Source: Actinomycetota bacterium
Lineage (GTDB): Bacteria; Actinomycetota; Thermoleophilia; Solirubrobacterales; 70-9
Assembly (NCBI GenBank): GCA_018268575.1
Contig: JAFDWF010000073.1
Location: 1-64,000 of the forward strand
Length of the DNA: 64,000 nucleotides
Reading direction: 5' to 3'
The position numbers and the translations under genes are program-made. This document shows, piece after piece, positions 1 through 64,000 of this stretch; the first letter of the stretch is position 1; every line of letters starts with the position of its first letter. Below the pieces are notes generated by a model, which had not been told where the DNA came from, did no database searches, and saw only the letters and a list, made by a program, of their open reading frames with translations.

Positions 1-247
1 CTTCGGCACGTCTCCGCCACCGGTCGCCGTCCCCCGGCGCGCCTCCCTCCACGATCCCCGCGGCCCGCCCGGACCCTCCGCCGTCTCCCCATGTCCCGGC
101 CTTTTCGGAGGCGGCCACAGCCTGCCCGGGTCGCCTCCGAAAAGGCCGGGACGCCTGGGCTCCGATCGGTCCGGCCCGGACCACTCCGTCCCGAACCCTG
201 CCCCGGGCGCCAGCCCGCGCGACCCAGCTTCCGCCCCGACCAGCCCG
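1..247. other. Intergenic left edge with a palindromic repeat
   Basis: No gene is supported here. The stretch holds copy A of the long palindromic repeat family (94-151) and, just before it (about 53-78), the segment GATCCCCGCGGCCCGCCCGG followed by ACCCTC, which recurs near 57266-57292. The short open frames that cross the repeat are compositional shadows. Confidence 0.6.
94..151. repeat. Palindromic repeat family 1, copy A
   Basis: The outer arms TCCCGGCCTTTTC and GAAAAGGCCGGGA are perfectly complementary and enclose the conserved core GGAGGCGGCCACAGCCTGCC ... GGGTCGCCTCC, which itself can fold. The same core occurs in copies B-E of this window, while the arms differ but stay complementary. 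The copy lies downstream of the minus-strand tetR gene. Confidence 0.85.
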
Positions 248-844
248 CTACGCGCTCGGTCGCAGGCCGTCGAGGGCGATCGCGACTAGGCGTTCGATCT
301 GGCCCGGCTCGGCGGTGCGGATCCCGGCGATGCCGCTGACCATCTTGGTGACGTCGGAGATGTCGACGTCGTCGCGGACGGTGCCCGCCGCCTGGGCGCG
401 GCGCAGGAGCGGCTCGGCGGCGTCGTAGATGGCGCCGGAGCAGGACTTGAAGACGAGGGCGTCACGGTCGAGGTAGGCGAACATCTCGTCGGCCAGCACC
501 CGCTTCGTCGCGGCGAAGTTGACCAGTTCGAGCAGCCAGCCCGTGAGCGCCTCCCAGGGCTCCTCGCCCTGGTGGCACTCGACCGCGGCGCAGATCTCCT
601 CGACGCCGTCGAGGTAGGCCGCCTCGACCAGGTTCTCCCGCGCCGGGAAGTGGCGGTAGAGGGTGCCGATGCCGACCCCGGCGCGGCGGCTGATCTCCTC
701 CAGCGTCGCGTCCGAGCCCTGCTCGGCGAAGACCTCGCGCGCCGCGGTCACCAGCTTGTCGTAGTTGCGACGCGCGTCGGCGCGCTTCGGCCGCTCGGCG
801 AGGGCCGCCGACGCTGAGACCGCTCTGTCTGAACTTGCTGCCAT
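248..844 (-). CDS. TetR/AcrR family transcriptional regulator
   Basis: A 198-residue predicted DNA-binding repressor. Residues about 25-70 form the TetR helix-turn-helix (ATLEEISRRAGVGIGTLYRHF is the family signature region), followed by an all-helical ligand-binding domain. The length is typical. It starts with ATG 66 bases downstream of the MFS gene on the same strand, so the two probably form an efflux operon that the repressor controls; the palindrome at 2567-2582 is a candidate operator. The inducer cannot be told from sequence. The family call is secure; regulation of the neighbour is inference. Confidence 0.93.
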   Translation of the reverse strand: MAASSDRAVSASAALAERPKRADARRNYDKLVTAAREVFAEQGSDATLEEISRRAGVGIGTLYRHFPARENLVEAAYLDGVEEICAAVECHQGEEPWEALTGWLLELVNFAATKRVLADEMFAYLDRDALVFKSCSGAIYDAAEPLLRRAQAAGTVRDDVDISDVTKMVSGIAGIRTAEPGQIERLVAIALDGLRPSA

Positions 845-909
845 CTCGAATCACCGCACCCCGGAGGGCTTGGCAAGGATTCCGGGACCACGCGGAGGAT
901 GGCTCCATT

Positions 910-2544
910 TTATCCGGTCGCGGATTGGCCCGGCCGCGGCGCCGGCCGGCGGGTGATCGCCGGCGAGCGCCCGCTGGTCGCGAAGATCCAGCGGGAGCGG
1001 CGGGTAAAGACACCCGCCCCCTCGCCTTTCACCCGGTCGCGCTTGCGCACCAGGATGAAGCTGACGATCGCACCGACGACGGCGATCGCGCCGGAGGCGT
1101 AGAAGGTCACTTCGAAGGCGTGGACGTGGGAGGAGATCACGTCGGGCCTGATCAGTTCGGCCAGACCGCTGTGGGTGACGTGGCCGATCCCCTTTTCCTC
1201 GGCTTCGATGATCAGGTCACGCCCCCTTTCGACCTGGTGCCGGGTCGGATGGATCCCCTGCGCGGCGAACTTCGATTCGAGCTCGTGGAAGTTGATCCCG
1301 AGCTCGACCGCCGAGAGCGCCGCGATCCCGAGCGCGCCGCCGAGCTGCTCGGAGGTGTTGATCATCCCGGCGCCCTCGCCCGCGTCCTTCTCCGGCACCG
1401 CGGTGAGGCCGGTCGGGTCGTTGACGGTGAGGACGATGCCGAGGCCGAGGCCCTGCAGGAGGAGGCCGGGGATCAGCGCGACCGCCGATTCGCTGGTCAC
1501 CGAAACGGCGAGCACCACGCCCGAGGCGGCCAGGACGAGGAAGCCGACGACCAGCGGCCAGCGGCCGCCGAAGCGATCGAAGGCCTTGCCCGCGAGCGGC
1601 CCGGCGAGGATCACCGGGATCGTCGCCGGGATCAGCGCCACCCCCGCCGCGGCGGGCGAGATGCCGACCACGAGCAGGAGGAAGAAGGGGGTGAGGAAGC
1701 CGAGCCCGAGCTCGATCATCCCGGCCAGCAGCTGGCTCAGGTTGGCGGCGAGGAAGTTCTCGTGGCGGAAGAGCTTGAAGTTGATCATCGGGTTGGCGGC
1801 GCGGCGCTCGACCGCCAGGAAGGCCGGGACGAAGGCGAGGCCGACCGCGATCGGGATCAGCGTCTCGGCCTGTCCCCAGCCTTCCTCGGGGCCTTGGCTG
1901 AGGCCGAAGATCAGCCCGCCGACGGCGATCGCGAAGGTCGCGACGCCGGCCAGGTCGAGGTCGCGCGAGGCGCCCTCCTGCGGTTGCAGGTCGGGGGTCG
2001 CTCGCAGGGTGAGGAAGATCGTCAGCACCGCCAGCGGCACGTTGACCAGGAAGACGAGCCGCCAGTCGATCGCCGTCAGCGCCCCGCCCAGCACCGGCCC
2101 GAGGGCGGCGAAGAAGGCCGAGGCGCCGGCCAGGATGCCGAGCGCCGCCCCCTTCTCCTCGTCCGGGTAGACGGCGCTGACGATCGCCAGCGCGGTCGGC
2201 ATCATCAGCGCCGCGCCGGCACCCTGGACGGCCCGCGCGGCGACCGCCATCCAGATGTCCTGCGAGGCGCCCATCGCCGTCGTCGCGAGGCCGAAGATCA
2301 CCGCGCCGACGAGGAACACCCGCCGCATGCCGAAGAGGTCGCCGAGCCGGCCGCCGAAGACCATCAGCGCCGCCAGCGGCAGGATGTTCGCGGTCATCAG
2401 CCACTGCGACTGGGAGATCTCGGCGTGCAGGCCCGAGATCGCGTGCGGCGCCGCCAGCGGGACCGCGGTCTGGTCGACCAGGATCATCGAGCTGGCCAGC
2501 GTCATCGCGGCCAGCGTGATCCTCATGTTCCGCCGCGAGGTCAT
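910..2544 (-). CDS. MFS transporter, DHA2 (EmrB/QacA) type
   Basis: A 544-residue inner-membrane proton-coupled drug exporter. The first helix region (MILVDQTAVPLAAPHAI) carries the D-x-T-V-x-x-A pattern of the 14-helix DHA2 family; the loop 2-3 motif GGRLGDLFGMRR is clear, and motif C-like GPVLGG follows. The length and number of hydrophobic segments fit 14 transmembrane helices. The last 40 or so residues are arginine- and proline-rich and probably disordered. It lies directly upstream of tetR on the same strand. The substrate is unknown. Confidence 0.93.
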   Translation of the reverse strand: MTSRRNMRITLAAMTLASSMILVDQTAVPLAAPHAISGLHAEISQSQWLMTANILPLAALMVFGGRLGDLFGMRRVFLVGAVIFGLATTAMGASQDIWMAVAARAVQGAGAALMMPTALAIVSAVYPDEEKGAALGILAGASAFFAALGPVLGGALTAIDWRLVFLVNVPLAVLTIFLTLRATPDLQPQEGASRDLDLAGVATFAIAVGGLIFGLSQGPEEGWGQAETLIPIAVGLAFVPAFLAVERRAANPMINFKLFRHENFLAANLSQLLAGMIELGLGFLTPFFLLLVVGISPAAAGVALIPATIPVILAGPLAGKAFDRFGGRWPLVVGFLVLAASGVVLAVSVTSESAVALIPGLLLQGLGLGIVLTVNDPTGLTAVPEKDAGEGAGMINTSEQLGGALGIAALSAVELGINFHELESKFAAQGIHPTRHQVERGRDLIIEAEEKGIGHVTHSGLAELIRPDVISSHVHAFEVTFYASGAIAVVGAIVSFILVRKRDRVKGEGAGVFTRRSRWIFATSGRSPAITRRPAPRPGQSATG

Positions 2545-2566
2545 CGCGGCGGCCAGATTAAGGGAA

Positions 2567-2582
2567 GGTGAGTCGGCTCACC
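2567..2582. promoter_or_regulatory. Candidate TetR operator palindrome
   Basis: GGTGAGTCGGCTCACC is a 16-bp inverted repeat with one mismatched pair near the centre, placed 23 bases upstream of the MFS start codon. It overlaps the end of rmlC. Position and symmetry fit a TetR-type operator controlling the efflux operon; this is inference only. Confidence 0.35.
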
Positions 2583-3126
2583 AAGGGAGCGAGTCGGCGA
2601 TCTCGGAGAGACGCGGCGCGGTCTTGTCGCGCGCCGAGAGCAGCGGCTCCTCGACCTGCCAGTCGACGCCGACCTCGGGGTCGTCCCACGCTATCCCCGC
2701 CTCGGTGGCCGGGTCGTAGACCGAGGAGACCAGGTAGGCGACGTCGGCGACCTCGGAGAGGACGACGAAGCCGTGGGCGAAGCCGATCGGCACGAAGAGC
2801 TGGTGGTGGCGCTCGTCGTCGAGCACGTGGCCCTCCCACTGCCCGTAGGTCGGCGAGTCCTTGCGCAGGTCGACCGCGACGTCGAGGATCGCGCCGCGGG
2901 CGCAGCGCAGGAGCTTCGCCTGGCCGGGCGAGGTCTGGAAGTGGAGCCCGCGCAGGGTCCCCTTCGAGGAGCGCGAGTGGTTGTGCTGGACGAACTCGGC
3001 TTCGACCCCGAGCTCCGCCCAGGCGTCCTTCGAGTAAGTCTCGACGAAGAAGCCGCGCTCGTCGCCGTGCACCTGCGGCTCGACCAGGACCACCCCGTCG
3101 AGCTTCGTCTCCCCCGCCCTCGCCAC
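2578..3126 (-). CDS. rmlC: dTDP-4-dehydrorhamnose 3,5-epimerase
   Basis: A 182-residue cupin enzyme that epimerises dTDP-4-dehydro-6-deoxy-glucose to the L-lyxo form, third step of dTDP-L-rhamnose synthesis. The family signature RGLHFQ (catalytic His62) and the segment GFAHGF are present. The start chosen is GTG at 3126, which shares one base with the TAG stop of rmlB (TAGTG); the longer open frame upstream to 3405 is antisense-like arginine-rich sequence inside rmlB. The length then matches the family. It is the last gene of rmlD-rmlB-rmlC. Confidence 0.95.
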   Translation of the reverse strand: MARAGETKLDGVVLVEPQVHGDERGFFVETYSKDAWAELGVEAEFVQHNHSRSSKGTLRGLHFQTSPGQAKLLRCARGAILDVAVDLRKDSPTYGQWEGHVLDDERHHQLFVPIGFAHGFVVLSEVADVAYLVSSVYDPATEAGIAWDDPEVGVDWQVEEPLLSARDKTAPRLSEIADSLPW

Positions 3127-4109
3127 TAGCTGAGCGCCTTGCCGTACTGCCGTTCGTAGTACTCGCGGTACTCGCCGGAGCGGATCGGGCCCCACCAGTC
3201 CTCGTTGTCGCGGTACCAGCTGACCGTCTTCTCGATCCCCTCGTCGAAGTGGACCTGGGCCTCCCAGCCGAGCTCCCGCTTCAGCTTCTCGCTCGAGAGC
3301 GAGTAGCGCCGGTCGTGGCCGGGGCGGTCCTTGACGTATTCGATCAGCGACTCGTCGCCGCCGGCCAGGGCGATCACCCGCCGCACCACCTCGATGTTCT
3401 CGCACTCGTCGGGACCGCCGACGTTGTAGGCCTCGCCCGCCTTCCCCTTCGCCAGCACCGCGTGGATGCCGCGGCAGAAGTCCTCGACGTAGAGCCAGTT
3501 GCGGACCTGCTTGCCGTCGCCGTAGACCGGCAGCGAGTCGCCGTGGATCGCGTTCAGCACCATCAGCGGGATCAGCTTCTCCGGATATTGGCGCGGGCCG
3601 TAGTTGTTGGAGCCGCGGACGATCGAGGCGTCGAGCCCGTAGGTGTGGACGTGGGCGGCGACCAAGAGGTCGCCCGCCGCCTTGGTCGCCGAGTAGGGCG
3701 AGGAGGGGTCGAGCGGCGAGGTCTCGGTGAAGGAGCCGGAGTCGATCGAGCCGTAGACCTCGTCGGTGGAGACCTGGACGTAGCGCTCGACGCCGAGCTC
3801 GCGGGCCGCGTCGAGCAGCGTGCCGGTGCCGATCACGTGGGTGCGGGCGAAGGCGTCCTGGTCGTCGATCGAGCGGTCGACGTGGGACTCGGCGGCGAAG
3901 TTGACCACCGCGTCGACGCCCTCCATCGCCTCGCGGACTACCTGCGGGTCCTCGATCGCCCCCTCGATCAGCTCCGTGCCCGCGGGCAGGTTCTCGCGCC
4001 GACCGGCGTAGGTGAGCTTGTCGAGCACGCGGATCTCGTGCTCGTCGCCGGCGATGCGGACGTAGGTCGAGCCGATGAACCCGGCGGCGCCGGTGACGAG
4101 GAGCTTCAT
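3126..4109 (-). CDS. rmlB: dTDP-glucose 4,6-dehydratase
   Basis: A 327-residue short-chain dehydrogenase-fold enzyme converting dTDP-glucose to dTDP-4-dehydro-6-deoxyglucose. The NAD-binding motif TGAAGFIGS is at the N-terminus, followed by the dehydratase triad STDEVYG (Thr114-Asp115-Glu116) and Tyr139-x3-Lys143 in SPYSATKA. It starts at ATG 35 bases after rmlD and is translationally coupled to rmlC. The gene order D-B-C without A is explained by the rmlA copy 6 kb away, beyond an inserted block. Confidence 0.97.
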   Translation of the reverse strand: MKLLVTGAAGFIGSTYVRIAGDEHEIRVLDKLTYAGRRENLPAGTELIEGAIEDPQVVREAMEGVDAVVNFAAESHVDRSIDDQDAFARTHVIGTGTLLDAARELGVERYVQVSTDEVYGSIDSGSFTETSPLDPSSPYSATKAAGDLLVAAHVHTYGLDASIVRGSNNYGPRQYPEKLIPLMVLNAIHGDSLPVYGDGKQVRNWLYVEDFCRGIHAVLAKGKAGEAYNVGGPDECENIEVVRRVIALAGGDESLIEYVKDRPGHDRRYSLSSEKLKRELGWEAQVHFDEGIEKTVSWYRDNEDWWGPIRSGEYREYYERQYGKALS

Positions 4110-4143
4110 CTGGTTCCTTCCGTTCTGAAGAGTTCTCGGAGAG

Positions 4144-4992
4144 TCACTGGTTCACCTCGGCCTCGCGCTGGGCGAGGTACCCGGCCAGCCCATCGTGCCA
4201 GGAGGGCAGCCGGATCGCGTGCTCGCGCTGGCTCTGCATGACCGAGTAGGCGGGGCGCCGGGCCGCCTGCCCGAACATCTCGCTGGTGATCGAGAGCACC
4301 CGGCAGTCGACTTTCCCCTGCTCGAAGACCTCGGCCGCGAACTCATACCAGGAGCACTCCCCGGCGGCGGCCATGTGGTGGATGCCGTACTCGATCCCGT
4401 CGATCAGCCGGGTGAGCCCGTAGGCGAGGTGCCAGGTGTAGGTCGGCGAGGTGACCTGGTCGCGGACGACGGTGACCTCGTTCATGCTCTCGCCCAGCCG
4501 CAGCATCGTGGCGACGAAGTTCTTGCCGTTGATCCCGAAGAGGCCGGAGGAGCGAACGATGAAGTGGCGCGGGTTGGCGGCCGCGGTCGCCTCCTCGCCG
4601 GCCAGCTTGGTGCGGGCGTAGGCGGACTGCGGTGCGGGCTGGTCGGACTCGACGTAGGGCGAGCCCTTCTCGCCGTCGAAGACGTAATCGGTGGAGACGT
4701 AGACGACCGCGGCGCCGACCCCGCGGGCGGCGGCGGCGATGTTGCCGGCGCCGGTGCCGTTGACCGCGAAGGCCCGGTCCTCGGCCTCCTCGGCGCCGTC
4801 GACGTCGGTCCAGGCGGCGCAGTTGACGACCATGTCGGGCCGCTCGCGGTCGATCTGCCGCCGCACCGCCTCGCCATCGGAGACGTCCATCCTGGTGCGG
4901 TCGAAGCCGACCACGTCGTGCCCGGCGTTGGTCGCGGCGACCACGAAGTCGTGGCCCAGCATCCCGCCCGCGCCGGCGACCAGGACCTTCAT
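4144..4992 (-). CDS. rmlD: dTDP-4-dehydrorhamnose reductase
   Basis: A 282-residue NAD(P)H-dependent reductase for the last step of dTDP-L-rhamnose synthesis. The dinucleotide motif is GAGGMLGHD, and the catalytic pair appears as YARTK following VYVSTDYVFDG, both typical of RmlD. It is the first gene of the rmlDBC group and is transcribed away from the toxin-antitoxin remnant at 5111. The start ATG is the first in frame and the length is normal for the family. Confidence 0.96.
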   Translation of the reverse strand: MKVLVAGAGGMLGHDFVVAATNAGHDVVGFDRTRMDVSDGEAVRRQIDRERPDMVVNCAAWTDVDGAEEAEDRAFAVNGTGAGNIAAAARGVGAAVVYVSTDYVFDGEKGSPYVESDQPAPQSAYARTKLAGEEATAAANPRHFIVRSSGLFGINGKNFVATMLRLGESMNEVTVVRDQVTSPTYTWHLAYGLTRLIDGIEYGIHHMAAAGECSWYEFAAEVFEQGKVDCRVLSITSEMFGQAARRPAYSVMQSQREHAIRLPSWHDGLAGYLAQREAEVNQ

Positions 4993-5110
4993 CGAATTTT
5001 CCCCGCGCTCAACTTCATCTTCAGAGGCGGCAACAGGCTATTGCCCTGAAAGGTGCGCCGCAGCCCGCCCTCGTCCTGGGCGCTGTGCCAGGGATCGGCG
5101 CCATGGATGC

Positions 5111-5899
5111 GTGGTCAAGCTGAACGAGAAGGCCGTGGTGCCGGTCGTAGACGACGCCGCTCGCGCGCGTCTCGCCCATTCCTTCGACCGCGAGGGCGTC
5201 GTCGCGACGATGCTGATCGGCTCGCAGGCGCGCGGGAACCCGGGTCCGCTCTCGGACATCGACATTGCCTACTGGCATGAGCCTGGGCTCGATCGTCGCG
5301 CGCGGTGGCAGCTGCGGCTCGACCTGATCGGCGCGGCCGAAGAAACGCTGCGGACGCCTGAAGTCGACCTCGCGCCGCTGAACGAGGCGCCGCTGCTGCT
5401 GCTGCAGCGCTCGATCCGCGACGGCGTGCGGCTGGTCGAGCGCGACCGCTACGAGCGGGTGCGGCTGGAGACGCGCGCGATCCTCGATTACCTGGACACG
5501 CAGCATTTGCGGGACGCCCTGCGAAAAGGCCTCAAACGGCGCGTCAAGGAAGGCGCTTTGGTCGACGCTGAACCTCGCCGAGCACCGCGTCCGCAAGGCG
5601 GCGGAGCGCCAGCTAGAGCTCGCCGTCCAGATCTGCATCGACATCGGCACACAGCTCGTGACGGAACGGTCCGTACGAGCGCCGGAGAACTATGCAGATG
5701 TCTTCCGCGCGATGGCCGAGGCCGATCTCCTACCCGGCGACCTCGCCAACCGCCTGTCCAAGGCAGCGAAACAGCGCAACCTCCTGGTCCACCTCTACAT
5801 GGAAATCGACGACAAGCTGGCCTTCGAGTCGCTCGAATCGCTCGACGACCTGCGCCGCTTGGTGAGATCGTCGAGGAAGGGCTCTCCGAGCCGGGGTGA
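5111..5899 (+). CDS. MntA-type nucleotidyltransferase antitoxin, fused to HepT debris
   Basis: The open frame from GTG 5111 gives 262 residues. Residues about 20-150 are a minimal nucleotidyltransferase domain with the signature GSQARGNPGPLSDIDIAYW (G-S-x10-D-x-D). Known MntA proteins inactivate the HEPN toxin HepT by adding AMP to a tyrosine. The normal MntA end should lie near 5560; from there this frame reads arginine/proline-rich nonsense because the HepT core is in another frame. The last residues (LGEIVEEGLSEPG) again look like a HepT C-terminus. The antitoxin domain looks intact, but the gene as a whole is damaged. Confidence 0.7.
   Translation: MVKLNEKAVVPVVDDAARARLAHSFDREGVVATMLIGSQARGNPGPLSDIDIAYWHEPGLDRRARWQLRLDLIGAAEETLRTPEVDLAPLNEAPLLLLQRSIRDGVRLVERDRYERVRLETRAILDYLDTQHLRDALRKGLKRRVKEGALVDAEPRRAPRPQGGGAPARARRPDLHRHRHTARDGTVRTSAGELCRCLPRDGRGRSPTRRPRQPPVQGSETAQPPGPPLHGNRRQAGLRVARIARRPAPLGEIVEEGLSEPG
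5568..5899 (+). pseudogene. HepT-type HEPN toxin (DUF86) remnant
   Basis: Read in the frame of 5658, the codons give AERQLELAVQICIDIG, then PENYADVFRAMAEADLLPG and KQRNLLVHLYMEID. This is a DUF86/HEPN core with the Rx4HxY ribonuclease motif (R-NLLV-H-L-Y) whose tyrosine is the AMPylation target in MntA/HepT pairs. The first 40 or so residues expected of HepT and its start codon are missing, and near 5865 the homologous sequence moves to the frame of mntA. At least two lesions therefore separate it from a working toxin. Confidence 0.7.
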
Positions 5900-5911
5900 C
5901 GGACCGCAAAT

Positions 5912-5940
5912 CGCGATGGTCTTATAGTCACGCCTATAAT
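5912..5940 (+). promoter_or_regulatory. Possible promoter of the ATPase gene
   Basis: A locally AT-rich tract, striking in this GC-rich window, contains a perfect TATAAT at 5935-5940, 13 bases before the ATG at 5953. No good -35 box is visible. If used, the transcript would be leaderless or nearly so. Confidence 0.3.
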
Positions 5941-5952
5941 AATCTGGCTTAT

Positions 5953-7446
5953 ATGCCTGCCGAGCACTTCGACTGGAGCCTCCGCGACAAGTTCCTGAAT
6001 CGCGAAGAGGAGCTCGATCAGCTCCAGCGATGGTGGGACGGCAGTGGGCGTGACCTGATCACGCTCCACGGTCGGCGACGGGTGGGCAAGTCGTGGCTGT
6101 TCCGAGCATTTGCCCACGGCAAGCCCGCGACCATCCTCGTCGGCGAGGCGGGCGCCCACGGCCCCCAACTGCGCCAATTTGCCGGTCGGCTCGAGAGTCG
6201 GCTCGGTCTGCGCCCCGAGATCAGCACGGTTCCGGAGCTTTTCCGGATCCTGTACCGATTGGGCACCCGGGAGAAGACCCTTGCGGTCATCGACGAGTTC
6301 CCCTACCTGTTGCCGGCCGGGCGGCGGGAGCGCCAAGAGATCTTGACGGCGATCCAGGCCGTGATCGAGGAGGAGCGAGATTCCTCGAAGACCAAGTTCA
6401 TCCTCTGCGGCTCGCAGATCAGCACGATGGAGAAGCTGACGACCGAGGAGAGCCCCCTGCACGGGAGGCTCCAGCGGCTCTTCGTCGCTCCCCTGGGACC
6501 CGACGAATGCGTCCCGTTCATCGAGGCCGAAGGTCCCCGTGACTGGGTCGAGCGCTACTCGGTCGGCGGGGGGATGCCGCTCTACCTCGACGAGCTGGGG
6601 CGAGGAGGACCGCTCCGCGCGCTGCTCGAAGAAAACGTCCTGCACCGGCTCGGCAGCCTCTTCGAGGAGCCCCCTTTCGTCCTCCAGCAGGAGCTGCAGC
6701 GTCCGGCCGTCTACTTCTCCCTGTTGGAGGAGATGGCCTCCGGGCCGCGGGCCCTCGGTGATCTTGCGACCGCTCTCGGAACCTCGAGCACGTCGCTGAC
6801 GGAATACCTGCGCACTCTGCGGGAGATGCGGATCATCGAGCGCGAGCTGCCGATCACCAGCAGACCCAACGCAAGCGGCTACCGCTACCGACTCACCGAC
6901 GGCTTCTTTCGCTTCTGGTTCCGCTTCGTGCGTCCGTTCGCCGCCGAGCTCGAAGCCGGATTGAGGCCAGCGGACCTCTGGCGGACGGAGGTGGCGCCGG
7001 CCCTCCCCGAACACATCGCCCCCGCCTTCGAGACCCTCTGCCGACGCTGGGTCCGAGGAAGCCTCGGTGATCGGGCGAGCCGCGTCGGCAGCTGGTGGGG
7101 GCCGGCCCTGAACGAGCTGCGGACGAGCGGCGAGCGCACGACCGAGGAGATCGACGTCGTCGGCCTCGGTCGCGGACGCATCTCGGTCGTCGGCGAGTGC
7201 AAGTGGACCGCGAGGCCGATCTCAGTCTCCCTCCTGGGCGAGATCGAGCGCTTCAAGCTGCCCGCGCTGGTCCAGAGCGGCGCCAAGGTCGCGAAAGGCG
7301 GACCGCTGATCGTCCTCTTCTCGCGCGGCGGCTTCACCGACGGGCTGAAGGCCGTCGCTGCGGACCGCGAGGATCTACGACTGGTCGAGCTCGCCGACCT
7401 GGTTCCCGGGGATCGGCGGGCGGGTCGCGGTGCGGGCGTCCCGTGA
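5953..7446 (+). CDS. AAA ATPase with C-terminal DUF234-type nuclease domain
   Basis: About 497 residues. Near the N-terminus NREEELDQLQRW precedes a Walker A motif GRRRVGKSWL, with Walker B-like TLAVIDEFPYL and a sensor segment FILCGSQ. A winged-helix segment follows (ALGDLATALGTSSTSLTEYL). The C-terminus has E-x-D followed by GECKW (EEIDVVGLGRG ... VGECKW), the pattern of a PD-(D/E)XK nuclease. This is the ATPase/DUF234 family, common in archaea and defence-like loci; its function is unproven. GTG 5896 is an alternative start that overlaps the preceding stop, but ATG 5953 fits the family N-terminus better. Confidence 0.88.
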   Translation: MPAEHFDWSLRDKFLNREEELDQLQRWWDGSGRDLITLHGRRRVGKSWLFRAFAHGKPATILVGEAGAHGPQLRQFAGRLESRLGLRPEISTVPELFRILYRLGTREKTLAVIDEFPYLLPAGRRERQEILTAIQAVIEEERDSSKTKFILCGSQISTMEKLTTEESPLHGRLQRLFVAPLGPDECVPFIEAEGPRDWVERYSVGGGMPLYLDELGRGGPLRALLEENVLHRLGSLFEEPPFVLQQELQRPAVYFSLLEEMASGPRALGDLATALGTSSTSLTEYLRTLREMRIIERELPITSRPNASGYRYRLTDGFFRFWFRFVRPFAAELEAGLRPADLWRTEVAPALPEHIAPAFETLCRRWVRGSLGDRASRVGSWWGPALNELRTSGERTTEEIDVVGLGRGRISVVGECKWTARPISVSLLGEIERFKLPALVQSGAKVAKGGPLIVLFSRGGFTDGLKAVAADREDLRLVELADLVPGDRRAGRGAGVP

Positions 7447-7468
7447 TCGCCGGTGTCGGCCGCGGTTC

Positions 7469-7686
7469 CTACTGGATTTCGATCACCGAGTTGTCGCCGA
7501 CCAGCAGGCGGAGGGTCTTCGGCAGGCCCTCGCTGCGGGTCAGCTTCACGTTGCGGCCGAGCAGGCTCGCCTCCATCCGGGGTGCCGAGGTCCTCGACCG
7601 TCGAGTTGGCGAGGACGATCGAGTGCTCGACCTTGCAGCGACGCACCGCAACCTCGGCGCCGATCACGGCGGGGCCGCGGACGATT
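7469..7686 (-). pseudogene. Duplicated 3' end of rmlA
   Basis: This segment is nearly identical to the 3' end of the intact rmlA (10798-11065), including the TAG stop and the C-terminal residues TLRLLVGDNSVIEIQ. It differs by one extra G (CCGGGGTGCC against CCGGGTGCC), which shifts the frame, and by loss of 51 bases between two copies of CGGCGCCGATC, a typical slippage or recombination deletion. It lies just downstream of the secreted glycosidase gene, so that gene is bracketed by direct repeats of the rmlA end. Confidence 0.9.
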
Positions 7687-7694
7687 CTCGCAAC

Positions 7695-10634
7695 CTAGGA
7701 GGTACCGAGCCCAGGGCTGGTGCCTCCGGACAAGCCGAGCCCGAGATTCATCGATTCGCTGGCAGAGGAATAGGCAAAGAGAGTGGAGGCCGGCTGTTGA
7801 AACAGAACTTGGAACCCGCCGCCCTCCGGAGCGACCACCGGGCTCGTCCCGCTACGCACCACGAGGTCGGTGTCCTTCTCCCCCGTCGTCGAGGAAAGCG
7901 TGTATAGCTCACCGGTATTCGCCTGGAAGGCGATCACATAGCTGCCGTCGGGCTGGACCGAGATGTTCGGGCTGGTCCCGGCGGCAAGCCCCGCGCCCAG
8001 AGGATGACTCCCGGTGCTCGACGAGTAGGCGTAGAGTTCGGTGTTTGGCGCCTGGTAAGCGACCACATAGCTGTTGTCTGGCTCGGCGGCGATGCTGGGG
8101 CTCGTGCCGGGCTTCATCGGGCCGAGGTCCGTCTCGACGGTCGCAGAGGTATAGGTGTAGAGGTCTCCGGTGTTCGCCTGGAAGGCGATCACCCAGGAGC
8201 CGTTGGGCTCAACCGCGAGACTCGGACTGGTCCCCGGAGCAAGGCCGGGTCCGAGCGGAATGGAGCCGACCGCCGACGAATAGATATAGAGCTCAGTGGT
8301 GTTCGCCTGGAAGGCGATAAGGAAGGTCCCTTCCGAGAGCGTTGCGACGCTAGGGCTCGTCCCCGGAGCGAGTCCCGCGCCGAGCGGATGACTCCCGGTG
8401 CTCGACGAGTAGGCGTAGAGCTCCGTGTTGTTCGCCTGATAGCCGACCACGTAGCTGCCATCGGGCTCGATCGCGATACTCGGGCTGGTTTCCGGCTCCA
8501 TGGGCCCAATTTCTTTCGCACCGAGCGCTGGAGCGTAGGTGTACAACGCATGCGTGTTTGCCTGGAAGGCCAAGATGTAGTTCCCGGCTGGTTTGGTAGC
8601 AAGCGATGGGCTCGACCCGGGAGCCATGCCGCTACCGAGATTCCGACTAGGCATGTTCGTCGACGGGAGCAGGCGCAAGTAGCCGTCTTTGCCCTGGAAG
8701 GCAATTTCGTAGCTACCGTCCGGCTTGGCGATCGCCGACGAGTTAGTTCCAGGCTTCAGTTGAAAACCCAGATCGGTCAGTCCGGCCGCCGAGGAGTAGG
8801 TAAACAGGTCACCGCTGCCGTCCTGGAAGGAAACGATGTAGTCCCCGTTTGGGAGCGCCGCGACGCTAGGCGTGGTTTCCGGGGTCATCCCTCCGATGTC
8901 CGTCTCCACGGTCGAAGACGTATACGTATAGAGATCTCCGGTGTTCGCCTGGAAGGCGATCACCCAGGCTCCACTCGGCTTAACGGTGATACTTGGGCTG
9001 CTGTTCGGCGCCAAACCTGGCCCCAAGTCTTTGCTGCCAGTGGTCGAAGAATAGATGTAAAGCGCGCTCGTGTTCGCCTGGAAGGCGACGATGTAACTGC
9101 CGTCTGGCTCGGCAGCGATGCTGGGGCTGGTACCTGGCTTCATTCCACCGATGTCGGTCTCCACGCCCGTAGAGGTATAGGTATATAGATCTCCGGTGTT
9201 CGCCTGGAAGGCGATCACCCACCCACCGCCCGACAGGGTCGCAATGGTCGGGCTGGTCCCCGCAGCAAGGCCGGGGCCCAATCCTTTGTTTCCGGTGACC
9301 GACGAATACACCGAAAGCTGCGTGTCATTTGCCTGGTACGCGACTACGTAGCTGCCGTCTGGTTCGGTGGCGATGCTGGGGCTGGTGTCGGCCGCCACGC
9401 CCAACGCGTGGTTCCTCGTGCCGGAGAAACTCGAATAGGTGAAGAGTTCGCCAGTGTTGCTCCGGAATGGGACCGTGGTCTCGTAGGCGGTTCCTCGCGC
9501 CTCTTGGCGAAATGCGGACCAGGCCGGTCGGGGCTTGAGATTTTCATTCAGGAGACCGCAGAAGCCGTCCCAATGGCTTCCGCTGTTGAAGTCCTTCAGG
9601 TTGTACCAGGCCGCGAGTTCGATCTTGTCAGTCGCGGCCGCACCCTTGATCCAGTTGAACCCTTCCGTCAAGAATTCCGCCTGCTGTTGTTCGTTGACCG
9701 TCTTGCCCCCGGTCGGAAATCCTGCGCTGCCTCCAATCGGCCATCCGAACTCGGTGATCCACAACGTCTCTCCACTCGCGCCGGGAGTGCTATCGAGGAG
9801 GCTGCGCACGCCACTGATATCCGCGGACATTTCGGTGAGACCGTTCACGAAGGAGTATGGGTGGAGCGCGACTCCGGTTACGCCGCCGGATAGTCCGCCG
9901 AAAGCACTCGCCTTCGAGAGGAAGCCTTCATAGGATTCCCCGCCCTGCATGTAGATACCCCCGAACAGCACGTTCGTGCCGTGGGCGGTCTTGGCATTAG
10001 ATCCAGCTTGCAGCTTCGTGGCCGTATAGGAGACGAACCGGCCGTAGTTCTGTGGCTGGATGCAAGTCCCGGCTCCCGAATTGAAGGGCTGCCCCAAGGC
10101 GGCACATTCGGTGGGACCGATGATCGGATTGTGTTCGGCCAGATTCGGCTCGTTCCAAACTTCCCAGGCAGTGATCGGCGTCGGATCAGCTTTTCCGTTC
10201 CAGAAGCTACCGTTGATGCCGTACCGTTCGACCAGTTCCTGGGCCCAGTTCCCCCAAGTGGTCCATTCCGGATCGCTTTCGAGGAGGAAGCGGGTTTTCC
10301 CTTCACCGGAGCCCCGCGCAAGCGTTGGCAAGATCGTAATCCCGCGTTCCCAAGCGGCTTCGACCAGAGCATCCGTCTCAGCCCAGTTGCCGACGTGGGT
10401 CGAGCCATAGTCGAGGGGCGTGTGAAAGACCGTTGCTCCCGTGTGCTGGACTGCGTCTAGATTGGCAGCAGAGTTATCACCGTTCCAGTTCACGCCGATG
10501 GTCAGCGCGGATGCAGACGGGGCGAGCACCAAGATTGCGAGGACGCAACTGACCACAGACCCGATCAAACCTGCGGGTCGGTGGCCCTGACCTCTATTCG
10601 GATACGGCTTACTCTGCCCAGCATTCCCGCGCAT
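7695..10634 (-). CDS. Secreted glycoside-hydrolase-fold protein with 14-unit beta-propeller repeats
   Basis: A 979-residue secreted protein. A signal segment runs to about residue 43 (VLAILVLAPSASA). Residues 44-380 look like a GH-A clan (beta/alpha)8 domain with WNEPN (Glu162) and ITEFGW (Glu295) as acid/base and nucleophile. From about 388 to the end come thirteen full and one shorter repeat of 42-44 residues, each with a pattern like TSPSIA.EPDGSYVVAFQANT.LY.YSS, resembling PLL/tachylectin-type propeller blades. Fourteen blades suit two seven-bladed propellers. Base composition is less GC-rich than in the neighbours, which suggests transfer. The substrate may be the glycan made by this locus, but that is a guess. 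Confidence 0.85.
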   Translation of the reverse strand: MRGNAGQSKPYPNRGQGHRPAGLIGSVVSCVLAILVLAPSASALTIGVNWNGDNSAANLDAVQHTGATVFHTPLDYGSTHVGNWAETDALVEAAWERGITILPTLARGSGEGKTRFLLESDPEWTTWGNWAQELVERYGINGSFWNGKADPTPITAWEVWNEPNLAEHNPIIGPTECAALGQPFNSGAGTCIQPQNYGRFVSYTATKLQAGSNAKTAHGTNVLFGGIYMQGGESYEGFLSKASAFGGLSGGVTGVALHPYSFVNGLTEMSADISGVRSLLDSTPGASGETLWITEFGWPIGGSAGFPTGGKTVNEQQQAEFLTEGFNWIKGAAATDKIELAAWYNLKDFNSGSHWDGFCGLLNENLKPRPAWSAFRQEARGTAYETTVPFRSNTGELFTYSSFSGTRNHALGVAADTSPSIATEPDGSYVVAYQANDTQLSVYSSVTGNKGLGPGLAAGTSPTIATLSGGGWVIAFQANTGDLYTYTSTGVETDIGGMKPGTSPSIAAEPDGSYIVAFQANTSALYIYSSTTGSKDLGPGLAPNSSPSITVKPSGAWVIAFQANTGDLYTYTSSTVETDIGGMTPETTPSVAALPNGDYIVSFQDGSGDLFTYSSAAGLTDLGFQLKPGTNSSAIAKPDGSYEIAFQGKDGYLRLLPSTNMPSRNLGSGMAPGSSPSLATKPAGNYILAFQANTHALYTYAPALGAKEIGPMEPETSPSIAIEPDGSYVVGYQANNTELYAYSSSTGSHPLGAGLAPGTSPSVATLSEGTFLIAFQANTTELYIYSSAVGSIPLGPGLAPGTSPSLAVEPNGSWVIAFQANTGDLYTYTSATVETDLGPMKPGTSPSIAAEPDNSYVVAYQAPNTELYAYSSSTGSHPLGAGLAAGTSPNISVQPDGSYVIAFQANTGELYTLSSTTGEKDTDLVVRSGTSPVVAPEGGGFQVLFQQPASTLFAYSSASESMNLGLGLSGGTSPGLGTS

Positions 10635-10797
10635 CTATTCCCCCGGCATCGAACAGTGTGATTGTTTGAACTCCGCGGGTTGAATATCAGGAAATCGTCT
10701 GACCAGTACGCCCCGGGTATGACTGATCAGCGAACTACTCGATAGTTGCGCCGGGCGGTGGCCACATGATCGAGCGGAGCGGCCCTAGGCGCAGGTG
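10635..10797. other. Intergenic gap between rmlA and the secreted glycosidase
   Basis: This 163-bp stretch is AT-richer than its surroundings and probably holds the promoter of the minus-strand glycosidase gene. A short inverted repeat AACTA-CTCGA-TAGTT is seen near 10732. No open frame is supported. Confidence 0.4.
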
Positions 10798-11877
10798 CTA
10801 CTGGATTTCGATCACCGAGTTGTCGCCGACCAAGAGGCGGAGGGTCTTCGGCAGGCCCTCGCTGCGGGTCAGCTTCACGTTGCGGCCGAGCAGGCTCGCC
10901 TCCATCCGGGTGCCGAGGTCCTCGACCGTCGAGTTGGCGAGGACGATCGAGTGCTCGACCTCGCAGCGACGCACCGCAACCTCGGCGCCGATCGAGGTGT
11001 AGGGGCCGATGAAGGCGTCTTCGATCGTGGCGCCGGCGCCGATCACCGCAGGGCCGCGGACGATCGAGCGGACGATCTTCGCGCCGGGGGCGATCACCAC
11101 GCGGCCTTCGACCCGCGACTCCTCGTCGACCTCGCCCTCGCCCGACTCCTCGATCTCCTCCAGCACCAGCCGGTTGGCCTCGAGCATGTCGGCGAGCTGA
11201 CCGGTGTCCTTCCACCAGCCGCGCACCACCTCGGACTGGACCCGGCGACCGTCGTCGATCAGGGTCTGGATCGCCTCGGTGATCTCGAGCTCGCCGCGCC
11301 AGGAGGGCTCGAGCCGGCGGGCGGCGTCGAAGATCAGCGGGCTGAAGAGGTAGACGCCGACCAGCGCCAGGTTCGAGGGCGGGTCTTTGGGCTTCTCGAT
11401 CAGCCGCAGGATGCCGCCGTCGTCGGTGAGCTCGGCGACCCCGTAGGACTGCGGATCGTCGACCGGGGTGAGCAGGATCAGCGCGTCGGGACCGTCCTCG
11501 CGGAAGGTCGAGACGAGGCCGCGCAGGCCGTGGCTCAAGAGGTTGTCGCCGAGGTACATGACGAACGGCGAGCCGCCGATGAACTCCTCCGCGGTCAGCA
11601 CCGCGTGGGCGAGCCCCGCCGGCTCGTCCTGGACGATGTAGGTGATCGTGGCGCCGAACTGCGAGCCGTCGCCCGCCGCCTCGCGGATCTCGTCGCCGGT
11701 CTCCGGCGCGATGATGATCCCGATCTCCTTCACCCCGGCGTCGACCAGCGCCTCGATCCCGTAGAAGAGGACGGGCTTGTTGGCGACCGGAACCAACTGC
11801 TTGGCCGAGGTGTGCGTGATCGGGCGCAGGCGGGTGCCGGCGCCGCCAGAGAGAATCAGTCCTTTGAGGGGCTCCAT
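10798..11877 (-). CDS. rmlA: Glucose-1-phosphate thymidylyltransferase, long form
   Basis: A 359-residue enzyme activating glucose-1-phosphate with dTTP, first step of dTDP-rhamnose synthesis. The pyrophosphorylase motif GGAGTRLRPIT is at the N-terminus, with GEYFIGGSPFV-like YLGDNLL downstream. The C-terminal 120 residues form a left-handed beta-helix of hexapeptide repeats, as in StrD-like long-form RmlA. It is cut off from rmlDBC by the block at 5.1-10.7 kb, and its 3' end is duplicated at 7469-7686. Confidence 0.94.
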   Translation of the reverse strand: MEPLKGLILSGGAGTRLRPITHTSAKQLVPVANKPVLFYGIEALVDAGVKEIGIIIAPETGDEIREAAGDGSQFGATITYIVQDEPAGLAHAVLTAEEFIGGSPFVMYLGDNLLSHGLRGLVSTFREDGPDALILLTPVDDPQSYGVAELTDDGGILRLIEKPKDPPSNLALVGVYLFSPLIFDAARRLEPSWRGELEITEAIQTLIDDGRRVQSEVVRGWWKDTGQLADMLEANRLVLEEIEESGEGEVDEESRVEGRVVIAPGAKIVRSIVRGPAVIGAGATIEDAFIGPYTSIGAEVAVRRCEVEHSIVLANSTVEDLGTRMEASLLGRNVKLTRSEGLPKTLRLLVGDNSVIEIQ

Positions 11878-11903
11878 CGGGGCCGCAGCCTATCGGGGTT
11901 CCT

Positions 11904-12395
11904 TCAGTCCGATGCTTCCTCCAACCCCGTGAGGTCGGCGATGTCGCGGAGGTCCTGGGGACGCCCACTGGCCCGCTTCATCGCGATCAGGTCGTCGAGT
12001 GAGGCGATCCGGACCGGCGTCCCACGGACCTCGACCTCGATCGCCCGGGCGCGCAGGTCCGCATACGGCGGCGCGCCGGGTGCCCCGATCAGGAGATCGA
12101 GGTCACCGACCGTCGTGGGCAGCTTGAGGACCTCGGCGCGAGCGAGGTCGAAGGTGTGACGCGGGTCGAGGTCGCGAAAGGCCGAATCGACGGCGATCGC
12201 GGGCGCGCCGAGCTCGTCCAGGGCGGCGGCAAGCCGCGCGTAGTTGTCCTGATCCGGTGCCGGGACGATGTCGACATCGAGCGTGAGGCGCCGCGAACCG
12301 TGTGCGTTCGCGGCGATTCCGCCGATCGCGACGTAGTCGACGCCGTGCCGGTCGAGCGTGGCGAAGATCGCCTGGGGGGAGAACTGCTCGCTCAT
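11904..12395 (-). CDS. Nucleotidyltransferase-fold protein, partner of an XRE regulator
   Basis: A 163-residue protein with the DNA polymerase beta-like nucleotidyltransferase signature AIGGIAANAHGSRRLTLDVD and the C-terminal helix pattern DLIAMKRASGRPQDLRDI found in AbiEii/DUF6036-like proteins. The start ATG at 12395 overlaps the stop of the XRE gene (ATGA), so the frame's longer upstream extension is rejected. The pairing with an XRE protein suggests a toxin-antitoxin-like module; which partner is toxic cannot be told. Confidence 0.8.
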   Translation of the reverse strand: MSEQFSPQAIFATLDRHGVDYVAIGGIAANAHGSRRLTLDVDIVPAPDQDNYARLAAALDELGAPAIAVDSAFRDLDPRHTFDLARAEVLKLPTTVGDLDLLIGAPGAPPYADLRARAIEVEVRGTPVRIASLDDLIAMKRASGRPQDLRDIADLTGLEEASD

Positions 12396-12715
12396 CGTGA
12401 GCCTGCGGCGCCGCGGAGCTCGGCGGCGAAACCGGCGGCATCGAAGGCCCGCTCGAGTCGCTCGGCGATCGGGCGCGCGCGGTGGATTCGCCGCCATTCC
12501 CGGTCCTCCTCGTCGGCGATCGGCCTTTCGGCCTGGAGATTGAGCGACTCGCCCATCACTGACAGCAGGCGGTCCAGCGACTCGACCGAGGGCGAGACCT
12601 TGCCCTGCTCGATCCTCGAGAGCCAGGCCTGGCTTGCGCCCGCGCGCAACGCGAGGCGTCGCTGCGAGAGTCCGTGCCGACGCCTCGCGTCACGGATAAG
12701 TTCAGCGCTGGTCAC
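12392..12715 (-). CDS. XRE family helix-turn-helix regulator
   Basis: A 107-residue protein. Residues 5-60 form a Cro/CI-type helix-turn-helix (LSQRRLALRAGASQAWLSRI), followed by a segment typical of XRE proteins co-transcribed with nucleotidyltransferases. It is coupled by a 4-base overlap to the gene at 11904-12395 and probably represses its own operon. The promoter must lie in the short gap before the divergent glycosyltransferase at 12750. Confidence 0.85.
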   Translation of the reverse strand: MTSAELIRDARRRHGLSQRRLALRAGASQAWLSRIEQGKVSPSVESLDRLLSVMGESLNLQAERPIADEEDREWRRIHRARPIAERLERAFDAAGFAAELRGAAGSR

Positions 12716-12749
12716 AAGCGCACGATATCTTATCGAGCATCATCAGACC

Positions 12750-13709
12750 ATGGAATCCGCCGTCTACATCCCCAACTTCAACGGTGCCCGGTGGCTGCCG
12801 CGCACGCTGCAGAGCTTGCGCGCGCAGACGACGCGGCTCGACGTGGTGGTGGTCGACAACGGCTCGAGCGACGGCTCGGTGGCCGCGGCGCGGGCCGACT
12901 TCCCCGAGGTGACGGTGCAGGAGCTGGGCGAGAACCTGGGGTTCGGGCCGGCCCTGAACCGGGCGGTGGCCGCGCATCCGGCGGACGGGATCGTGCTGCT
13001 GAACGCCGACGTGGAGTGCGAGCCGGGGTTCTGTGCGGCGCTGCTCGAGGCGGCGGGAAGGGGCGGCGGTGCCCCCGGGAGCGGTGGGGCCAGCCCTGGC
13101 ATGGTCGCCGGGGTGCTGCTGCAGGAAGCCGAGCCGGGGCTGATCGACAGCGCCGGGGTGGTCGCCGACCACACCTTGATGGGGTTCGATTATCTGCACG
13201 GCGAGCCGGTCGCGGCGCTGGACGGGGCGGCCGATCCGCTCGGCCCGACCGGCGGCGCGGCGCTCTACCGGCGCGAGGCCTGGGACGCGGTCGGCGGCTT
13301 CGACGAGCGGATCTTCCTCTACTACGAGGACCTCGACCTGGCCCTGCGGATCGCCGCGGTCGGCGGCCGCTGCCGACTGGCGGGCGAGGCACGCGCCTTG
13401 CACGCCTACTCGGCCAGCCTCGGCGCCGCGAGCGGCGCCAAGTACGCCCGCACCGGCTGGAGCCGCGGCTACATGCTGCGCCGCTACGGGGTGATGCGCG
13501 ACCCGGCGCTGGCGCTGCGCGCCCTCGCCTGCGAGGCGGCGATCGGCGGGGGGCAGCTGCTGCGCGACCACACGCTTCAAGGGATCACCGGCCGCCTGCG
13601 CGGCTTCCGCGCCGGGGCGGGGCTGGGGCGGCGCGAAGTCGGGGCGGCACCGCTGCTTCCGCTATCGGGGCGCGAGGCGCTGGCACTGCGGCGGCGGCGG
13701 CGCGGCTGA
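12750..13709 (+). CDS. Family 2 glycosyltransferase, rhamnosyltransferase-like
   Basis: A 319-residue cytoplasmic glycosyltransferase with GT-A fold. The N-terminal strand reads VYIPNFNG and VVVVDNGSSDGS; the metal-binding region is VLLNADVE, and the ED motif FLYYEDLDLALR is typical of WbbL-type rhamnosyltransferases that use dTDP-rhamnose. The open frame extends upstream, but ATG 12750 gives the family N-terminus. It is convergent with another GT2 gene, with a strong hairpin between them. Donor and acceptor are inferred only. Confidence 0.88.
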   Translation: MESAVYIPNFNGARWLPRTLQSLRAQTTRLDVVVVDNGSSDGSVAAARADFPEVTVQELGENLGFGPALNRAVAAHPADGIVLLNADVECEPGFCAALLEAAGRGGGAPGSGGASPGMVAGVLLQEAEPGLIDSAGVVADHTLMGFDYLHGEPVAALDGAADPLGPTGGAALYRREAWDAVGGFDERIFLYYEDLDLALRIAAVGGRCRLAGEARALHAYSASLGAASGAKYARTGWSRGYMLRRYGVMRDPALALRALACEAAIGGGQLLRDHTLQGITGRLRGFRAGAGLGRREVGAAPLLPLSGREALALRRRRRG

Positions 13710-13720
13710 GGCGCCGGCGG

Positions 13721-13776
13721 CCGCAATGAGTTCGCACTTCTAGCCGCTATGCGGAGCAAGTGCGAACTCATTGCGG
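13721..13776. terminator. Bidirectional hairpin between convergent GT2 genes
   Basis: A perfect 19-bp inverted repeat (CCGCAATGAGTTCGCACTT and its complement at 13758-13776) surrounds an 18-base loop that contains a smaller hairpin CCGC-TAT-GCGG. It fills the gap between two convergent genes, as a bidirectional terminator would. The arm shares TTCGCACTT with hairpins at 56134 and 62148. Confidence 0.7.
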
Positions 13777-13777
13777 G

Positions 13778-14752
13778 TCACCAGCGGCCGAGCCAGGTAC
13801 GGGCACGGGTGAGGTCACCTCCATGGGCGAGACGGCGGCGCTCCTCCAGGCTTCGCCGCAGCCGCGCGAGGCCTTCGAGCTTGCCGCGCAGGGTGGCGAG
13901 GAAGCGTCCCTGGCGGGCGGCGCGGACGAGCGCCCCGGTCTCGACCGCGAGGATCCGCGGCAGCGCGGCGGCGGGCATGAACTTGGCCTGGGTGGCGATC
14001 CGGTTGCGGGCGACGAGGCGGGCGTTCTCCGCACCCGGCCGCTCGAAGCCCACCTGCCAGGAGGCGTTGCCGGCGTGCCAGACGATCGCCTCCGGCACGT
14101 AGGCAAAGCGCCGCCCGAGGATCCGCGCGCGCACGTTCAGGTCGACGTCCTCGTAGAAGGAGACGTAGCTCTCGTCGTAGCCGCCGAGCTCGGCGAAGAG
14201 CTCGCGGCGCAGCAGACAGGCGGCGCCGCAGACGCCGAAGACCTCACGCGGGCGCAACCAGGCCGCCGACTGCACCTCCCCCGCCCCGGCCTCGACCGCG
14301 CGCCCGTCGGCGGTCAGCGCCATCCCGGCGCTGTAGAGGCGCGCCGCGTCCGGATCACGGTCCCCACCCTCCAGCTGCAGGATCCGCGGCTGCACCCCGC
14401 CGAGCCCCGGGTCCGCGGCGAGCGCCGCCGCCAGCGCCGCGACGCACCCCGGCTCCAGCTCCGTGTCGGCGTTCAGCGGCATCACGAAGGGCGCCGCGGT
14501 CCGCACCGCGCCGAGGTTCACCGCACGGGCGAAACCCAAGTTGCGGCCGAGGGTTAGGTGGGGGATGCCGCGCTCCCGCAGCAAGTCCACGGTCCCATCG
14601 GTGGAGCCGTTGTCGACGGCCAGCAGCTCGATCGCCCCCTCCTGGGCGGCGATCGAGTCGAGCAGCCGCGGCAGCAGCGCCGCCGAGTTCCAGGTCGGGA
14701 CCACCACCGCCACCTCCGGCTCGCCGCTCACCGGGGCAGCCTGACACACCAC
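13778..14752 (-). CDS. Family 2 glycosyltransferase, rhamnosyltransferase-like
   Basis: A 324-residue GT-A glycosyltransferase. It shows VAVVVPTWNS, LLAVDNGSTDGT, the metal site MPLNADTELE, and FYEDVDLNVRARI near the C-terminal part. The domain arrangement matches WbbL/RfbF-like rhamnosyltransferases and is paralogous to the convergent gene at 12750. It is divergent from the wzt gene. It likely transfers a sugar onto the lipid-linked glycan; the specificity is unknown. Confidence 0.88.
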   Translation of the reverse strand: MVCQAAPVSGEPEVAVVVPTWNSAALLPRLLDSIAAQEGAIELLAVDNGSTDGTVDLLRERGIPHLTLGRNLGFARAVNLGAVRTAAPFVMPLNADTELEPGCVAALAAALAADPGLGGVQPRILQLEGGDRDPDAARLYSAGMALTADGRAVEAGAGEVQSAAWLRPREVFGVCGAACLLRRELFAELGGYDESYVSFYEDVDLNVRARILGRRFAYVPEAIVWHAGNASWQVGFERPGAENARLVARNRIATQAKFMPAAALPRILAVETGALVRAARQGRFLATLRGKLEGLARLRRSLEERRRLAHGGDLTRARTWLGRW

Positions 14753-14832
14753 TCCACATGCCGAGCCGCCTGGACTCCGCGCTAGCGTGTGGGGTGGCGC
14801 ACGGGGACCTCCCGAGCAGCCCCGGAGCCAAC

Positions 14833-16095
14833 ATGTCTGTCGACGAGGAACTGACGACCCAACCCGCCGTGCCTGGCGCGCCCGGACCGGACGCGCCGCC
14901 CGCGATCCGGGTCGAAGACCTGCACAAGTCCTTCCGCATCCCGACCCAGCGGGTGGACTCGCTGAAAGAGCGCGCCGTGCACCCCTTCGCCGCGCGCGAG
15001 TACCGCGAACTGCAAGCCCTCGACGGGGTCTCGTTCGAGATCCGCCAGGGGGAGTTCTTCGGCATCGTCGGGCGCAACGGCTCGGGCAAGAGCACCCTCC
15101 TGAAGCTGCTCGCCAGCATCTACCGGGCCGACTCGGGGCGAATCCAGATCGCCGGCCGCCTCGCTCCCTTCATCGAGCTCGGCGTCGGCTTCAACCAGGA
15201 GCTGACCGCCCGCGAAAACGTCGTCCTCAACGGAGTGATGATGGGCCTCACCCCGAAAGAGGTGCGCGAGCGCCAGGACGCGGTGATCGACTTCGCCGAG
15301 CTGCACGACTTCGCCGACCTGAAGATCAAGAACTACTCCTCGGGGATGCTGGTGCGGCTGGCCTTCTCGGTGATGCTCCAGGCCGACGCCGACGTGCTGC
15401 TGATCGACGAGGTGCTGGCGGTCGGCGACGCCTCCTTCCAGCAGAAGTGCGCCGACGCCTTCCACCAGATGAAGGCCGAAGGCAAGACGATCGTCCTCGT
15501 CACTCACGACATGGCGGCGGTCGAGCAGTACTGCCACCGGGCGATGCTGCTCGCCGACGGCAACGTCCAGTTCATCGGTGACCCCGCCGAGGCGGGACGC
15601 GACTACCTGAAGCTGAACTTCGAAGCAGGCTTGCCCCAGATCGGCCTCACCGAGGCGGAGGCAGACGGCGCGCGCCTGCTCGATTGCAGCATCCTGGACA
15701 GTGCGGGCGCGGAGGTTGCGAACATCGAGAGCCGCGAGGACATCCGCGTGCGCGTGGAGCTCGAACTGCTCCGCGAGACGGCGTCGGCGGTCCACGTCGG
15801 CTTCGTCCTGGCGACCGCAGACGGGCTCGGGCTGCTCGAGTTCGGCGAGCACCTGAGGCCCGAAGACCAACAGCGACCGTACCCGGCCGGGAGTCGTTTC
15901 ACGCTCCAAGGCAGGGTCGAAAACCGCCTTGCCCCCGGCCGCTACTTCCTCAACTGCGGCGTCACCAGCGCCGCCGGGATCTCGATCTACGTCGAGCAGA
16001 TCTCCACCTTTGTCGTCTTCGGCACCACCAAGACCGGTGGCGTCATTGCGCCCGAGGTCGAGTTCCAGGTCGAGTCCGAGGAGCCGGCGGCATGA
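14833..16095 (+). CDS. wzt: ABC transporter ATP-binding protein of polysaccharide export (Wzt type)
   Basis: A 420-residue ATPase of an O-antigen or teichoic-acid-type exporter. Walker A GRNGSGKST, signature YSSGMLVRLAFS and Walker B VLLIDEVLAVGDASF are all present, followed by the H-loop THDM. Residues about 275-420 form an extra beta-rich domain like the Wzt carbohydrate-binding domain that recognises the chain end. ATG 14833 is chosen over the longer frame. The last codon overlaps the permease start (ATGA), so the two are coupled. Confidence 0.93.
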   Translation: MSVDEELTTQPAVPGAPGPDAPPAIRVEDLHKSFRIPTQRVDSLKERAVHPFAAREYRELQALDGVSFEIRQGEFFGIVGRNGSGKSTLLKLLASIYRADSGRIQIAGRLAPFIELGVGFNQELTARENVVLNGVMMGLTPKEVRERQDAVIDFAELHDFADLKIKNYSSGMLVRLAFSVMLQADADVLLIDEVLAVGDASFQQKCADAFHQMKAEGKTIVLVTHDMAAVEQYCHRAMLLADGNVQFIGDPAEAGRDYLKLNFEAGLPQIGLTEAEADGARLLDCSILDSAGAEVANIESREDIRVRVELELLRETASAVHVGFVLATADGLGLLEFGEHLRPEDQQRPYPAGSRFTLQGRVENRLAPGRYFLNCGVTSAAGISIYVEQISTFVVFGTTKTGGVIAPEVEFQVESEEPAA

Positions 16096-16949
16096 CGACC
16101 GAAAGACGCACAGCCGAGTTGCGCGAGGTCCAGGGCCCATCTGCCCTGGGCGGCGGCTCGCGCCGCTTCTTCGATCTGCTCTGGCTGATCTCGGTGACCG
16201 AATTCAAGCGCGTCTACTTCGGCACCGTGCTCGGCTACCTCTGGTCGCTGATCCGGCCACTTCTGCTGTTCTCGGTCCTGCTGCTGGTCTTCACCCAGGT
16301 TTTCCGGGTCGGTGGGGACAAAGTCGAGCATTACCCCGTGTTCCTACTGATGGGGATCGTCCTCTACACCTTCTTCAGCGAAGCGACCAGCAATGCGGTC
16401 ACCTCGGTCGTCTCCCAGGAGGGCGTGGTCCGTAAGACTCAGTTCCCACGTGCGGTGATCCCGCTGGCCACCTCGGTGACGGCGATGTTCAACCTGCTGC
16501 TGAACCTGATCATCGTCCTGGTCTTCATCCTCGCATTCGGCGTCACCCCGGCCTGGAGCTGGCTGCTCTTTCCCGTTGCCCTCGCCTTCCTCTTCGTCGG
16601 CGCGGCGGGGGTATCGATGGCGCTCTCGGCGCTTTACGTTCGCTTCCGCGACACCGCGATCATCTGGGTCGTGCTCGCTCAGGTGCTGCTCTACCTGACC
16701 CCGATCCTCTATCCGGTCAACGCCCTCGGCGAAGAAACCAAAGAGCGGCTGCTGATGTGCAACCCGCTCTCCGTGATCTTCGAGCAGGTGCGGGTCTGGG
16801 TCCTCCACGAAGCCGCTGCCCCGACCGCGGTCGAGGCAGCGGGCGGCTGGCTCGGCCTGGTCCCCGCCGCGGTGATCTTCTTCGGCACGATCGGCTTCGG
16901 CGCCTGGTACTTCAATCGCGAGGCGCCGCGCATCGCCGAGGCGCTCTAG
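16092..16949 (+). CDS. wzm: ABC-2 type polysaccharide export permease (Wzm type)
   Basis: A 285-residue membrane protein with six predicted helices. The N-terminal amphipathic region RDFKRVY-like TEFKRVYFGTVLGYLWSLIRP is typical of ABC-2 exporters of lipid-linked polysaccharides, as is LTPILYPV near the C-terminal half. It starts inside the stop of wzt. With Wzt it should flip a completed glycan on its lipid carrier across the membrane, which makes this locus ABC-transporter dependent (no Wzx or Wzy was seen). Confidence 0.93.
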   Translation: MTTERRTAELREVQGPSALGGGSRRFFDLLWLISVTEFKRVYFGTVLGYLWSLIRPLLLFSVLLLVFTQVFRVGGDKVEHYPVFLLMGIVLYTFFSEATSNAVTSVVSQEGVVRKTQFPRAVIPLATSVTAMFNLLLNLIIVLVFILAFGVTPAWSWLLFPVALAFLFVGAAGVSMALSALYVRFRDTAIIWVVLAQVLLYLTPILYPVNALGEETKERLLMCNPLSVIFEQVRVWVLHEAAAPTAVEAAGGWLGLVPAAVIFFGTIGFGAWYFNREAPRIAEAL

Positions 16950-16971
16950 CCCGCGGGTACACTCGGAACGG

Positions 16972-17238
16972 ATGGCTGAGCCGATCAACTCGCTGGACGC
17001 GGTCGGGCGCTCGCAGGCCGAGCTCGAGGCGGACATCGCGGAGCGCGACGAGGAGATCCTGCGCCTGCGCGACCTGTTGATCGCCCGCGACGCCGAACTG
17101 GGCGCCGCCAAGGGGCGCCTGCAGATCATCGAAGACCACTCCGAGCGGATGTCGCGCCTGGTGGCGAAGATCCCGATCCCGGGGCTCGCCTGGATCGCCA
17201 GCGCGATCCTCCGGGTGCTGCAGGCGAGCAGCCGCTAG
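16972..17238 (+). CDS. Small coiled-coil protein of the export/glycosyltransferase operon
   Basis: An 88-residue protein not recognised as a named family. Residues about 12-58 are rich in Glu, Arg and Leu with heptad spacing (ELEADIAERDEEILRLRDLL), pointing to a coiled coil; the C-terminal 25 residues (IPIPGLAWIASAILRVL) are hydrophobic and could attach to the membrane. It sits 22 bases after wzm and 4 bases before the tandem GT2 gene. It may tether or measure the glycosyltransferase, as coiled-coil rulers do in some O-antigen systems. That role is speculative. Confidence 0.75.
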   Translation: MAEPINSLDAVGRSQAELEADIAERDEEILRLRDLLIARDAELGAAKGRLQIIEDHSERMSRLVAKIPIPGLAWIASAILRVLQASSR

Positions 17239-17242
17239 ACCG

Positions 17243-18919
17243 TTGGCGGCGCCCCGCTTCTCGATCGTCACGCCTGTCTACGAGACGCCCGCCGACGTCC
17301 TCTGGCTGGCGATCGAGTCGGTGCTCTCGCAGACCTTCGGCGACTGGGAGCTCTGCCTGGTCGACGATCGCTCGCCCTCGGCACGGGTCCGCGAGCTGCT
17401 CGACGAGTGTGCGGCGATGGACCCGCGAGTGCGGGTCGAGCATCGGGCCGAGAACGGCGGCATCGTCGCCGCCTCGAACACGGCGCTGGCGATGGCGACC
17501 GGTGAGTTCGTCGCGCTGCTCGACCACGACGACCGGCTGCACCCGGACGCCCTGGCGCTGGTCCACGAGGCGCTGCTCGGCGATCCCGAAGGCGACTACG
17601 TCTACACCGACGAAGACAAGATGACCGCCAAAGGACAGCACGCGGGGCCGTTCCTGAAGCCCGACTGGTCGCCGGAGCGGATGCGGACCCAGATGTACAC
17701 CTGCCACCTGAGCGTGCTGCGGCGCTCGCTGGTCGAGGAGGTCGGCGGCTTCGACCCCGACTGCGAGGGGGCGCAAGACTGGGACCTGGTGCTGAAGGTG
17801 ACCGAGCGGGCGCGCGCGGTCCTCCACGTGCCGCGGATCCTCTACCACTGGCGCGGGATCGAGGGCTCGACCGCGGCAGCGGTCGAAGAGGGCGGCGGTG
17901 AGGCGGCGAAGCCGTGGGCGTTCGAAGCAGGCGCGCGGGCGATCGCCGCGCACTGCGAGCGGACCGGGGTGCAGGCGACGGTGGCGCGTGACCCCGGCGA
18001 CCCTGGCGTCTACCACCTGAACCCGGCCCTGCGCGAGGAACCGCTGGTCAGCATCGTCGTCCCGACCAACGGCCAGAAGCGCGAAGTCCGCTACCAGCAG
18101 GTGACGCTGGTCGGGCACTGCGTGCGTAGCATCGTCGCCGACTCGACCTACCGGAACTTCGAGATCGTCGTCGTCGCCGACGAAGGCACGCCGGCCGAGG
18201 CGCTCGACGAGCTCGAGGCGGCGGCGGGAGACCGCCTCCGCGTGGTCCCCTACGACCGGCCGTTCAGCTTCGCCGAGAAGATCAACGTCGGCGCCGTCCA
18301 CAGCCACGGCGAGCACCTGCTGCTGCTGAACGACGACATCGAGGTGGGGACGCCAAACTGGATCGAGCGGATGGTCATGTACTCCTCGCTGGAGGGCATC
18401 GGCGCGGTCGGCGGCCTGCTGCTGCTGGAAGACGGCCGCATCCAGCACGCCGGGGTGGGCTTCGAGGGGGGGCTCCCCGGCCATCCCTACTACGGCTATC
18501 CGCGCGACGTCCCGGGCTATGCCAACGCTGTGCGGATCGCCCGCGACCTCCTCGCGGTCACCGGGGCGTGCCTGATGACCCGCCGCGACCTCTTCGAAGA
18601 AGTGGGCGGCCTCAGCACGATCTTCCCGGTCAACTACAACGATGTCGATTACTGCCTCAAGCAGGTGGAGCGCGACCGTCGCGTCGTCTACGACCCCGAC
18701 CTGGTGATGACCCACTTCGAGTCCTCCAGCCGTTCTTCCGACGTGGCCGAGTGGGAGAAGGCCCAGCTCCTCCACCGCTGGGTGGGCCTGACCACGGGCA
18801 ACCGCTTCGGCAACCCGTACCTCAAGAACGAGATCCCCCGCGCCGCCTCCGCCTTCCTCTGGGCCAAGCGGCGGAAGGTTCGCCCGCGCAAGCGCCGCCC
18901 GGCCGCGGCGCGCGCGTAA
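17243..18919 (+). CDS. Bifunctional glycosyltransferase with two tandem GT2 domains
   Basis: A 558-residue protein from a TTG start. The first GT-A domain (residues about 5-230) has FSIVTPVYE and LLDHDDRLHPD; the second (from about 268) has LVSIVVPTNG, LLLLNDDIEVG and a C-terminal NDVDYCLK segment. Such two-domain GT2 proteins often build alternating or chain-terminating parts of a polysaccharide. The C-terminal 20 residues are strongly basic. It follows wzm and the small coiled-coil protein in one operon. Confidence 0.9.
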   Translation: MAAPRFSIVTPVYETPADVLWLAIESVLSQTFGDWELCLVDDRSPSARVRELLDECAAMDPRVRVEHRAENGGIVAASNTALAMATGEFVALLDHDDRLHPDALALVHEALLGDPEGDYVYTDEDKMTAKGQHAGPFLKPDWSPERMRTQMYTCHLSVLRRSLVEEVGGFDPDCEGAQDWDLVLKVTERARAVLHVPRILYHWRGIEGSTAAAVEEGGGEAAKPWAFEAGARAIAAHCERTGVQATVARDPGDPGVYHLNPALREEPLVSIVVPTNGQKREVRYQQVTLVGHCVRSIVADSTYRNFEIVVVADEGTPAEALDELEAAAGDRLRVVPYDRPFSFAEKINVGAVHSHGEHLLLLNDDIEVGTPNWIERMVMYSSLEGIGAVGGLLLLEDGRIQHAGVGFEGGLPGHPYYGYPRDVPGYANAVRIARDLLAVTGACLMTRRDLFEEVGGLSTIFPVNYNDVDYCLKQVERDRRVVYDPDLVMTHFESSSRSSDVAEWEKAQLLHRWVGLTTGNRFGNPYLKNEIPRAASAFLWAKRRKVRPRKRRPAAARA

Positions 18920-18931
18920 AAGGAGGGGCCG

Positions 18932-19456
18932 CTAGGCCTGCTTGCAAGATCCAACGATCTTGGCCGGCACTCCGGCCACGATCGCACCAGGTGGCACGTC
19001 CTGGGTCACGACGGCGCCCGCAGCCACAACGGCGTCATCCCCGATCGAGCACGGTCCGAGAACCGTGGCATTGCTCGAGATCCACGCTCCCCGGCCGATC
19101 CGGATGTCTCGCCCTTCGGCGGGGATCGCGCGCTGCCGCGCGAGCCCGAATTGAGCGATGTCGTGCGTGCCGGTCAGTAACGACACGCCGTGGCCGAAGA
19201 AAGTATGTTCGCCGATCGTGATGCCGCCTGACGAGACGTTGAGCAACGCATCGTTGAGCACCACGCCCGACGCGATCTCGACCCGGTCCTGGGGGCCGCC
19301 GAAGACGAAGTAATGACCCGAGAGCGTCTCACGGATCAGTTGTCCGAAGGTCGCGGATCTTGCCAAGCGCGAAACCAGATTTCTTCGGATCCGCGACAAA
19401 GAGCGCTCACGGCCATGTGGAAGGTCGGTCAGCGAGTCGTTGACTCCGGGCGTCAC
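18932..19456 (-). CDS. Acyltransferase of the left-handed beta-helix family
   Basis: About 174 residues. From residue 65 on there are repeated hexapeptides (DIRIGRGAWISSNATVLGPC, then SIGDDAVVAAGAVVTQDVP and GVPAKIVG), the signature of maltose/galactoside O-acetyltransferases, with the catalytic-type His in GTHDIA. It probably O-acetylates a sugar of the glycan. The start is uncertain: GTG 19456 lies inside what looks like the remnant of a methyltransferase gene, so the true start may be further in. The gene is less GC-rich than its neighbours. Confidence 0.75.
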   Translation of the reverse strand: MTPGVNDSLTDLPHGRERSLSRIRRNLVSRLARSATFGQLIRETLSGHYFVFGGPQDRVEIASGVVLNDALLNVSSGGITIGEHTFFGHGVSLLTGTHDIAQFGLARQRAIPAEGRDIRIGRGAWISSNATVLGPCSIGDDAVVAAGAVVTQDVPPGAIVAGVPAKIVGSCKQA

Positions 19457-19539
19457 GACCCCGGCGCCACTTCGATGCGGTGGTACCAGTGGGGATGCGC
19501 GGCGATGAGGCGCTGCGCCTCCTGGGCGTCCTCGGCCAT
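19453..19539 (-). pseudogene. Possible 5' remnant of a methyltransferase gene
   Basis: A 28-codon frame reads QRLIAAHPHWYHRIEVAPG and then stops; in the next frame the sequence continues VVTPGVND. The combined pattern WYHRIEVAPGVVTPG resembles the N-terminus of SAM-dependent methyltransferases of the DUF1698-like group. One missing G would explain the shift. Nothing of the catalytic domain follows, because the acyltransferase begins instead. Confidence 0.4.
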
Positions 19540-19579
19540 AATGGCCGCAAACTAGCATGAGCCTCAGCCCGCGAGACCT

Positions 19580-22500
19580 GTGAACATCTGCACGATCATC
19601 GCCAGGAACTACCTGGCCCAGGCCCGCGTCCTTGCCCGCTCCTTCAAGCAGTTCCACCCCGAGGGGAACTGCGCGGTGCTGGTCATCGACGACCCGGCGG
19701 GCTACATCGACCCGGCGGCGGAGGAGTTCGAGCTGTTGACGATCCACGACATTGGCCTCCCCGATGCCGAGCAGATGGCCGCCTACTACGACGTGATGGA
19801 GCTCTCGACCGCGGTCAAGCCGTGGCTGCTGCGCACGCTGCTGGGGCGCGAGGGCTACGACTCGGTCGCCTACCTCGACCCCGACATCCAGGTCTTCTCC
19901 TCACTGGCGAAGATCGAGGAGGAGGCGGTCCGCCACGGGATCGTCCTCACCCCCCACTTCAACGCGCCGCTGCCACGCGACGGCATGAAGCCGAGCGAAG
20001 AGGACATCCTCATCTCCGGCACCTACAACCTCGGCTTCATCGGGCTGGGGGCCGGCGCGACCGCCGAGGCGCTGCTCGATTGGTGGTCGGAGCGGCTGGA
20101 GAAAGACTGTCTCAACGATCCCGCCAACGGGCACTTCGTCGACCAGCGCTGGATCGACCTGGCACCGGGCTTCTGGCCGGACCTGTTCCTGCTGCGCGGG
20201 ACCAACTACAACATCGCGTACTGGAATCTGTCGACCCGGACGCTGGAAGTCGACGGCGACGGCTACCGGGTCGACGGCGAAGCGCTGCGCTTCTTCCACT
20301 TCTCCGGCTATGACCCGCGCCGCCCGAACGAGCTGAGCAAGCACCAGACCCGGACCAAGCTACCTGCGTTCCCGGCGCTGAAGAAGATCTGCGACGAGTA
20401 CGGCGAGCTGTTGAAGGCATGCGGCTACGAGGAGGCGGCGAAATGGCCATATGGCTGGGACGAGACCGCAGACGGCATGAAGATCGACCGGATCGCGCGC
20501 GGCATGTATCGCGACGGTGTCGATACCGGACGCTTTCACCGCTCGCTGTTCGACCAGGCCGGCGCGCGCGAGTTTCGTGGCTACCTGACCGAGCCCGTCG
20601 AAGGCAGCGTCACCCGCTATGCCGCGGCGCTCTGGAACGAGCGCGCCGACCTGCGAGCGACGTACCCCGACATCACCGGCCCAGATGGCGGCGGATTCGT
20701 GCGCTGGCTGCATGAGTTCGGCTCCGAAACGGGGGTCTCGCAAGAGCTCCTGACGCCCGGCGCCAACGGCGGCGATCCGGTAGCGGCAGCTGCCGACTCG
20801 CCGGCGACCACGCCGAGCCGCGGCGTCAACGTCGTCGGCTATGTCAGCTCCGAGCGTGGCGTCGGTGAGGTGGCGCGACAGGTGCTGCAGGCCCTCGACG
20901 CGCGCAAGATCCCGGCGACGGCGATCGACGCCCCGACCGATCCGGTGGAGATACCGAAGGCGCTGCGACAGATCGCGGCTGCCGAACACCCGTACGACCA
21001 CAACCTGATCTGCGTCAACGCGGACATGTTGCCCGCGATCGCCGCCGCCCTCGGGCCCCACTTCTTCACCGGGCGGCGCACGGCCGGACTCTGGTTCTGG
21101 GAGGTCTCGCAGTTCCCGGAGATGTGGATGCGGTCGTTCGACGACCTCGACGAAGTGTGGGTCGCGACCGAGTTCATCGCCGACGCGCTCCGGCCGCTGA
21201 CCGACAAGCCAGTACGGACGATCCGCGTCCCTGTCACCCCCGGCGAGCCGGCCGAGATGACGCGAGCCGAGCTCGGGCTGCCGGAGGGCTTCACCTTCCT
21301 TTTCGTCTTCGACTATCGCAGCGTCTTCCGCCGCAAGAACCCGCTGGGGCTGGTCGAGGCCTTCAAGAAGGCGTTCGAGCCCGGGGAGGGACCCTCGCTC
21401 GTGCTGAAGTCGATCTGCGGTGACGAATTCCCGGCCGAGCGAGCCCAGCTCGCCGCGGCCGTCGCCGATCGTCCCGAAATCCACCTGGCCGAGGAGACGA
21501 TCTCGGCGGTGGCGAAGAACGCGATGATCGCCAACTGCGACTGCTACATCTCGCTGCACCGCTCCGAGGGCCTCGGCCTGACGATGGCCGAAGCGATGTA
21601 CTACGGCAAACCTGTGATCGGCACGGCTTACTCGGGCAACCTCGACTTCATGACCGCCGAGAACAGCTACCTCGTGCCCCAGACCGCGGTCAAGATCGGA
21701 CCCGAAGCCGAGCCCTACCCGCCGGACGGCGAATGGGGCGAGCCCGATCTCGATTTCGCGGTACAGGTGATGCGGGGGGTCGTCGCCGACCCGGAGAAGG
21801 CGGCGATGCGGGGGCGCCGCGGAGCGATCGACATCCGGCGTACCCATTCGCCGGAGGCCGCCGCCGCCTCGATCGAGGCCCGGCTCGCCGAAGGGCGAGC
21901 CGATGCGCTGATCGAGCAACTGCGCGCGCCACGATCGCAGGGGAACGATCATCTGCACCACCTGATCGAACTCGGCGGACCACCGGTGAGCCGTGATTCC
22001 AAGCAGGTCCGTGACCAGGCAAAACGCGCTTACCTGCGCCTTCTCCGTCCCTACATGGCCTATCAGGGCCAGGTCAACGTCAGCGCCACGCAGGCACTCG
22101 ACGAGCTGACCTACGAGCTCCGCGAGCAGGTGGTGAGCGCCCTCGGCCTGGATCAGGAGCTGGTCGCGAAGGTGGCCGAGCTGGAGGCGCGGATCGTCGC
22201 CCAAGACGCGGCGATCCAGCAGCTCGGTGAGCGCCAGGCAGATGCCGACGACCTGGTCGCGGCCGCCCGCGCGGTGCCCTACATGTCGGACGACCGCCTC
22301 CGACGCCAGGAAAGCGAGGTGCTCGGTAGGACGCTCGGGTTTCGCGCCGCAAAAGGAGCGACGGGCGAGGGCTACCGGGACTTCGAGGACCTCTTCCGCG
22401 GCGACGAGGCATTCATCCGCGATCGCCAGAAGATCTACCTCGACGTGATCGGCGACCGCGAGCCGGTCTTCGACGCGGGCTGCGGACGGGGCGAGTTCCT

Positions 22501-22999
22501 CGACCTGCTGAACGGCGCCGGCAAGGCCTTCGTCGGCGTCGACCTCGACCCGACGATGGTCGAGCGCTGCCGCGAGAAGGGCTATGAGACGGTCGAGCTC
22601 GGCGACGCGGTCGAGGTGCTGGAGCGGACCGAGCCCGACAGCCTCGGCGCGATCTTCAGCGCCCAGGTGATCGAGCACATGCCGTTCGAGTCCCTGCAGC
22701 GCTTCCTCGGGCTCGGGCTCTCACGCCTGAAGCCCGGCGGCTTGATGATCGCCGAGACCGTCAATCCCCATTCCGCCCGCGCGCTGAAGGCCTTCTGGGT
22801 CGATCCCACCCATCAGCACCCGCTCTTCCCCGAGGTGCTCCTCTCGCTGTGCGAAACGATCGGCTACGCCAGCGGCGACGTGATCGCCCCCGACGGTAGC
22901 GGCGACTGGGAGGCCGACCGCGTGCGGGAGGGCGAGTACGCGGTGATCGCGAGGGCGCCGACGACGGACGCCGACCCGTCCTCCGCACAGACCGCCTGA
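19580..22999 (+). CDS. Giant trifunctional glycosyltransferase-glycosyltransferase-methyltransferase
   Basis: 1139 residues from GTG. Residues 1 to about 290 form a GT-A type nucleotide-sugar transferase (VAYLDPDIQVF gives the DxD). Residues about 415-780 form a GT-B family 4 domain with the E-x7-E motif in RSEGLGLTMAEAMYYGKPV. About 857-892 is a coiled-coil linker. From about 960 a class I methyltransferase follows: VFDAGCGRGEFLDLL (motif I) and FSAQVIEHM. Fusions of transferase and methyltransferase domains can couple chain growth to terminal capping. The end abuts the convergent gmd with no gap. Confidence 0.9.
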   Translation: MNICTIIARNYLAQARVLARSFKQFHPEGNCAVLVIDDPAGYIDPAAEEFELLTIHDIGLPDAEQMAAYYDVMELSTAVKPWLLRTLLGREGYDSVAYLDPDIQVFSSLAKIEEEAVRHGIVLTPHFNAPLPRDGMKPSEEDILISGTYNLGFIGLGAGATAEALLDWWSERLEKDCLNDPANGHFVDQRWIDLAPGFWPDLFLLRGTNYNIAYWNLSTRTLEVDGDGYRVDGEALRFFHFSGYDPRRPNELSKHQTRTKLPAFPALKKICDEYGELLKACGYEEAAKWPYGWDETADGMKIDRIARGMYRDGVDTGRFHRSLFDQAGAREFRGYLTEPVEGSVTRYAAALWNERADLRATYPDITGPDGGGFVRWLHEFGSETGVSQELLTPGANGGDPVAAAADSPATTPSRGVNVVGYVSSERGVGEVARQVLQALDARKIPATAIDAPTDPVEIPKALRQIAAAEHPYDHNLICVNADMLPAIAAALGPHFFTGRRTAGLWFWEVSQFPEMWMRSFDDLDEVWVATEFIADALRPLTDKPVRTIRVPVTPGEPAEMTRAELGLPEGFTFLFVFDYRSVFRRKNPLGLVEAFKKAFEPGEGPSLVLKSICGDEFPAERAQLAAAVADRPEIHLAEETISAVAKNAMIANCDCYISLHRSEGLGLTMAEAMYYGKPVIGTAYSGNLDFMTAENSYLVPQTAVKIGPEAEPYPPDGEWGEPDLDFAVQVMRGVVADPEKAAMRGRRGAIDIRRTHSPEAAAASIEARLAEGRADALIEQLRAPRSQGNDHLHHLIELGGPPVSRDSKQVRDQAKRAYLRLLRPYMAYQGQVNVSATQALDELTYELREQVVSALGLDQELVAKVAELEARIVAQDAAIQQLGERQADADDLVAAARAVPYMSDDRLRRQESEVLGRTLGFRAAKGATGEGYRDFEDLFRGDEAFIRDRQKIYLDVIGDREPVFDAGCGRGEFLDLLNGAGKAFVGVDLDPTMVERCREKGYETVELGDAVEVLERTEPDSLGAIFSAQVIEHMPFESLQRFLGLGLSRLKPGGLMIAETVNPHSARALKAFWVDPTHQHPLFPEVLLSLCETIGYASGDVIAPDGSGDWEADRVREGEYAVIARAPTTDADPSSAQTA

Positions 23000-23989
23000 C
23001 TAAGCCGTCGAGACCGGGCTGCCTTCGTTCAGCAGCGCCAGGTCGGAGTCGATCATCAGTTTGACCAGCTGCTCGAAGTCGACGCTCAGCTCCCAGCCGA
23101 GCTCCTCGCGCGCCTTGGTCGGGTCGGCGATCAGCAGGTCGACCTCGGCCGGGCGCATGAACTTCGGGTCTTCGCGCACGTACTGGGCCGGGTCGAGGCC
23201 GAGATAGTTGAAGGAGATGTCGACCAGTTCGCCGACCGAGTGGGTGACCCCGGTGCCGACCACGTAGTCATCGGGCTCGTCCTGCTGCAGCATCCGCCAC
23301 ATCGCCTCGACGAAGTCCGGCGCGTAACCCCAGTCGCGGCGCGCCTCAAGGTTGCCGAGCGCCAGCTCCCCGGCGAGGCCGAGTTTGATAGCCGCCGCGG
23401 TGTGGGTGATCTTGCGGGTGACGAACTCGAGGCTGCGGCGCGGGCTCTCGTGGTTGAAGAGAATCCCCGAGCAGGCGTAGAGGCCGTAGCTCTCGCGGTA
23501 GTTGACGGTGATGAAGTGGGCATAGACCTTCGCCACCCCGTACGGGCTGCGCGGGTAGAACGGGGTCAGCTCGTTCTGCGGCGTCTCCCGCACCTTGCCG
23601 AACATCTCGCTAGAGGAGGCCTGGTAGAAGCGCGCCTCAGGCCGTGCTTCGCGCACCGCCTCGAGCATCCGGGTGACGCCGACGCCGGTGAACTCGGCGG
23701 TCAGGGTCGGCTGGTTCCAGGAGGCGCCGACGAAGGACATCGCGGCGAGGTTGTAGATCTCGTCCGGCTCGCAGGCGCGGATGATGTCGGAGATCGAGCG
23801 CTGGTCGAGCAGATCGCCGGTGTGCAGGGTGATCCGGTCGCGGAAGCCCTCCAACCGGTGGTGGTTCTCGCTCGAGAGCCGCCGCACCATGCCGTGGACC
23901 TCGTACCCCTTGTCGAGCAGCAGTTCGGCCAGATAGCTGCCGTCCTGGCCGGTGATTCCGGTGATCAATGCCGTTTTCGCCATCGCCAC
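23000..23989 (-). CDS. gmd: GDP-mannose 4,6-dehydratase family enzyme, possibly acting on GDP-heptose
   Basis: A 329-residue NADP-dependent dehydratase. [15 protein letters not shown], the SSSEMFG dehydratase segment, YGVAK, and NHESPRR are all classical GMD motifs. It is the last gene of the long minus-strand operon, 3 bases after a GT-C gene. As the operon makes a heptose, this enzyme may dehydrate GDP-manno-heptose as DmhA does in Yersinia and Campylobacter, rather than GDP-mannose; no GDP-fucose synthase gene is seen here. The family is certain and the substrate is not. Confidence 0.92.
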
Positions 23990-23992
23990 AGC

Positions 23993-26332
23993 CTACCGAG
24001 GGGACCTGGCGCCGCGATACCAGTCGACGTACTTGCCGCAGGCCTGGGCGATCGGCACGACCTTCTCCGGATACCGCGGCGTCGCCGTCACCTTGCCCAG
24101 GTCGGTCACCACCTGGGCGCGGGCGAAGAAGGGATCGGAGACGGTGAAGGTGAGCTTCACCTTTTCCGGCTTGCGGACGACGAGTTCCCCAACCGGGAAG
24201 CGCGGGCCGGGCCGGTCGAGATTGGGCTCCAGCGTGACGTCGAGGCCGGGACCGGTGACCGTGACCGGCAGGCGACTGTTGTAGGAGGACTCGATGATCC
24301 ATTCGCCCCGCACCAGCGGCAATTCGATCGTTTCGCTGCCGCCGGGGCCGAGCAGGTGACCTTCGACCACGACCGGCGCGGGGCGCACCGCAGCCACGCC
24401 ACCGCCGGCGAGGATCTTGCGCCCTTCGGCGCTCGTGCAGTCGAGCACCGCGCCCGAGCCTTCGCCCTCGGGCAGCACCGAGCGTTCCTGCACCTTGCCG
24501 ACCCGCCGCCAGAGCTGGAAGTCCGGCGTCTGCCTGACCAGGTGCATCTGTGGCGGCGGCTGGCTGCCGGCCGCGTCGCGGGTGGTGATCACATAGTCGT
24601 AGGAGTTGAGGGTGGCGGCATCGACGGTGTCGAAATCGAGCGGCTCGCCACGCGTCCAGCCCTTTTCGGCCCGGATCATGCTTTCTTCGCCGCCGAAGAC
24701 CGGCGCCCCCACCGGCACCCCGGGGAGCTCCCATTTGATGAAGTCGTCGTCGCCGAGGAACAGGGTCGACTTGTAGTCGACGAGCGGGCTCAGTTCGCGC
24801 AATTCGCTCGCCTGGTAGGTGGGCCCGACCGGGCTCGCTCGCAGGGCCCGCACGTCGGAGACCCCGATCACCACGAAAAGCACTGCCGCCAGCGTCGCGG
24901 CGAGCGCCCAGGAGAACGGCTGGCCCGGGACCGAGGCGACCAGCGAGCGCAGCCAGTCGCGCCCGCCCCCGCGTTTCGGCCACAGCCACGAAGGGCGGTC
25001 TGGGAACTGTTCGAGCAGTGGCAGGACGGCGACGATCAAAAGGAGCGGCGAGGCGATCACCAACGCCTTCGCGACCACGTAGGGCGACTGCGAATTCATC
25101 GAGACGCGCCAGATCAACATCGAGCCTGCCGCCGCCAACGGCAGCATCCAGCGACCCCGCTTGCACAGCCACCAGGCGCCGAAGAGGACGAGCGCGAAGA
25201 CGAAGGCGGTCCACATCCCGGCGATGAACTCGGGTGAGGCGGGGAGGCGATAGTCGGGATTGCTCCAGACCCCGAACCCCTCCCACCCGGGCAGCGGCGC
25301 GACCAGGTTCGCCAGTACATCCTTCGGCACGATGATTCCGTTGGCGTTCGCGTTGAGAGAAATGAAGTTGTGGATCCGCGAGGCCTGCGGCAGCAGCACG
25401 AGGATCAGCACGGCAAGCCCGATCCCGACCGCGGGCAACTGGCCGCGGACTTCGGCGACGATCCCCTTCGTACCGTCCCGATAGAGCCGCTGGACTGCGA
25501 TCACAAGCACCCAGAGGCCGCCGATCACGACCGGCCAGGAGACCCCGGTCAGCGAGTAGACCGAGATCATCCCGCCGACCAGGAGCGCCAGAGGCACCCA
25601 GCGCCCGCGTCCGAGCCGCGGGCCGTCGCCGGCGAAGGTGACCACCGTGGCGAGGACCAGGCCGGTCTGGATCAGCTCCTTGAAGGACCCTTGGCCATAG
25701 TAGGCGGCGACCAGGAACGGCATCGAGACCACAGTGGCGGCGATCGCCTGCTTCAGCCAGGAGCGCCCGCGCACCAGCGCCAGCACGGTCCAGGCATTCA
25801 GCAGCGGGATTGCCATCGTCAGCCCGGCAAATGAATGGTCGACGCGGACGTTCAGCCCCCGTGCCAACACGGCGCTGATCGCTTGCGGCCCGAACGGGTA
25901 CAGGTTGTAGAACATCGGCTTCAGATTCGCCACGGCGTCCGAGAGATAAATTTCGGAGAACTGCATGTGCGCCGCCATGTCGTTGTCGAGGGAGACCCCG
26001 AGGATCCCCGAGCGACCGACCGCGAGGAACGGCAGCAGGACGAGAAATCCGACCGGCACCGCGGCAAGCAGACCCCCGAGCGGCGGGCGATGCGAAGCCG
26101 ACCCGAGACACCAGACCATCGCGGCGATCGTCAACAGGCCGACAAACACGGCCATCGTCGTCGCTTTCCCTGGGATGCTCATGGTCGGGGTGGCCAGCAG
26201 CATCAGCGCCGAGAGGCCTACCGGCGGGGCGATCCAGTTCCACTCCCGCGCCCCGGCCAGGCGGAGCACCGCCTGGCCGATGAACAGCGAGGCGAGGCAG
26301 GTGACGGCGGCGCTGAGGAGGGTGGCAAACAT
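23993..26332 (-). CDS. Large polytopic membrane protein, GT-C-like
   Basis: 779 residues. The first 550 or so contain about twelve hydrophobic segments; the loop after the early helices (SLDNDMAAHMQFSEIYL) has acidic residues where GT-C glycosyltransferases keep their catalytic Asp. The C-terminal 250 residues are an extracytoplasmic beta-rich domain. GT-C enzymes use polyprenyl-phosphate sugars on the outer face. It lies between gmd and another membrane protein in the operon. A precise family was not recognised. Confidence 0.8.
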   Translation of the reverse strand: MFATLLSAAVTCLASLFIGQAVLRLAGAREWNWIAPPVGLSALMLLATPTMSIPGKATTMAVFVGLLTIAAMVWCLGSASHRPPLGGLLAAVPVGFLVLLPFLAVGRSGILGVSLDNDMAAHMQFSEIYLSDAVANLKPMFYNLYPFGPQAISAVLARGLNVRVDHSFAGLTMAIPLLNAWTVLALVRGRSWLKQAIAATVVSMPFLVAAYYGQGSFKELIQTGLVLATVVTFAGDGPRLGRGRWVPLALLVGGMISVYSLTGVSWPVVIGGLWVLVIAVQRLYRDGTKGIVAEVRGQLPAVGIGLAVLILVLLPQASRIHNFISLNANANGIIVPKDVLANLVAPLPGWEGFGVWSNPDYRLPASPEFIAGMWTAFVFALVLFGAWWLCKRGRWMLPLAAAGSMLIWRVSMNSQSPYVVAKALVIASPLLLIVAVLPLLEQFPDRPSWLWPKRGGGRDWLRSLVASVPGQPFSWALAATLAAVLFVVIGVSDVRALRASPVGPTYQASELRELSPLVDYKSTLFLGDDDFIKWELPGVPVGAPVFGGEESMIRAEKGWTRGEPLDFDTVDAATLNSYDYVITTRDAAGSQPPPQMHLVRQTPDFQLWRRVGKVQERSVLPEGEGSGAVLDCTSAEGRKILAGGGVAAVRPAPVVVEGHLLGPGGSETIELPLVRGEWIIESSYNSRLPVTVTGPGLDVTLEPNLDRPGPRFPVGELVVRKPEKVKLTFTVSDPFFARAQVVTDLGKVTATPRYPEKVVPIAQACGKYVDWYRGARSPR

Positions 26333-26368
26333 ACGCGGGAGGACGCGGCGCTCAGCGCGCGATTCAAC

Positions 26369-28141
26369 TCAGCGGCGCCTCGGCAGCAGCGGGCGCGACC
26401 ATAACGCACCCGGTGGCCGCAAGGCCAGCAGGACGACCAAGCCGATGCCCACGAGCAGGCAGAGGATCGTGATCGCCGTGCCCACGGTCGCCGCCTTGCC
26501 GGCGTCGGCCTTGATCACAAGGTGGACCATCGTCGCGTTCGACGGTTCCGGTTCGAGGACCATGGTCCCGGTTTCGGAGCGGCCAACCAGCCTCATCCCT
26601 TCGACCGTGACCGCGTAGGGACCGGCGGCAATGTTGGTGACGATCGGCCCTTCTCTCCCCGGCAGCTGGAAGGTCACGGCGTAGCGGGTCTGGCCTGGTT
26701 CGGGAGCCGGGAAGGCGACTGCCCTGCCGGGCTGGGTCTGGACCAGGGGCAGCGAAGAATCACCGTAATACCGCGATGCGTAGTAGGTATTCGGCGGCGT
26801 CGATGGGCCGGAGTCGAAGGCATATTCGCGCGGATGGATGTCATGACCGGTTTCGCCGTTCAAGCGCGGCGCGGAGTAGAGCTGGGCGCTCGCCTGGACC
26901 ACGGTCAGCACGACCAGGGCGGCCCCGAGGCCGATCGCCACCTTCCACCGCACCCCGTGCAGACCGCGGGCATAGCGGAGGCTGATCGCCAGCTGCACGG
27001 CGATCGCGATCAGCAGCCAGCCCGCCAGCCGATAAGGGAACTGGATGTCGATGAAGGGCGTGCCGAGTGCGTTCCACCACTCCCGCGGCATCACCAGGAG
27101 GCCGACCAAGAGCACCATCACGCCGAGCATGATCAGCCACACCGAGGCGAGCAGCCGACCGGCCCGCTTCGCCGCCGGCCAGGACAACCAGACCAGGACC
27201 AGGCCGAAGAGGAAGGCCGCGACCGGCGCGGAGATCGTCAGTCCCGGGGTGGTCGACTGGGCCGGAGTCTGGCGCAGCGGATCGAGCACATTGGGGAGGT
27301 TGTCGAAGTAGAAGTAAGGTCCAAAGGTTTTGAGGAAATCGAGGTTCTTGGTCCAGGCCAAGGTTTCACCGGCGTGGGCGAGGTCGAACAACAGGAACCA
27401 CGCGTTGACTCCCGCCCCGACCGCGGCCACCGCAACCAGGGCGAGCATCGCCCGCGGCGCCGGCCGCGCGCTGCCGAGGACGATCCAGATGGCGACCGCG
27501 ACGACGGCAAACAGCATCGCGCTCCAGAGCAGGGTGATGTTGTGGCTGCCGGTCATGAACACCGTGGCGATCAGGAAAAGAAGCACCGGCCAGGCCCGCC
27601 AGGGCCCGCTCAGCAGACGCACCGCGCCGGCGATGAACATCGGCACGGCGGAGATCGCGATCAACTCCGGCCAGGCACCGCGGGCGTAGGCGTCGGTCAG
27701 GTAATAGGCGGCGGTGACGACGACGAAGGCCGGCAGGTGGGCGATCCAACGGCTCAGCCCGAAGAGGCGCGAGAGCCACCACATGCCGCCGTAGGCGAAC
27801 GCGGCGGCGACCCCGATCGAGGCGACATAGACGGGGTAGATGTGGTTGCCGAGGATCGCCCCGATACCGCCCACGACGGCGTAGAGAGTGCCGCCGTAGA
27901 AGGCGTAGAACGGTTCGAAGATCCCCGCCGTCGACTGCTCGTAGAAGGTCGGATGGCCGGTGTTGGCGATCGCCAGGTCCTGATGCCAGAGCAGCCAGAG
28001 ATGATTGGTGTAGTCGAGGCCGAACCCGTAGGGAGTGAGGATGGCTGGTGAGAGGACGAAGAGGCAGACCAGGCAACCGACCAGGACGTGGGTGGCCGCG
28101 GCGTCCTTCAGACGCCGGAGATCCGTACCACCGGAGGTCAG
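26369..28141 (-). CDS. Polytopic membrane protein, GT-C-like, apparently starting at CTG
   Basis: About 590 residues with twelve or so membrane helices and a periplasmic C-terminal portion. The first GTG in frame is at 27874, but the preceding codons clearly encode protein of the same kind (ILTPYGFGLDYTNHLWLL and STAGIFEPFYAFYGGTLYAV). Between the upstream in-frame stop and 27874 there is no ATG, GTG or TTG; CTG at 28141, preceded by GAGGGTGG, is the best start. Homologues resemble membrane proteins annotated as 6-pyruvoyl-tetrahydropterin-synthase related, probably glycosyltransferases. Confidence 0.75.
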   Translation of the reverse strand: MTSGGTDLRRLKDAAATHVLVGCLVCLFVLSPAILTPYGFGLDYTNHLWLLWHQDLAIANTGHPTFYEQSTAGIFEPFYAFYGGTLYAVVGGIGAILGNHIYPVYVASIGVAAAFAYGGMWWLSRLFGLSRWIAHLPAFVVVTAAYYLTDAYARGAWPELIAISAVPMFIAGAVRLLSGPWRAWPVLLFLIATVFMTGSHNITLLWSAMLFAVVAVAIWIVLGSARPAPRAMLALVAVAAVGAGVNAWFLLFDLAHAGETLAWTKNLDFLKTFGPYFYFDNLPNVLDPLRQTPAQSTTPGLTISAPVAAFLFGLVLVWLSWPAAKRAGRLLASVWLIMLGVMVLLVGLLVMPREWWNALGTPFIDIQFPYRLAGWLLIAIAVQLAISLRYARGLHGVRWKVAIGLGAALVVLTVVQASAQLYSAPRLNGETGHDIHPREYAFDSGPSTPPNTYYASRYYGDSSLPLVQTQPGRAVAFPAPEPGQTRYAVTFQLPGREGPIVTNIAAGPYAVTVEGMRLVGRSETGTMVLEPEPSNATMVHLVIKADAGKAATVGTAITILCLLVGIGLVVLLALRPPGALWSRPLLPRRR

Positions 28142-28151
28142 CTCGCCACCC

Positions 28152-28874
28152 TCAGTCCGGCTTCGGCGCGTACTCCAGCCCGATCACCAGGTTCGCGGTT
28201 ACGATCGGCACGCGGAGCGGGAAGAACGTCCGCCCGACCAGCTCGAAGTGGCGACCGCACTCCGCCATGATTTCGTCGGGCAGGTTGATGTGCTCCATCG
28301 CGATGAACCAGTCGTAGGGCATCTTGTAGCGCTTTTCGAAGACCCGCTGGGCGCTGATCCGGCGGGCCAGCGAGTAGGCCATCCCGCCCTCGCAGGGGAT
28401 CACCGCGATCAGGCGCCCGTCGAGCTTGACCAGCCGGCGCAGCTCGCGCACCGCGGCGGGCAGGTTGGGCAGGTGCTCGAGGACGTGGATCGCCATCACC
28501 CGGTCGAACGACGCGTCGGGATAGTCGAGCCGCTCCTGGCAATCGCCGACGACGACCTCGACCTCGGGGTGGCGGCGTTTGATCTCCTCCGCCATCGGCG
28601 GGCGCAGCTCGTTGCAGACGTAGGTGCCGGGCTCGAACGGCGGCTCGAACTCGAGGTGCTCGCCGAGGCCCGCACCGATTTCGAGAGTCGTCTTCCCCGG
28701 CGCCGCGAACTTCGCCGGCCAGTTGTGGTTGAACTTCTCGATCGCCGAGTACTTGGCCGGCAGCACCGTGTGCCAGTGGGCGACGAAGTCTTCGCGCACC
28801 CGGCGCTGCTCGTCGGTGAGCTCGGGCAGGACCTTGGGCCACTTGCCCGCAGTGGACTCAGCTGATCCGCTCAT
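28152..28874 (-). CDS. Class I SAM-dependent methyltransferase
   Basis: A 240-residue enzyme. Motif I appears as LEIGAGLGEHLEF, followed by VVVGDCQERL and the conserved AIHVLEHLPNL of sugar or ubiquinone-type methyltransferases. ATG 28874 is chosen because the upstream extension is arginine-rich and unlike the family. It sits between the SDR gene and a GT-C gene in the heptose operon, so a sugar O-methylation is likely. The acceptor is not known. Confidence 0.85.
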   Translation of the reverse strand: MSGSAESTAGKWPKVLPELTDEQRRVREDFVAHWHTVLPAKYSAIEKFNHNWPAKFAAPGKTTLEIGAGLGEHLEFEPPFEPGTYVCNELRPPMAEEIKRRHPEVEVVVGDCQERLDYPDASFDRVMAIHVLEHLPNLPAAVRELRRLVKLDGRLIAVIPCEGGMAYSLARRISAQRVFEKRYKMPYDWFIAMEHINLPDEIMAECGRHFELVGRTFFPLRVPIVTANLVIGLEYAPKPD

Positions 28875-28900
28875 CTTGCCGTCCGATTCATTGACATGGC

Positions 28901-29776
28901 CTAATCCCCACCCCAGTCGAACCCACGGTCGGCGGGAACGATGCGGCGCAGGGTATAGATGTCCGACGACAGATCGCCTCGATGCTCGGGGAGGTCGCGC
29001 CAGGGGTCCCATTTGGCGCTCAAGAGGCGGCCGGTAATCCCGTCAGAGGCGGGCGAGGCGAGCCAGACCGCCAGTTCGGCGCCGAGCCCCAGCGGCGTGC
29101 CGCCGCTCTCCTGCTGCTCCAGCGAGCGCCGATAGAAGTCCTCGCCGACCGCCTCGGGACCGGCCTCCAGCACCTCGTCGAGGAGGCGGGTGTTGAGGGC
29201 GCCGGGGGCGATCGAGTTGACGTCGATCTTGTCCTCGACCAGTTCGAGCGCGAGGGTCTCGGCGAAGCGGACCACGGCGGCCTTCGAGGCGGCGTAGGAG
29301 CTGAGGCCGGGCAGCGGCGAGGTGGCGCCGCCGCCGGAGAGCTGGACGATCTTGCCGCCGCCTCGGGCGCGCAGCTGCGGGAGGATCGCGCGGACCGGGA
29401 GGATCGAGCCGTAGAGGTTGACCTCCATCGCCTGCTTCCACTGCTCCCAGTCGACCTCCTCGATCGATCCCTTCGGCCCGTAGATGCCGGCGTTGTTGAC
29501 CAGGATCGAGAGCTGCGGGAAGCGCTCGGTCGCAGTTGCGACGAGCACCTCGACCTGGCCCGCGTCGGCGACGTCGGCGGTGGCCGAGGCGACCCGGTCG
29601 GCGTCGCCCGCGCGCGCGGCGAGCTCCTCGTGCGCGGCCGCAAGCAGCTCCGCGTTGCGCGCGCAGACGAAGACCGAGGCGCCCGCATCGAGGTAGTGGC
29701 GGGCGATCTCGAGGCCGAGGCCCTGGTTGGCGCCGGTGATCAGCGCCGCCTTGCCGCTCAGCACTTCCCCGGTCAT
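28901..29776 (-). CDS. Short-chain dehydrogenase/reductase
   Basis: A 291-residue NAD(P)-dependent oxidoreductase. The cofactor motif is TGANQGLGLEIA, with NNAG at the centre of the fold, Ser in LSGGGAT and the catalytic YAASK. The start ATG overlaps the stop of the nucleotide-sugar dehydrogenase homologue by four bases, so the two are likely to work in sequence. The C-terminal 60 residues are longer than a minimal SDR. It may reduce a keto-sugar intermediate. Confidence 0.88.
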   Translation of the reverse strand: MTGEVLSGKAALITGANQGLGLEIARHYLDAGASVFVCARNAELLAAAHEELAARAGDADRVASATADVADAGQVEVLVATATERFPQLSILVNNAGIYGPKGSIEEVDWEQWKQAMEVNLYGSILPVRAILPQLRARGGGKIVQLSGGGATSPLPGLSSYAASKAAVVRFAETLALELVEDKIDVNSIAPGALNTRLLDEVLEAGPEAVGEDFYRRSLEQQESGGTPLGLGAELAVWLASPASDGITGRLLSAKWDPWRDLPEHRGDLSSDIYTLRRIVPADRGFDWGGD

Positions 29777-31122
29777 CGCGGCCTCACGCCCACCCGAACG
29801 TAGGTTGCTGCCGGGTCGGCGCCGACCGTGCCCGCCAGGTGCCCGGCGGCGTCGACGACGAGTGAGCCGCGCATCGCGCCGAGGATCTCCCCCACGCCGA
29901 TCTCGCGGTACTCGGGCCAGACGGTGGAGACGACCAGCGCGTCGGTGCCATTCGCGGCACCCAGGGCGCTGTCCGCCATCTCGATCCCGACGGCAGCGTC
30001 CGCCGCGGGCAGCGCCGCGACGGCCGGATCGTGAGCGCTCACCTCCGCCCCCTCGGCGCGCAGCCAGCGGCAGAGCTCGAGCGAGGAGGAGCGGCGCAGG
30101 GTGTCGGTGCCCGGTTTGTAGGCCAGGCCCCAGACGCCGACCCGCGTGCCGGCGAGGCCGCCCTCGCCACCGAGGAAGTCGGCGAGCACCCGCCGCGCCC
30201 AGCGTCGGTGGGCGTCGTTGGAGGCGGCCACCCCGGCGACCATATAGTCGGGCAGGTCGTTGGCGGAGGCGAGCCGCCGCAGCGTGGTGATGTCGCGGGC
30301 AAGCGTGCCGCCGGCAAAGGCGTCGCCCGGCCCGAGGTAGGCGCGCGGCCCGATCCGCACGTCGCTCTTCAGCCCGCGCGAGACCTCGGCGGCGTCGGCG
30401 CCGACCGCCTCGGAGATCGTCGCGATCTCGTTGATGTAGGCGACCGAGGCGGCGAGGAAGCCGTTCAGCGCGTGCTTGGTCATCTCCGCCGACTCGACCC
30501 CCATCCACTCGATCGTCTCGGCGAACGGTTCGAGCAACGGCGCCAGCGCCTCGCGGCCCGCGTCCGAGCGCACCCCGGCGACGAAGCGCTCAGCGGCGCG
30601 GAAGCTGTCCAGAGCCTTGCCGAGGCGCAGGTTCTCCGGCACCGCGGCGAACTCGAGGTCGGCGCGACCCACCTCGGCGGCGAACGCCTCGAACCCGGCG
30701 ACGGTGCCGACCGGCAGCTGGGAGGAGGTGACGACGAGCGTCCCCTGGTCGAGGGCCGCCAGCACCGCCTCGACGTGGTCGACGACGAAGTCGGTGTCGA
30801 CCCGGTCCTCCTCGTCGACGGGCGTATCGAAGGCGACCCAGAGGACGTCGAGGCCGGCCAGGGACTGCGCGTCGGGGGTGGCGAAGCGCAGGTTCCCCGC
30901 CGCGAGCCCGCCGGCGATCAGCTCGGCGAGGCCGGGCTCGGCCACCGGCGGCCGCCCCCCGGCCAGATCCGCCACCACGTCGGGGTCGGGATCGAGCCCG
31001 GTCACGTCGAAGCCCCCCTCGGCGAGGCAGGCGGCGGTCACCGAGCCGAGGTGCCAGAGGCCGAGGACACCGATCCGCGCGCGTGCGTTCCCCCCGCCGG
31101 GGCTGTCGCTCATCGGCCGCAT
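29773..31122 (-). CDS. UDP-glucose/GDP-mannose dehydrogenase homologue lacking the catalytic cysteine
   Basis: 449 residues with the three-part fold of the family: an N-terminal NAD domain (IGVLGLWHLGSVTA), a central domain with the conserved Lys216 and Asn220 (EMTKHALNGFLA) and a C-terminal domain (GLAYKPGTDTLRRS). The loop that normally reads G-G-S-C-F-P-K-D is AGGTLARD here, so the catalytic cysteine is replaced (near Thr273). Two-step oxidation to a uronic acid should therefore be impossible; a single oxidation or other redox chemistry is possible. ATG 31113 is an alternative start. Confidence 0.85.
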   Translation of the reverse strand: MRPMSDSPGGGNARARIGVLGLWHLGSVTAACLAEGGFDVTGLDPDPDVVADLAGGRPPVAEPGLAELIAGGLAAGNLRFATPDAQSLAGLDVLWVAFDTPVDEEDRVDTDFVVDHVEAVLAALDQGTLVVTSSQLPVGTVAGFEAFAAEVGRADLEFAAVPENLRLGKALDSFRAAERFVAGVRSDAGREALAPLLEPFAETIEWMGVESAEMTKHALNGFLAASVAYINEIATISEAVGADAAEVSRGLKSDVRIGPRAYLGPGDAFAGGTLARDITTLRRLASANDLPDYMVAGVAASNDAHRRWARRVLADFLGGEGGLAGTRVGVWGLAYKPGTDTLRRSSSLELCRWLRAEGAEVSAHDPAVAALPAADAAVGIEMADSALGAANGTDALVVSTVWPEYREIGVGEILGAMRGSLVVDAAGHLAGTVGADPAATYVRVGVRPR

Positions 31123-31123
31123 C

Positions 31124-31849
31124 CTAGAGAGATGAACCCTGGCCGCGCAGGAAGGTATCGGCCTCCGCCAACGCCTCAGGAGTACCGATCTCGTAGAAGC
31201 GCTCGGTCGCCTCGTAGCCGCACAGCTCCCCCTCCGCCGCGAGCAGGTGGTGGAGGGCCGCGAGGTCGGTCTCGCCGGCTCCCACGCGGTCGAGCGCCGT
31301 CGCCGTCAGGCCCCCGAGCCCGTAGTCGATCCAGTGCATCTCGGGCGTCGGCGCGCGCTTGTCGTAGGCGACCACGCGCCCGTCGACGTAGAGGGCATTG
31401 GAGGTGTCCCAACGGCCCTCGTTGCGCAGCACCACCATCAGCCCAGGCAGTCCGCTCTCCTCCCAGACCCGCCCCGCCGCGGCGTAGTCGACCCGCAGGT
31501 AGGTGTCACCGTAGAGGACCAGGAAGCGCTCGCCGAGCAGCGGCGCGGCGCGGCGGATCGCGCCGAGCGTGCCGTCGAGCCCGGGCGCGTCGTAGCTGTA
31601 GGCGATCTCGATGCCGGAGCGCTCGGCGCCGATCTCGGCCTCGATCCGCTCGCCGAGGTAACCGACGCAGAGCACCACCCCCTCGACCCCGCTGCTCGCG
31701 AGCAGCCGCAGCTGGTGGGCGAGGAACGGCTCCCCCGCCACCTCGAGCAGCGGCTTCGGCGTGTCGCGGACCGTCTCCCCGAGGCGCGTCCCGAGGCCAC
31801 CCGCGAGGATGCAGACCGGCAGCGGGCCGCTGGGTCCCCAGGCGGTCAA
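31124..31849 (-). CDS. Sugar-1-phosphate nucleotidyltransferase, HddC-like
   Basis: A 241-residue pyrophosphorylase. CILAGGLGTRLGETVRDTPKP is the nucleotide-binding signature; LVLYGDTYLRVD carries the metal-binding Asp; the C-terminal part has YEIGTPEAL. The short form without a beta-helix domain fits D-glycero-D-manno-heptose-1-phosphate guanylyltransferase (HddC). With gmhA, gmhB and hddA in the operon, activation of heptose-1-phosphate with GTP is the most economical role. It overlaps the upstream GT2 gene by 4 bases. Confidence 0.85.
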   Translation of the reverse strand: MTAWGPSGPLPVCILAGGLGTRLGETVRDTPKPLLEVAGEPFLAHQLRLLASSGVEGVVLCVGYLGERIEAEIGAERSGIEIAYSYDAPGLDGTLGAIRRAAPLLGERFLVLYGDTYLRVDYAAAGRVWEESGLPGLMVVLRNEGRWDTSNALYVDGRVVAYDKRAPTPEMHWIDYGLGGLTATALDRVGAGETDLAALHHLLAAEGELCGYEATERFYEIGTPEALAEADTFLRGQGSSL

Positions 31850-32808
31850 GCCCCGTCGTCGTCGGCCCAGCCGACCCGCGACTCGAGGATGTACTTCGGC
31901 CGGTGGCGGACCTCGTCGTAGATCCGCCCGACGTACTCGCCCATGATCCCCAGCGAGAGCAGCTGGATGCCGCTGAAGGCACAGAGCAGGAAGACGATCG
32001 TCGGGTTGCCGATCGGAAACGGTGCGCCGGCCAGCTTCAGCCCGATGTAGACGACGGCGATGACGAAGGCGATGAAGGAGAGCAGGATGCCGCCAACCGA
32101 GATCAGTTGCAGCGGGTAGCGCGAGAAGCCGATCACGCCGTTCAGCCCGATCAGGAGCGAGCCGGAGATCTGGCTGTACTTGCTCGACCCGGCGGCGCGC
32201 GCATCGCGGTCGTAGAGGACGCTGGTCTGCGGGAAGCCGACCAGGCTGACCAGGCCGCGGAGGAAGCCGTGGCTCTCTTCCAGCGCCAGCACGTGGTCGA
32301 CCACACGCCGGCTCATCAGCCGGAAGTCCCCGGTGTTGGGCGGGATTTCGACCTCGGCGATGCGGCGGATGACCTTGTAGCCGATCCAGGAGACGAAGCG
32401 CTTCGGCAGCGTCTCCCCGGCACGGGTGCGGCGCTGGGCATAGACGACGTCGTAGCCCTCGCGCCAGCGGGCCACCATCTCTTCGATCAGCTCGGGCGGG
32501 TCCTGGAGGTCGCAGTCGATCACCACGACCGCGTCGCCGACCGCCGCCTCCATCCCCGCCAGCGTCGCCATCGGCTGGCCGAAGCGACGCGAGAAGCGCA
32601 GCATCTTCACCCGCGGGTCGCGCTCGTTCAGCTCCTTGATCCGGTCCTCGGTGCGGTCGGTGCAGGGGTCGACGGAGAAGATCAGCTCCCAGTCCACCGC
32701 CAGGCCTTCGAGGATCCCGGAGAGCCGCTCGTACACCCGCGGGACGTTCTCCTCCTCGTTGTAGGTGGGGATGACGATGCTGAGCGTCTGTCGCGACCCC
32801 TCAGCCAC
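31846..32808 (-). CDS. Polyprenyl-phosphate glycosyltransferase, GtrB/DPM1-like GT2
   Basis: A 320-residue protein. The GT-A domain shows LSIVIPTYNEEENV, DPCTDRTEDR and VVVIDCDLQDPPE; two C-terminal transmembrane helices (LISVGGILLSFIAFVIAVVY and the IVFLLCAF segment) anchor it. Such enzymes load a sugar onto undecaprenyl phosphate for use by GT-C transferases outside the membrane, and two GT-C-like genes follow in the operon. The start is GTG 32808, which overlaps the stop of the methyltransferase gene. Confidence 0.9.
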   Translation of the reverse strand: MAEGSRQTLSIVIPTYNEEENVPRVYERLSGILEGLAVDWELIFSVDPCTDRTEDRIKELNERDPRVKMLRFSRRFGQPMATLAGMEAAVGDAVVVIDCDLQDPPELIEEMVARWREGYDVVYAQRRTRAGETLPKRFVSWIGYKVIRRIAEVEIPPNTGDFRLMSRRVVDHVLALEESHGFLRGLVSLVGFPQTSVLYDRDARAAGSSKYSQISGSLLIGLNGVIGFSRYPLQLISVGGILLSFIAFVIAVVYIGLKLAGAPFPIGNPTIVFLLCAFSGIQLLSLGIMGEYVGRIYDEVRHRPKYILESRVGWADDDGA

Positions 32809-33709
32809 CGCCGGCCTCCCCCGGGCGCCGCATGACGGTGATGCCGCGGATGCCGAAGGGGATCCGCACGCGTCGCCGCAGCAGGCTGCGCTCGGCCTTA
32901 CAGGCGAGCGCACCGAGGGACGAGTTCTGCGTGTTCTCGATGTCGGCCGCCACTTTGCGCTCCAGCTCGTCTCCCTCGAGCTGGTCGTAGCGGCGCCGGT
33001 TGTTCTTCTTCACCGCCCAGAACGCCGGGTAGAGGATCGAGCCGAGGTGGGCGTCTTCGAGCACTTCGAGGCCCGCCTCGCGCGCCTTCCCGGCCAGCTC
33101 GCCGCTGCCGTAGCGGCGCTCGTGGCCGAGGAAGCGGTCGTAGTAGTCGTAGGTGCCGGGCCCGGCGGGGACGACGGCGACCGCGCGGCCGCCCGGCTTC
33201 AGCACCCGGAGGATCTCCCGCAGCGCGCCCTTGTCGTCGGGCACGTGCTCGAGCAGGTTCGCGGTCACCACGGCGTCGACCGAGGAGTCGGCAAGCGGCA
33301 GGTCGCAGACGTCGGCGCGCAGGAGCCAGGCGTCGGGGACCAGCTCGTGCGCCTTGGCCAAGCCGGGGGCGACCAGGTCGACGCCGAGCAGCTGCCGACC
33401 GGGGTAGGCGGCGGCGAGGTCCTCGAGCAGGTAGCCGGTCGAGCAACCGAGGTCGATGATCCGCCCTTCGGTGCCCACCGGGCCGAGCCGTTCGAGCATC
33501 GCGCCGCGGGTCCAGACGTCGATGAAGTGGTCGCGGCTCGACTCCTCGTGCAGGTCCTCGAGCTCGTCGGACCAGTTCACGGCGGCATCGTCGTCGACGT
33601 AGGAGAGGAACGGCGTGGCGGTGCCGTCGGCGAGCTTCCAGCCGCGCTCGAACTCGGCGAGCGAGGCCGCGGCGGCAGGCTGGCGGAGGACTCCCTCGGC
33701 GCTCGTCAC
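32801..33709 (-). CDS. SAM-dependent methyltransferase
   Basis: 302 residues. Motif I is IIDLGCSTGYLLEDL, motif II region AWLLRADVCDLPLAD, and VVTANLLEHVPDD follows, as in methyltransferase domain family 11. GTG 33709 overlaps the oxidoreductase stop (GTGA). The C-terminal third is basic and may contact a glycan or membrane. It is probably a sugar or lipid-carrier methyltransferase of the heptose operon; its acceptor is not predictable. Confidence 0.87.
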   Translation of the reverse strand: MTSAEGVLRQPAAAASLAEFERGWKLADGTATPFLSYVDDDAAVNWSDELEDLHEESSRDHFIDVWTRGAMLERLGPVGTEGRIIDLGCSTGYLLEDLAAAYPGRQLLGVDLVAPGLAKAHELVPDAWLLRADVCDLPLADSSVDAVVTANLLEHVPDDKGALREILRVLKPGGRAVAVVPAGPGTYDYYDRFLGHERRYGSGELAGKAREAGLEVLEDAHLGSILYPAFWAVKKNNRRRYDQLEGDELERKVAADIENTQNSSLGALACKAERSLLRRRVRIPFGIRGITVMRRPGEAGGG

Positions 33710-34737
33710 CGGGGAACCGTATCCCGCATCGCGGCGTAGTCGGTCGTAGCGTAGGCGGCCTCGACCTGAGTCCAGGCGTAGAGCGCGTCCTCGAGGTCGC
33801 CGTTCAGGCGGCGCCCGTCGCCGGCGTCGATCGCCGCCGCGAAGTGCTCCCACTCGCGCGCCCAGGAGGTGTCCTCGGGACCGTAGGCGACCTCCTCCAG
33901 GTCGGGCGGGCCGAGCTCCGGCGACATCCGGTAGATGCGCAGGGTCTGGGAGCCGTAGGAGCGGACCAGGCCGTCGACCTGGATCTTCGCCGTGCGGCAG
34001 TAGATCTCCAGCGAGAAGAGGTTCTTCCACTCGGTCCAGGTGACGTGCAGCATCGCCCAGGGGTCGGTGCGGCCGTGGCGCGCGCCGAGGATCAGCGCCG
34101 CGTTGTCCTCCGCCGGGGTGTCCCAGAAGTGGGTGCGCAGGAGGGCCGAGTGGAGCGGCAAGGGGCCGGCGATCCAGTGGGTGAGGTCGAGCAGGTGCAT
34201 GCCCTGGTCGATCAGCTCGCCGCCGCCGGAGCGGACCGGGTCGGCGCGCCACTCCTTGTCGTAGCCGATCCGGCCGCCATGGCCATAGCGGCCGCGCAGG
34301 TGCATCAGCTCGCCGTGGGCGCCGCTGTGGACCTCCTCGGCGGCGCGCGCGATGCCGGGGTGGAAGCGATGGTTGAAGCCAACCTTGACCTGACCGCCAT
34401 TGCGCTCGGCGGCCTTCTGCAGGCGCCTGATCTGGACCGTGCCCACCCCGGCGGGCTTCTCGACCAGGACGTTGGATCCAGCCTCGAGCGCCGCCTCGGC
34501 GAGCTCCGCCAGCCGGTCGTGCGACACTGCCACGACGACCACGTCGGGTTCTTCGGCGAGCAGCGCTTCGAGGCTGTCGTAGGCGGTGGCCCCGTGCGCC
34601 TCGGCCAGCTTGCGCGCCGCCCCCGGGGCGACGTCGAAGGTGCCGATGACCGCGTCGCCCTCGCCGAGCGCCTCGGCTCGCTTCGCCCCGATCAGCCCAC
34701 AGCCCGCGATCCCGACCCGCAGCGGCTGTCGGCTCAC
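33706..34737 (-). CDS. Gfo/Idh/MocA family oxidoreductase
   Basis: A 343-residue NAD(P)-dependent sugar oxidoreductase. The N-terminal Rossmann motif is VGIAGCGLIG, and the family motif VEKPAG carries the catalytic-type lysine; HxxDxxxW-like HLLDLTHW is further on. It starts at GTG 34737 inside the stop of the kinase gene. Members in glycan loci oxidise C3 or reduce keto sugars. Its place next to the heptose kinase suggests action on a heptose-derived nucleotide sugar. Confidence 0.9.
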   Translation of the reverse strand: MSRQPLRVGIAGCGLIGAKRAEALGEGDAVIGTFDVAPGAARKLAEAHGATAYDSLEALLAEEPDVVVVAVSHDRLAELAEAALEAGSNVLVEKPAGVGTVQIRRLQKAAERNGGQVKVGFNHRFHPGIARAAEEVHSGAHGELMHLRGRYGHGGRIGYDKEWRADPVRSGGGELIDQGMHLLDLTHWIAGPLPLHSALLRTHFWDTPAEDNAALILGARHGRTDPWAMLHVTWTEWKNLFSLEIYCRTAKIQVDGLVRSYGSQTLRIYRMSPELGPPDLEEVAYGPEDTSWAREWEHFAAAIDAGDGRRLNGDLEDALYAWTQVEAAYATTDYAAMRDTVPR

Positions 34738-35720
34738 GCGAACTCCGTGCCGGTGGCGCCGCCGAACTCGAAGTCGAAGACCAGCTCCTGGGCGCCCGCG
34801 GCGGCCATCGCCTGGCGCGTGTCCTGGGGGGTGCGGGCGTAGACGAGCAGGAACCCGCCACCGCCCGCGCCGACCAGCTTGCCGCCGATCGCGCCGCTCC
34901 GACGGGCCAGCGTGTAGAGCTCGTCGATGTGCTCGCTGGCCATCCCGGGCGAGCGCTTGCGCTTGTTCTCCCAGTGCTCGTGCATCAGCTCGGCGTAGCT
35001 CTCCAGGTCGCCGGCGAGCAGCAGGTCGCGGCTGCGGTAGCCCATCTCCTTGGTCCGGTGGAGGTTCTCCAGCATCTCCGCGTCGCCCTCCTTGGAGCGC
35101 GAGTCCTGGTCGCCGAGGACGGCGGTGGCGCTGCGCGTCTCGCCGGTGTAGAAGAGCAGCAGGTGGTCGCGCAGCAGGCGCAGGGTGCGCTCGTCGAGCT
35201 CCAGCGACTCGACCTCGACCGAGCCGTCCTGGTTGAAGGTGTAGGCGCAGATGCCGCCGTGCGCGGCGACGTACTGGTCCTGCTTGCCGACCGGCTCCTT
35301 CAGCACGTCGATCTCGATCTCGCAGGCCGCCTCGGCCAGCGCCCCGGGCGCGATCGAGGTGCGCCGCGCGTGCGCCAGCCCCTTCATCAGGCAGACGGTG
35401 AAGGCGCCCGAGGAGCCCATCCCGGTGCCCGCGGGGACATCGGCGACGGTGGCGATCTCGAGCGGGTTGCCCTTCCACTGGCGCAGCAGCGTCTCGCGCA
35501 GGATCGGGTGGCGGATCTCGGCGATCGTGTCGACCTCCTCGGTCTCCGAGTACTTCATCCGGTAGCGCCGCTGGAAGACCGTGTGGGTGAGCATGTAGAC
35601 GTACTTGTCGATCGCTCCGGAGACGAGGAAGCCGCCGTGCTCCTCGTAATAGGAGGGCAGGTCGGTGCCGCCGCCGCCGAGCGAGATGCGCAGCGGGGCG
35701 CGGCTGAAGATGACGCTCAC
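34734..35720 (-). CDS. hddA: GHMP kinase, D-glycero-D-manno-heptose-7-phosphate 1-kinase-like
   Basis: 328 residues. It has the GHMP kinase N-terminus APLRISLGGGGTDLPSYY, which is the HddA signature, the phosphate loop PAGTGMGSSGA and the C-terminal GAGGGGFLL. HddA phosphorylates C1 of D-glycero-alpha-D-manno-heptose 7-phosphate. GTG 35720 overlaps the stop of the epimerase gene. The presence of gmhA and gmhB in the same operon supports the specific assignment. Confidence 0.92.
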   Translation of the reverse strand: MSVIFSRAPLRISLGGGGTDLPSYYEEHGGFLVSGAIDKYVYMLTHTVFQRRYRMKYSETEEVDTIAEIRHPILRETLLRQWKGNPLEIATVADVPAGTGMGSSGAFTVCLMKGLAHARRTSIAPGALAEAACEIEIDVLKEPVGKQDQYVAAHGGICAYTFNQDGSVEVESLELDERTLRLLRDHLLLFYTGETRSATAVLGDQDSRSKEGDAEMLENLHRTKEMGYRSRDLLLAGDLESYAELMHEHWENKRKRSPGMASEHIDELYTLARRSGAIGGKLVGAGGGGFLLVYARTPQDTRQAMAAAGAQELVFDFEFGGATGTEFA

Positions 35721-36697
35721 GAGGCGCTCCCTTCCGGTTCGAGGACGATGTCGGGGTTGGCCTCGAACCAGTCGAGGGTTCGCTCGATCGCCTCTGGGAT
35801 GGTCAGAGTCGGGGCCCAGCCGAGACTGCGGATCTTCGTGCAGTCGAGCCGGATCAACGGCGAGTCGCCCTTCCAGCCGCGCTTGCCGCCGGTGTGCTCG
35901 ACCTCCGGCTCGAGACCCATGTGGGCGACGATCCGGGCGACCGAGTCGTCGACGACGACGGTCTCGTCGGTGCCGAGGTTGTAGACGGCGGCCTCGCCGG
36001 GCGTCTCCTCGTGGGCGCCGACCGCGGTCATGATCGCCTCGATGCAGTCGCCGACGTAGAGGTAGGACTTCTCCTGGCGACCGTCGCCGAGTACCCGCAG
36101 CCGGGTCGGGTCGGCGCGCAGGGCGCGGTAGAAGTCGAAGACGTGGCCGTGGGTGTAGCGCTCGCCGAGGATCGAGACGAAGCGGAAGACGAGGCCGGTG
36201 AACTCGTAGCCGTGGGCGTAGGCGCCGATCAGCCCCTCCCCGGCCAGCTTCGAGGCGGCGTAGAGCGAGGTCTGCAGCGGGAACGGCGCGTCCTCGGGGG
36301 TCGGGAAGACCTCCGGCTCGCCGTAGACCGAGCCGGTCGAGGAGAAGCCGATCTTGGTCACGCCCTCGGCCCGCATCGCCTCGAGCACGGTCGAGGTGGC
36401 GATCGTGTTCTGCTCGAGGTCGCGCAGCGGGTGCTCGAGCCCGTGGCGGACGTCGGCGTTGGCCTGCAGGTGGAAGACCCAGTCGCAGCCGCGCACCGCC
36501 TCGCGCATCAGCTCGGCGTCGAGCACGTCGCCCTCGAAGAGCCGCGTCCCCGGCCGCTCCAGCAGCCCGGCGACGAACTCGCGCCGACCGGTGCGGAAGT
36601 TGTCGACCACGTTGACCTCGGCGCCGTCGGCACTGAGCCGGTCGGCGAGGGTGCTGCCGATGAAACCCGCGCCTCCGGTGACGCACGCTCGCTTCAT
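35717..36697 (-). CDS. NAD-dependent sugar epimerase/dehydratase
   Basis: A 326-residue extended SDR. The Rossmann motif is TGGAGFIGSTLAD; the catalytic residues appear in STGSVYGEP and YAASK; the C-terminal region has RSLGW, typical of the family. It resembles GalE/WbpP-type epimerases. Within the heptose operon it could epimerise or reduce the GDP-heptose intermediate, as DmhB or related enzymes do. The substrate is inferred from context only. Confidence 0.9.
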   Translation of the reverse strand: MKRACVTGGAGFIGSTLADRLSADGAEVNVVDNFRTGRREFVAGLLERPGTRLFEGDVLDAELMREAVRGCDWVFHLQANADVRHGLEHPLRDLEQNTIATSTVLEAMRAEGVTKIGFSSTGSVYGEPEVFPTPEDAPFPLQTSLYAASKLAGEGLIGAYAHGYEFTGLVFRFVSILGERYTHGHVFDFYRALRADPTRLRVLGDGRQEKSYLYVGDCIEAIMTAVGAHEETPGEAAVYNLGTDETVVVDDSVARIVAHMGLEPEVEHTGGKRGWKGDSPLIRLDCTKIRSLGWAPTLTIPEAIERTLDWFEANPDIVLEPEGSAS

Positions 36698-36731
36698 CGC
36701 TCTCCTGCCCCTCCTGTCCGGCGGCGCACGC

Positions 36732-37442
36732 TCAGAGCGTGAAGCCGGCGGTGATCGCGTCGCGGTGGAACATCTGCACGGTCTCCAGCGAGTACTGCTC
36801 GAGGTCCTTGCCGAGCGAGGGCAGCTTCTTCAGCAGGTCGTGGGTGACGGTGATGATGTGGCAGCCGACCTGGTCGGCCTGGACGATGTTGAGGATCTCG
36901 CGCGGCGAGGCCCAGATCAGCTCCGACTGCGGCGCCGCCTTCATGATCTCGACCGAGCGGGCCATGATCGGCACCGGGTCGACCCCGGCATCGGCGATCC
37001 GCCCGGCGAAGACCGACTGGTAGGAGGGCGCGCCGTCCTTGACCGCGGCGGTGATCATCTCCACCTGGGCGGTGGTGAACATCGCGGTGACGTTGACCTG
37101 GACGCCGTCCTCGGAGAGTTCGCGGACCAGCGGCGCCATCGACTCGCCGGCAGTCGTCGTGATCGGGATCTTGACGTAGACGTTGGGACCCCAGGCGGCG
37201 ATCAGACGCGCCTGCCGGCGCATCTCCCCGGCGTCGTCGGCGAACACCTCGAAGGAGATCGGGTGCTCGGTGATCCGCTCCAGCAGCCGCTGCGCGAAGT
37301 CCGAATAGTCGGTGAGGCCCGCCTTCCACATCAGCGTCGGGTTGGTGGTGAAGCCGGCGATGGCGGGGTCCTCGGCGAGGGCCAGGATCCCGTCCAGGTC
37401 GGCGCCGTCGGCGAAGATGCGAGTCGAGATGTCTCTGAGCAT
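36732..37442 (-). CDS. Transaldolase, small (TalC/FSA-like) type
   Basis: A 236-residue single-domain aldolase. TTNPTL near residue 32 and the Schiff-base lysine in VYVKIPIT (Lys91) define the family; the length matches the short class rather than the 315-residue TalB. It lies between gmhB and the epimerase. Its job here may be to supply sedoheptulose 7-phosphate, the substrate of GmhA. A fructose-6-phosphate aldolase activity cannot be excluded. Confidence 0.88.
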   Translation of the reverse strand: MLRDISTRIFADGADLDGILALAEDPAIAGFTTNPTLMWKAGLTDYSDFAQRLLERITEHPISFEVFADDAGEMRRQARLIAAWGPNVYVKIPITTTAGESMAPLVRELSEDGVQVNVTAMFTTAQVEMITAAVKDGAPSYQSVFAGRIADAGVDPVPIMARSVEIMKAAPQSELIWASPREILNIVQADQVGCHIITVTHDLLKKLPSLGKDLEQYSLETVQMFHRDAITAGFTL

Positions 37443-37466
37443 TTGGTGGGAACCCTAGCGGTGCCT

Positions 37467-38048
37467 CTACCCGTTAACGATGGCGGCTACCGCGGCGGGT
37501 AGATCGGCCGCCCGCAGGTCGGGATCCTCCGCCCTGCCTCGCTTGTGGGCGCTGCCTGGATATTCCACCAACACAGTCTTGGTCCCCGCGTTGCGGCCCG
37601 CGCCGACGTCCCCGTCGGTGTCGCCGATCATCCACGAGGAACCCAGGTCCAGCGCCAGCTCGGCGGCCGCCTCGAGCAGCATCCCGGGGGCCGGCTTGCG
37701 GCACTCGCAGGACCCGCTCAGCTCCGGCACGATTCCCTCCGGGTGGTGCAGGCAGAGCTTGAAGGTGGCGAAATTGACGCCCTCGGCGGCGAGCAGCTCG
37801 AGGACCCGCTCCTGCGTCGCGATCAGCTCCTCGAGGCTCACCTTGCCCTTCGCCACCGCGGGCTGATTGGAGACGCCGACGAGGACGAAGCCGGCATCGG
37901 CGAGTCGGGCGAGCGCCTCCCCGACACCCGGCAACAGGCGCACCTCGTCGGGGTGAAGCGGCGACTCGAGCAGCCCGGTCTCGGGGTCCGGCACTCCCTC
38001 GTTCAGCACGCCGTCGCGATCGAGGAAAGCGGCGCGAGCCCCGGTCAC
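37467..38048 (-). CDS. gmhB: D-glycero-D-manno-heptose 1,7-bisphosphate 7-phosphatase
   Basis: A 193-residue HAD phosphatase. FLDRDGVLNE carries the nucleophile Asp and acid/base Asp; SNQPAVAKG is motif 2; the zinc loop shows C-x-H-HPEG and a later CECRKP, diagnostic for GmhB/HisB-type phosphatases. The start ATG overlaps the gmhA stop by 4 bases. It removes the C7 phosphate between the kinase and nucleotidyltransferase steps. Confidence 0.93.
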   Translation of the reverse strand: MTGARAAFLDRDGVLNEGVPDPETGLLESPLHPDEVRLLPGVGEALARLADAGFVLVGVSNQPAVAKGKVSLEELIATQERVLELLAAEGVNFATFKLCLHHPEGIVPELSGSCECRKPAPGMLLEAAAELALDLGSSWMIGDTDGDVGAGRNAGTKTVLVEYPGSAHKRGRAEDPDLRAADLPAAVAAIVNG

Positions 38049-38668
38049 TTGGCGGGGTCGGCCGCCTCGAGCTTTTCCCAGTGCCCGGCCTGCACGGCAA
38101 GCTCCGGGTGACAGACGAGCGCGTGCCAGACCACCGCCTGGAAGGACTCGACCAGCGGCGTCTTCAGCGCCGCCGGGGCATCGATCCGCACCACCACGTC
38201 GGCGAGCTCGGCGAGCGTCCCGCCCGGCATCCCGCAGACGCCGTAGAGCTTCGCGCCGCGCTCCTTGCCGAGCTCCATCGCGTTGACCAGGTTGACCGAG
38301 GTGTTGCGCTCGCGCGAGCCGCCGCCGACCGAGAAGACCATCAGCGCGTCGCGCTCACTCAGCCTCGACGTTTCGAGCCAGGCGGAGTACGCCGTGTCCC
38401 AGCCGTCGTCGTTGGTCCGCGCGGTCAGCTCGGAGACGTTGTCGGAGGGCGCGTAGCTCTCGATCCCGGCGAGTTTGCGGAAGTCGTTGACCGCGTGCGA
38501 GGCGTGCCCCGCGCCACCGCCGACGCCGAGCAGGAAGAGCCGCCCACCGCCTTCGCGCACTGCGACCAGGTCGCGAGCCATCGTTTCCACCTGCCCCCGG
38601 TCGACCCGACCGGCGAGGTCAGCAACAGCGGCGAAGTAGGCATCGCTGTGGTCGGTGCCCGTGGTCAC
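38045..38668 (-). CDS. gmhA: Sedoheptulose-7-phosphate isomerase
   Basis: A 207-residue SIS-domain isomerase making D-glycero-D-manno-heptose 7-phosphate. The phosphate-binding loop GVGGGAGHASHAVNDFRK and FSVGGGSRERNTSVNLVNA are GmhA motifs. It is the first gene of the 15.7-kb minus-strand operon, so the promoter should lie just beyond 38668, next to the repeat-rich intergenic region. Confidence 0.93.
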   Translation of the reverse strand: MTTGTDHSDAYFAAVADLAGRVDRGQVETMARDLVAVREGGGRLFLLGVGGGAGHASHAVNDFRKLAGIESYAPSDNVSELTARTNDDGWDTAYSAWLETSRLSERDALMVFSVGGGSRERNTSVNLVNAMELGKERGAKLYGVCGMPGGTLAELADVVVRIDAPAALKTPLVESFQAVVWHALVCHPELAVQAGHWEKLEAADPAK

Positions 38669-38917
38669 GTGGCCACCCTAGATGATCGACCGAGGCGTTC
38701 GGACCGGAGGAATCGAAGCCCAGGCGTCCCGGGCGTCTCCGGGGGAAGCTGGCGCAGGGACGGGCCGGCGCGGGGGAAGGCCCGGCGCAGGGACGGGTGC
38801 GTGGCGGGAGTTCGGCATCTCCGTGACGGGACCGAGGAATGCGACGTCTCCGTGACGAGGCCGAGGGAAGACGCCACGAAGACCGTGCGATCCGCGCGGG
38901 TCCCGTCCGGAAGATGC

Positions 38918-38946
38918 ATGATCCGGCGGGGTCCCCGCCGGATCAT
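38918..38946. repeat. 29-base palindrome
   Basis: Perfect 14-bp arms ATGATCCGGCGGGG and CCCCGCCGGATCAT around a single T. Confidence 0.85.
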
Positions 38947-38970
38947 GGTCGCTCCGTGACGAAGGTCCAC

Positions 38971-39146
38971 GATCGCAGGGAAGGCGTATGCCTTCACGGG
39001 GAGGTTCAAGGCCCCATTGCGCGCTACGTGGATCGACCCTGCCATGGCAGGGTCGATCCACGTAGCGTCTTCGTGACCGTGGAGGAAGGGTGGAACCGGT
39101 GACGTCTCCGTCACGTCTCCCGCGTGGTTCCCGGCGTCTTCGTGAC
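38971..39146. repeat. Composite repeat R1 with private hairpin
   Basis: The left flank (GATCGCAGGGAAGGCGT) and the right flank (CGTGACCGTGGAGGA onward to TTCGTGAC) match repeat R2 at 52265-52439 with the same spacing. The centre differs completely but is in both copies a perfect hairpin; here it is the palindrome at 39023-39066. Confidence 0.8.
39023..39066. repeat. Perfect 44-base palindrome
   Basis: GCTACGTGGATCGACCCTGC continues through CATGG at the centre and is followed by its exact complement, ending CACGTAGC. There is no loop. Confidence 0.9.
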
Positions 39147-39193
39147 CTCCCGCCCCTCCGGCCACGAGTGTGCACTTGAGCCGCCCATAGGCG

Positions 39194-40204
39194 GCCTCAT
39201 GACTATCCGGTTAGCTCCGTCCGACGCCTGACCTACGTTCGGCCGGTGGCGCGTCCGACCTTTCCCAGCTCGATCGTCGAGTTCTAGCGCCGTTTCCCCG
39301 ACGACGCGGCGTGCCGCGCCTACCTGTTCGAGTCCCGCCGGCCGGACGGCACCGCTGCCCGCACTGCGGGTCCGAGGAGGTGGGCGGCGAGCATCGGCGC
39401 CACCTCTGGCAATGCAAAGGCTGCGGCCACCAGACCTCGGTCACCGCGGGAACGGTCATGCACAAGACCCGCACGCCGCTCACGCTCTGGTTCTGGGCCG
39501 CCTACCTCCTCACCACCCATACGCCGGGGATCTCGGCGGTGCAGTTGCAGCGCCAGCTCGGGATCTCGCGCTATGAGACCGCCTGGCTGATCCTGCAGAA
39601 GCTGCGCCGGGCGATGGTGGCGCCCGAGCGCAAGGCGCTCAAGGGCGAGGTGGAGATCGACGAGACGCCGGTCGGCGGCTACCACGAGGGGCGCCGTGGC
39701 GGGCGCCGGCGCGACGGCACCAAGACGTTGGTCGGGGTGATCGTCGAGGTCCGCGGCGAGGGCTCGGGGCGGCTGCGCCTCGAGGTGCTCGCCGACGCCG
39801 GCCAGAAGACCCTCACCCCCTGGGTGAAGGCCAACGTCGAGGCCGGCGCGATCGTCCACACCGACGGCTGGGACGGCTACGGCAAGCTCGCCGGCGCGGG
39901 CTTTGACCATCGGCCACTCCTGCAGCGGCGCGATCATCCCGACGCGCAGAAGCTCCTGCCCCGCGCCCACCGCGCCGTCTCCAACCTGAAGACCTGGCTG
40001 CAGGGCACCCACCGCGGCGTCTCGCCCGAGCATCTTCAGGTCTATCTCGATGAGTTCGTCTTCCGCCACAACCGCCGCCGCACCCCGATGGCCGCCTTCC
40101 AGACCCTGCTCGGCCTCGGGACGCAGCACGACCCGACCACCTACCGCCAGATCGCCGATCGGGCCGCGGATTCCCAGGCGGAGCTAACCGGATAGTCATG
40201 AGGC
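39194..40204 (+). mobile_element. IS1595-family insertion sequence, decayed
   Basis: The element is bounded by perfect 26-bp inverted repeats: GCCTCATGACTATCCGGTTA GCTCCG on the left (39194-39219) and its complement on the right (40179-40204); similarity extends about 4 bases further out. One transposase gene fills it. No target duplication is visible. The DNA flanking both sides carries TTCCCGGCGTCTTCGTGAC (39128-39146 and 40250-40268), so it sits inside a repeat region. Confidence 0.88.
39246..40195 (+). pseudogene. IS1595 transposase with a nonsense codon and a frameshift
   Basis: From GTG 39246 the frame reads ARPTFPSSIVEF, hits TAG at 39285 and continues RRFPDDAACRAYLFESRRP, the normal N-terminus of IS1595 transposases. 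Near 39350 one base is missing, after which the frame of 39311 continues with the zinc ribbon CPHCG...CKGCG and the DDE-type domain (VEIDETPVGGYHEGRRGGRR, then VHTDGWDGYG and the NRR region near the end). About 270 residues past the lesions are open. The stop lies inside the right terminal repeat. A GTG at 39311 could yield a truncated protein without its N-terminus. Confidence 0.85.
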
Positions 40205-40446
40205 GGCCTAACTGAACAACCGTGCCCGGGCCTGTTGTGGATTCGTCACTTCCCGGCGTCTTCGTGACGGACACGGTCCCCGGCCCTCGCCCGGACCCTC
40301 TACCGTTCCTCCCATGACCCGGCCTTCTCGGAGGCGGCCACAGCCTGCCCGGGTCGCCTCCGAGAAGGCCGGGTCCCTTACCTGTCCCGGGCGCCCGCCG
40401 GCGACGGCCGCGCCCCTTCAGCACCACGGTGACGACGCGAGGTAAT
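40205..40446. other. Intergenic region with palindromic repeat copy B
   Basis: No gene is supported. It contains TTCCCGGCGTCTTCGTGAC, matching the sequence on the other side of the insertion element, and repeat family 1 copy B (40316-40375). Confidence 0.6.
40316..40375. repeat. Palindromic repeat family 1, copy B
   Basis: Arms GACCCGGCCTTCTC and GAGAAGGCCGGGTC are complementary. The core GGAGGCGGCCACAGCCTGCC is identical to copy A, while the arm differs at the position before the core (TCTC here, TTTC in A) with the matching change in the other arm. Confidence 0.88.
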
Positions 40447-41214
40447 TCAGCCCCGATGCGCCGGCGCCCTACCGGTCCGCGGCTCGCGGATCTGATAGTC
40501 GCCGCGGCTGAGGACTTTCTCAAGCCACACGTAGAGGACGATGAAGAGGTAGCGGCTGCCCATCTCTTTCATCTTCAGCTTCGCCTCGCCGGAGGTGCGG
40601 TTGGTCCACGAGGTGGGGACGACGGCGAAGCTGTGGCCGCGGACGATCGCCTTCAGGGGCAGCTCGACGGTCAGGTTGAAGTGCTTGGAGAGCAGCGGCT
40701 GGACGGTCTCGATGACCTCGCGCCTGTAGGCCTTGAAGGCGTTGGTGGTGTCGTTGTAGCGGTGGCGGAAGAGGATTCGGATGAACTGGTTGGCGAGGCG
40801 GTTGAAGACGTACTTGAGGCGCGGGTAGTCGTAGAGCGCGCCGCCTGGCATGAAACGGGAGCCGAAGGCGCAGTCCCAGCCTTCCTCGAGCACGCGGTGG
40901 TAGGCGACCAGGTCGCGGGGGTCGTCGGAGGCGTCGGCCATCACGATCGCCACCGCGTCGCCCTCGAAGACGTCGAGGCCGGCCCGGATCGCGTTGCCGA
41001 AGCCGCGTTCGTAGTGGGACTTGTGCACGCGGACGCGCGGGTTGGCGGCGCCGATCGCGGCGATCACCGCTTCGGTGCCGTCTTCGGAGTCGTCGTTGAC
41101 GACGACGATCTCGTAGTCGACCTCGGCCGCCTCCAGGGTGGAGACCAGGCCTTCGACCGTGCTCCCCACCGACCCCTCCTCGTTCTGGGCCGGCATCACC
41201 ACCGAGATCCTCAT
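40447..41214 (-). CDS. Family 2 glycosyltransferase, dolichol-phosphate-mannose-synthase-like
   Basis: 255 residues. ISVVMPAQNEEGSV, VVNDDSEDGTEAV and VMADASDDPRDL are the DPM1-type GT2 motifs; the conserved region NDTTNAFKAYRRE follows. There is no transmembrane anchor. ATG 41214 is preferred over the arginine-rich upstream extension. It stands alone between repeats and a toxin-antitoxin gene, but fits the same polyprenyl-phosphate sugar supply as the other GtrB-like enzymes. Confidence 0.88.
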   Translation of the reverse strand: MRISVVMPAQNEEGSVGSTVEGLVSTLEAAEVDYEIVVVNDDSEDGTEAVIAAIGAANPRVRVHKSHYERGFGNAIRAGLDVFEGDAVAIVMADASDDPRDLVAYHRVLEEGWDCAFGSRFMPGGALYDYPRLKYVFNRLANQFIRILFRHRYNDTTNAFKAYRREVIETVQPLLSKHFNLTVELPLKAIVRGHSFAVVPTSWTNRTSGEAKLKMKEMGSRYLFIVLYVWLEKVLSRGDYQIREPRTGRAPAHRG

Positions 41215-41303
41215 GCGTGGGTCATCTCCTCGGCCCGGGCGGCGTCGCGTGCGACAGCGTTGCAAGCATTGAAAGCGATGATGGCGATGCCAGGAGGCGG
41301 TTG

Positions 41304-41970
41304 ATGTCGGTGCTCACGGTGCGAAATCTTGATGACGACCTGAAGACGAGGCTCCGGGTCAGAGCAGCGCAGCATGGCCGCTCGATGGAGGCAGAGGCCC
41401 GCGAGATCCTACGCGAATCGTTACGGGACCGACAGAGCGGCGCCGCCGGAACCTGGATCCACGAGCGTTTCGCGGACCTCGGGCTGGACGAGCTCGAACT
41501 TCCGCCCCAGACCGAGCTGACGCGCGTGCCCGACCTCGGCCCAGTGATCGTCCTGGACACGAACGTGATCTCGGAGCTTGCGCGCCCGGCGCCGAGCCGA
41601 GATGTGGTGGCCTGGGTCGACGCTCAAGGCGAGGTGGCGATCACCGCGACGACCGCCGCCGACTTGCTCTACGGGGTCGCCCGGCTGCCCGAAGGGTCCC
41701 GCAAGTCGCGGCTCGCGCTGGGAATTCAGGAGATGATCGACGGGCCGCCGAAGGACAAGGTGCTCGCCTTCGACCGCGCCGCCGCCTCTCACTACGCGGA
41801 GATCATCGCCGATCGCGACCGCTCCGCCGTCCGATCGCAGTCGCGGACGCTCAGATCGCGGCGATCTGCCGGTCGCGCGGAGCCACGCTCGGGACCCGGA
41901 ACATCCGCGGCTTCGACTCCGTTGGCGTCACTGTGATCAACCCCTGGGATGACAGAGGCGACGAGGCCAC
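41304..41970 (+). pseudogene. FitA-FitB (VapBC-type) antitoxin-toxin fusion with frameshifted PIN domain
   Basis: ATG 41304 follows a good GGAGG. Residues 1-45 are a FitA-like ribbon-helix-helix antitoxin (SVLTVRNLDDDLKTRLRVRA). Without any stop the frame runs into a PIN ribonuclease (VIVLDTNVISEL, then AFDRAAASHYAEI). Near 41840 the PIN homology jumps frame: DAQIAAICRSRGATLGTRNI and FDSVGVTVINPWD are in the +1 frame, consistent with loss of one G in TCCG(G)CC. The open frame itself ends at 41936. A conserved acidic residue of the toxin is thus lost. Confidence 0.8.
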
Positions 41971-42049
41971 GGCCACTGTCCCTCTCACCGAGAGGCCTAT
42001 GCCGGCGCCGCCGTCCAGCGCTCGACCCGGGCGGCGGCACGAATGTCGA

Positions 42050-42559
42050 TCAGGTTCCTGGATCGAAGATCTCTTCGACGAAGAATCGGGCAGCGGGATC
42101 GAGCCGATCGCCGAACGTCTCCTCGGCCACGGCCAGCACCTCGCCGGCGTCCGACAGACCCAGCTCACTTGCCAAGAGACGGACGTCCGCCTCGTCCTCT
42201 CCCACTCGGTGGGCGAGGATCTTGAGCGCCAACAGGGTGCGAGGCGAGGCCGCCAGACAGCGCAGCCCGGGCAGGTCGAGTACCGGCCTGGCGGCCGGGT
42301 CGTCCCCGGCGAGGAAGCCCTTGACCGCATCGTTGAGCCAGCCGGCTGGAAGCCCGCGTCGCTTGGCGACCGCTGCCGCCGCCTCGTAGACGGTCGCCTT
42401 CGGCTCGAACACCGCGTCGATGTCATGGGTGGAACGTCGCTCGTCGAACGCAAGCGCGATCGCCGCTCCCCCGACCACATACATGTCCGCGCTCGTCCCG
42501 CGATCGCGAAGCTCGCCTGCCAGATCGGTCAGCGCCGCGATGATCTCAGCGCGATCCAT
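42050..42559 (-). CDS. DUF6036-type nucleotidyltransferase
   Basis: 169 residues. YVVGGAAIALAFDERRSTHD followed by IDAVF is the nucleotidyltransferase active-site region (G-G-x-A ... D-I-D). The C-terminal helices contain LLALKILAHRVGEDEADVRLL, typical of DUF6036 proteins. It starts 2 bases after the stop of the upstream partner gene. The family is regarded as toxin-antitoxin related; its function here is inference. Confidence 0.85.
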   Translation of the reverse strand: MDRAEIIAALTDLAGELRDRGTSADMYVVGGAAIALAFDERRSTHDIDAVFEPKATVYEAAAAVAKRRGLPAGWLNDAVKGFLAGDDPAARPVLDLPGLRCLAASPRTLLALKILAHRVGEDEADVRLLASELGLSDAGEVLAVAEETFGDRLDPAARFFVEEIFDPGT

Positions 42560-42561
42560 GT

Positions 42562-42996
42562 TCAGACGCGGTGCAGCGAACGCGCGGGGAGGAACACGCC
42601 GCGGCGGCGGAAGGCGGCGGGTGCCTGGGCGATCGAGATCGCGCGGAAGCCGGGAACCTCGCTGACGAACCAGAAGCGATCGAGGAATCGCATCGCCTCG
42701 GTGGTCCATGCGGGTCGCTCGAGGTGATGCGCGACCGCGAGGTGCTCGCCCAACGCTCCCAGGAATGCGTCGTAGCGGCGGTCCCCGGTCGGTTCCGGCG
42801 CGGTCGCGATCGCCTCGGCGCGGGTGAGATCGTCACCACGCAACGCGAACTCGTCAAGGAACTCCCGCACCGCGAAGCCGAAATCCTCTCCGGCGCGGAC
42901 GCGTGCCGAGACACCGGCGAGCGTCTCGGTCAGTTGCTCCGCGGCGGGTGGGTTGGCAGCCAGCCAATCTGACCCGCTGGTGAGTGGCGTTGCCAT
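42562..42996 (-). CDS. Conserved partner protein of the DUF6036 nucleotidyltransferase
   Basis: 144 residues, no named domain seen. The protein is helical; its end SIAQAPAAFRRRGVFLPARS resembles the proteins that regularly precede DUF6036 genes in actinobacteria. ATG 42996 was chosen because the upstream extension is arginine-rich shadow. With 42050-42559 it forms a two-gene module, probably toxin-antitoxin like. Which component is toxic is unknown. Confidence 0.75.
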   Translation of the reverse strand: MATPLTSGSDWLAANPPAAEQLTETLAGVSARVRAGEDFGFAVREFLDEFALRGDDLTRAEAIATAPEPTGDRRYDAFLGALGEHLAVAHHLERPAWTTEAMRFLDRFWFVSEVPGFRAISIAQAPAAFRRRGVFLPARSLHRV

Positions 42997-43030
42997 CGCG
43001 GAGTCGATGGTAGGCCATCGTCGACGAGCC

Positions 43031-44104
43031 TCATGCGGGTGCCGCCGTCCAGCGCTCGAGGTTCTGCTCGTACATCTCCTGCAAGATCTCCTCGATCCCA
43101 TAACGCAGGGTGAAATCGGGGTAGTCGGCCTGGAACGGCTCGAGGTCGGAGATCCACCAGCGGTGGTCGCCGATCCGCGGCTCCTCGCCCATCGTCCACT
43201 CCAGTGCCTTGCCGGAGACCCGCTCGCAGACCTCGATCGCCTCCAGCATCGAGCAGTTGGAGGTGCGGCCGCCGCCGATGTTGTAGACGGCGTGGGGGCG
43301 CGGCGCCTTGCGGAACTCGTCGAAGGCGGCGATCAGGTCGGCGCTGTGGATGTTGTCGCGGACCTGCTTGCCCTCGTAGCCGAAGATCGTGTAGGGCGTG
43401 CCGGTGACGGTGCACTTCATCAGGTAGGCGAGGAAGCCGTGCAGCTTCGCGCCGGCGTGCTGGGGCCCGGTGAGGCAGCCGCCGCGGAAGCACACGGTCG
43501 GCATGTCGAAGTAGTAGCCGTACTCCTGTACCAGCAGGTCGGCCGCCGCCTTCGAGACCCCGAACAGCGAGTGGGTGGAGACGTCGATCGTCATCGAGGT
43601 GTCGATGCCCTTGTAGTAAGGGTGGTCCTCGGGCAGCTCGAGCCGTTTCTCCAGCGACTGCAACGGCAAGCGGTTCGGGGTGTCGCCGTAGACCTTGTTG
43701 GTCGAGGTGAAGATGAAGGGAGCGTCGATCGCGTGCGCGCGGGCCGCCTCGAGCAGGTTCAGGGTGCCGTTGGCGTTGACGCCGAAGTCGGTCTGCGGCT
43801 CCGACGCGGCCCAGTCGTGGGACGGCTGCGCGGCGGTGTGGATCACCAGCTCGACCTGACCCGCGTGGTCGCGGAAGATCCGCTCGATCTCGGCCGTGTC
43901 GCGGATGTCGACGTTCTCCCACTTGAACGAGTCGTGCTGGTCGATCAGCCGCTGGGTGACGTGCGAGGTCGACGACTCGGGGCCGAAGAAGCGGGCCCGC
44001 ATGTCGTTCTCGATCCCGACCACGTCGAAGCCCTGGCCGATGAAGTGGTCGACGGCCTCGGAGCCGATCAGGCCTCCGGCACCGGTGATGATCGCGACGG
44101 GCAC
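43031..44104 (-). CDS. NAD-dependent epimerase, CDP-tyvelose/paratose 2-epimerase-like
   Basis: A 357-residue extended [19 protein letters not shown] opens the NAD domain; [17 protein letters not shown] with the asparagine-lysine pair is the fingerprint of the tyvelose epimerase group, and the catalytic YxxxK position is taken by a Phe-containing HSLFGVSK segment, which is unusual. [13 protein letters not shown] follows. It is paired with a paralogue 4 bases upstream. The substrate is not known. Confidence 0.85.
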
Positions 44105-44108
44105 AGTC

Positions 44109-45200
44109 CTACTCCTTCCCCCCGGTGGGGATCTTGATTTCGAGCGCCGCGGCGATCCGCTCCTCGTCGGCGGCGACCCACTCGTGGATGTCGGCGAGCA
44201 CCTCTTCGGCGCTCCGCCGGGGCCGCCATGACCCGAGCTCGAACAGCCGTGCGCAGTCGGAAAGATAGATGGGGACGTCCCCCTGGCGGGTCTCGACGAC
44301 CGGGGCGATCGGCACCTCGTTGCCGGTCAGCCGTTGGCAGATCGCCGTCGTCTCCAGCAAGGAGAGGCTGCACTCGCGACCGCCGCCGGCGTTTACGGTC
44401 TGGCCGTCCCACTTGTCGGGGTCGAGCAGCTGGCGCTCGACCAGGTCGACCAGATCGAGGACGTGGAGGAGATCGCGCACCTGCTTGCCATGCCCCCCGA
44501 ACCCGATGTAGGAGAGCGGGTTGCGGAAGTGGTGGGCCAGCATCCAGTGGGTGAATACCCCCTGGTCGACCCTTCCCATCTGCCAGGGGCCGGCGATCAC
44601 GCCGAAGCGGTCGATCACCGCGGGCACGCCGAGCGCCGCCCGGTACTCCTCGACCAGGAGCTCGGCGGCGAGCTTCGTCGCCCCGTACAGGGTGCGGGCG
44701 CCCTCGAGCGGGAACTCCTCCGTGATCCCGGCCGGCCCGACGCCGCGGACCCCCTGCTCGGCGGCGATCTCAAAGCGCGTCTCCCCCTCCTCCAGCACCA
44801 GGTCGACCTGCGGCGCGACCGGGTAGACGCGGCTGGTCGAGAGGAAGACGAAGAAAGCCGAGTCGCGGCGCGCCAGCTCGAGGCAGTTGTAGGCGCCGGT
44901 CAAGTTGGTGTGGACGAGATAGCCGGTGTCGCCGTCGACCCCGCTCATCACCGAGGGCTCGGCCGAGCACTCGACCACCGCGTCGAAGGCGGGCAGCGCC
45001 ATCAGGTCGGCGGGCTCGCGCACGTCGCCCTTGACGAACTCGACGCCCGCCTCCTCGAGCCGCGGCAGGTTCAGCGCCGAGCCCTTGCGGTAGAGGTTGT
45101 CGAGCGCGACTACCCCCCAGTCGGGATGCCGCTTGGCGAGCTCGAAGGCGAGGTTCGAGCCGACGAAGCCGGCGCCGCCGGTGATCAGGAGACGATTCAA
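44109..45200 (-). CDS. NAD-dependent epimerase/dehydratase, tyvelose-epimerase-like paralogue
   Basis: 363 residues from TTG 45200. [20 protein letters not shown] is the NAD motif; [10 protein letters not shown] and YGATK give the catalytic Ser, Tyr and Lys; [16 protein letters not shown] and [13 protein letters not shown] resemble the paralogue next door. The two probably convert successive intermediates of the same nucleotide sugar. The reported longer frame upstream lies in the preceding gene's end and is rejected. Confidence 0.85.
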
Positions 45201-45210
45201 GGGCCTGACG

Positions 45211-46653
45211 CTACAAGCTCGGCCCGCGTGAGTTCTGCAGGGTGCCGCTGAGCGCCTGCACCGTCGCCCAGGATTCGACTTCGGTGCAGGGGATGTACTG
45301 GATGCCCCACGGTTCCGGCGTGGTCGGGATCGCGGCATATGGTTCGGCGTTGGCGACACATTTGTTCGCCGCCGTGCGCAGGCCTTCGTGCCAGCGCGGC
45401 CCGCCCCGCGCGCCGGCCTCCATGTCGAAGGAGACGGCGACCGCGATCAGGATCAGGGCGACGGCCCCAGCGATCGGCCAGGTCCGCCAGGCGGGTGCCG
45501 GACGGGCGCCGTCCTCCGCCCCGCGCTCCCGGAAGGCGCCGTCCATGGTCACCACCAGGGCGCTGAGGAAGACCATCGCCGGCACCACCACGTAACGGCT
45601 CGAGGTGCCGCCGGAGACCCCCGGCGACCAGTAGATGTTCGGCCCGACCGTGCGCTGGTAGACCTCGATGATGAACATCAGGAACGAGGTCGGCAGGGCA
45701 AAGCCGACGAACCAGCGGGCGCTGATCGGACCGCGGCGCAGTCCCCAGACGAGGAAGATCGCGATCACCAGCGTGAGCAGGATGAGGAATTTCCAGCCGC
45801 CCTCGTCCCAGAGCCCGCCGCCGAGGCGCTGGCCGAAGACGCCGCCGTCGATCACCCGTTGGAAGAGCGCCGTCCAGATGTGCTTCGACCACAGCGGCGA
45901 GCCCTGTTCCTGGCCGAGGATGACCGGGATCTGGACCAGCGCGCCGACCGCCCAGCCGGCCAGCACCGGGTAGGCGCGCCGTTCGCGGCCGACCGACCAG
46001 ATCCGGCAGAGGGCGACCGGGGCGAAGAACCAGACCCCGGGCGTGCTGAGGCCGGTGAGCAGCAGGAAGATCCCCGCCAGGGACGCTCCCCACCAGGTCT
46101 TCGGGCGCAGGAAGAGGAGCCAGAAGGAGCCGACCAGCATGAACCAGGGCGCGTAGGCGGCCGAGTCGAGCGTCTCCTGGCCGGCGGTCGCGGCGAGCGC
46201 GGTGGCGATCGCAAGCGCGCCCCGCAGCCACGGGTCGCGGACGTGGCCGGCGCAGCCGAACCAGACGCAGACGCCCGACAGCGCCGCGATCAGCGCCGAG
46301 GTGATCCCCACCACCGCGGCGGCGTCGCCGATCGGGAAGAGCGCCGCGAAGGAGGCGATCAGCCGCGGGCCGAAGACGAGGTAGCCCGCGTAGGGTTCGA
46401 AGAGCGCGTGGAAGAAGCTCTGGTTGAGCGCCCCCTGCAGGTAGACCGGCCCGTCCTCGGCCCAGACCTTCTCGTAGGAGGCGGTGCCGAGCCGCAGCAG
46501 CGAGAGGATCGTCGCGAGGACGAGGAAGGCGACCAGGATCGTGATGCCCTGCCGTCGGGTGAAGAGCCGGCGCTCGCGGTCGGGCGCCGGGAAGAGGCCG
46601 CGGTCGACCGCGGCGCGCAGCGCCCCGATCCTCGCCTTGGTCGACTCGCTCAT
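45211..46653 (-). CDS. Polytopic membrane protein, GT-C-like
   Basis: 480 residues with about eleven hydrophobic helices. After the first helix comes KVWAEDGPVYLQGAL, an acidic first loop as in GT-C glycosyltransferases. The C-terminal 70 residues are soluble. Its start overlaps the stop of the next upstream membrane gene (4 bases), so the set 51288-43031 is one operon. No specific family was recognised. Confidence 0.8.
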   Translation of the reverse strand: MSESTKARIGALRAAVDRGLFPAPDRERRLFTRRQGITILVAFLVLATILSLLRLGTASYEKVWAEDGPVYLQGALNQSFFHALFEPYAGYLVFGPRLIASFAALFPIGDAAAVVGITSALIAALSGVCVWFGCAGHVRDPWLRGALAIATALAATAGQETLDSAAYAPWFMLVGSFWLLFLRPKTWWGASLAGIFLLLTGLSTPGVWFFAPVALCRIWSVGRERRAYPVLAGWAVGALVQIPVILGQEQGSPLWSKHIWTALFQRVIDGGVFGQRLGGGLWDEGGWKFLILLTLVIAIFLVWGLRRGPISARWFVGFALPTSFLMFIIEVYQRTVGPNIYWSPGVSGGTSSRYVVVPAMVFLSALVVTMDGAFRERGAEDGARPAPAWRTWPIAGAVALILIAVAVSFDMEAGARGGPRWHEGLRTAANKCVANAEPYAAIPTTPEPWGIQYIPCTEVESWATVQALSGTLQNSRGPSL

Positions 46654-48371
46654 GAGGCCCGCCGCAGCCTCAGGTCCAGGTCGGGCCGCGCCTCACGCAG
46701 CATCACGTAGCCGATCGCGGCGAGGCTCAGCACCGTGAGCAGCGCGTTGATCGGCGAGTAGCTGGTGCCCGGTTCGGGCGGTTCGAACGACGGCGTGTAA
46801 AGGAGGAGGACGAACACCACGTTGACCAGCGCCAGGGCGATGCCGACCCGCGGATAGATCGAGCGCATGCCGATGATGCAGCCGACCAGGCCGAGCAGCG
46901 GCACCGCGAGGCTGCCGACGTGGATCGTCGTGCGCGCTTCCGGGGTGCCGAACAGGAGCAGGCCCCAGGTGACGCAGGCGATCACGAAGAAGGCGAAGCA
47001 GAGCAGCGCGAAGCGCCACTCGCCAGGGTCGCGCTTCTTCTTCGTCAGCCAGGCGACGATCATCGCGATCGGCCCCAGCAGGAGGATGCCGAGGAAGGGG
47101 AAGAGCGAGAAGAAGCGGTCCCAGCGGACCTTCTGCACGGCGAGCCCGGGCAGCCCTTCGCCAATCCAGTGGGTGGCTTCTTCGAATTCGGCCTTGGTCC
47201 GCGGCCAGCCGGCCATTTCCTCGAAGTTTTCCTCCTTCAGGTCGATCGTCCCTTCGACTCCGCGTTCGGAGTAGGCGTTCTCGATCGTGCCGATCGTGCC
47301 TTCGGAGGTAACTTCGGTGACCCCGCCGAGCTGCCACTTGAGCAGCCGGTTGCCGGGCGGGTCCTCGTATTTCTGGTACGCGCTCCAGGGCACGTAGAGG
47401 AGCAGCAGGCCGGCCAGCGCGGCGGCCAGCCAGCGCCAGTTGGGGACCCCGCGGAAGGCGGCGAAGATGACCAGGGGGATCACCCCAAAGATGCTCGAGC
47501 CGTGGGAGAGCATCGAGAGCGCCAAGAGCGCCCCGATCAAGACCGCGACCCGGTAGTCGCGGCGGTCGCGCTGCCAGTCGGGCGAGAGGATCACCGCCAG
47601 CGCCGCCAGGAGGAAGGCGGCGGCGATCAGCTTCGGCCAGACGAAGAAGCCGTGGACGATCGCGATGTCGGAGATCATCGCCGCCAGCATCGCCACCGCG
47701 CGGGTCACCCGCCGCAGCGGCACCGCGACCAGCACCGCCCACATCGCCGGGATCCAGAGGCACTGCTCGAGCACGCAGATCAGCTGGTAGTGGAGCCCCT
47801 GGGCGGTGTTCATGAAGCCGCGCTGGGCGAGCACGTAGCCGACCTGCAGCGGCGGGCGGTCGCTGAACAGCCATTCGCCCGGGTATTCGGGCGGGTGCTG
47901 GTGGCCATGGGTCGAGAACCATTCGGCGAAGTAGCGGGGGATGTCGTTGTCGGAGGGGAGCTGCCCCTCGAAGCGGAAGGCGGCGAAGGTAATCGGGTTG
48001 TGGTTGCCGCCGTGGAGGAAGCCGAAGAAGACGACGAAGGCACTGCCGAAGATCCAGAGCAGCAACGGCGTCTGCAGCTTGCGCAGGACCTCTCCGTCGA
48101 GGCCGCCTTCCTTCCAGCAGAAGCCGATCGCCAAGAGCGAGCCGCCGGTGAGCAGGAAGACGTAGGTGGTGCCGATCGCCTGGTCGGCGAAGTAGGCCCA
48201 GAAGGCGAGGTAGGAGAGCGCCCCCGAGGCGACCAGGCCGACGCCGACCAGGAGCGGCACCGACTTCAGCCCGCGCCGCACCGCCCAGAGCACCGCGGCG
48301 ACCATCGGCAGCCCGAGCAGGATGCAGTGGACGACGAAGCCGACGATCAGCTCGCCCGATTCGACCAGCAT
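46650..48371 (-). CDS. Polytopic membrane protein, GT-C-like
   Basis: 573 residues and about twelve membrane helices, with an acidic-aromatic loop (LPSDNDIPRYFAEW) early in the protein and a large loop about residues 330-400. ATG overlaps the stop of the GT2 gene by one base (TGATG). Coupling to a GtrB-like enzyme suggests use of the polyprenyl-phosphate sugar it makes. The annotation rests on topology and context. Confidence 0.8.
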   Translation of the reverse strand: MLVESGELIVGFVVHCILLGLPMVAAVLWAVRRGLKSVPLLVGVGLVASGALSYLAFWAYFADQAIGTTYVFLLTGGSLLAIGFCWKEGGLDGEVLRKLQTPLLLWIFGSAFVVFFGFLHGGNHNPITFAAFRFEGQLPSDNDIPRYFAEWFSTHGHQHPPEYPGEWLFSDRPPLQVGYVLAQRGFMNTAQGLHYQLICVLEQCLWIPAMWAVLVAVPLRRVTRAVAMLAAMISDIAIVHGFFVWPKLIAAAFLLAALAVILSPDWQRDRRDYRVAVLIGALLALSMLSHGSSIFGVIPLVIFAAFRGVPNWRWLAAALAGLLLLYVPWSAYQKYEDPPGNRLLKWQLGGVTEVTSEGTIGTIENAYSERGVEGTIDLKEENFEEMAGWPRTKAEFEEATHWIGEGLPGLAVQKVRWDRFFSLFPFLGILLLGPIAMIVAWLTKKKRDPGEWRFALLCFAFFVIACVTWGLLLFGTPEARTTIHVGSLAVPLLGLVGCIIGMRSIYPRVGIALALVNVVFVLLLYTPSFEPPEPGTSYSPINALLTVLSLAAIGYVMLREARPDLDLRLRRAS

Positions 48372-49351
48372 CAGGCGCGCTCCCCCTCGTTCGGCGCGGG
48401 CGCGTCGCCGAGCTCGACCTCCTCGGTCAGCTCCTCGATCGAGGCGAGCGAGACTGCGCGCGTCTGCGAGAAGAGGACGAAGAGGCTGACGAAGTTGCCG
48501 AGCGCGACCAGGCTGACGATCAGGGCGCCGAGCGCGATGTAGCTGGTCCAGCCGGGGATCGAGGAGCTGGTGAAGTACTTGAGGACGACGACGACCACCG
48601 CCAGGACGACGCCGATCAGGCCGAAGAGGACGAAGGCGGCGAGGGCCCGGATCGCGATCCGATCGGTGAACGGCATCAGCATCCGCAGGCCGTGCATGGT
48701 CAGCTTGCCGTAGGTCATTTTCGATTCGCCCTCGTAACGCCGGCCGCGTTCGCAGGGGACGTAGGTGACCGGCATGTCGAGGGCGAGGATCGCCGAGGAG
48801 TAGGCGAGGTCGAAGGTCGGGTGGAGGAGGGCGCGCTTCGCCAGCGCCCCCGGCATCACCGCGTAGTTGCCGGTCCGCACGGTCGCCCCGGTGAGCGCCC
48901 GGAAGAGCAGTTTGAAGCCGCGGTAGAGGACCTTGAAGACGGGCGGCTCGTGGCGCTTGGTCCGCAGCGCGAGGACCACGTGGCGCTCCGGCGCCGCCCC
49001 CGCGTCGAGCGCCGCGAGCAGCCGCGGCAGGTCCTCGGGGCGGTCCTCGCCGTCGGCATCCATCGTCACCACCGCGTCGTCGTCGGCGAACCGCGGCAGC
49101 ATCTTGCGCAGCGCGTAGACGATCCCGCGCTGGTGGCCGAGGTTGAACGGCGGCTGCAGGACGACGACGTCGCCGAGCCCCTCCAGCTTGTCCACCTCGG
49201 GGTCCTGGCCGGCGGTGTCGTCGATGACGACGAAGCGCAACGGCCCGCGCGCCGCGCCGGGCTCGGCGGCGAGCACCTCGAGCAGCCGCTCGCGCAGGAT
49301 CCGGAAGGAGCCGGTGTCGCGGTAGACGGGGGTGACGACCCAGGTGGTCAC
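48371..49351 (-). CDS. Membrane-anchored family 2 glycosyltransferase, GtrB-like
   Basis: 326 residues. WVVTPVYRDTGS, FVVIDDTAG, and VVTMDADGEDRPEDLPRLL are the GT2 motifs; TGNYAVMPG follows. Two C-terminal helices (FVLFGLIGVVLAVVVVVLKY and a second at ALGALIVSLVALG) anchor it. It likely makes a polyprenyl-phosphate sugar for the adjacent GT-C-like proteins. GTG 49351 overlaps the preceding stop. Confidence 0.9.
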   Translation of the reverse strand: MTTWVVTPVYRDTGSFRILRERLLEVLAAEPGAARGPLRFVVIDDTAGQDPEVDKLEGLGDVVVLQPPFNLGHQRGIVYALRKMLPRFADDDAVVTMDADGEDRPEDLPRLLAALDAGAAPERHVVLALRTKRHEPPVFKVLYRGFKLLFRALTGATVRTGNYAVMPGALAKRALLHPTFDLAYSSAILALDMPVTYVPCERGRRYEGESKMTYGKLTMHGLRMLMPFTDRIAIRALAAFVLFGLIGVVLAVVVVVLKYFTSSSIPGWTSYIALGALIVSLVALGNFVSLFVLFSQTRAVSLASIEELTEEVELGDAPAPNEGERA

Positions 49352-51288
49352 GGCGAGGAGGACGGCGCCGGGCCTTCGCGGCGCAGCAATTCGTAGGCGT
49401 CCCACTGGCCGATCAACTTGAAGCCCTGTTCGAGATAGGTCACCAACGGCCCTTCCTTTTCACCCCAACCCGCCGCCCGTTCTTTGTTGCGCAGCAGGCA
49501 GAGCCCTGCGGTCGCGCTGGTGGCGTCGATCACCTGTTCCTGGGCTTCGTCGTCGAACAGCGTCTCCCAGCCGGTCGCGGTGAGCGAGGGCGGTTCCTGG
49601 TCGGTCCAGAGGTAGAAGCTGTCCATCCCCGGCTCCATCACCGTCGACTTGCAGTTTTCCCCCATCGCGTGGGCGACGTCCTCGTAGAGGTGCACTTCTT
49701 CTTCGCTGAACAGGTGGATGTCTTCGGCGCCCGGGAGTTCCAGCTTGTAGGTGGTGTGGTAGACGCCGCGCGCCTGGTGCATCGGGTCGCGCACGTAGGT
49801 CTTCAGCACGAAGTAGCCGAGGACGACGGTGAGCAGGACGCCGAAGCCGGTCAGCGCCATGCGGTCCGGCTCGACCTCGACCAGGCGCGAGAGGCCGCGC
49901 ACCCCGCCCGCGACGGCGAGCGCGCCACAGGGCACCACGAGCACCACCGAGAGCAAGGTCTGCGAGCCCGCCACCGGGTAGCCGTGCAGCCCCTGCAAGG
50001 CGGCCAGGCAGGGCAGCAGCAGGCGGGCGAAGGCGAAGCGGCCGCCTTCGCCCTCGGTCGTCGTCGCCGCGAGCGCGACCCAGACGAAGGGCAGCATGCT
50101 GAGCTGGTAGCCGGTCAGGCCGCGGTCGTCGAACGGCAGCAGCTGGCCGACCATCGAGAAGGCCATGGTCAGGCCGACGACGATCGCGAAGACCGAGCCG
50201 ACCGCGAGGAAGGCGGGGCTCGGCGCGACCCTGCGCCGCGATGCGTACCAGTAGGCGATCGCGGCGCCGACCGCGATCAGGTCGAAGGCGTACTCGCGGC
50301 GCGAGAGCAGCATCGGGATCGTGAAGGCGTCCGACTGGCGCAGCGGCTGGCGGATCACCCCGTCGATCAGGCCGCCGACGCTGGTACCGAGGGCGAGGAT
50401 CAGGAGGCAGGAGACGACGACCAGGGCGAGGAAGCCGCCGATCAGCCAGCGCAGCTCGCCGAGGTGGCGCTTGACGGGCTGGCGCGCCCGCAGCGCGATC
50501 ACCACGGCGAGCGCGCCGGCGAAGACGTGGACCGCGTAGTGGCGTGCCCAGCCTTCGTCGAACTTGCTCGCCATCAGGAGGATCGGGATCGCGAGGAAGG
50601 CGAGCTCGACCAGGAGGCGCGGCCAGCGCCGCCCCCAGAGCTGCTGGTAGGAGACCGCGCAGACCAGCGCCACCGAGGCGACGGCGAAGCAGCCGACGTT
50701 GATCTTGGTCAGCACCAGGGCGCCGACGACGACGCCGAGCAGGCCGATAGCCCAGCGCGAGCGGCCGCTGCCGACGAAGGTCGAGATCGCGACGATCAGC
50801 GCCAGCATCAGGGCGATCGAGCTGACCGGGTGCATCGGCTCGTTGGTCAGCACTTCGAGCGCCGAGAAGGTGAGGATCTGGGTGCCGAGGCCGAGCAGGA
50901 TCGAGCCGGTGATGCGCCAGATCGAGAGCCCGAAGACGAGGCTCGAGAGGACCCAGACGACCATCACCACGGAGCGGCCCGAGTCGTGGGTGACGGTGAT
51001 CCCGAAGAGCGAGAAGAAGCCGCCCCACCACTCGTAGTAGAAGGGCCCGTACTGGGTGAAGACCTGGTCGTAGAGGTGGCCGCCGTTGACGAACGACTTC
51101 AGCGCGGTGAGCATGTAGCCCTCGTCGTCGTAGGCGCTGAACCCGGTGAACATCTTCGGGTGCGCGATCAGCGCCGTCGCCGCGGTGATGACGGCGAAGC
51201 CGAGTAGGGCGACGACCAAGCGCAGCCGGCGATCGCCGCCGAGCGCTGCCGCGCGGGCGGCGAGAGCCTCGAGGTTCAAGGGGGGCAC
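49348..51288 (-). CDS. Large polytopic membrane protein, GT-C-like
   Basis: About 646 residues, first gene of the second operon. The first helix is followed by GFSAYDDEGYMLTALKSF, where the acidic pair matches the catalytic loop of GT-C enzymes such as arabinofuranosyl- and mannosyltransferases. Roughly twelve helices precede a soluble C-terminal domain of 130 residues. GTG 51288 is used as start; the 64-residue upstream extension is arginine-rich and unlikely. Confidence 0.82.
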   Translation of the reverse strand: MPPLNLEALAARAAALGGDRRLRLVVALLGFAVITAATALIAHPKMFTGFSAYDDEGYMLTALKSFVNGGHLYDQVFTQYGPFYYEWWGGFFSLFGITVTHDSGRSVVMVVWVLSSLVFGLSIWRITGSILLGLGTQILTFSALEVLTNEPMHPVSSIALMLALIVAISTFVGSGRSRWAIGLLGVVVGALVLTKINVGCFAVASVALVCAVSYQQLWGRRWPRLLVELAFLAIPILLMASKFDEGWARHYAVHVFAGALAVVIALRARQPVKRHLGELRWLIGGFLALVVVSCLLILALGTSVGGLIDGVIRQPLRQSDAFTIPMLLSRREYAFDLIAVGAAIAYWYASRRRVAPSPAFLAVGSVFAIVVGLTMAFSMVGQLLPFDDRGLTGYQLSMLPFVWVALAATTTEGEGGRFAFARLLLPCLAALQGLHGYPVAGSQTLLSVVLVVPCGALAVAGGVRGLSRLVEVEPDRMALTGFGVLLTVVLGYFVLKTYVRDPMHQARGVYHTTYKLELPGAEDIHLFSEEEVHLYEDVAHAMGENCKSTVMEPGMDSFYLWTDQEPPSLTATGWETLFDDEAQEQVIDATSATAGLCLLRNKERAAGWGEKEGPLVTYLEQGFKLIGQWDAYELLRREGPAPSSSP

Positions 51289-51347
51289 GCTAGCGGACGC
51301 CCCGCCTGCCAGGATTTCGCGACCGCTGCAGGCGCACGGTGACGCCC

Positions 51348-51962
51348 ATGACGAGCCGCATCGAACCACCCAAGGGAGACGAGATCCACGTCTGGCGAGT
51401 CGCCTTGGACGGGGGCGGCCGAGCGGCGGCGCGGGCGGCGCTGGGCGAGCTCCTGGCGGGTTACCTCGGAGCGGAGACAACGGCGTCCGCGCCCGACCCG
51501 GGCGGCGTGCCGTGGCCGGCGGGGGCGCCCGCGCTGAGCATCGACGGCGGCGGCAAGCCGCGGCTGGCGCAGGGGCCCGAGCGGCTCTCCTTCAACCTCT
51601 CCCACTCCGGCGAGCTGGCCCTGATCGCGATCGCCGCCGGCGGGGTCGAGGTCGGCATCGACGTCGAGCGCGTGCGGCCGCGCCGCGACCCCGCTCGCTT
51701 GGCGGCGCGCTGGCTGCCGGAGGCCGACGCGGAGGCCGTCGCCGGCGCCGGCGAGGCGGAGCGCGACGAGATCTTCCACGCCGCCTGGACCCGCCACGAG
51801 GCGCGGGTCAAGTGCACCGGCGCGGGCCTCAGCGGACCGCCGCCGGGGGACGAGATCGTCGCTCGGCAATTGGACGTCGGCCCCCGCTACACCGCCGCAG
51901 TGGCATTCGACCTCGATGCGGCGGGCGGCCACGAGCCCCGGATCACGCTGCGCGAGCGCTGA
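51348..51962 (+). CDS. 4'-phosphopantetheinyl transferase, Sfp type
   Basis: 204 residues. It transfers phosphopantetheine from CoA to a carrier-protein serine. SFNLSHSG, GIDVERVR (metal-binding Asp105 and Glu107) and WTRHEARVKCTGAGL (W-x3-E-A-x2-K) are all in order. ATG 51348 fits the family N-terminus (IHVWRV); GTG 51339 is possible. It is divergent from the membrane operon, and no carrier protein, PKS or NRPS gene is in the window. Confidence 0.92.
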   Translation: MTSRIEPPKGDEIHVWRVALDGGGRAAARAALGELLAGYLGAETTASAPDPGGVPWPAGAPALSIDGGGKPRLAQGPERLSFNLSHSGELALIAIAAGGVEVGIDVERVRPRRDPARLAARWLPEADAEAVAGAGEAERDEIFHAAWTRHEARVKCTGAGLSGPPPGDEIVARQLDVGPRYTAAVAFDLDAAGGHEPRITLRER

Positions 51963-52028
51963 GGTGAGGTCGGAGCCGGTCGGGCTGGCGCCCGGACAAG
52001 GGCCCGGCCGGACCGATTGGCGTTCCAA

Positions 52029-52090
52029 CGTCCCGGGCGTCCCGGAGGCCACCCGCGCAGGCTGTGGCCGCCTCCGGGACGCCCGGGACG
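52029..52090. repeat. Palindromic repeat family 1, copy C (inverted)
   Basis: Arms CGTCCCGGGCGTCCC and GGGACGCCCGGGACG are complementary around the conserved core in reverse orientation (CAGGCTGTGGCCGCCTCC). The arm sequence is unrelated to copies A, B and D except for its pairing. Confidence 0.88.
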
Positions 52091-52143
52091 GGAGGTTCTC
52101 AGGGGAAGCCGGCGCAGGGACGGGTGCATCGCTCAGGAGCGTC

Positions 52144-52184
52144 TGTGTGGAGTTTCGGTCCCACGGCGACCGAAACTCCACACA
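52144..52184. repeat. Inverted repeat, 17-bp arms
   Basis: TGTGTGGAGTTTCGGTC and its exact complement are separated by CCACGGC. Confidence 0.85.
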
Positions 52185-52264
52185 CAGGTCCCTGACCGGC
52201 CGGGCGACGGGATACGAGGCGCCCTGCCGTCACGAAGACGCCGGGAACTTCGCATTGATGCCGG

Positions 52265-52439
52265 GATCGCAGGGAAGGCGTGCACCTTCGCGGGGGATCC
52301 GGGGCGGCCATGATCACGCGGCGCATGTCCGGGACCCATGGGGCCCGGACATGCGCCGCGCCTCCGTGACCGTGGAGGAGGAGTGGGACCCGTGACGTCT
52401 CCCTCACGTCTCCCGCGAGGTTCCCGGCATCTTCGTCAC
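52265..52439. repeat. Composite repeat R2 with private hairpin
   Basis: Left and right flanks match R1 (38971-39146). The centre is a different perfect hairpin with 17-bp arms CGCGGCGCATGTCCGGG (52317-52333) and its complement (52344-52360), the loop containing CCATGG like the centre of the R1 palindrome. Confidence 0.8.
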
Positions 52440-52549
52440 GATCCCCGGCCCCACGAGGGTGCGGTCGTCCCTACCCACCTATACCGCCGGTCAGGACGAC
52501 CGCGCTCGCCGGACCCTCAGCCGCCTGTCCGTCCCTCTGCCGTCCCCGT

Positions 52550-52609
52550 GACCCGGCCTTCCCGGAGGCGGCCACAGCCTGCCTGGGTCGCCTCCGGGAA
52601 GGCCGGGTC
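52550..52609. repeat. Palindromic repeat family 1, copy D
   Basis: Arms GACCCGGCCTTCCC and GGGAAGGCCGGGTC pair around the core GGAGGCGGCCACAGCCTGCC, with one change T for C in the core's second half. Confidence 0.88.
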
Positions 52610-52679
52610 CCTTCCCCCGGGCGCCAGCCGGCGACGCCCCATCCCTTCCCGCCCCGCCGGAGCGCCGGAGCGCCGCCCC

Positions 52680-53930
52680 CTACGGGTGCGTCTTGCCCCG
52701 CGTGATCGCGACGAAGGCGCGCCAGGCGGGCTTCGCGCGGAAGCCGGCGCCCTGCTTGAACAGCCCGACCGAGTCGCAGAATGAGCACGATTCGGGCAGG
52801 TCCTTCCAGGAGAACCAGTAGACCTGCTTCAGGTTCAGCTTGATCCGGTTGGCGAGCAGGTAAGCGTAGGCGCTCTTCAATTCTTCGACCTGGCCCTGGA
52901 CGCCGTGCTCGAAGGCGTTGACGTGGAAGTCGTTCTGGGAGCCCCACCCCATCTCGGTGATGTAGAGGGGCACGCGGTCGTGGTTGGCGACCGTCACGGC
53001 GTGGAATTCTTCGACGATTTCTTCGAGCTGTTCGGAGTCGATCGCGTAGGGGTGCAGCGCGACCCCGTCGAAGAAGCTCTTGATCCCCTTCACCTTGTAC
53101 AGGTCTTCGAGGAATTCGGCGGCGGGCATACCCCGGGCGCCCTTCGCGGTCGGGTGGCCGAAGAGGCCGGTGAGGATCACCTTGGCGCTCGGCTCGGCCT
53201 TCTTGATCACCGGGGTCGAGAGCTTCAGCAGCCGCGCGTAGTTGTGCGGGCTGACCGGGTAGGCGAAGTAGAAGAAGTTGGCCTCGTTCCAGATCTGCCA
53301 GGCGCGGATCGGCACCGGCTTCGGGATCGGCGTCAGCTTGGCCCCTTCGAGTTCGTAGACCGGCCCCGCCTTCGCTTTTTCCTTTTCTTCGCGGATCTTC
53401 TGTGGCGAGTGTTCTTCCCAGAAGGTGCCGCCGGGCCCGTAGCGTTCGACCGCCGCGCGCAGGAAGGCGGTCCAGGCCTTGCGCTGCTGGGCGTTGAAGA
53501 TCGGCAGCGTGGTGTATTTCTTCGCCAGCCAGCCGGGGGTGGCGACGATGAAGGGCAGCACCGGGATCCCCTGCAGGGCGGCCTGTTCGACCACCGGGTC
53601 GAAGCCGGTCCAGTTGTACTTGCCCTTGAGGAAGTCCTGCTTGGTTTCGACGACGCCGGACCAGAGCATCGGCCAGCGGATCGATTCGATCCCCCCCGCC
53701 TTCATGTACTCGACGTCCTTTTCGGTAAGCGTCGTCTGCGGCGCGATGCCGAAGAAGCCCGAGCCTTTCGGGGCACGGGGGGTCGTTGCCGCGGAGGCGG
53801 GGGTCGTCCCCTCCTGGCCGAGGAGGTAGATGCCACCGCCGAGGGCAAGGGTCAGAAGTACCGCTGCGAGCAGTCGCCTCAAGAGAGTTGGACAGGGTAG
53901 CGAAGGGGCGGTCGACACGGGCCGGAGCAT
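52680..53930 (-). CDS. Membrane-anchored or secreted glycoside-hydrolase-fold protein
   Basis: 416 residues. A hydrophobic segment at 18-38 (LLRRLLAAVLLTLALGGGIY) acts as signal or anchor. The (beta/alpha)8 fold shows FGIAPQ, then WQIWNEAN (Glu216) and YITEMGWG (Glu326), the GH-A clan acid/base and nucleophile positions, as in the catalytic domain of the protein at 7695-10634 but without propeller repeats. It may trim or remodel a surface glycan. The GH family number was not determined. Confidence 0.85.
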   Translation of the reverse strand: MLRPVSTAPSLPCPTLLRRLLAAVLLTLALGGGIYLLGQEGTTPASAATTPRAPKGSGFFGIAPQTTLTEKDVEYMKAGGIESIRWPMLWSGVVETKQDFLKGKYNWTGFDPVVEQAALQGIPVLPFIVATPGWLAKKYTTLPIFNAQQRKAWTAFLRAAVERYGPGGTFWEEHSPQKIREEKEKAKAGPVYELEGAKLTPIPKPVPIRAWQIWNEANFFYFAYPVSPHNYARLLKLSTPVIKKAEPSAKVILTGLFGHPTAKGARGMPAAEFLEDLYKVKGIKSFFDGVALHPYAIDSEQLEEIVEEFHAVTVANHDRVPLYITEMGWGSQNDFHVNAFEHGVQGQVEELKSAYAYLLANRIKLNLKQVYWFSWKDLPESCSFCDSVGLFKQGAGFRAKPAWRAFVAITRGKTHP

Positions 53931-54025
53931 CCAACAACAACGCCTCGCCCAAGATGTAGCGGAGTTGTGAGCGGCGCTGGAGGACGACCTCGGGACGAGG
54001 ACTTGCCCTCGCCCCGAGGCGGCGG

Positions 54026-54307
54026 TCAGTGTGAGACGTGGTAGCAGGCCACGTCGTACTGGGACTTTTCGCTGTAGTGCTGGCCGCCGGTGCCGCCTTT
54101 TTCGCTGTTGAGTTCGGGCTCGTTGAACGGAGACCCCGGCGAGGACGAGGCATGCCCGGGAGTCGTTCCACCTTCAGCCTCGATCGTCTGACACGACTGG
54201 CTGGGTGGTCCCGTGCCGCTGGGGTTCCCGCCGCCGGCAAACGCTGCCGGGGCCATGACCCCGAGGGCAAGCAGGCCGGCGACTACGACAATGAGCAACC
54301 TTTTCAT
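54026..54307 (-). CDS. Small secreted protein
   Basis: 93 residues. A classic signal peptide (MKRLLIVVVAGLLALGVMAPAAFAG) is followed by a Gly/Ser/Pro-rich mature region with one Cys near the start and one near the end, and the end SQYDVACYHVSH. A ribosome site GGAAAGGAG stands before ATG 54307. It looks like a family of small exported actinobacterial proteins of unknown function. A 16-base perfect palindrome lies just upstream. Confidence 0.8.
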   Translation of the reverse strand: MKRLLIVVVAGLLALGVMAPAAFAGGGNPSGTGPPSQSCQTIEAEGGTTPGHASSSPGSPFNEPELNSEKGGTGGQHYSEKSQYDVACYHVSH

Positions 54308-54330
54308 GGCTCTCCTTTCCTTGGCGCTTA

Positions 54331-54346
54331 AACGCCTATAGGCGTT
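54331..54346. promoter_or_regulatory. Perfect 16-base palindrome, candidate operator
   Basis: AACGCCTATAGGCGTT is exactly self-complementary and lies 24 bases upstream of the ATG of the small secreted protein. A dimeric repressor or activator could bind it. TATA in its centre could also form part of a promoter. Confidence 0.45.
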
Positions 54347-54432
54347 ACGCAGCCGGAGCCGAGCGGGTTCAGCGGGGGGTCGAATCCGGCGGAATCGTCA
54401 CCCGATCGCACAGCAAGCCTGGCGTCGCCGTG

Positions 54433-55059
54433 TCAGGCGGCAAAGGCGGCGACGACCTCCGGGTCGAGCGTGTGGCCCGCCTCTTCCTGCAGGACCTCCA
54501 GCGCCTCCGGCGGGGTGAGCACCTCGCGGTAGGGACGCGGCGAGGCGAGCGCGTCGTAGCTGTCGACCACCGCGACGATCCGGGCGCCGAGCGGGATCTC
54601 GGTGCCGCGTAGGCCGTCGGGATAGCCGCTGCCGGCGAGCCGCTCGTGATGATGGCGGACGATCGCGGTGATCTCGGGGACCTCGAGCGAGGCGACCAGC
54701 CGCGCGCCAAAGACGACGTGCCGCTGGATCTCGGCGTACTCGGCGGAGGTCAACGGCCCGGGTTTGTCGAGGATCTTGGGGGAGACGATGATCTTGCCGA
54801 CGTCGTGGATGCGCGCCGCGCATTCGACCCGCGCCACCGCGGGCGGATCGAGCCCGAGCCGCCCGGCGACCAGGCGGCTCTGGGCGGCGACCCGGCGACA
54901 GTGGCCGGCCGTGCCGGGGACGCGGGTCGCGAGGGCGGTGACGAGCCCCCGCAGCCGAGCATCCCAGGCGAGGCCTGGCCTGGGGACGCCAGGGGAGGTC
55001 GTCCCCGATTGGATCGCATCTGGGCTGTAGAGCGCCTCCATGTCGTCCGTGCCCGCCAC
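54433..55059 (-). CDS. HD-GYP domain protein
   Basis: 208 residues, essentially a stand-alone HD-GYP domain. Metal ligands appear in AARIHDVGKI (His85-Asp86), RHHHER (136-140) and the GYP signature GSGYPDGL (145-147), followed by RIVAVVDSYDAL. Such domains are typically c-di-GMP phosphodiesterases, and all signature residues are present. No receiver or sensor domain is attached. A strong hairpin lies 15 bases upstream of the start. Confidence 0.9.
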   Translation of the reverse strand: MAGTDDMEALYSPDAIQSGTTSPGVPRPGLAWDARLRGLVTALATRVPGTAGHCRRVAAQSRLVAGRLGLDPPAVARVECAARIHDVGKIIVSPKILDKPGPLTSAEYAEIQRHVVFGARLVASLEVPEITAIVRHHHERLAGSGYPDGLRGTEIPLGARIVAVVDSYDALASPRPYREVLTPPEALEVLQEEAGHTLDPEVVAAFAA

Positions 55060-55073
55060 CGACCGATCAGACT

Positions 55074-55100
55074 GGCGACGCTGACTGGATCAGCGTCGCC
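55074..55100. promoter_or_regulatory. Strong hairpin in front of the HD-GYP gene
   Basis: Perfect 11-bp arms GGCGACGCTGA and TCAGCGTCGCC with a 5-base loop. It lies 15 bases upstream of the HD-GYP start and about 50 bases downstream of the AraC gene, so it may be a leader hairpin, an operator or a terminator. No U-run follows it on the minus strand. Confidence 0.45.
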
Positions 55101-55148
55101 GTATCTACTCAGTATTTGTACCGAACAGTCGGCGATCCTGTGTAGGAA

Positions 55149-56108
55149 TCAGATTAAGTTAGGCCGGAAAGTGCGGCGATAAGCGGTCGGCGTGGTTGCC
55201 GTGGCGCGGCGAAAATGGTCGCGCAGGGAGGCCGCGTTGCCGAAGCCGGCCCGCACCGCGACCGCCTCCACCGGCAGGTCGGACTCCTCCAACAGGCGGC
55301 GGGCCTCCAGCACGCGCCGGGCGAGCAGCCACTGCAGCGGCGTGGTCCCGGTCTCGGCGCGGAAGCGGCGGGCGAAGGTGCGCGGGCTGACGTTGGCGTG
55401 GCGGGCCATCGTGGTGACCGTGAGCGGCTCGGCGAGCCGGTCGAGCGCCCACTCGCGGGTCGGCTCGAGCGAGCTCCCGGCACTTGGCACCTCCGGCCCG
55501 GGAGCCGACACGGGGCGAAAGAACTGGGCCTGGCCGCCGTCGCGGTGGGGCGCGGCGACCATGTGGCGGGCGACGCGATCGGCGCAGGCGGCGCCGTGGT
55601 CGGCGCGGATCACGTGCAGGCTGAGGTCGAGCCCGGCGCTGAGGCCGGCCGAGGTGAGCACCCTGCCGCAGTCGACGAAGAGTACGTCGGGGTCGACGGT
55701 GATCGCCGGGAAGGCCTCCGCCAGGCGCGGCGCCAGGGCCCAGTGGGTGGTGGCGCGGCGGCCGTCGAGGAGGCCCGCGTAGGCGAGCGCGAAGGCGCCA
55801 GTGCAGACCGAGATCACGCGGGCACCGCGCGCCGCCGCGGCGCGCAGCAGGGCGACGGTCGGCTCGGGCGGCGGCGCGAAGATCCCGAAGTAGCCGGGGA
55901 CGATCACGGTATCTGCCTCCGCCGGCGCCTCGGGGCCTGCCTCGACGCCGATCGTGAAGCCGCTCGTCGTCGCCACCGGCGCGCCGTCGAGCGAGCAGGT
56001 CGAGAAGGCGTAGTGCGGGCTGCCGTCGGGCGCGGCGGCAAGGGCGAAGGCCTGCGCGGGCGCGGTCAGGTCGAAGGCGACGACCCCCGGCAGGCACAAA
56101 GCGACCAC
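55149..56108 (-). CDS. AraC family regulator with DJ-1/PfpI N-terminal domain
   Basis: About 319 residues. The N-terminal DJ-1/GATase1-like domain (VVALCLPGVVAFDL, TVIVPGYFG, ISVCTGAFALAYAGLLDG with the nucleophile-elbow Cys) is followed by an AraC helix-turn-helix pair (LTVTTMARHANVSPRTFARR and AVRAGFGNAASLRDHF). This is the GlxA/FtrA architecture. GTG 56108 is preferred to ATG 56201 because the 31 extra residues would be encoded by an intergenic-type palindrome (56134-56176). It is divergent from another DJ-1 gene that it may control. Confidence 0.85.
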   Translation of the reverse strand: MVALCLPGVVAFDLTAPAQAFALAAAPDGSPHYAFSTCSLDGAPVATTSGFTIGVEAGPEAPAEADTVIVPGYFGIFAPPPEPTVALLRAAAARGARVISVCTGAFALAYAGLLDGRRATTHWALAPRLAEAFPAITVDPDVLFVDCGRVLTSAGLSAGLDLSLHVIRADHGAACADRVARHMVAAPHRDGGQAQFFRPVSAPGPEVPSAGSSLEPTREWALDRLAEPLTVTTMARHANVSPRTFARRFRAETGTTPLQWLLARRVLEARRLLEESDLPVEAVAVRAGFGNAASLRDHFRRATATTPTAYRRTFRPNLI

Positions 56109-56133
56109 CCGGTGCCGCGCGCGCTCCCCCGGT

Positions 56134-56176
56134 GCGTTCGCACTTTCCCACAACCTATGTGGGTTTCTGCGAACGC
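56134..56176. repeat. TTCGCAC-type palindrome, imperfect copy
   Basis: Arms GCGTTCGCACTTTCCCACA and TGTGGGTTTCTGCGAACGC pair except for four central bases. The arm sequence matches the perfect hairpin at 62148-62190. Confidence 0.75.
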
Positions 56177-56271
56177 GCGGATGGGGGCTGGGAGCGGTCA
56201 TGGCAGAAATCTAGCGAGCATTGTCTTTCCTGCCAGTGGCTTATCCCCCCGATGCGGTCGAGGATGTCGCG

Positions 56272-56919
56272 ATGCAGATCGCCATCCTCACCTTCCCCGG
56301 GCTCACCGCGCTCGATGCGGTCGGCCCCTACGAGGTCCTCCGCTCGGTCCCCGGCTGGGAGGTCTCCTTCATCGGACGCGAGCGCGGCGAGGTCCGCACC
56401 GATGTCGGCAGCCTCGGCATCACCGTCGACTTCGACCTCGCCGAACGCCCCGAAGCCGACGTCCTCCTCGTCCCCGGCGGCGAGGGCAACCGTGCCCTGC
56501 TCGAGGACGAGGCGGTGCTCGACTGGATCCGCCACGTCGATGCGGGCAGCCGCTGGACCACCTCGGTCTGCACCGGCTCACTCGTCCTCGGCGCCGCCGG
56601 CCTGCTCAAAGGCAAGCGGGCCACCGGCCACTGGCTCTACCTCGACCCGCTGCGCGAGTACGGCGCCGACCCGGTCGGCGGCCGCTGGGTCGAAGACGGC
56701 AAGTACCTCACCGCCGCCGGCGTCTCGGCCGGCATCGATATGGCCCTCCACCTGGTCGGCCTCGAGAACGGCCCCGCCTACGCTCAGGCGATCCAGCTGG
56801 CGATCGAGTACGACCCGCAACCCCCCTTCGACGCCGGCTCCCCCGAGAAGGCGCCGGCGCCGGTGGTCGAGCTGGTGCGCGAAGCCGAGCGGGCGGGCGC
56901 GATGCTAAGCGACTCGTAG
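56272..56919 (+). CDS. DJ-1/PfpI family protein
   Basis: 215 residues. IAILTFPGLTALDAVGPYEV is the DJ-1 N-terminus; VLLVPGGEGNR and the nucleophile elbow TSVCTGSLVLGAAGLLKG follow, then GRWVEDGKYLTAAGVSAGID. This is the isocyanide-hydratase-like subgroup. ATG 56272, with GAGGATG upstream, is chosen over GTG-like codons further up. It is divergent from the AraC/DJ-1 regulator. The substrate is unknown. Confidence 0.9.
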   Translation: MQIAILTFPGLTALDAVGPYEVLRSVPGWEVSFIGRERGEVRTDVGSLGITVDFDLAERPEADVLLVPGGEGNRALLEDEAVLDWIRHVDAGSRWTTSVCTGSLVLGAAGLLKGKRATGHWLYLDPLREYGADPVGGRWVEDGKYLTAAGVSAGIDMALHLVGLENGPAYAQAIQLAIEYDPQPPFDAGSPEKAPAPVVELVREAERAGAMLSDS

Positions 56920-56977
56920 GGACGCTGGGAAGCTGGCGCCCGGGCGAGGGTGCGGGCCGTAGAAATCGGAGCTCATA

Positions 56978-57038
56978 CGTCCCGGGCGTCCCGGAGGCGA
57001 CCCGGGCAGGCTGTGGCCGCTCCGGGACGCCCGGGACG
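56978..57038. repeat. Palindromic repeat family 1, copy E (inverted)
   Basis: Arms CGTCCCGGGCGTCCC and GGGACGCCCGGGACG as in copy C, with the core in the same inverted orientation but one C missing (CCGCTCCGGG for CCGCCTCCGGG). Confidence 0.85.
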
Positions 57039-57330
57039 GGGGCTTTGCATGGGGTTCGGCCACAGGGACGCACGTCTGCGGGGGCTCCGCCGTCGACGGG
57101 GCGTCGTCACGGAGATGCCACGTCCTCGGACGGCCAGGACGCTGCGTGGTTCCTTATCCACCTATGGCGGGGATTTCGAACCACGGAGTCTCCTGACCGT
57201 TCGGGATCCGGGAGGAATCGTGACGTCCTCCGTCCCCGGCGCTCCTCCCGCCGGGGACCCGTGACGATCCCCGCGGCCCGCCCGGACCCTCTGGCATCCG
57301 GGCGCCAGCGGGCAATGGCCGCGTCCCTTA

Positions 57331-57469
57331 GAGTCCCTTTCAGAATGCCCCGCGCACGCCTGGCGGCGCGGGGCACACTTCGCGGGGCGACGTCCTCGGC
57401 CGGCCGGCGTCCTTGCCCCGCTTGGTCCGGCGCTCGCCATCCGCGCACGCGGCATTCTGAAAGGGACTC
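57331..57469. mobile_element. MITE-like element with perfect 19-bp ends and TTA duplication
   Basis: GAGTCCCTTTCAGAATGCC at 57331-57349 is exactly inverted at 57451-57469, and TTA flanks the element on both sides (57328-57330 and 57470-57472). The interior of about 100 bases has no open frame. The right TTA copy is the complement of the TAA stop codon of doxX, so the insertion preserved the stop. Confidence 0.75.
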
Positions 57470-58018
57470 TTACGCCGCCGCGCCCTCGGCGCTCGTTGGC
57501 GCTCCCGCCGCCTCCGCGGCCTGCTGCTTCTGATGCGCGGCTTTTGCGGCCGCCAGGGTGACGGTCGAGCCGAGCGCGCCGAGGGCCAGGGCGCCGAGGG
57601 CGGCGGCCGCGCCGGACTCCTCGATGCCGAGGGCGGAGTCGACCGAGATCGGGCCGGGGCCGCCGTCGACGATCAAGAGCAGGGCGGCGATGATCGCCAG
57701 GTTGAACTCGTAGCCGCCGCCCGATACCCAGAAGCCGTTCTTCCAGTGGACGGTACGGATCGCGGTGATCATCGTCGCGATCAGCGAGGCGGCTGCGGCG
57801 GGGGTGAAGGCACCGAGCACGATCGCGGTGCCGCCGAGGGTCTCCGAGGCCGACGCCGCGTGGGCGTTGGCGCGGGCGGGCGCGAGGCCGAGCTTGTCCA
57901 TCATCCCGGTGGCCCCCTCGATCCCCGGGCCGCCGAACCAGCCGAACCACTTCTGGGTGCCGTGGCCGATGAACAGACCACCGATGACGAGACGAGCGAG
58001 CAGGCGTCCGAGCTTCAT
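57470..58018 (-). CDS. DoxX family membrane protein
   Basis: 182 residues with four hydrophobic helices. The N-terminus RLVIGGLFIGHGTQKWFGWFGG and the segment TMITAIRTVHWKNGFW are DoxX motifs. The C-terminal 30 residues are Ala-rich and extend to the edge of a MITE-like insertion, which supplies or preserves the TAA stop. Its molecular role is not defined from sequence. Confidence 0.9.
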   Translation of the reverse strand: MKLGRLLARLVIGGLFIGHGTQKWFGWFGGPGIEGATGMMDKLGLAPARANAHAASASETLGGTAIVLGAFTPAAAASLIATMITAIRTVHWKNGFWVSGGGYEFNLAIIAALLLIVDGGPGPISVDSALGIEESGAAAALGALALGALGSTVTLAAAKAAHQKQQAAEAAGAPTSAEGAAA

Positions 58019-58051
58019 GGGAAGACCTCCAGGAAAATATTGACGGGGAAA

Positions 58052-60445
58052 CTAACTATTGCGCATCGGCGCCATCGTCAGTACCCGCCACGGCCCCTCG
58101 CCGCACATCGGCTGCGTCTCTCCGCCGGCCCAGCGGGCCTGCAGGTCGGCGTAGTGCGGGCTCGCCGGGTGACCCGACTCGCCGCTGAACATCTGCCAGC
58201 GCGAGCGGTCGGGATCGGTCGGGTCGGCGACCATGCGCCAGCTCGGCGCCCAGACGGCCCGGTAAGGGTCGTTGGGGTCGTAGGCGATCTGGCAGACCGT
58301 CTCCTGCGCGCCGCCCGCGCGCAGCTGCCGGTTCAGCAGCTTGTGCAGGACCGGGTTGGCCTGGCCAAGCGCGTGCGGAAACTCCAGCGCGTGCACGTCG
58401 CCCCAGCGCCAGGCGTCGGGGTCGGGGCCGAAGCGATCTGAGAGGTCGTCGAGCGCGCCCGCCAGCGCCTCGGTCACGAGGTCGTCCCAGGGCCGCCCGA
58501 CCAGCTCCTCGTCGGCCTCCTCCCAGAGGTCCATCAGGTGCGAGTGCCAACGCCACGGCGAGGTGATGTGCGGGGTGAAGCCGTTGTCGGCGCGGTCGAG
58601 CCAGCGCTCGCAGAGGTCGCGGTCGCCGATCGCCGCCCGCGCCACCTCGCGGGCGAGCCGCAGGAGGAAGGCCTGGTAGATCGTCCCGGCGACGGTGTCG
58701 GGATCGAGCCGGCCGTCCCAGGCGCGCAGCCGCTCGATCGCCGAGCGCTCGCGCTGGCCGGGCGGGTGCAAGCGGGAGAGCCGGCGCGCCGCCTCGAGCC
58801 CGGGCAGCGAGAGCACGTCAGTCTGCATCGCGACGAAGCCCGCCAGGTCGTGCTTCTCCCTCGCCAGGAGCAGTTCCTCGATCCGCTTGGCGCGGAAGCC
58901 GTCGAGCCATTCGGAGGTGATGTGGTGGGGGTAGTCGTCGCCGACGATTCGGTTGTTGGCGGTGACCAGGTACCCCGACTCGGGATCGACGACCTCCGGC
59001 AGATCCTCGTAGGGGACCGTCCCCTCCCACTCGAACTCGCCGGTCCAACCTGGCTTCGGCAGGTCGGCGACGCCGCCGCGACGGACCGGCAGCCGGCCGA
59101 TCAGCTTGTAGCCGATCGAGCCGTGGCGGTCGGCCCAGATCGCGTTCGAGGCGGGCGAGGTGTGGCCGGCGATCAGCTTCACGTAGTCGGCGCCGGAGGT
59201 GATGTCGAGCAGCTCGAACATGCCGCGGAAGGCGGTCGGTTCGCGCAGCGTCTGCCAGGCGAGCGCCAGCGGCTCGGCGTCGTCGGCGCCGAGCGCCTCG
59301 TTGACGATCGGCCCGTGGTGGGTCTCCCGCACCGCCAGCGAGACCGGCTGGTCGCGGCCCTTGACGACGATCTCCTCGCGCCGCGTCGCCAGCGGCAGCC
59401 ACTCGTCGCGGAACAGATAGCGGTCACCGTCGATGCGCTCGATGAAGAGGTCCTGGACGTCGCCCATCACGTTGGTGATCGTCGAGCAGACGTCGTTGCC
59501 CTGGCCCATGTAGACGCCGGGCATGCCGGGCAGCGAGGCGCCGCGGATGAAGCGGCCACCGCAGCGTAGCTCGATCTGGTGCCAGATCGGCGGCATGCTC
59601 GGCGGCAGGTGCGGGTCGCCGGCGATCAGCGGCATCCCGGTCACCGAGCGCGAGCCGGCGACCGCCCAGTTGTTGGAGCCGCTCGCCTCGGTGGCGAAGC
59701 CGAGCGAACGCCGCACCGCGTCGATCTGCTCGACCAGCGGCAGGCCGACCCCGTTCCAGGCGCGCTGCTCGACGATCGGGTTGTCGCGCGGGTAGGTCGG
59801 GTCGAGGCGGGCGGTCAGCTCGGGCCCGAGCTCACGCACCATGTCGGCGCGCAGCAGCTCGCGCTCCCAGTTGGTCGAGAGGCCGAAGGCGAGGAGCTTG
59901 CCGAGGCTGAGGATGTCGACCGGCGTCCACGGCTCCCACTCGAGCCCGAGCAACCGCATCTCGAGCGGCGGCGCCTTGGCCGCCGCGGCGCCCGCATTGA
60001 CCCCGTCGCAGAAGCGCTGCAGGAGGTCGCGCAACTCCGGCTCGAGCTCGGTCGCCTCGCGCTCCGCGGCGCGCCGGATGCCGAGCGTCCGCAACAGTCG
60101 GTCGACGGCGAGCGTGTCGTCGCCGGCGAACTCCGACAGCCGACCGCTCACCACCCGCTGGTAGAAGTGCATCTGCCAGAGCCGGTCCTGGGCGTGGACG
60201 AAGCCCTGGGCGAAGTGGAGGTCCCAACGCTCACCGGCCCTGATGTGGGGGACGCCCCAGCGGTCGCGCCGCACCTCGACGTTGCCGCGCAGCCCCGCCA
60301 CCTCGAGCCGCCCTTCCTCCTGCGGCAGCGCCCGCCGCGCCAGCCGCTGCCAGGCGATCCCCGCCGATGCCGCCGCGATCCCGGTTCCCGCCGCGCCGGC
60401 CAGGAGCCCCGCCTTCGCCACCCGCCTCACGTTCACCCCCACCAT
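58052..60445 (-). CDS. Penicillin acylase family (Ntn-hydrolase) protein
   Basis: 797 residues, synthesised as a precursor. An N-terminal hydrophobic region (residues 11-32) suggests export. The alpha part has VEVRRDRWGVPHIRA and GFVHAQDRLWQM. The autoprocessing site is before Ser257 in EASGSNNWAVAGSRS, the N-terminal nucleophile of the beta chain, and VTANNRIVGDDYPHHI further on carries the conserved Asn. Such acylases cleave amides of beta-lactams, N-acyl-homoserine lactones or lipids; the substrate is not predictable. Confidence 0.92.
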   Translation of the reverse strand: MVGVNVRRVAKAGLLAGAAGTGIAAASAGIAWQRLARRALPQEEGRLEVAGLRGNVEVRRDRWGVPHIRAGERWDLHFAQGFVHAQDRLWQMHFYQRVVSGRLSEFAGDDTLAVDRLLRTLGIRRAAEREATELEPELRDLLQRFCDGVNAGAAAAKAPPLEMRLLGLEWEPWTPVDILSLGKLLAFGLSTNWERELLRADMVRELGPELTARLDPTYPRDNPIVEQRAWNGVGLPLVEQIDAVRRSLGFATEASGSNNWAVAGSRSVTGMPLIAGDPHLPPSMPPIWHQIELRCGGRFIRGASLPGMPGVYMGQGNDVCSTITNVMGDVQDLFIERIDGDRYLFRDEWLPLATRREEIVVKGRDQPVSLAVRETHHGPIVNEALGADDAEPLALAWQTLREPTAFRGMFELLDITSGADYVKLIAGHTSPASNAIWADRHGSIGYKLIGRLPVRRGGVADLPKPGWTGEFEWEGTVPYEDLPEVVDPESGYLVTANNRIVGDDYPHHITSEWLDGFRAKRIEELLLAREKHDLAGFVAMQTDVLSLPGLEAARRLSRLHPPGQRERSAIERLRAWDGRLDPDTVAGTIYQAFLLRLAREVARAAIGDRDLCERWLDRADNGFTPHITSPWRWHSHLMDLWEEADEELVGRPWDDLVTEALAGALDDLSDRFGPDPDAWRWGDVHALEFPHALGQANPVLHKLLNRQLRAGGAQETVCQIAYDPNDPYRAVWAPSWRMVADPTDPDRSRWQMFSGESGHPASPHYADLQARWAGGETQPMCGEGPWRVLTMAPMRNS

Positions 60446-60630
60446 ACGAAGTGTTTATCAGACCCTGGCCGGCCGGCCGGCCCTGCACGGCGAGGCCTGG
60501 CGGGGAAGCGGCGACAACGTCTTGGGCGCCGGCCAGCATTCTGGAAGCGGCCGAAACTTCGTCGAGCGCGCAGCGTTGAACCAGGTGATCGACGGCCGTC
60601 GCGGCCGTCGCCGGACAGAGAGGCAAGAAG
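60446..60630. other. Divergent promoter region
   Basis: 185 bases between two divergent genes; the promoters of both must lie here. GGCCGGCCGGCCGGCC near 60470 is a short direct/inverted GC repeat. No operator could be assigned. Confidence 0.4.
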
Positions 60631-62139
60631 ATGAACAGGGTTTGGAGGGTGGTGCTCGTGCTCGCGGCGCTCTGCGTCGCGCTCGGGGCGATGGCCGCCA
60701 GTTCTGGGGCAAAGCCCAAGGAAAAGCCGGCGAAGGCCGGGGCCGGGGCGCTCGACACGGGCTTCGGCGAGGGCGGCAAGGTGAGCGTCGAATTCCCCGC
60801 CGAAAACGCCGGGACGACCGGGCCGCGCTACCAGCTGCCGTTCGAATTCACCCCGGGGCACCTGCAGATGGCGCAGGCGCCGGGCGGCAAGGTGGTGGTC
60901 GCGGGGGCGCAGAAGATCGTCCGCTACCTGCCCGACGGCAAGCTCGACCCGAGCTTCGGCCAGGGCGGCGTGGTGAGCGTGCCGCGCCCGCCGGGAGCGG
61001 TATTCGTCCTCGCCGGGGTCGCCGTCGACTCCTACGGGCGGGTCGTCCTCGCCGGCCTCACCCGGCCGTTGCCGAGCAACTCGACCCCGGACCCGGTGCT
61101 GAGCTCGGCCGCGATCATGCGCTTCAACGCCGACGGCACCCCGGACACCAGCTTCGGCAACGGCGGCACCCTGATCACCGACTTCGGCCTCGGCGCGCCG
61201 AAAGCGGCCGGCGGCAAGTACCCGGGCGCCTCGGTCGGCCTGCGCGATCTCGTGATCGACTCGCAGAACCGCCCGGTGGTGAGCGGCGGCTACGTCACCG
61301 AACTCGGCGAATGCGAAGAACTGGTCAACTCGAAGGGGTTCGTCGCCCGGCTGAACGAAAGCGGCACGCTCGACCCGACCTTTGGCGAAGGCGGGCTGCG
61401 CACGCTGTCGACGATCACCACCTTCGGGCTGCTCGACCCGCGCGGCTCGGGCTACCTCGCCCTCGGCTCCGGGCGGCCGGTCTGCAAGGGCACCAACGGC
61501 CCCTACAACCTGCTCACCGGGTTCGACGAAGCCGGCAACCTCGACCCGAACTTCGGCGCCTTCGGGTTCCGCACCCTGCCGTTCAGCTACGCCCCGGCGA
61601 TCTCGGTCGCGCCCTCCGGCAAGATCCTGCTGCTCGGCCGGCCCGAACGGCACACCCTCTACAAGAAGGTGAAGAAGGTCGTCAAAGGCAAGAAGACGAC
61701 GGTGAAGGTGCGGGTCCGCGTCCGCACGCAGACCGTCCAGCGGCTGCTGCCGAGCGGCGCCGCCGACCCGGGCTTCGGCCGCGTCGGCCGGATCAACTAC
61801 ACCGACCCGGCGGCCGGCTCGCTGACGGCGCTGACCGCCGACTCCCAGGAACGGATCTACCTCGTCGGGCGGATCGGCCTGCGGGTCTCGAAATCACCCC
61901 ACAACCCGCTGCACCGGACCCAGTTCCTGGTCGAGCGGACGCAGTCGAACGGCAACTACGACAGATCGTTCGGCAAGGGCGGCGTGGTCACGACCGGCTT
62001 CGGCGGTCCCGCCGACGCCTTCGCCACGCAGGTGCAGCCGGCGGGCAAGGGCAAGCTCCTCGTCGGCGGCGGCATCACCTCGCCCCAGCTGGCGAGCGGC
62101 GGCGGCTTCGCCATCGCCCGCTACCTGACCGGCGAGTAG
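60631..62139 (+). CDS. Secreted protein with delta-60 repeats
   Basis: 502 residues. A signal peptide (VVLVLAALCVALGAMAASSG) precedes repeats with the delta-60 signature L-D-x-x-F-G-x-G-G: LDTGFGEGG, LDPSFGQGG, PDTSFGNGG, LDPTFGEGG, LDPNFGAFG, ADPGFGRVG and YDRSFGKGG. Each repeat unit is about 50-60 residues and may form propeller-like blades. A Lys/Arg-rich insertion (YKKVKKVVKGKKTTVK) around residue 347 interrupts them. Function is unknown, probably at the cell surface. Confidence 0.9.
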   Translation: MNRVWRVVLVLAALCVALGAMAASSGAKPKEKPAKAGAGALDTGFGEGGKVSVEFPAENAGTTGPRYQLPFEFTPGHLQMAQAPGGKVVVAGAQKIVRYLPDGKLDPSFGQGGVVSVPRPPGAVFVLAGVAVDSYGRVVLAGLTRPLPSNSTPDPVLSSAAIMRFNADGTPDTSFGNGGTLITDFGLGAPKAAGGKYPGASVGLRDLVIDSQNRPVVSGGYVTELGECEELVNSKGFVARLNESGTLDPTFGEGGLRTLSTITTFGLLDPRGSGYLALGSGRPVCKGTNGPYNLLTGFDEAGNLDPNFGAFGFRTLPFSYAPAISVAPSGKILLLGRPERHTLYKKVKKVVKGKKTTVKVRVRVRTQTVQRLLPSGAADPGFGRVGRINYTDPAAGSLTALTADSQERIYLVGRIGLRVSKSPHNPLHRTQFLVERTQSNGNYDRSFGKGGVVTTGFGGPADAFATQVQPAGKGKLLVGGGITSPQLASGGGFAIARYLTGE

Positions 62140-62147
62140 CCGCCCGA

Positions 62148-62190
62148 GCGTTCGCACTTCCCCACAACCAGTGTGGGGAAGTGCGAACGC
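62148..62190. terminator. Bidirectional hairpin between convergent genes
   Basis: Perfect 19-bp arms GCGTTCGCACTTCCCCACA and complement around ACCAG, between the delta-60 gene and the convergent metallo-beta-lactamase-fold gene. It shares its arm with the hairpins at 13721 and 56134. Confidence 0.75.
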
Positions 62191-62204
62191 ACGCCGGGCG
62201 GGGC

Positions 62205-62930
62205 TCAGGGGCGGAGGTCGGCGGGGAGCCGGCCTTCGCCCTCGAGCTTTTCCAGGTGCGCCTCCATCGCCATCGCCGCCATCGGCAGCAGCTCCGGCGG
62301 GACGTCGTCCCAGACGGCGGCGAGGAGGGCGGCGCGGGAGCGCTCGCCGGCGTCGAGTGAGTCGACGAGGCGGCGCTCGCGCATCTGGCGATGCTCGACG
62401 TATTCGGCCAGCTTCGCCGCCGGGTCGGTGATCCACGGCCCGTGCCCCGGGCAGATCAGCGCCAGGTCCTCGGCCTGGAGCAGCGCCAGCGAGTCCATGA
62501 AGGCGGCCAGCGCGTTGCCGCCCGGCGGCACGATGGTCGAGCCGAGCCCGAGCACCAGGTCACCGCTGAAGCAGACCCCGTCGGCGGCGAGGAAGACGAC
62601 GTGGTCGGCGGCGTGGCCGGGGGTGGCGCGGGCGGTCAGGCCGCCGTGCACCTCGCCGTCCCCGGGCTGGACCACGGGCGCGCCGAGCCGGTCGGCGCCG
62701 GAGATGTGGTCGCCGTGGGAGTGGGTGACGAGGACCGTGCCGATGCCGCCGCGCGCGGCGGCCGCCGCGCGGACCCGGCCCAGGTGGCCGGCGTCCTCGA
62801 CCCCCGGGTCGATCACCACGCAGGGGTCGGCTCCATATATGTAGGTGTTGGTCCCTTCCAGCGTCATCGGCCCCGGGTTCGGGGCGACGATGCGGAGGAT
62901 CTCCGGGTGCCCTGGGGCGGTGTCGGTCAG
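62205..62930 (-). CDS. Metallo-beta-lactamase-fold hydrolase
   Basis: 241 residues as annotated. The metal site THSHGDHISG, PGHAADHV, FSGDLVLG and CPGHGP are in order, as in the glyoxalase II/LACTB2-like group. ATG 62867 is available, but the codons upstream (HPEILRIVAPNPGP) complete the usual family N-terminus APNPGPMTLEGTNTY, and the only start in reach is CTG 62930, overlapping the TGA of the WYL gene (CTGA). It is convergent with the delta-60 gene. Confidence 0.85.
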   Translation of the reverse strand: MTDTAPGHPEILRIVAPNPGPMTLEGTNTYIYGADPCVVIDPGVEDAGHLGRVRAAAAARGGIGTVLVTHSHGDHISGADRLGAPVVQPGDGEVHGGLTARATPGHAADHVVFLAADGVCFSGDLVLGLGSTIVPPGGNALAAFMDSLALLQAEDLALICPGHGPWITDPAAKLAEYVEHRQMRERRLVDSLDAGERSRAALLAAVWDDVPPELLPMAAMAMEAHLEKLEGEGRLPADLRP

Positions 62931-64000
62931 CCTTCGACCTCAGCCGCGATCGCCGCGCGGGCGTCGGCAGGCTCGAGCACGACCAGGTCGCCGGCGCCGC
63001 GGAGGATCTCGCGCACCAGCCAGGCCTTGCCCGCGTAGGGCAGCTCGACCACGACGGCGCCGTCGGCCAGCTCCTCGACCACGGTCCGCTCCTCGCGCAG
63101 CCAGCGGGCCCGCTCCGGCGAGACCCAGACTCGCGCCACCTCGGCGGCGGGCACCTCGCCGTGCGTCATCCAGCCCTCGACCCGGGCGAACTCCTCGATC
63201 TCCGGCCGCGGCTCGAAGGTGTCACCGGTCATCTCCGCCTCTTTGATCCGGTCGAGCTTGAAGTGGCGGACGCCGTCCTTCTTCAGGTCGTAGGCCTCGA
63301 CGTACCAGCCCTCGCGCCCGTTCTGCAGCCGGTAGGGCTCGATCCGCCGCGTGTTCAGTTCGTCCTCGTTCTCCTTGTAATAGGAGAGCTCCAGCACCTT
63401 GGAGTCGGCGATCGCCTGGTTCAAGAGGCGCGCGACGCTGGCGTCGCCACCGCCGGCGGGGACGATCTCGAGCCCCTCCTCGGAGGGGTCGTGGCCGAGC
63501 GCCTTGACGATTTTCTCGCGCGCCTTCTCCAGGTTGGACTGCGGCAGGTGGTCGCCGAAGAGGTCGATCGCGGCGATCAGCGCCTTCGCCTCCAGCGGCA
63601 GCAGGCGGGCCGGGCGGGCGAAGTTGTCGCCGTAGGGCTGGGAGTCGACCTCGATCTCTTCGCCGAGGATTTCGGCGTAGAGCACGTAGGTGCCGCCGCC
63701 GAAGTTGACCACGTTCAGCAGCTCGATGTCCTCGCGCAACTCTTCCTCGGTCAGTTCGAGGCGGCGCCTCAGGTCGGCGACCTCGAGCCGCTTGCCCGCT
63801 TTCGCCGCTTCGATCAGCATCCCGGCGAGGGTGACCAGGCGGGCGAAGCGCTCCGGCCGGATCGCCGCGTCGCCGCGTCCGTTGGAGCGCGAGCGGCGCG
63901 AGGAGTCGCGCAGCGGCCGATCGACCACCTTGGCGGGCTTGAAGCCATTGTTGTGGCGGTCGCGCAGGGTGGCGACCCGCGCCTCGGTCTCCTCGCGCAG
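62927..64000 (-). CDS. WYL-domain regulator, PafC-like, 5' end outside the window
   Basis: At least 357 residues; the frame is open to the window edge (LREETEARVATLRDRHN upstream of the first GTG at 63928). A helix-turn-helix region (residues about 27-75 after that GTG) is followed by a WYL domain with RRIEPYRLQNGREGWYVEAYD. PafB and PafC are adjacent WYL proteins that act together in the actinobacterial DNA damage response. The sequence before the GTG looks like the end of another WYL domain, so this may be a PafB-PafC fusion. Confidence 0.85.
   Translation of the reverse strand: MREETEARVATLRDRHNNGFKPAKVVDRPLRDSSRRSRSNGRGDAAIRPERFARLVTLAGMLIEAAKAGKRLEVADLRRRLELTEEELREDIELLNVVNFGGGTYVLYAEILGEEIEVDSQPYGDNFARPARLLPLEAKALIAAIDLFGDHLPQSNLEKAREKIVKALGHDPSEEGLEIVPAGGGDASVARLLNQAIADSKVLELSYYKENEDELNTRRIEPYRLQNGREGWYVEAYDLKKDGVRHFKLDRIKEAEMTGDTFEPRPEIEEFARVEGWMTHGEVPAAEVARVWVSPERARWLREERTVVEELADGAVVVELPYAGKAWLVREILRGAGDLVVLEPADARAAIAAEVEG

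Follow-up and report, generated by a model that had tools for sequence, protein, structure and literature searches.

The 139-bp element at positions 57331-57469 of the window, i.e., of the whole stretch of 64,000 nucleotides that was analysed, is supported as a non-autonomous transposon (MITE) and as a deletion derivative of an element of about 164 bp. It probably belongs to a MITE superfamily in which a conserved structured core passes between different transposon ends, the two arms of a copy are homogenised by template switching and some copies may be kept in mRNA 3' ends. Multiple copies, target duplications, empty sites, a shared core, covariation and an orientation bias of one subtype were all observed.

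The element at the doxX stop codon

The element is bounded by perfect 19-bp inverted repeats (57331-57349 on the left, 57451-57469 on the right), and matches to these ends at up to three mismatches occur in the window at just these two places (0.01 expected). TTA is present on each flank (57328-57330 and 57470-57472), and the 139 bp have no coding capacity. These three features, regarded by the first-pass annotation as the marks of a transposon, were all borne out by the window sequence. The adjoining doxX, a minus-strand gene delimited by a codon-usage gene finder, has the right-hand TTA as its stop codon, and the duplication left this stop intact, in agreement with the earlier proposal that the duplicated triplet regenerates it. 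The parts of the element and its host gene are:

57328-57330, no strand: left copy of the TTA target duplication, read from the sequence
57331-57349, plus strand: left terminal inverted repeat GAGTCCCTTTCAGAATGCC, a family A end (31 end matches in the genome)
57348-57405, plus strand: conserved core, left half, resembling type B (93% identity to core B)
57390-57396, plus strand: first box, ACGTCCT here vs. GCGTCCT in the family
57397-57406, plus strand: what is left of the central hairpin, 25 bp between GGCCGGCC repeats having been deleted, from comparison with siblings
57407-57413, plus strand: second box, GCGTCCT
57414-57450, plus strand: conserved core, right half, resembling type A
57451-57469, minus strand: right terminal inverted repeat
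57470-57472, minus strand: right copy of the TTA duplication, equal to the doxX stop codon (TAA)
57470-58018, minus strand: doxX, the host gene, whose orthologue in the congener G006 stops at the aligned position and lacks the element

Compared with its intact siblings, the window copy is about 25 bp shorter, a piece of its central hairpin, located between a pair of GGCCGGCC repeats, having been lost. Its interior is chimeric in that 57348-57405 resembles core type B while the remainder is of core type A; judged by its sequence, the copy is a recombinant of core types B (left half) and A (right half).

Folded as RNA, the element reaches -94.8 kcal/mol (z -7.6), and a strong hairpin adjoining a stop codon could be taken for a single intrinsic terminator of doxX, the alternative that the first-pass annotation had set against its own reading. 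This can practically be dismissed, as it is refuted by the copy number of the ends (about 18-23 sites, with duplications); moreover, the element is absent at doxX of G006 and there is no T-run in the sequence. At 57232-57265 of the window, in the 411-bp gap to the left of the element, there is a separate GC-rich inverted repeat, TCCCCGGCGC...GCCGGGGA, which is flanked on each side by CGTGACG.

Family A copies and their target sites

The source genome, a 4.3-Mb draft of 226 contigs that is 87% complete, contains dozens of places related to the element according to DNA searches. A genome search for the end sequence, which had been suggested as a check, gave 31 matches at up to two mismatches and none for the reversed control. 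Family A ends are carried by 23 fragments, some of which are element halves cut off by the end of a contig; this corresponds to about 18-23 sites. Intact siblings are mostly 162-167 bp in length, with TNA duplications at most of them, and many loci share the family A arms, the duplications being situated outside them. Taken together, the multi-copy ends, the TNA duplications, the full-length siblings and the empty doxX in the congener argue for a non-autonomous transposon rather than a single terminator, as had been concluded at first pass. We propose that the window element, derived by deletion from a family A element of about 164 bp, would have inserted into the doxX stop codon.

With regard to the choice of target, the duplication falls on a stop codon or at most one base from it in 13 of the 26 insertions scored. 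Only 7% of the TTA/TAA sites in the window are found at stop codons, while this holds true for 24% of sites with CTWAG, the sequence around most insertions (p = 0.004 for the insertion excess). Landing at stop codons is thus largely a consequence of target preference in a GC-rich genome, because 24% of CTWAG sites are stop codons anyway, and there is a moderate excess beyond a CTWAG-like preference. A second repeated hairpin, GTTGATGGGCCGAAAACTC...GAGTTTTCGGCCCATCAAC, was noted at different loci in two species, namely beside a family A copy on contig C159 (L010) and between the left-hand gene and doxX in G006 (L218).

Search for a transposase

The proposed mechanism starts from a putative transposase acting in trans that would recognise the GAGYCCCTTTCAGAATG ends, cut CTNAG-like targets and make the 3-bp TNA duplication. 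The first-pass annotation had recommended looking for a transposase flanked by the same ends, and this search yielded none for family A: seven PF01609 transposases are encoded in the draft genome, none of them with family A ends, and an autonomous partner with such ends was found neither in the 87% complete draft nor in relatives. Proteins with PF13340, the IS5 N-terminal domain, are absent from the source genome and were found only in the congener G011, with different ends. Members of the IS5 family of the IS1031 type produce a 3-bp TNA duplication and have ends beginning with GAG or GTG. The duplication and the style of the family A ends would fit a candidate partner of this group, while the source genome lacks PF13340.

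A further element, L063, belongs to the IS982 family (NF033520) and has ends, CTAGATCACTGATTCCTAATC, that resemble the family C ends CTAGATGATTGATTCCTAATC; this likeness concerns family C and not family A of the window. In G011, an 883-bp IS5-type element flanked by CTAG (L230, contig C227) carries the ends GGCGTGTCTCCTAAC and is a possible partner for other end families of the genus. Three elements, one of D type, an insertion sequence and one of C type, adjoin end to end at CTAG sites at about 28.4-30.1 kb of contig C29 (L062). Where a family ends in CTAG, this palindrome may represent a duplication or belong to the end itself.

A conserved core between different ends

The core consists of an outer stem, an inner stem of 3-6 bp, two identical GCGTCCT boxes facing each other and a variable hairpin. 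The source genome has 52 occurrences of the corresponding pattern, GCGTCCTCGG-N(12-42)-CTGCGTCC, and 70 when the pattern is relaxed. Of the relatives, 55 out of 121 carry it, as do 80 of the 249 class genomes; a single genome can contain up to 74 copies, and the reversed control pattern is almost absent. The hairpin between the boxes varies freely while its pairing is kept, and the unpaired boxes are conserved while the stems vary. When all pairs of columns were scanned in an alignment of 47 short copies, the nested stem pairs ranked at the top, and one stem position is paired in 94% of these copies vs. 48% expected; a related test likewise points to covariation. The ranking matters more than the numbers, because related sequences inflate such tests. 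Covariation of this kind can also stem from template switching rather than selection. In a comparison with Rfam no family reached the gathering score, and our literature search found no description of the boxed-hairpin family.

Some copies deviate in their arrangement. In L029 (C171:5803-5965) and L018 (C226:14314-14475) the right box is swapped for the same nested repeat of about 44 bp, GACCCCCGCCGCAGGCGGGGTGCGAGGGCG[A/C]CAGCCCGAGTTCC, and L084 (G027:C9:1067-1277) comprises two identical core copies in tandem, 163 bp apart. The sole viral match is one boxed hairpin, L232, at positions 601-652 of the IMG/VR entry IMGVR_UViG_3300026300_000009, a contig classed as viral.

Within one genome, a core of about 130 bp is flanked by GAGYCCCTTTCAGAATG, GTGTCTATCCGAAAAC, GAGCCTGTCTCGAAAC, GTGCCCGTCCGGCAG, GGCGTCCGTCCGGGAAT and other ends, and a more distant but recognisable core by CTAGATGATTGATTCC, CTAGTGTCCTGAGTCG and CTAGTGGTGTGACC ends, the first of which are close to the ends of the IS982-family element L063. 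Family A ends as such were not detected in 60 relatives; among the actinobacterial entries of a genome-contig collection they occur at only two loci, both in the metagenome-assembled genome palsa_612. One of these is a 52-bp element with family A ends and no core, so that ends and core are separable. Since the same core is flanked by several different ends, one set of which is similar to IS982 ends, the best account, as far as can be judged from these sequences, is that the core has passed between transposon ends, a conserved rod-like structure that would be handed from one set to another, although drift, and not capture, may account for the differences among some end families.

Matched arms within copies

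In families A and C the two arms of a copy differ by about 0.4 mismatches, compared to 2.4-2.7 between copies, which is an upper estimate of the effect, because copies with good inverted repeats are over-represented in the sample. Individual copies point in the same direction: L022 lacks the same base from both arms and L025 has identical substitutions in both. Template switching in replication is a documented cause of joint changes in two arms (PMC8794818), and it is most likely that this process homogenises the arms here, those of a copy being kept matched by template-switch repair at the hairpin as the DNA is replicated. Template-switch hairpins are predicted to show identical changes of several bases in both arms, similar to those in L022 and L025; the mechanism has, however, been described for RNA genes (PMC8794818), and we did not find it described as a source of transposon-end diversity.

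A short subtype at gene ends

Short elements of about 85-105 bp constitute a separate group. They are located directly 3' of stop codons, their arms are unique to each locus and often include the host stop codon, and no transposon ends are recognisable. Co-directional short copies are sense-oriented in 12 cases vs. 1 in a first sample and in 12 vs. 1 in a second one drawn from other loci, i.e., 24 vs. 2 in total, and in the second sample the upstream gene reads into the short element in 21 of 22 cases. Long copies with terminal inverted repeats, in contrast, exhibit no orientation bias (10 vs. 7; distant families 6 vs. 5), for which reason the notion that every copy is a sense-oriented RNA element was rejected for the long types.

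Comparison with relatives provided both empty and filled sites. The empty sites of congeners at nusG-rplK and L112, and at rpsQ-rplN in the case of a long copy (gene names read from translations, without database matches), consist of a few bases without any palindrome, which indicates that the arms came with or after insertion. In orthologous filled copies at nusG-rplK and at the L107 locus, pairing is kept through compensatory changes. These sites also bear on the proposal that the core is a mobile unit entering existing palindromes such as terminators, with the arms representing target sequence. The locus-unique arms that include the host stop codon would agree with this, as would the frequent occurrence of some hairpin at the corresponding sites in relatives (L173, L182). 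Most empty orthologous sites, on the other hand, comprise a few bases and no palindrome (L163-L169, L172), and family A arms are found at many loci with TNA duplications outside them, so that we consider the proposal very improbable; in its strict form, a bare core inserting into existing palindromes, it is contradicted by empty sites at four loci.

The core could also primarily be a structured RNA of mRNA 3' ends, involved in processing, stability or termination, with its pairing under selection; transposon ends would then have acquired it secondarily, and the arms would match because the stem is preserved by selection. The sense orientation of the short subtype after stop codons (24 vs. 2), the compensatory changes in orthologous copies and the retention of the unpaired boxes while the stems vary speak for this possibility, whereas the unbiased long copies and the position of one copy within the rpsQ-rplN operon, an unlikely place for a terminator, speak against it. 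We regard it as a possible explanation whose chances are well short of even. A related suggestion, which is more tentative still, holds that a class-wide element with two facing GCGUCCU boxes acts in mRNA 3' ends and also rides as a passenger between unrelated transposon ends, new ends and 3'-UTR stems being created per site by template switching. Within the MITE superfamily that we prefer, the near-exclusive sense orientation of the subtype of about 100 bp after stop codons is probably explained by its being tolerated, or used, as an mRNA 3'-end structure.

Relation to known elements

The CGTC immediately 5' of the hairpin and the position downstream of genes recall CGTC-tagged REPs, which likewise have CGTC beside a hairpin, occur mostly downstream of genes and have no dedicated transposase known (PMC3733652). 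The elements might accordingly be REP/RAYT-like, with a Y1 transposase copying the CGTC-tagged hairpins in the form of single-stranded DNA. CGTC-tagged REPs are, however, 20-40 bp in length with stems of 8-9 bp (PMC3733652), whereas the elements described here measure 85-172 bp, possess two boxes and outer arms and, in their long forms, have inverted ends and target duplications. In addition, a Y1_Tnp protein is encoded in none of 12 genomes of the genus, and we consider such an origin very improbable.

Among established MITEs, Correia/NEMIS, ERIC, RUP and YPAL/RU-2 are comparable in being intergenic, geneless elements of about 100-200 bp with inverted ends, a target duplication and a long stem-loop (PMC2229807). 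They are defined by conserved ends (PMC2229807), while here the interior is conserved and the ends vary between families and between copies. The usual bacterial MITE combines conserved ends with a variable interior, and in the present superfamily this is reversed, with both arms of a copy changing together. The family is therefore a natural case for examining how transposon ends become diverse and whether template switching in replication shapes them. Across a bacterial class that has received little study, the sense-oriented subtype following stop codons represents a candidate RNA element, whose function can be tested directly by means of matched orthologous sites with and without the element.
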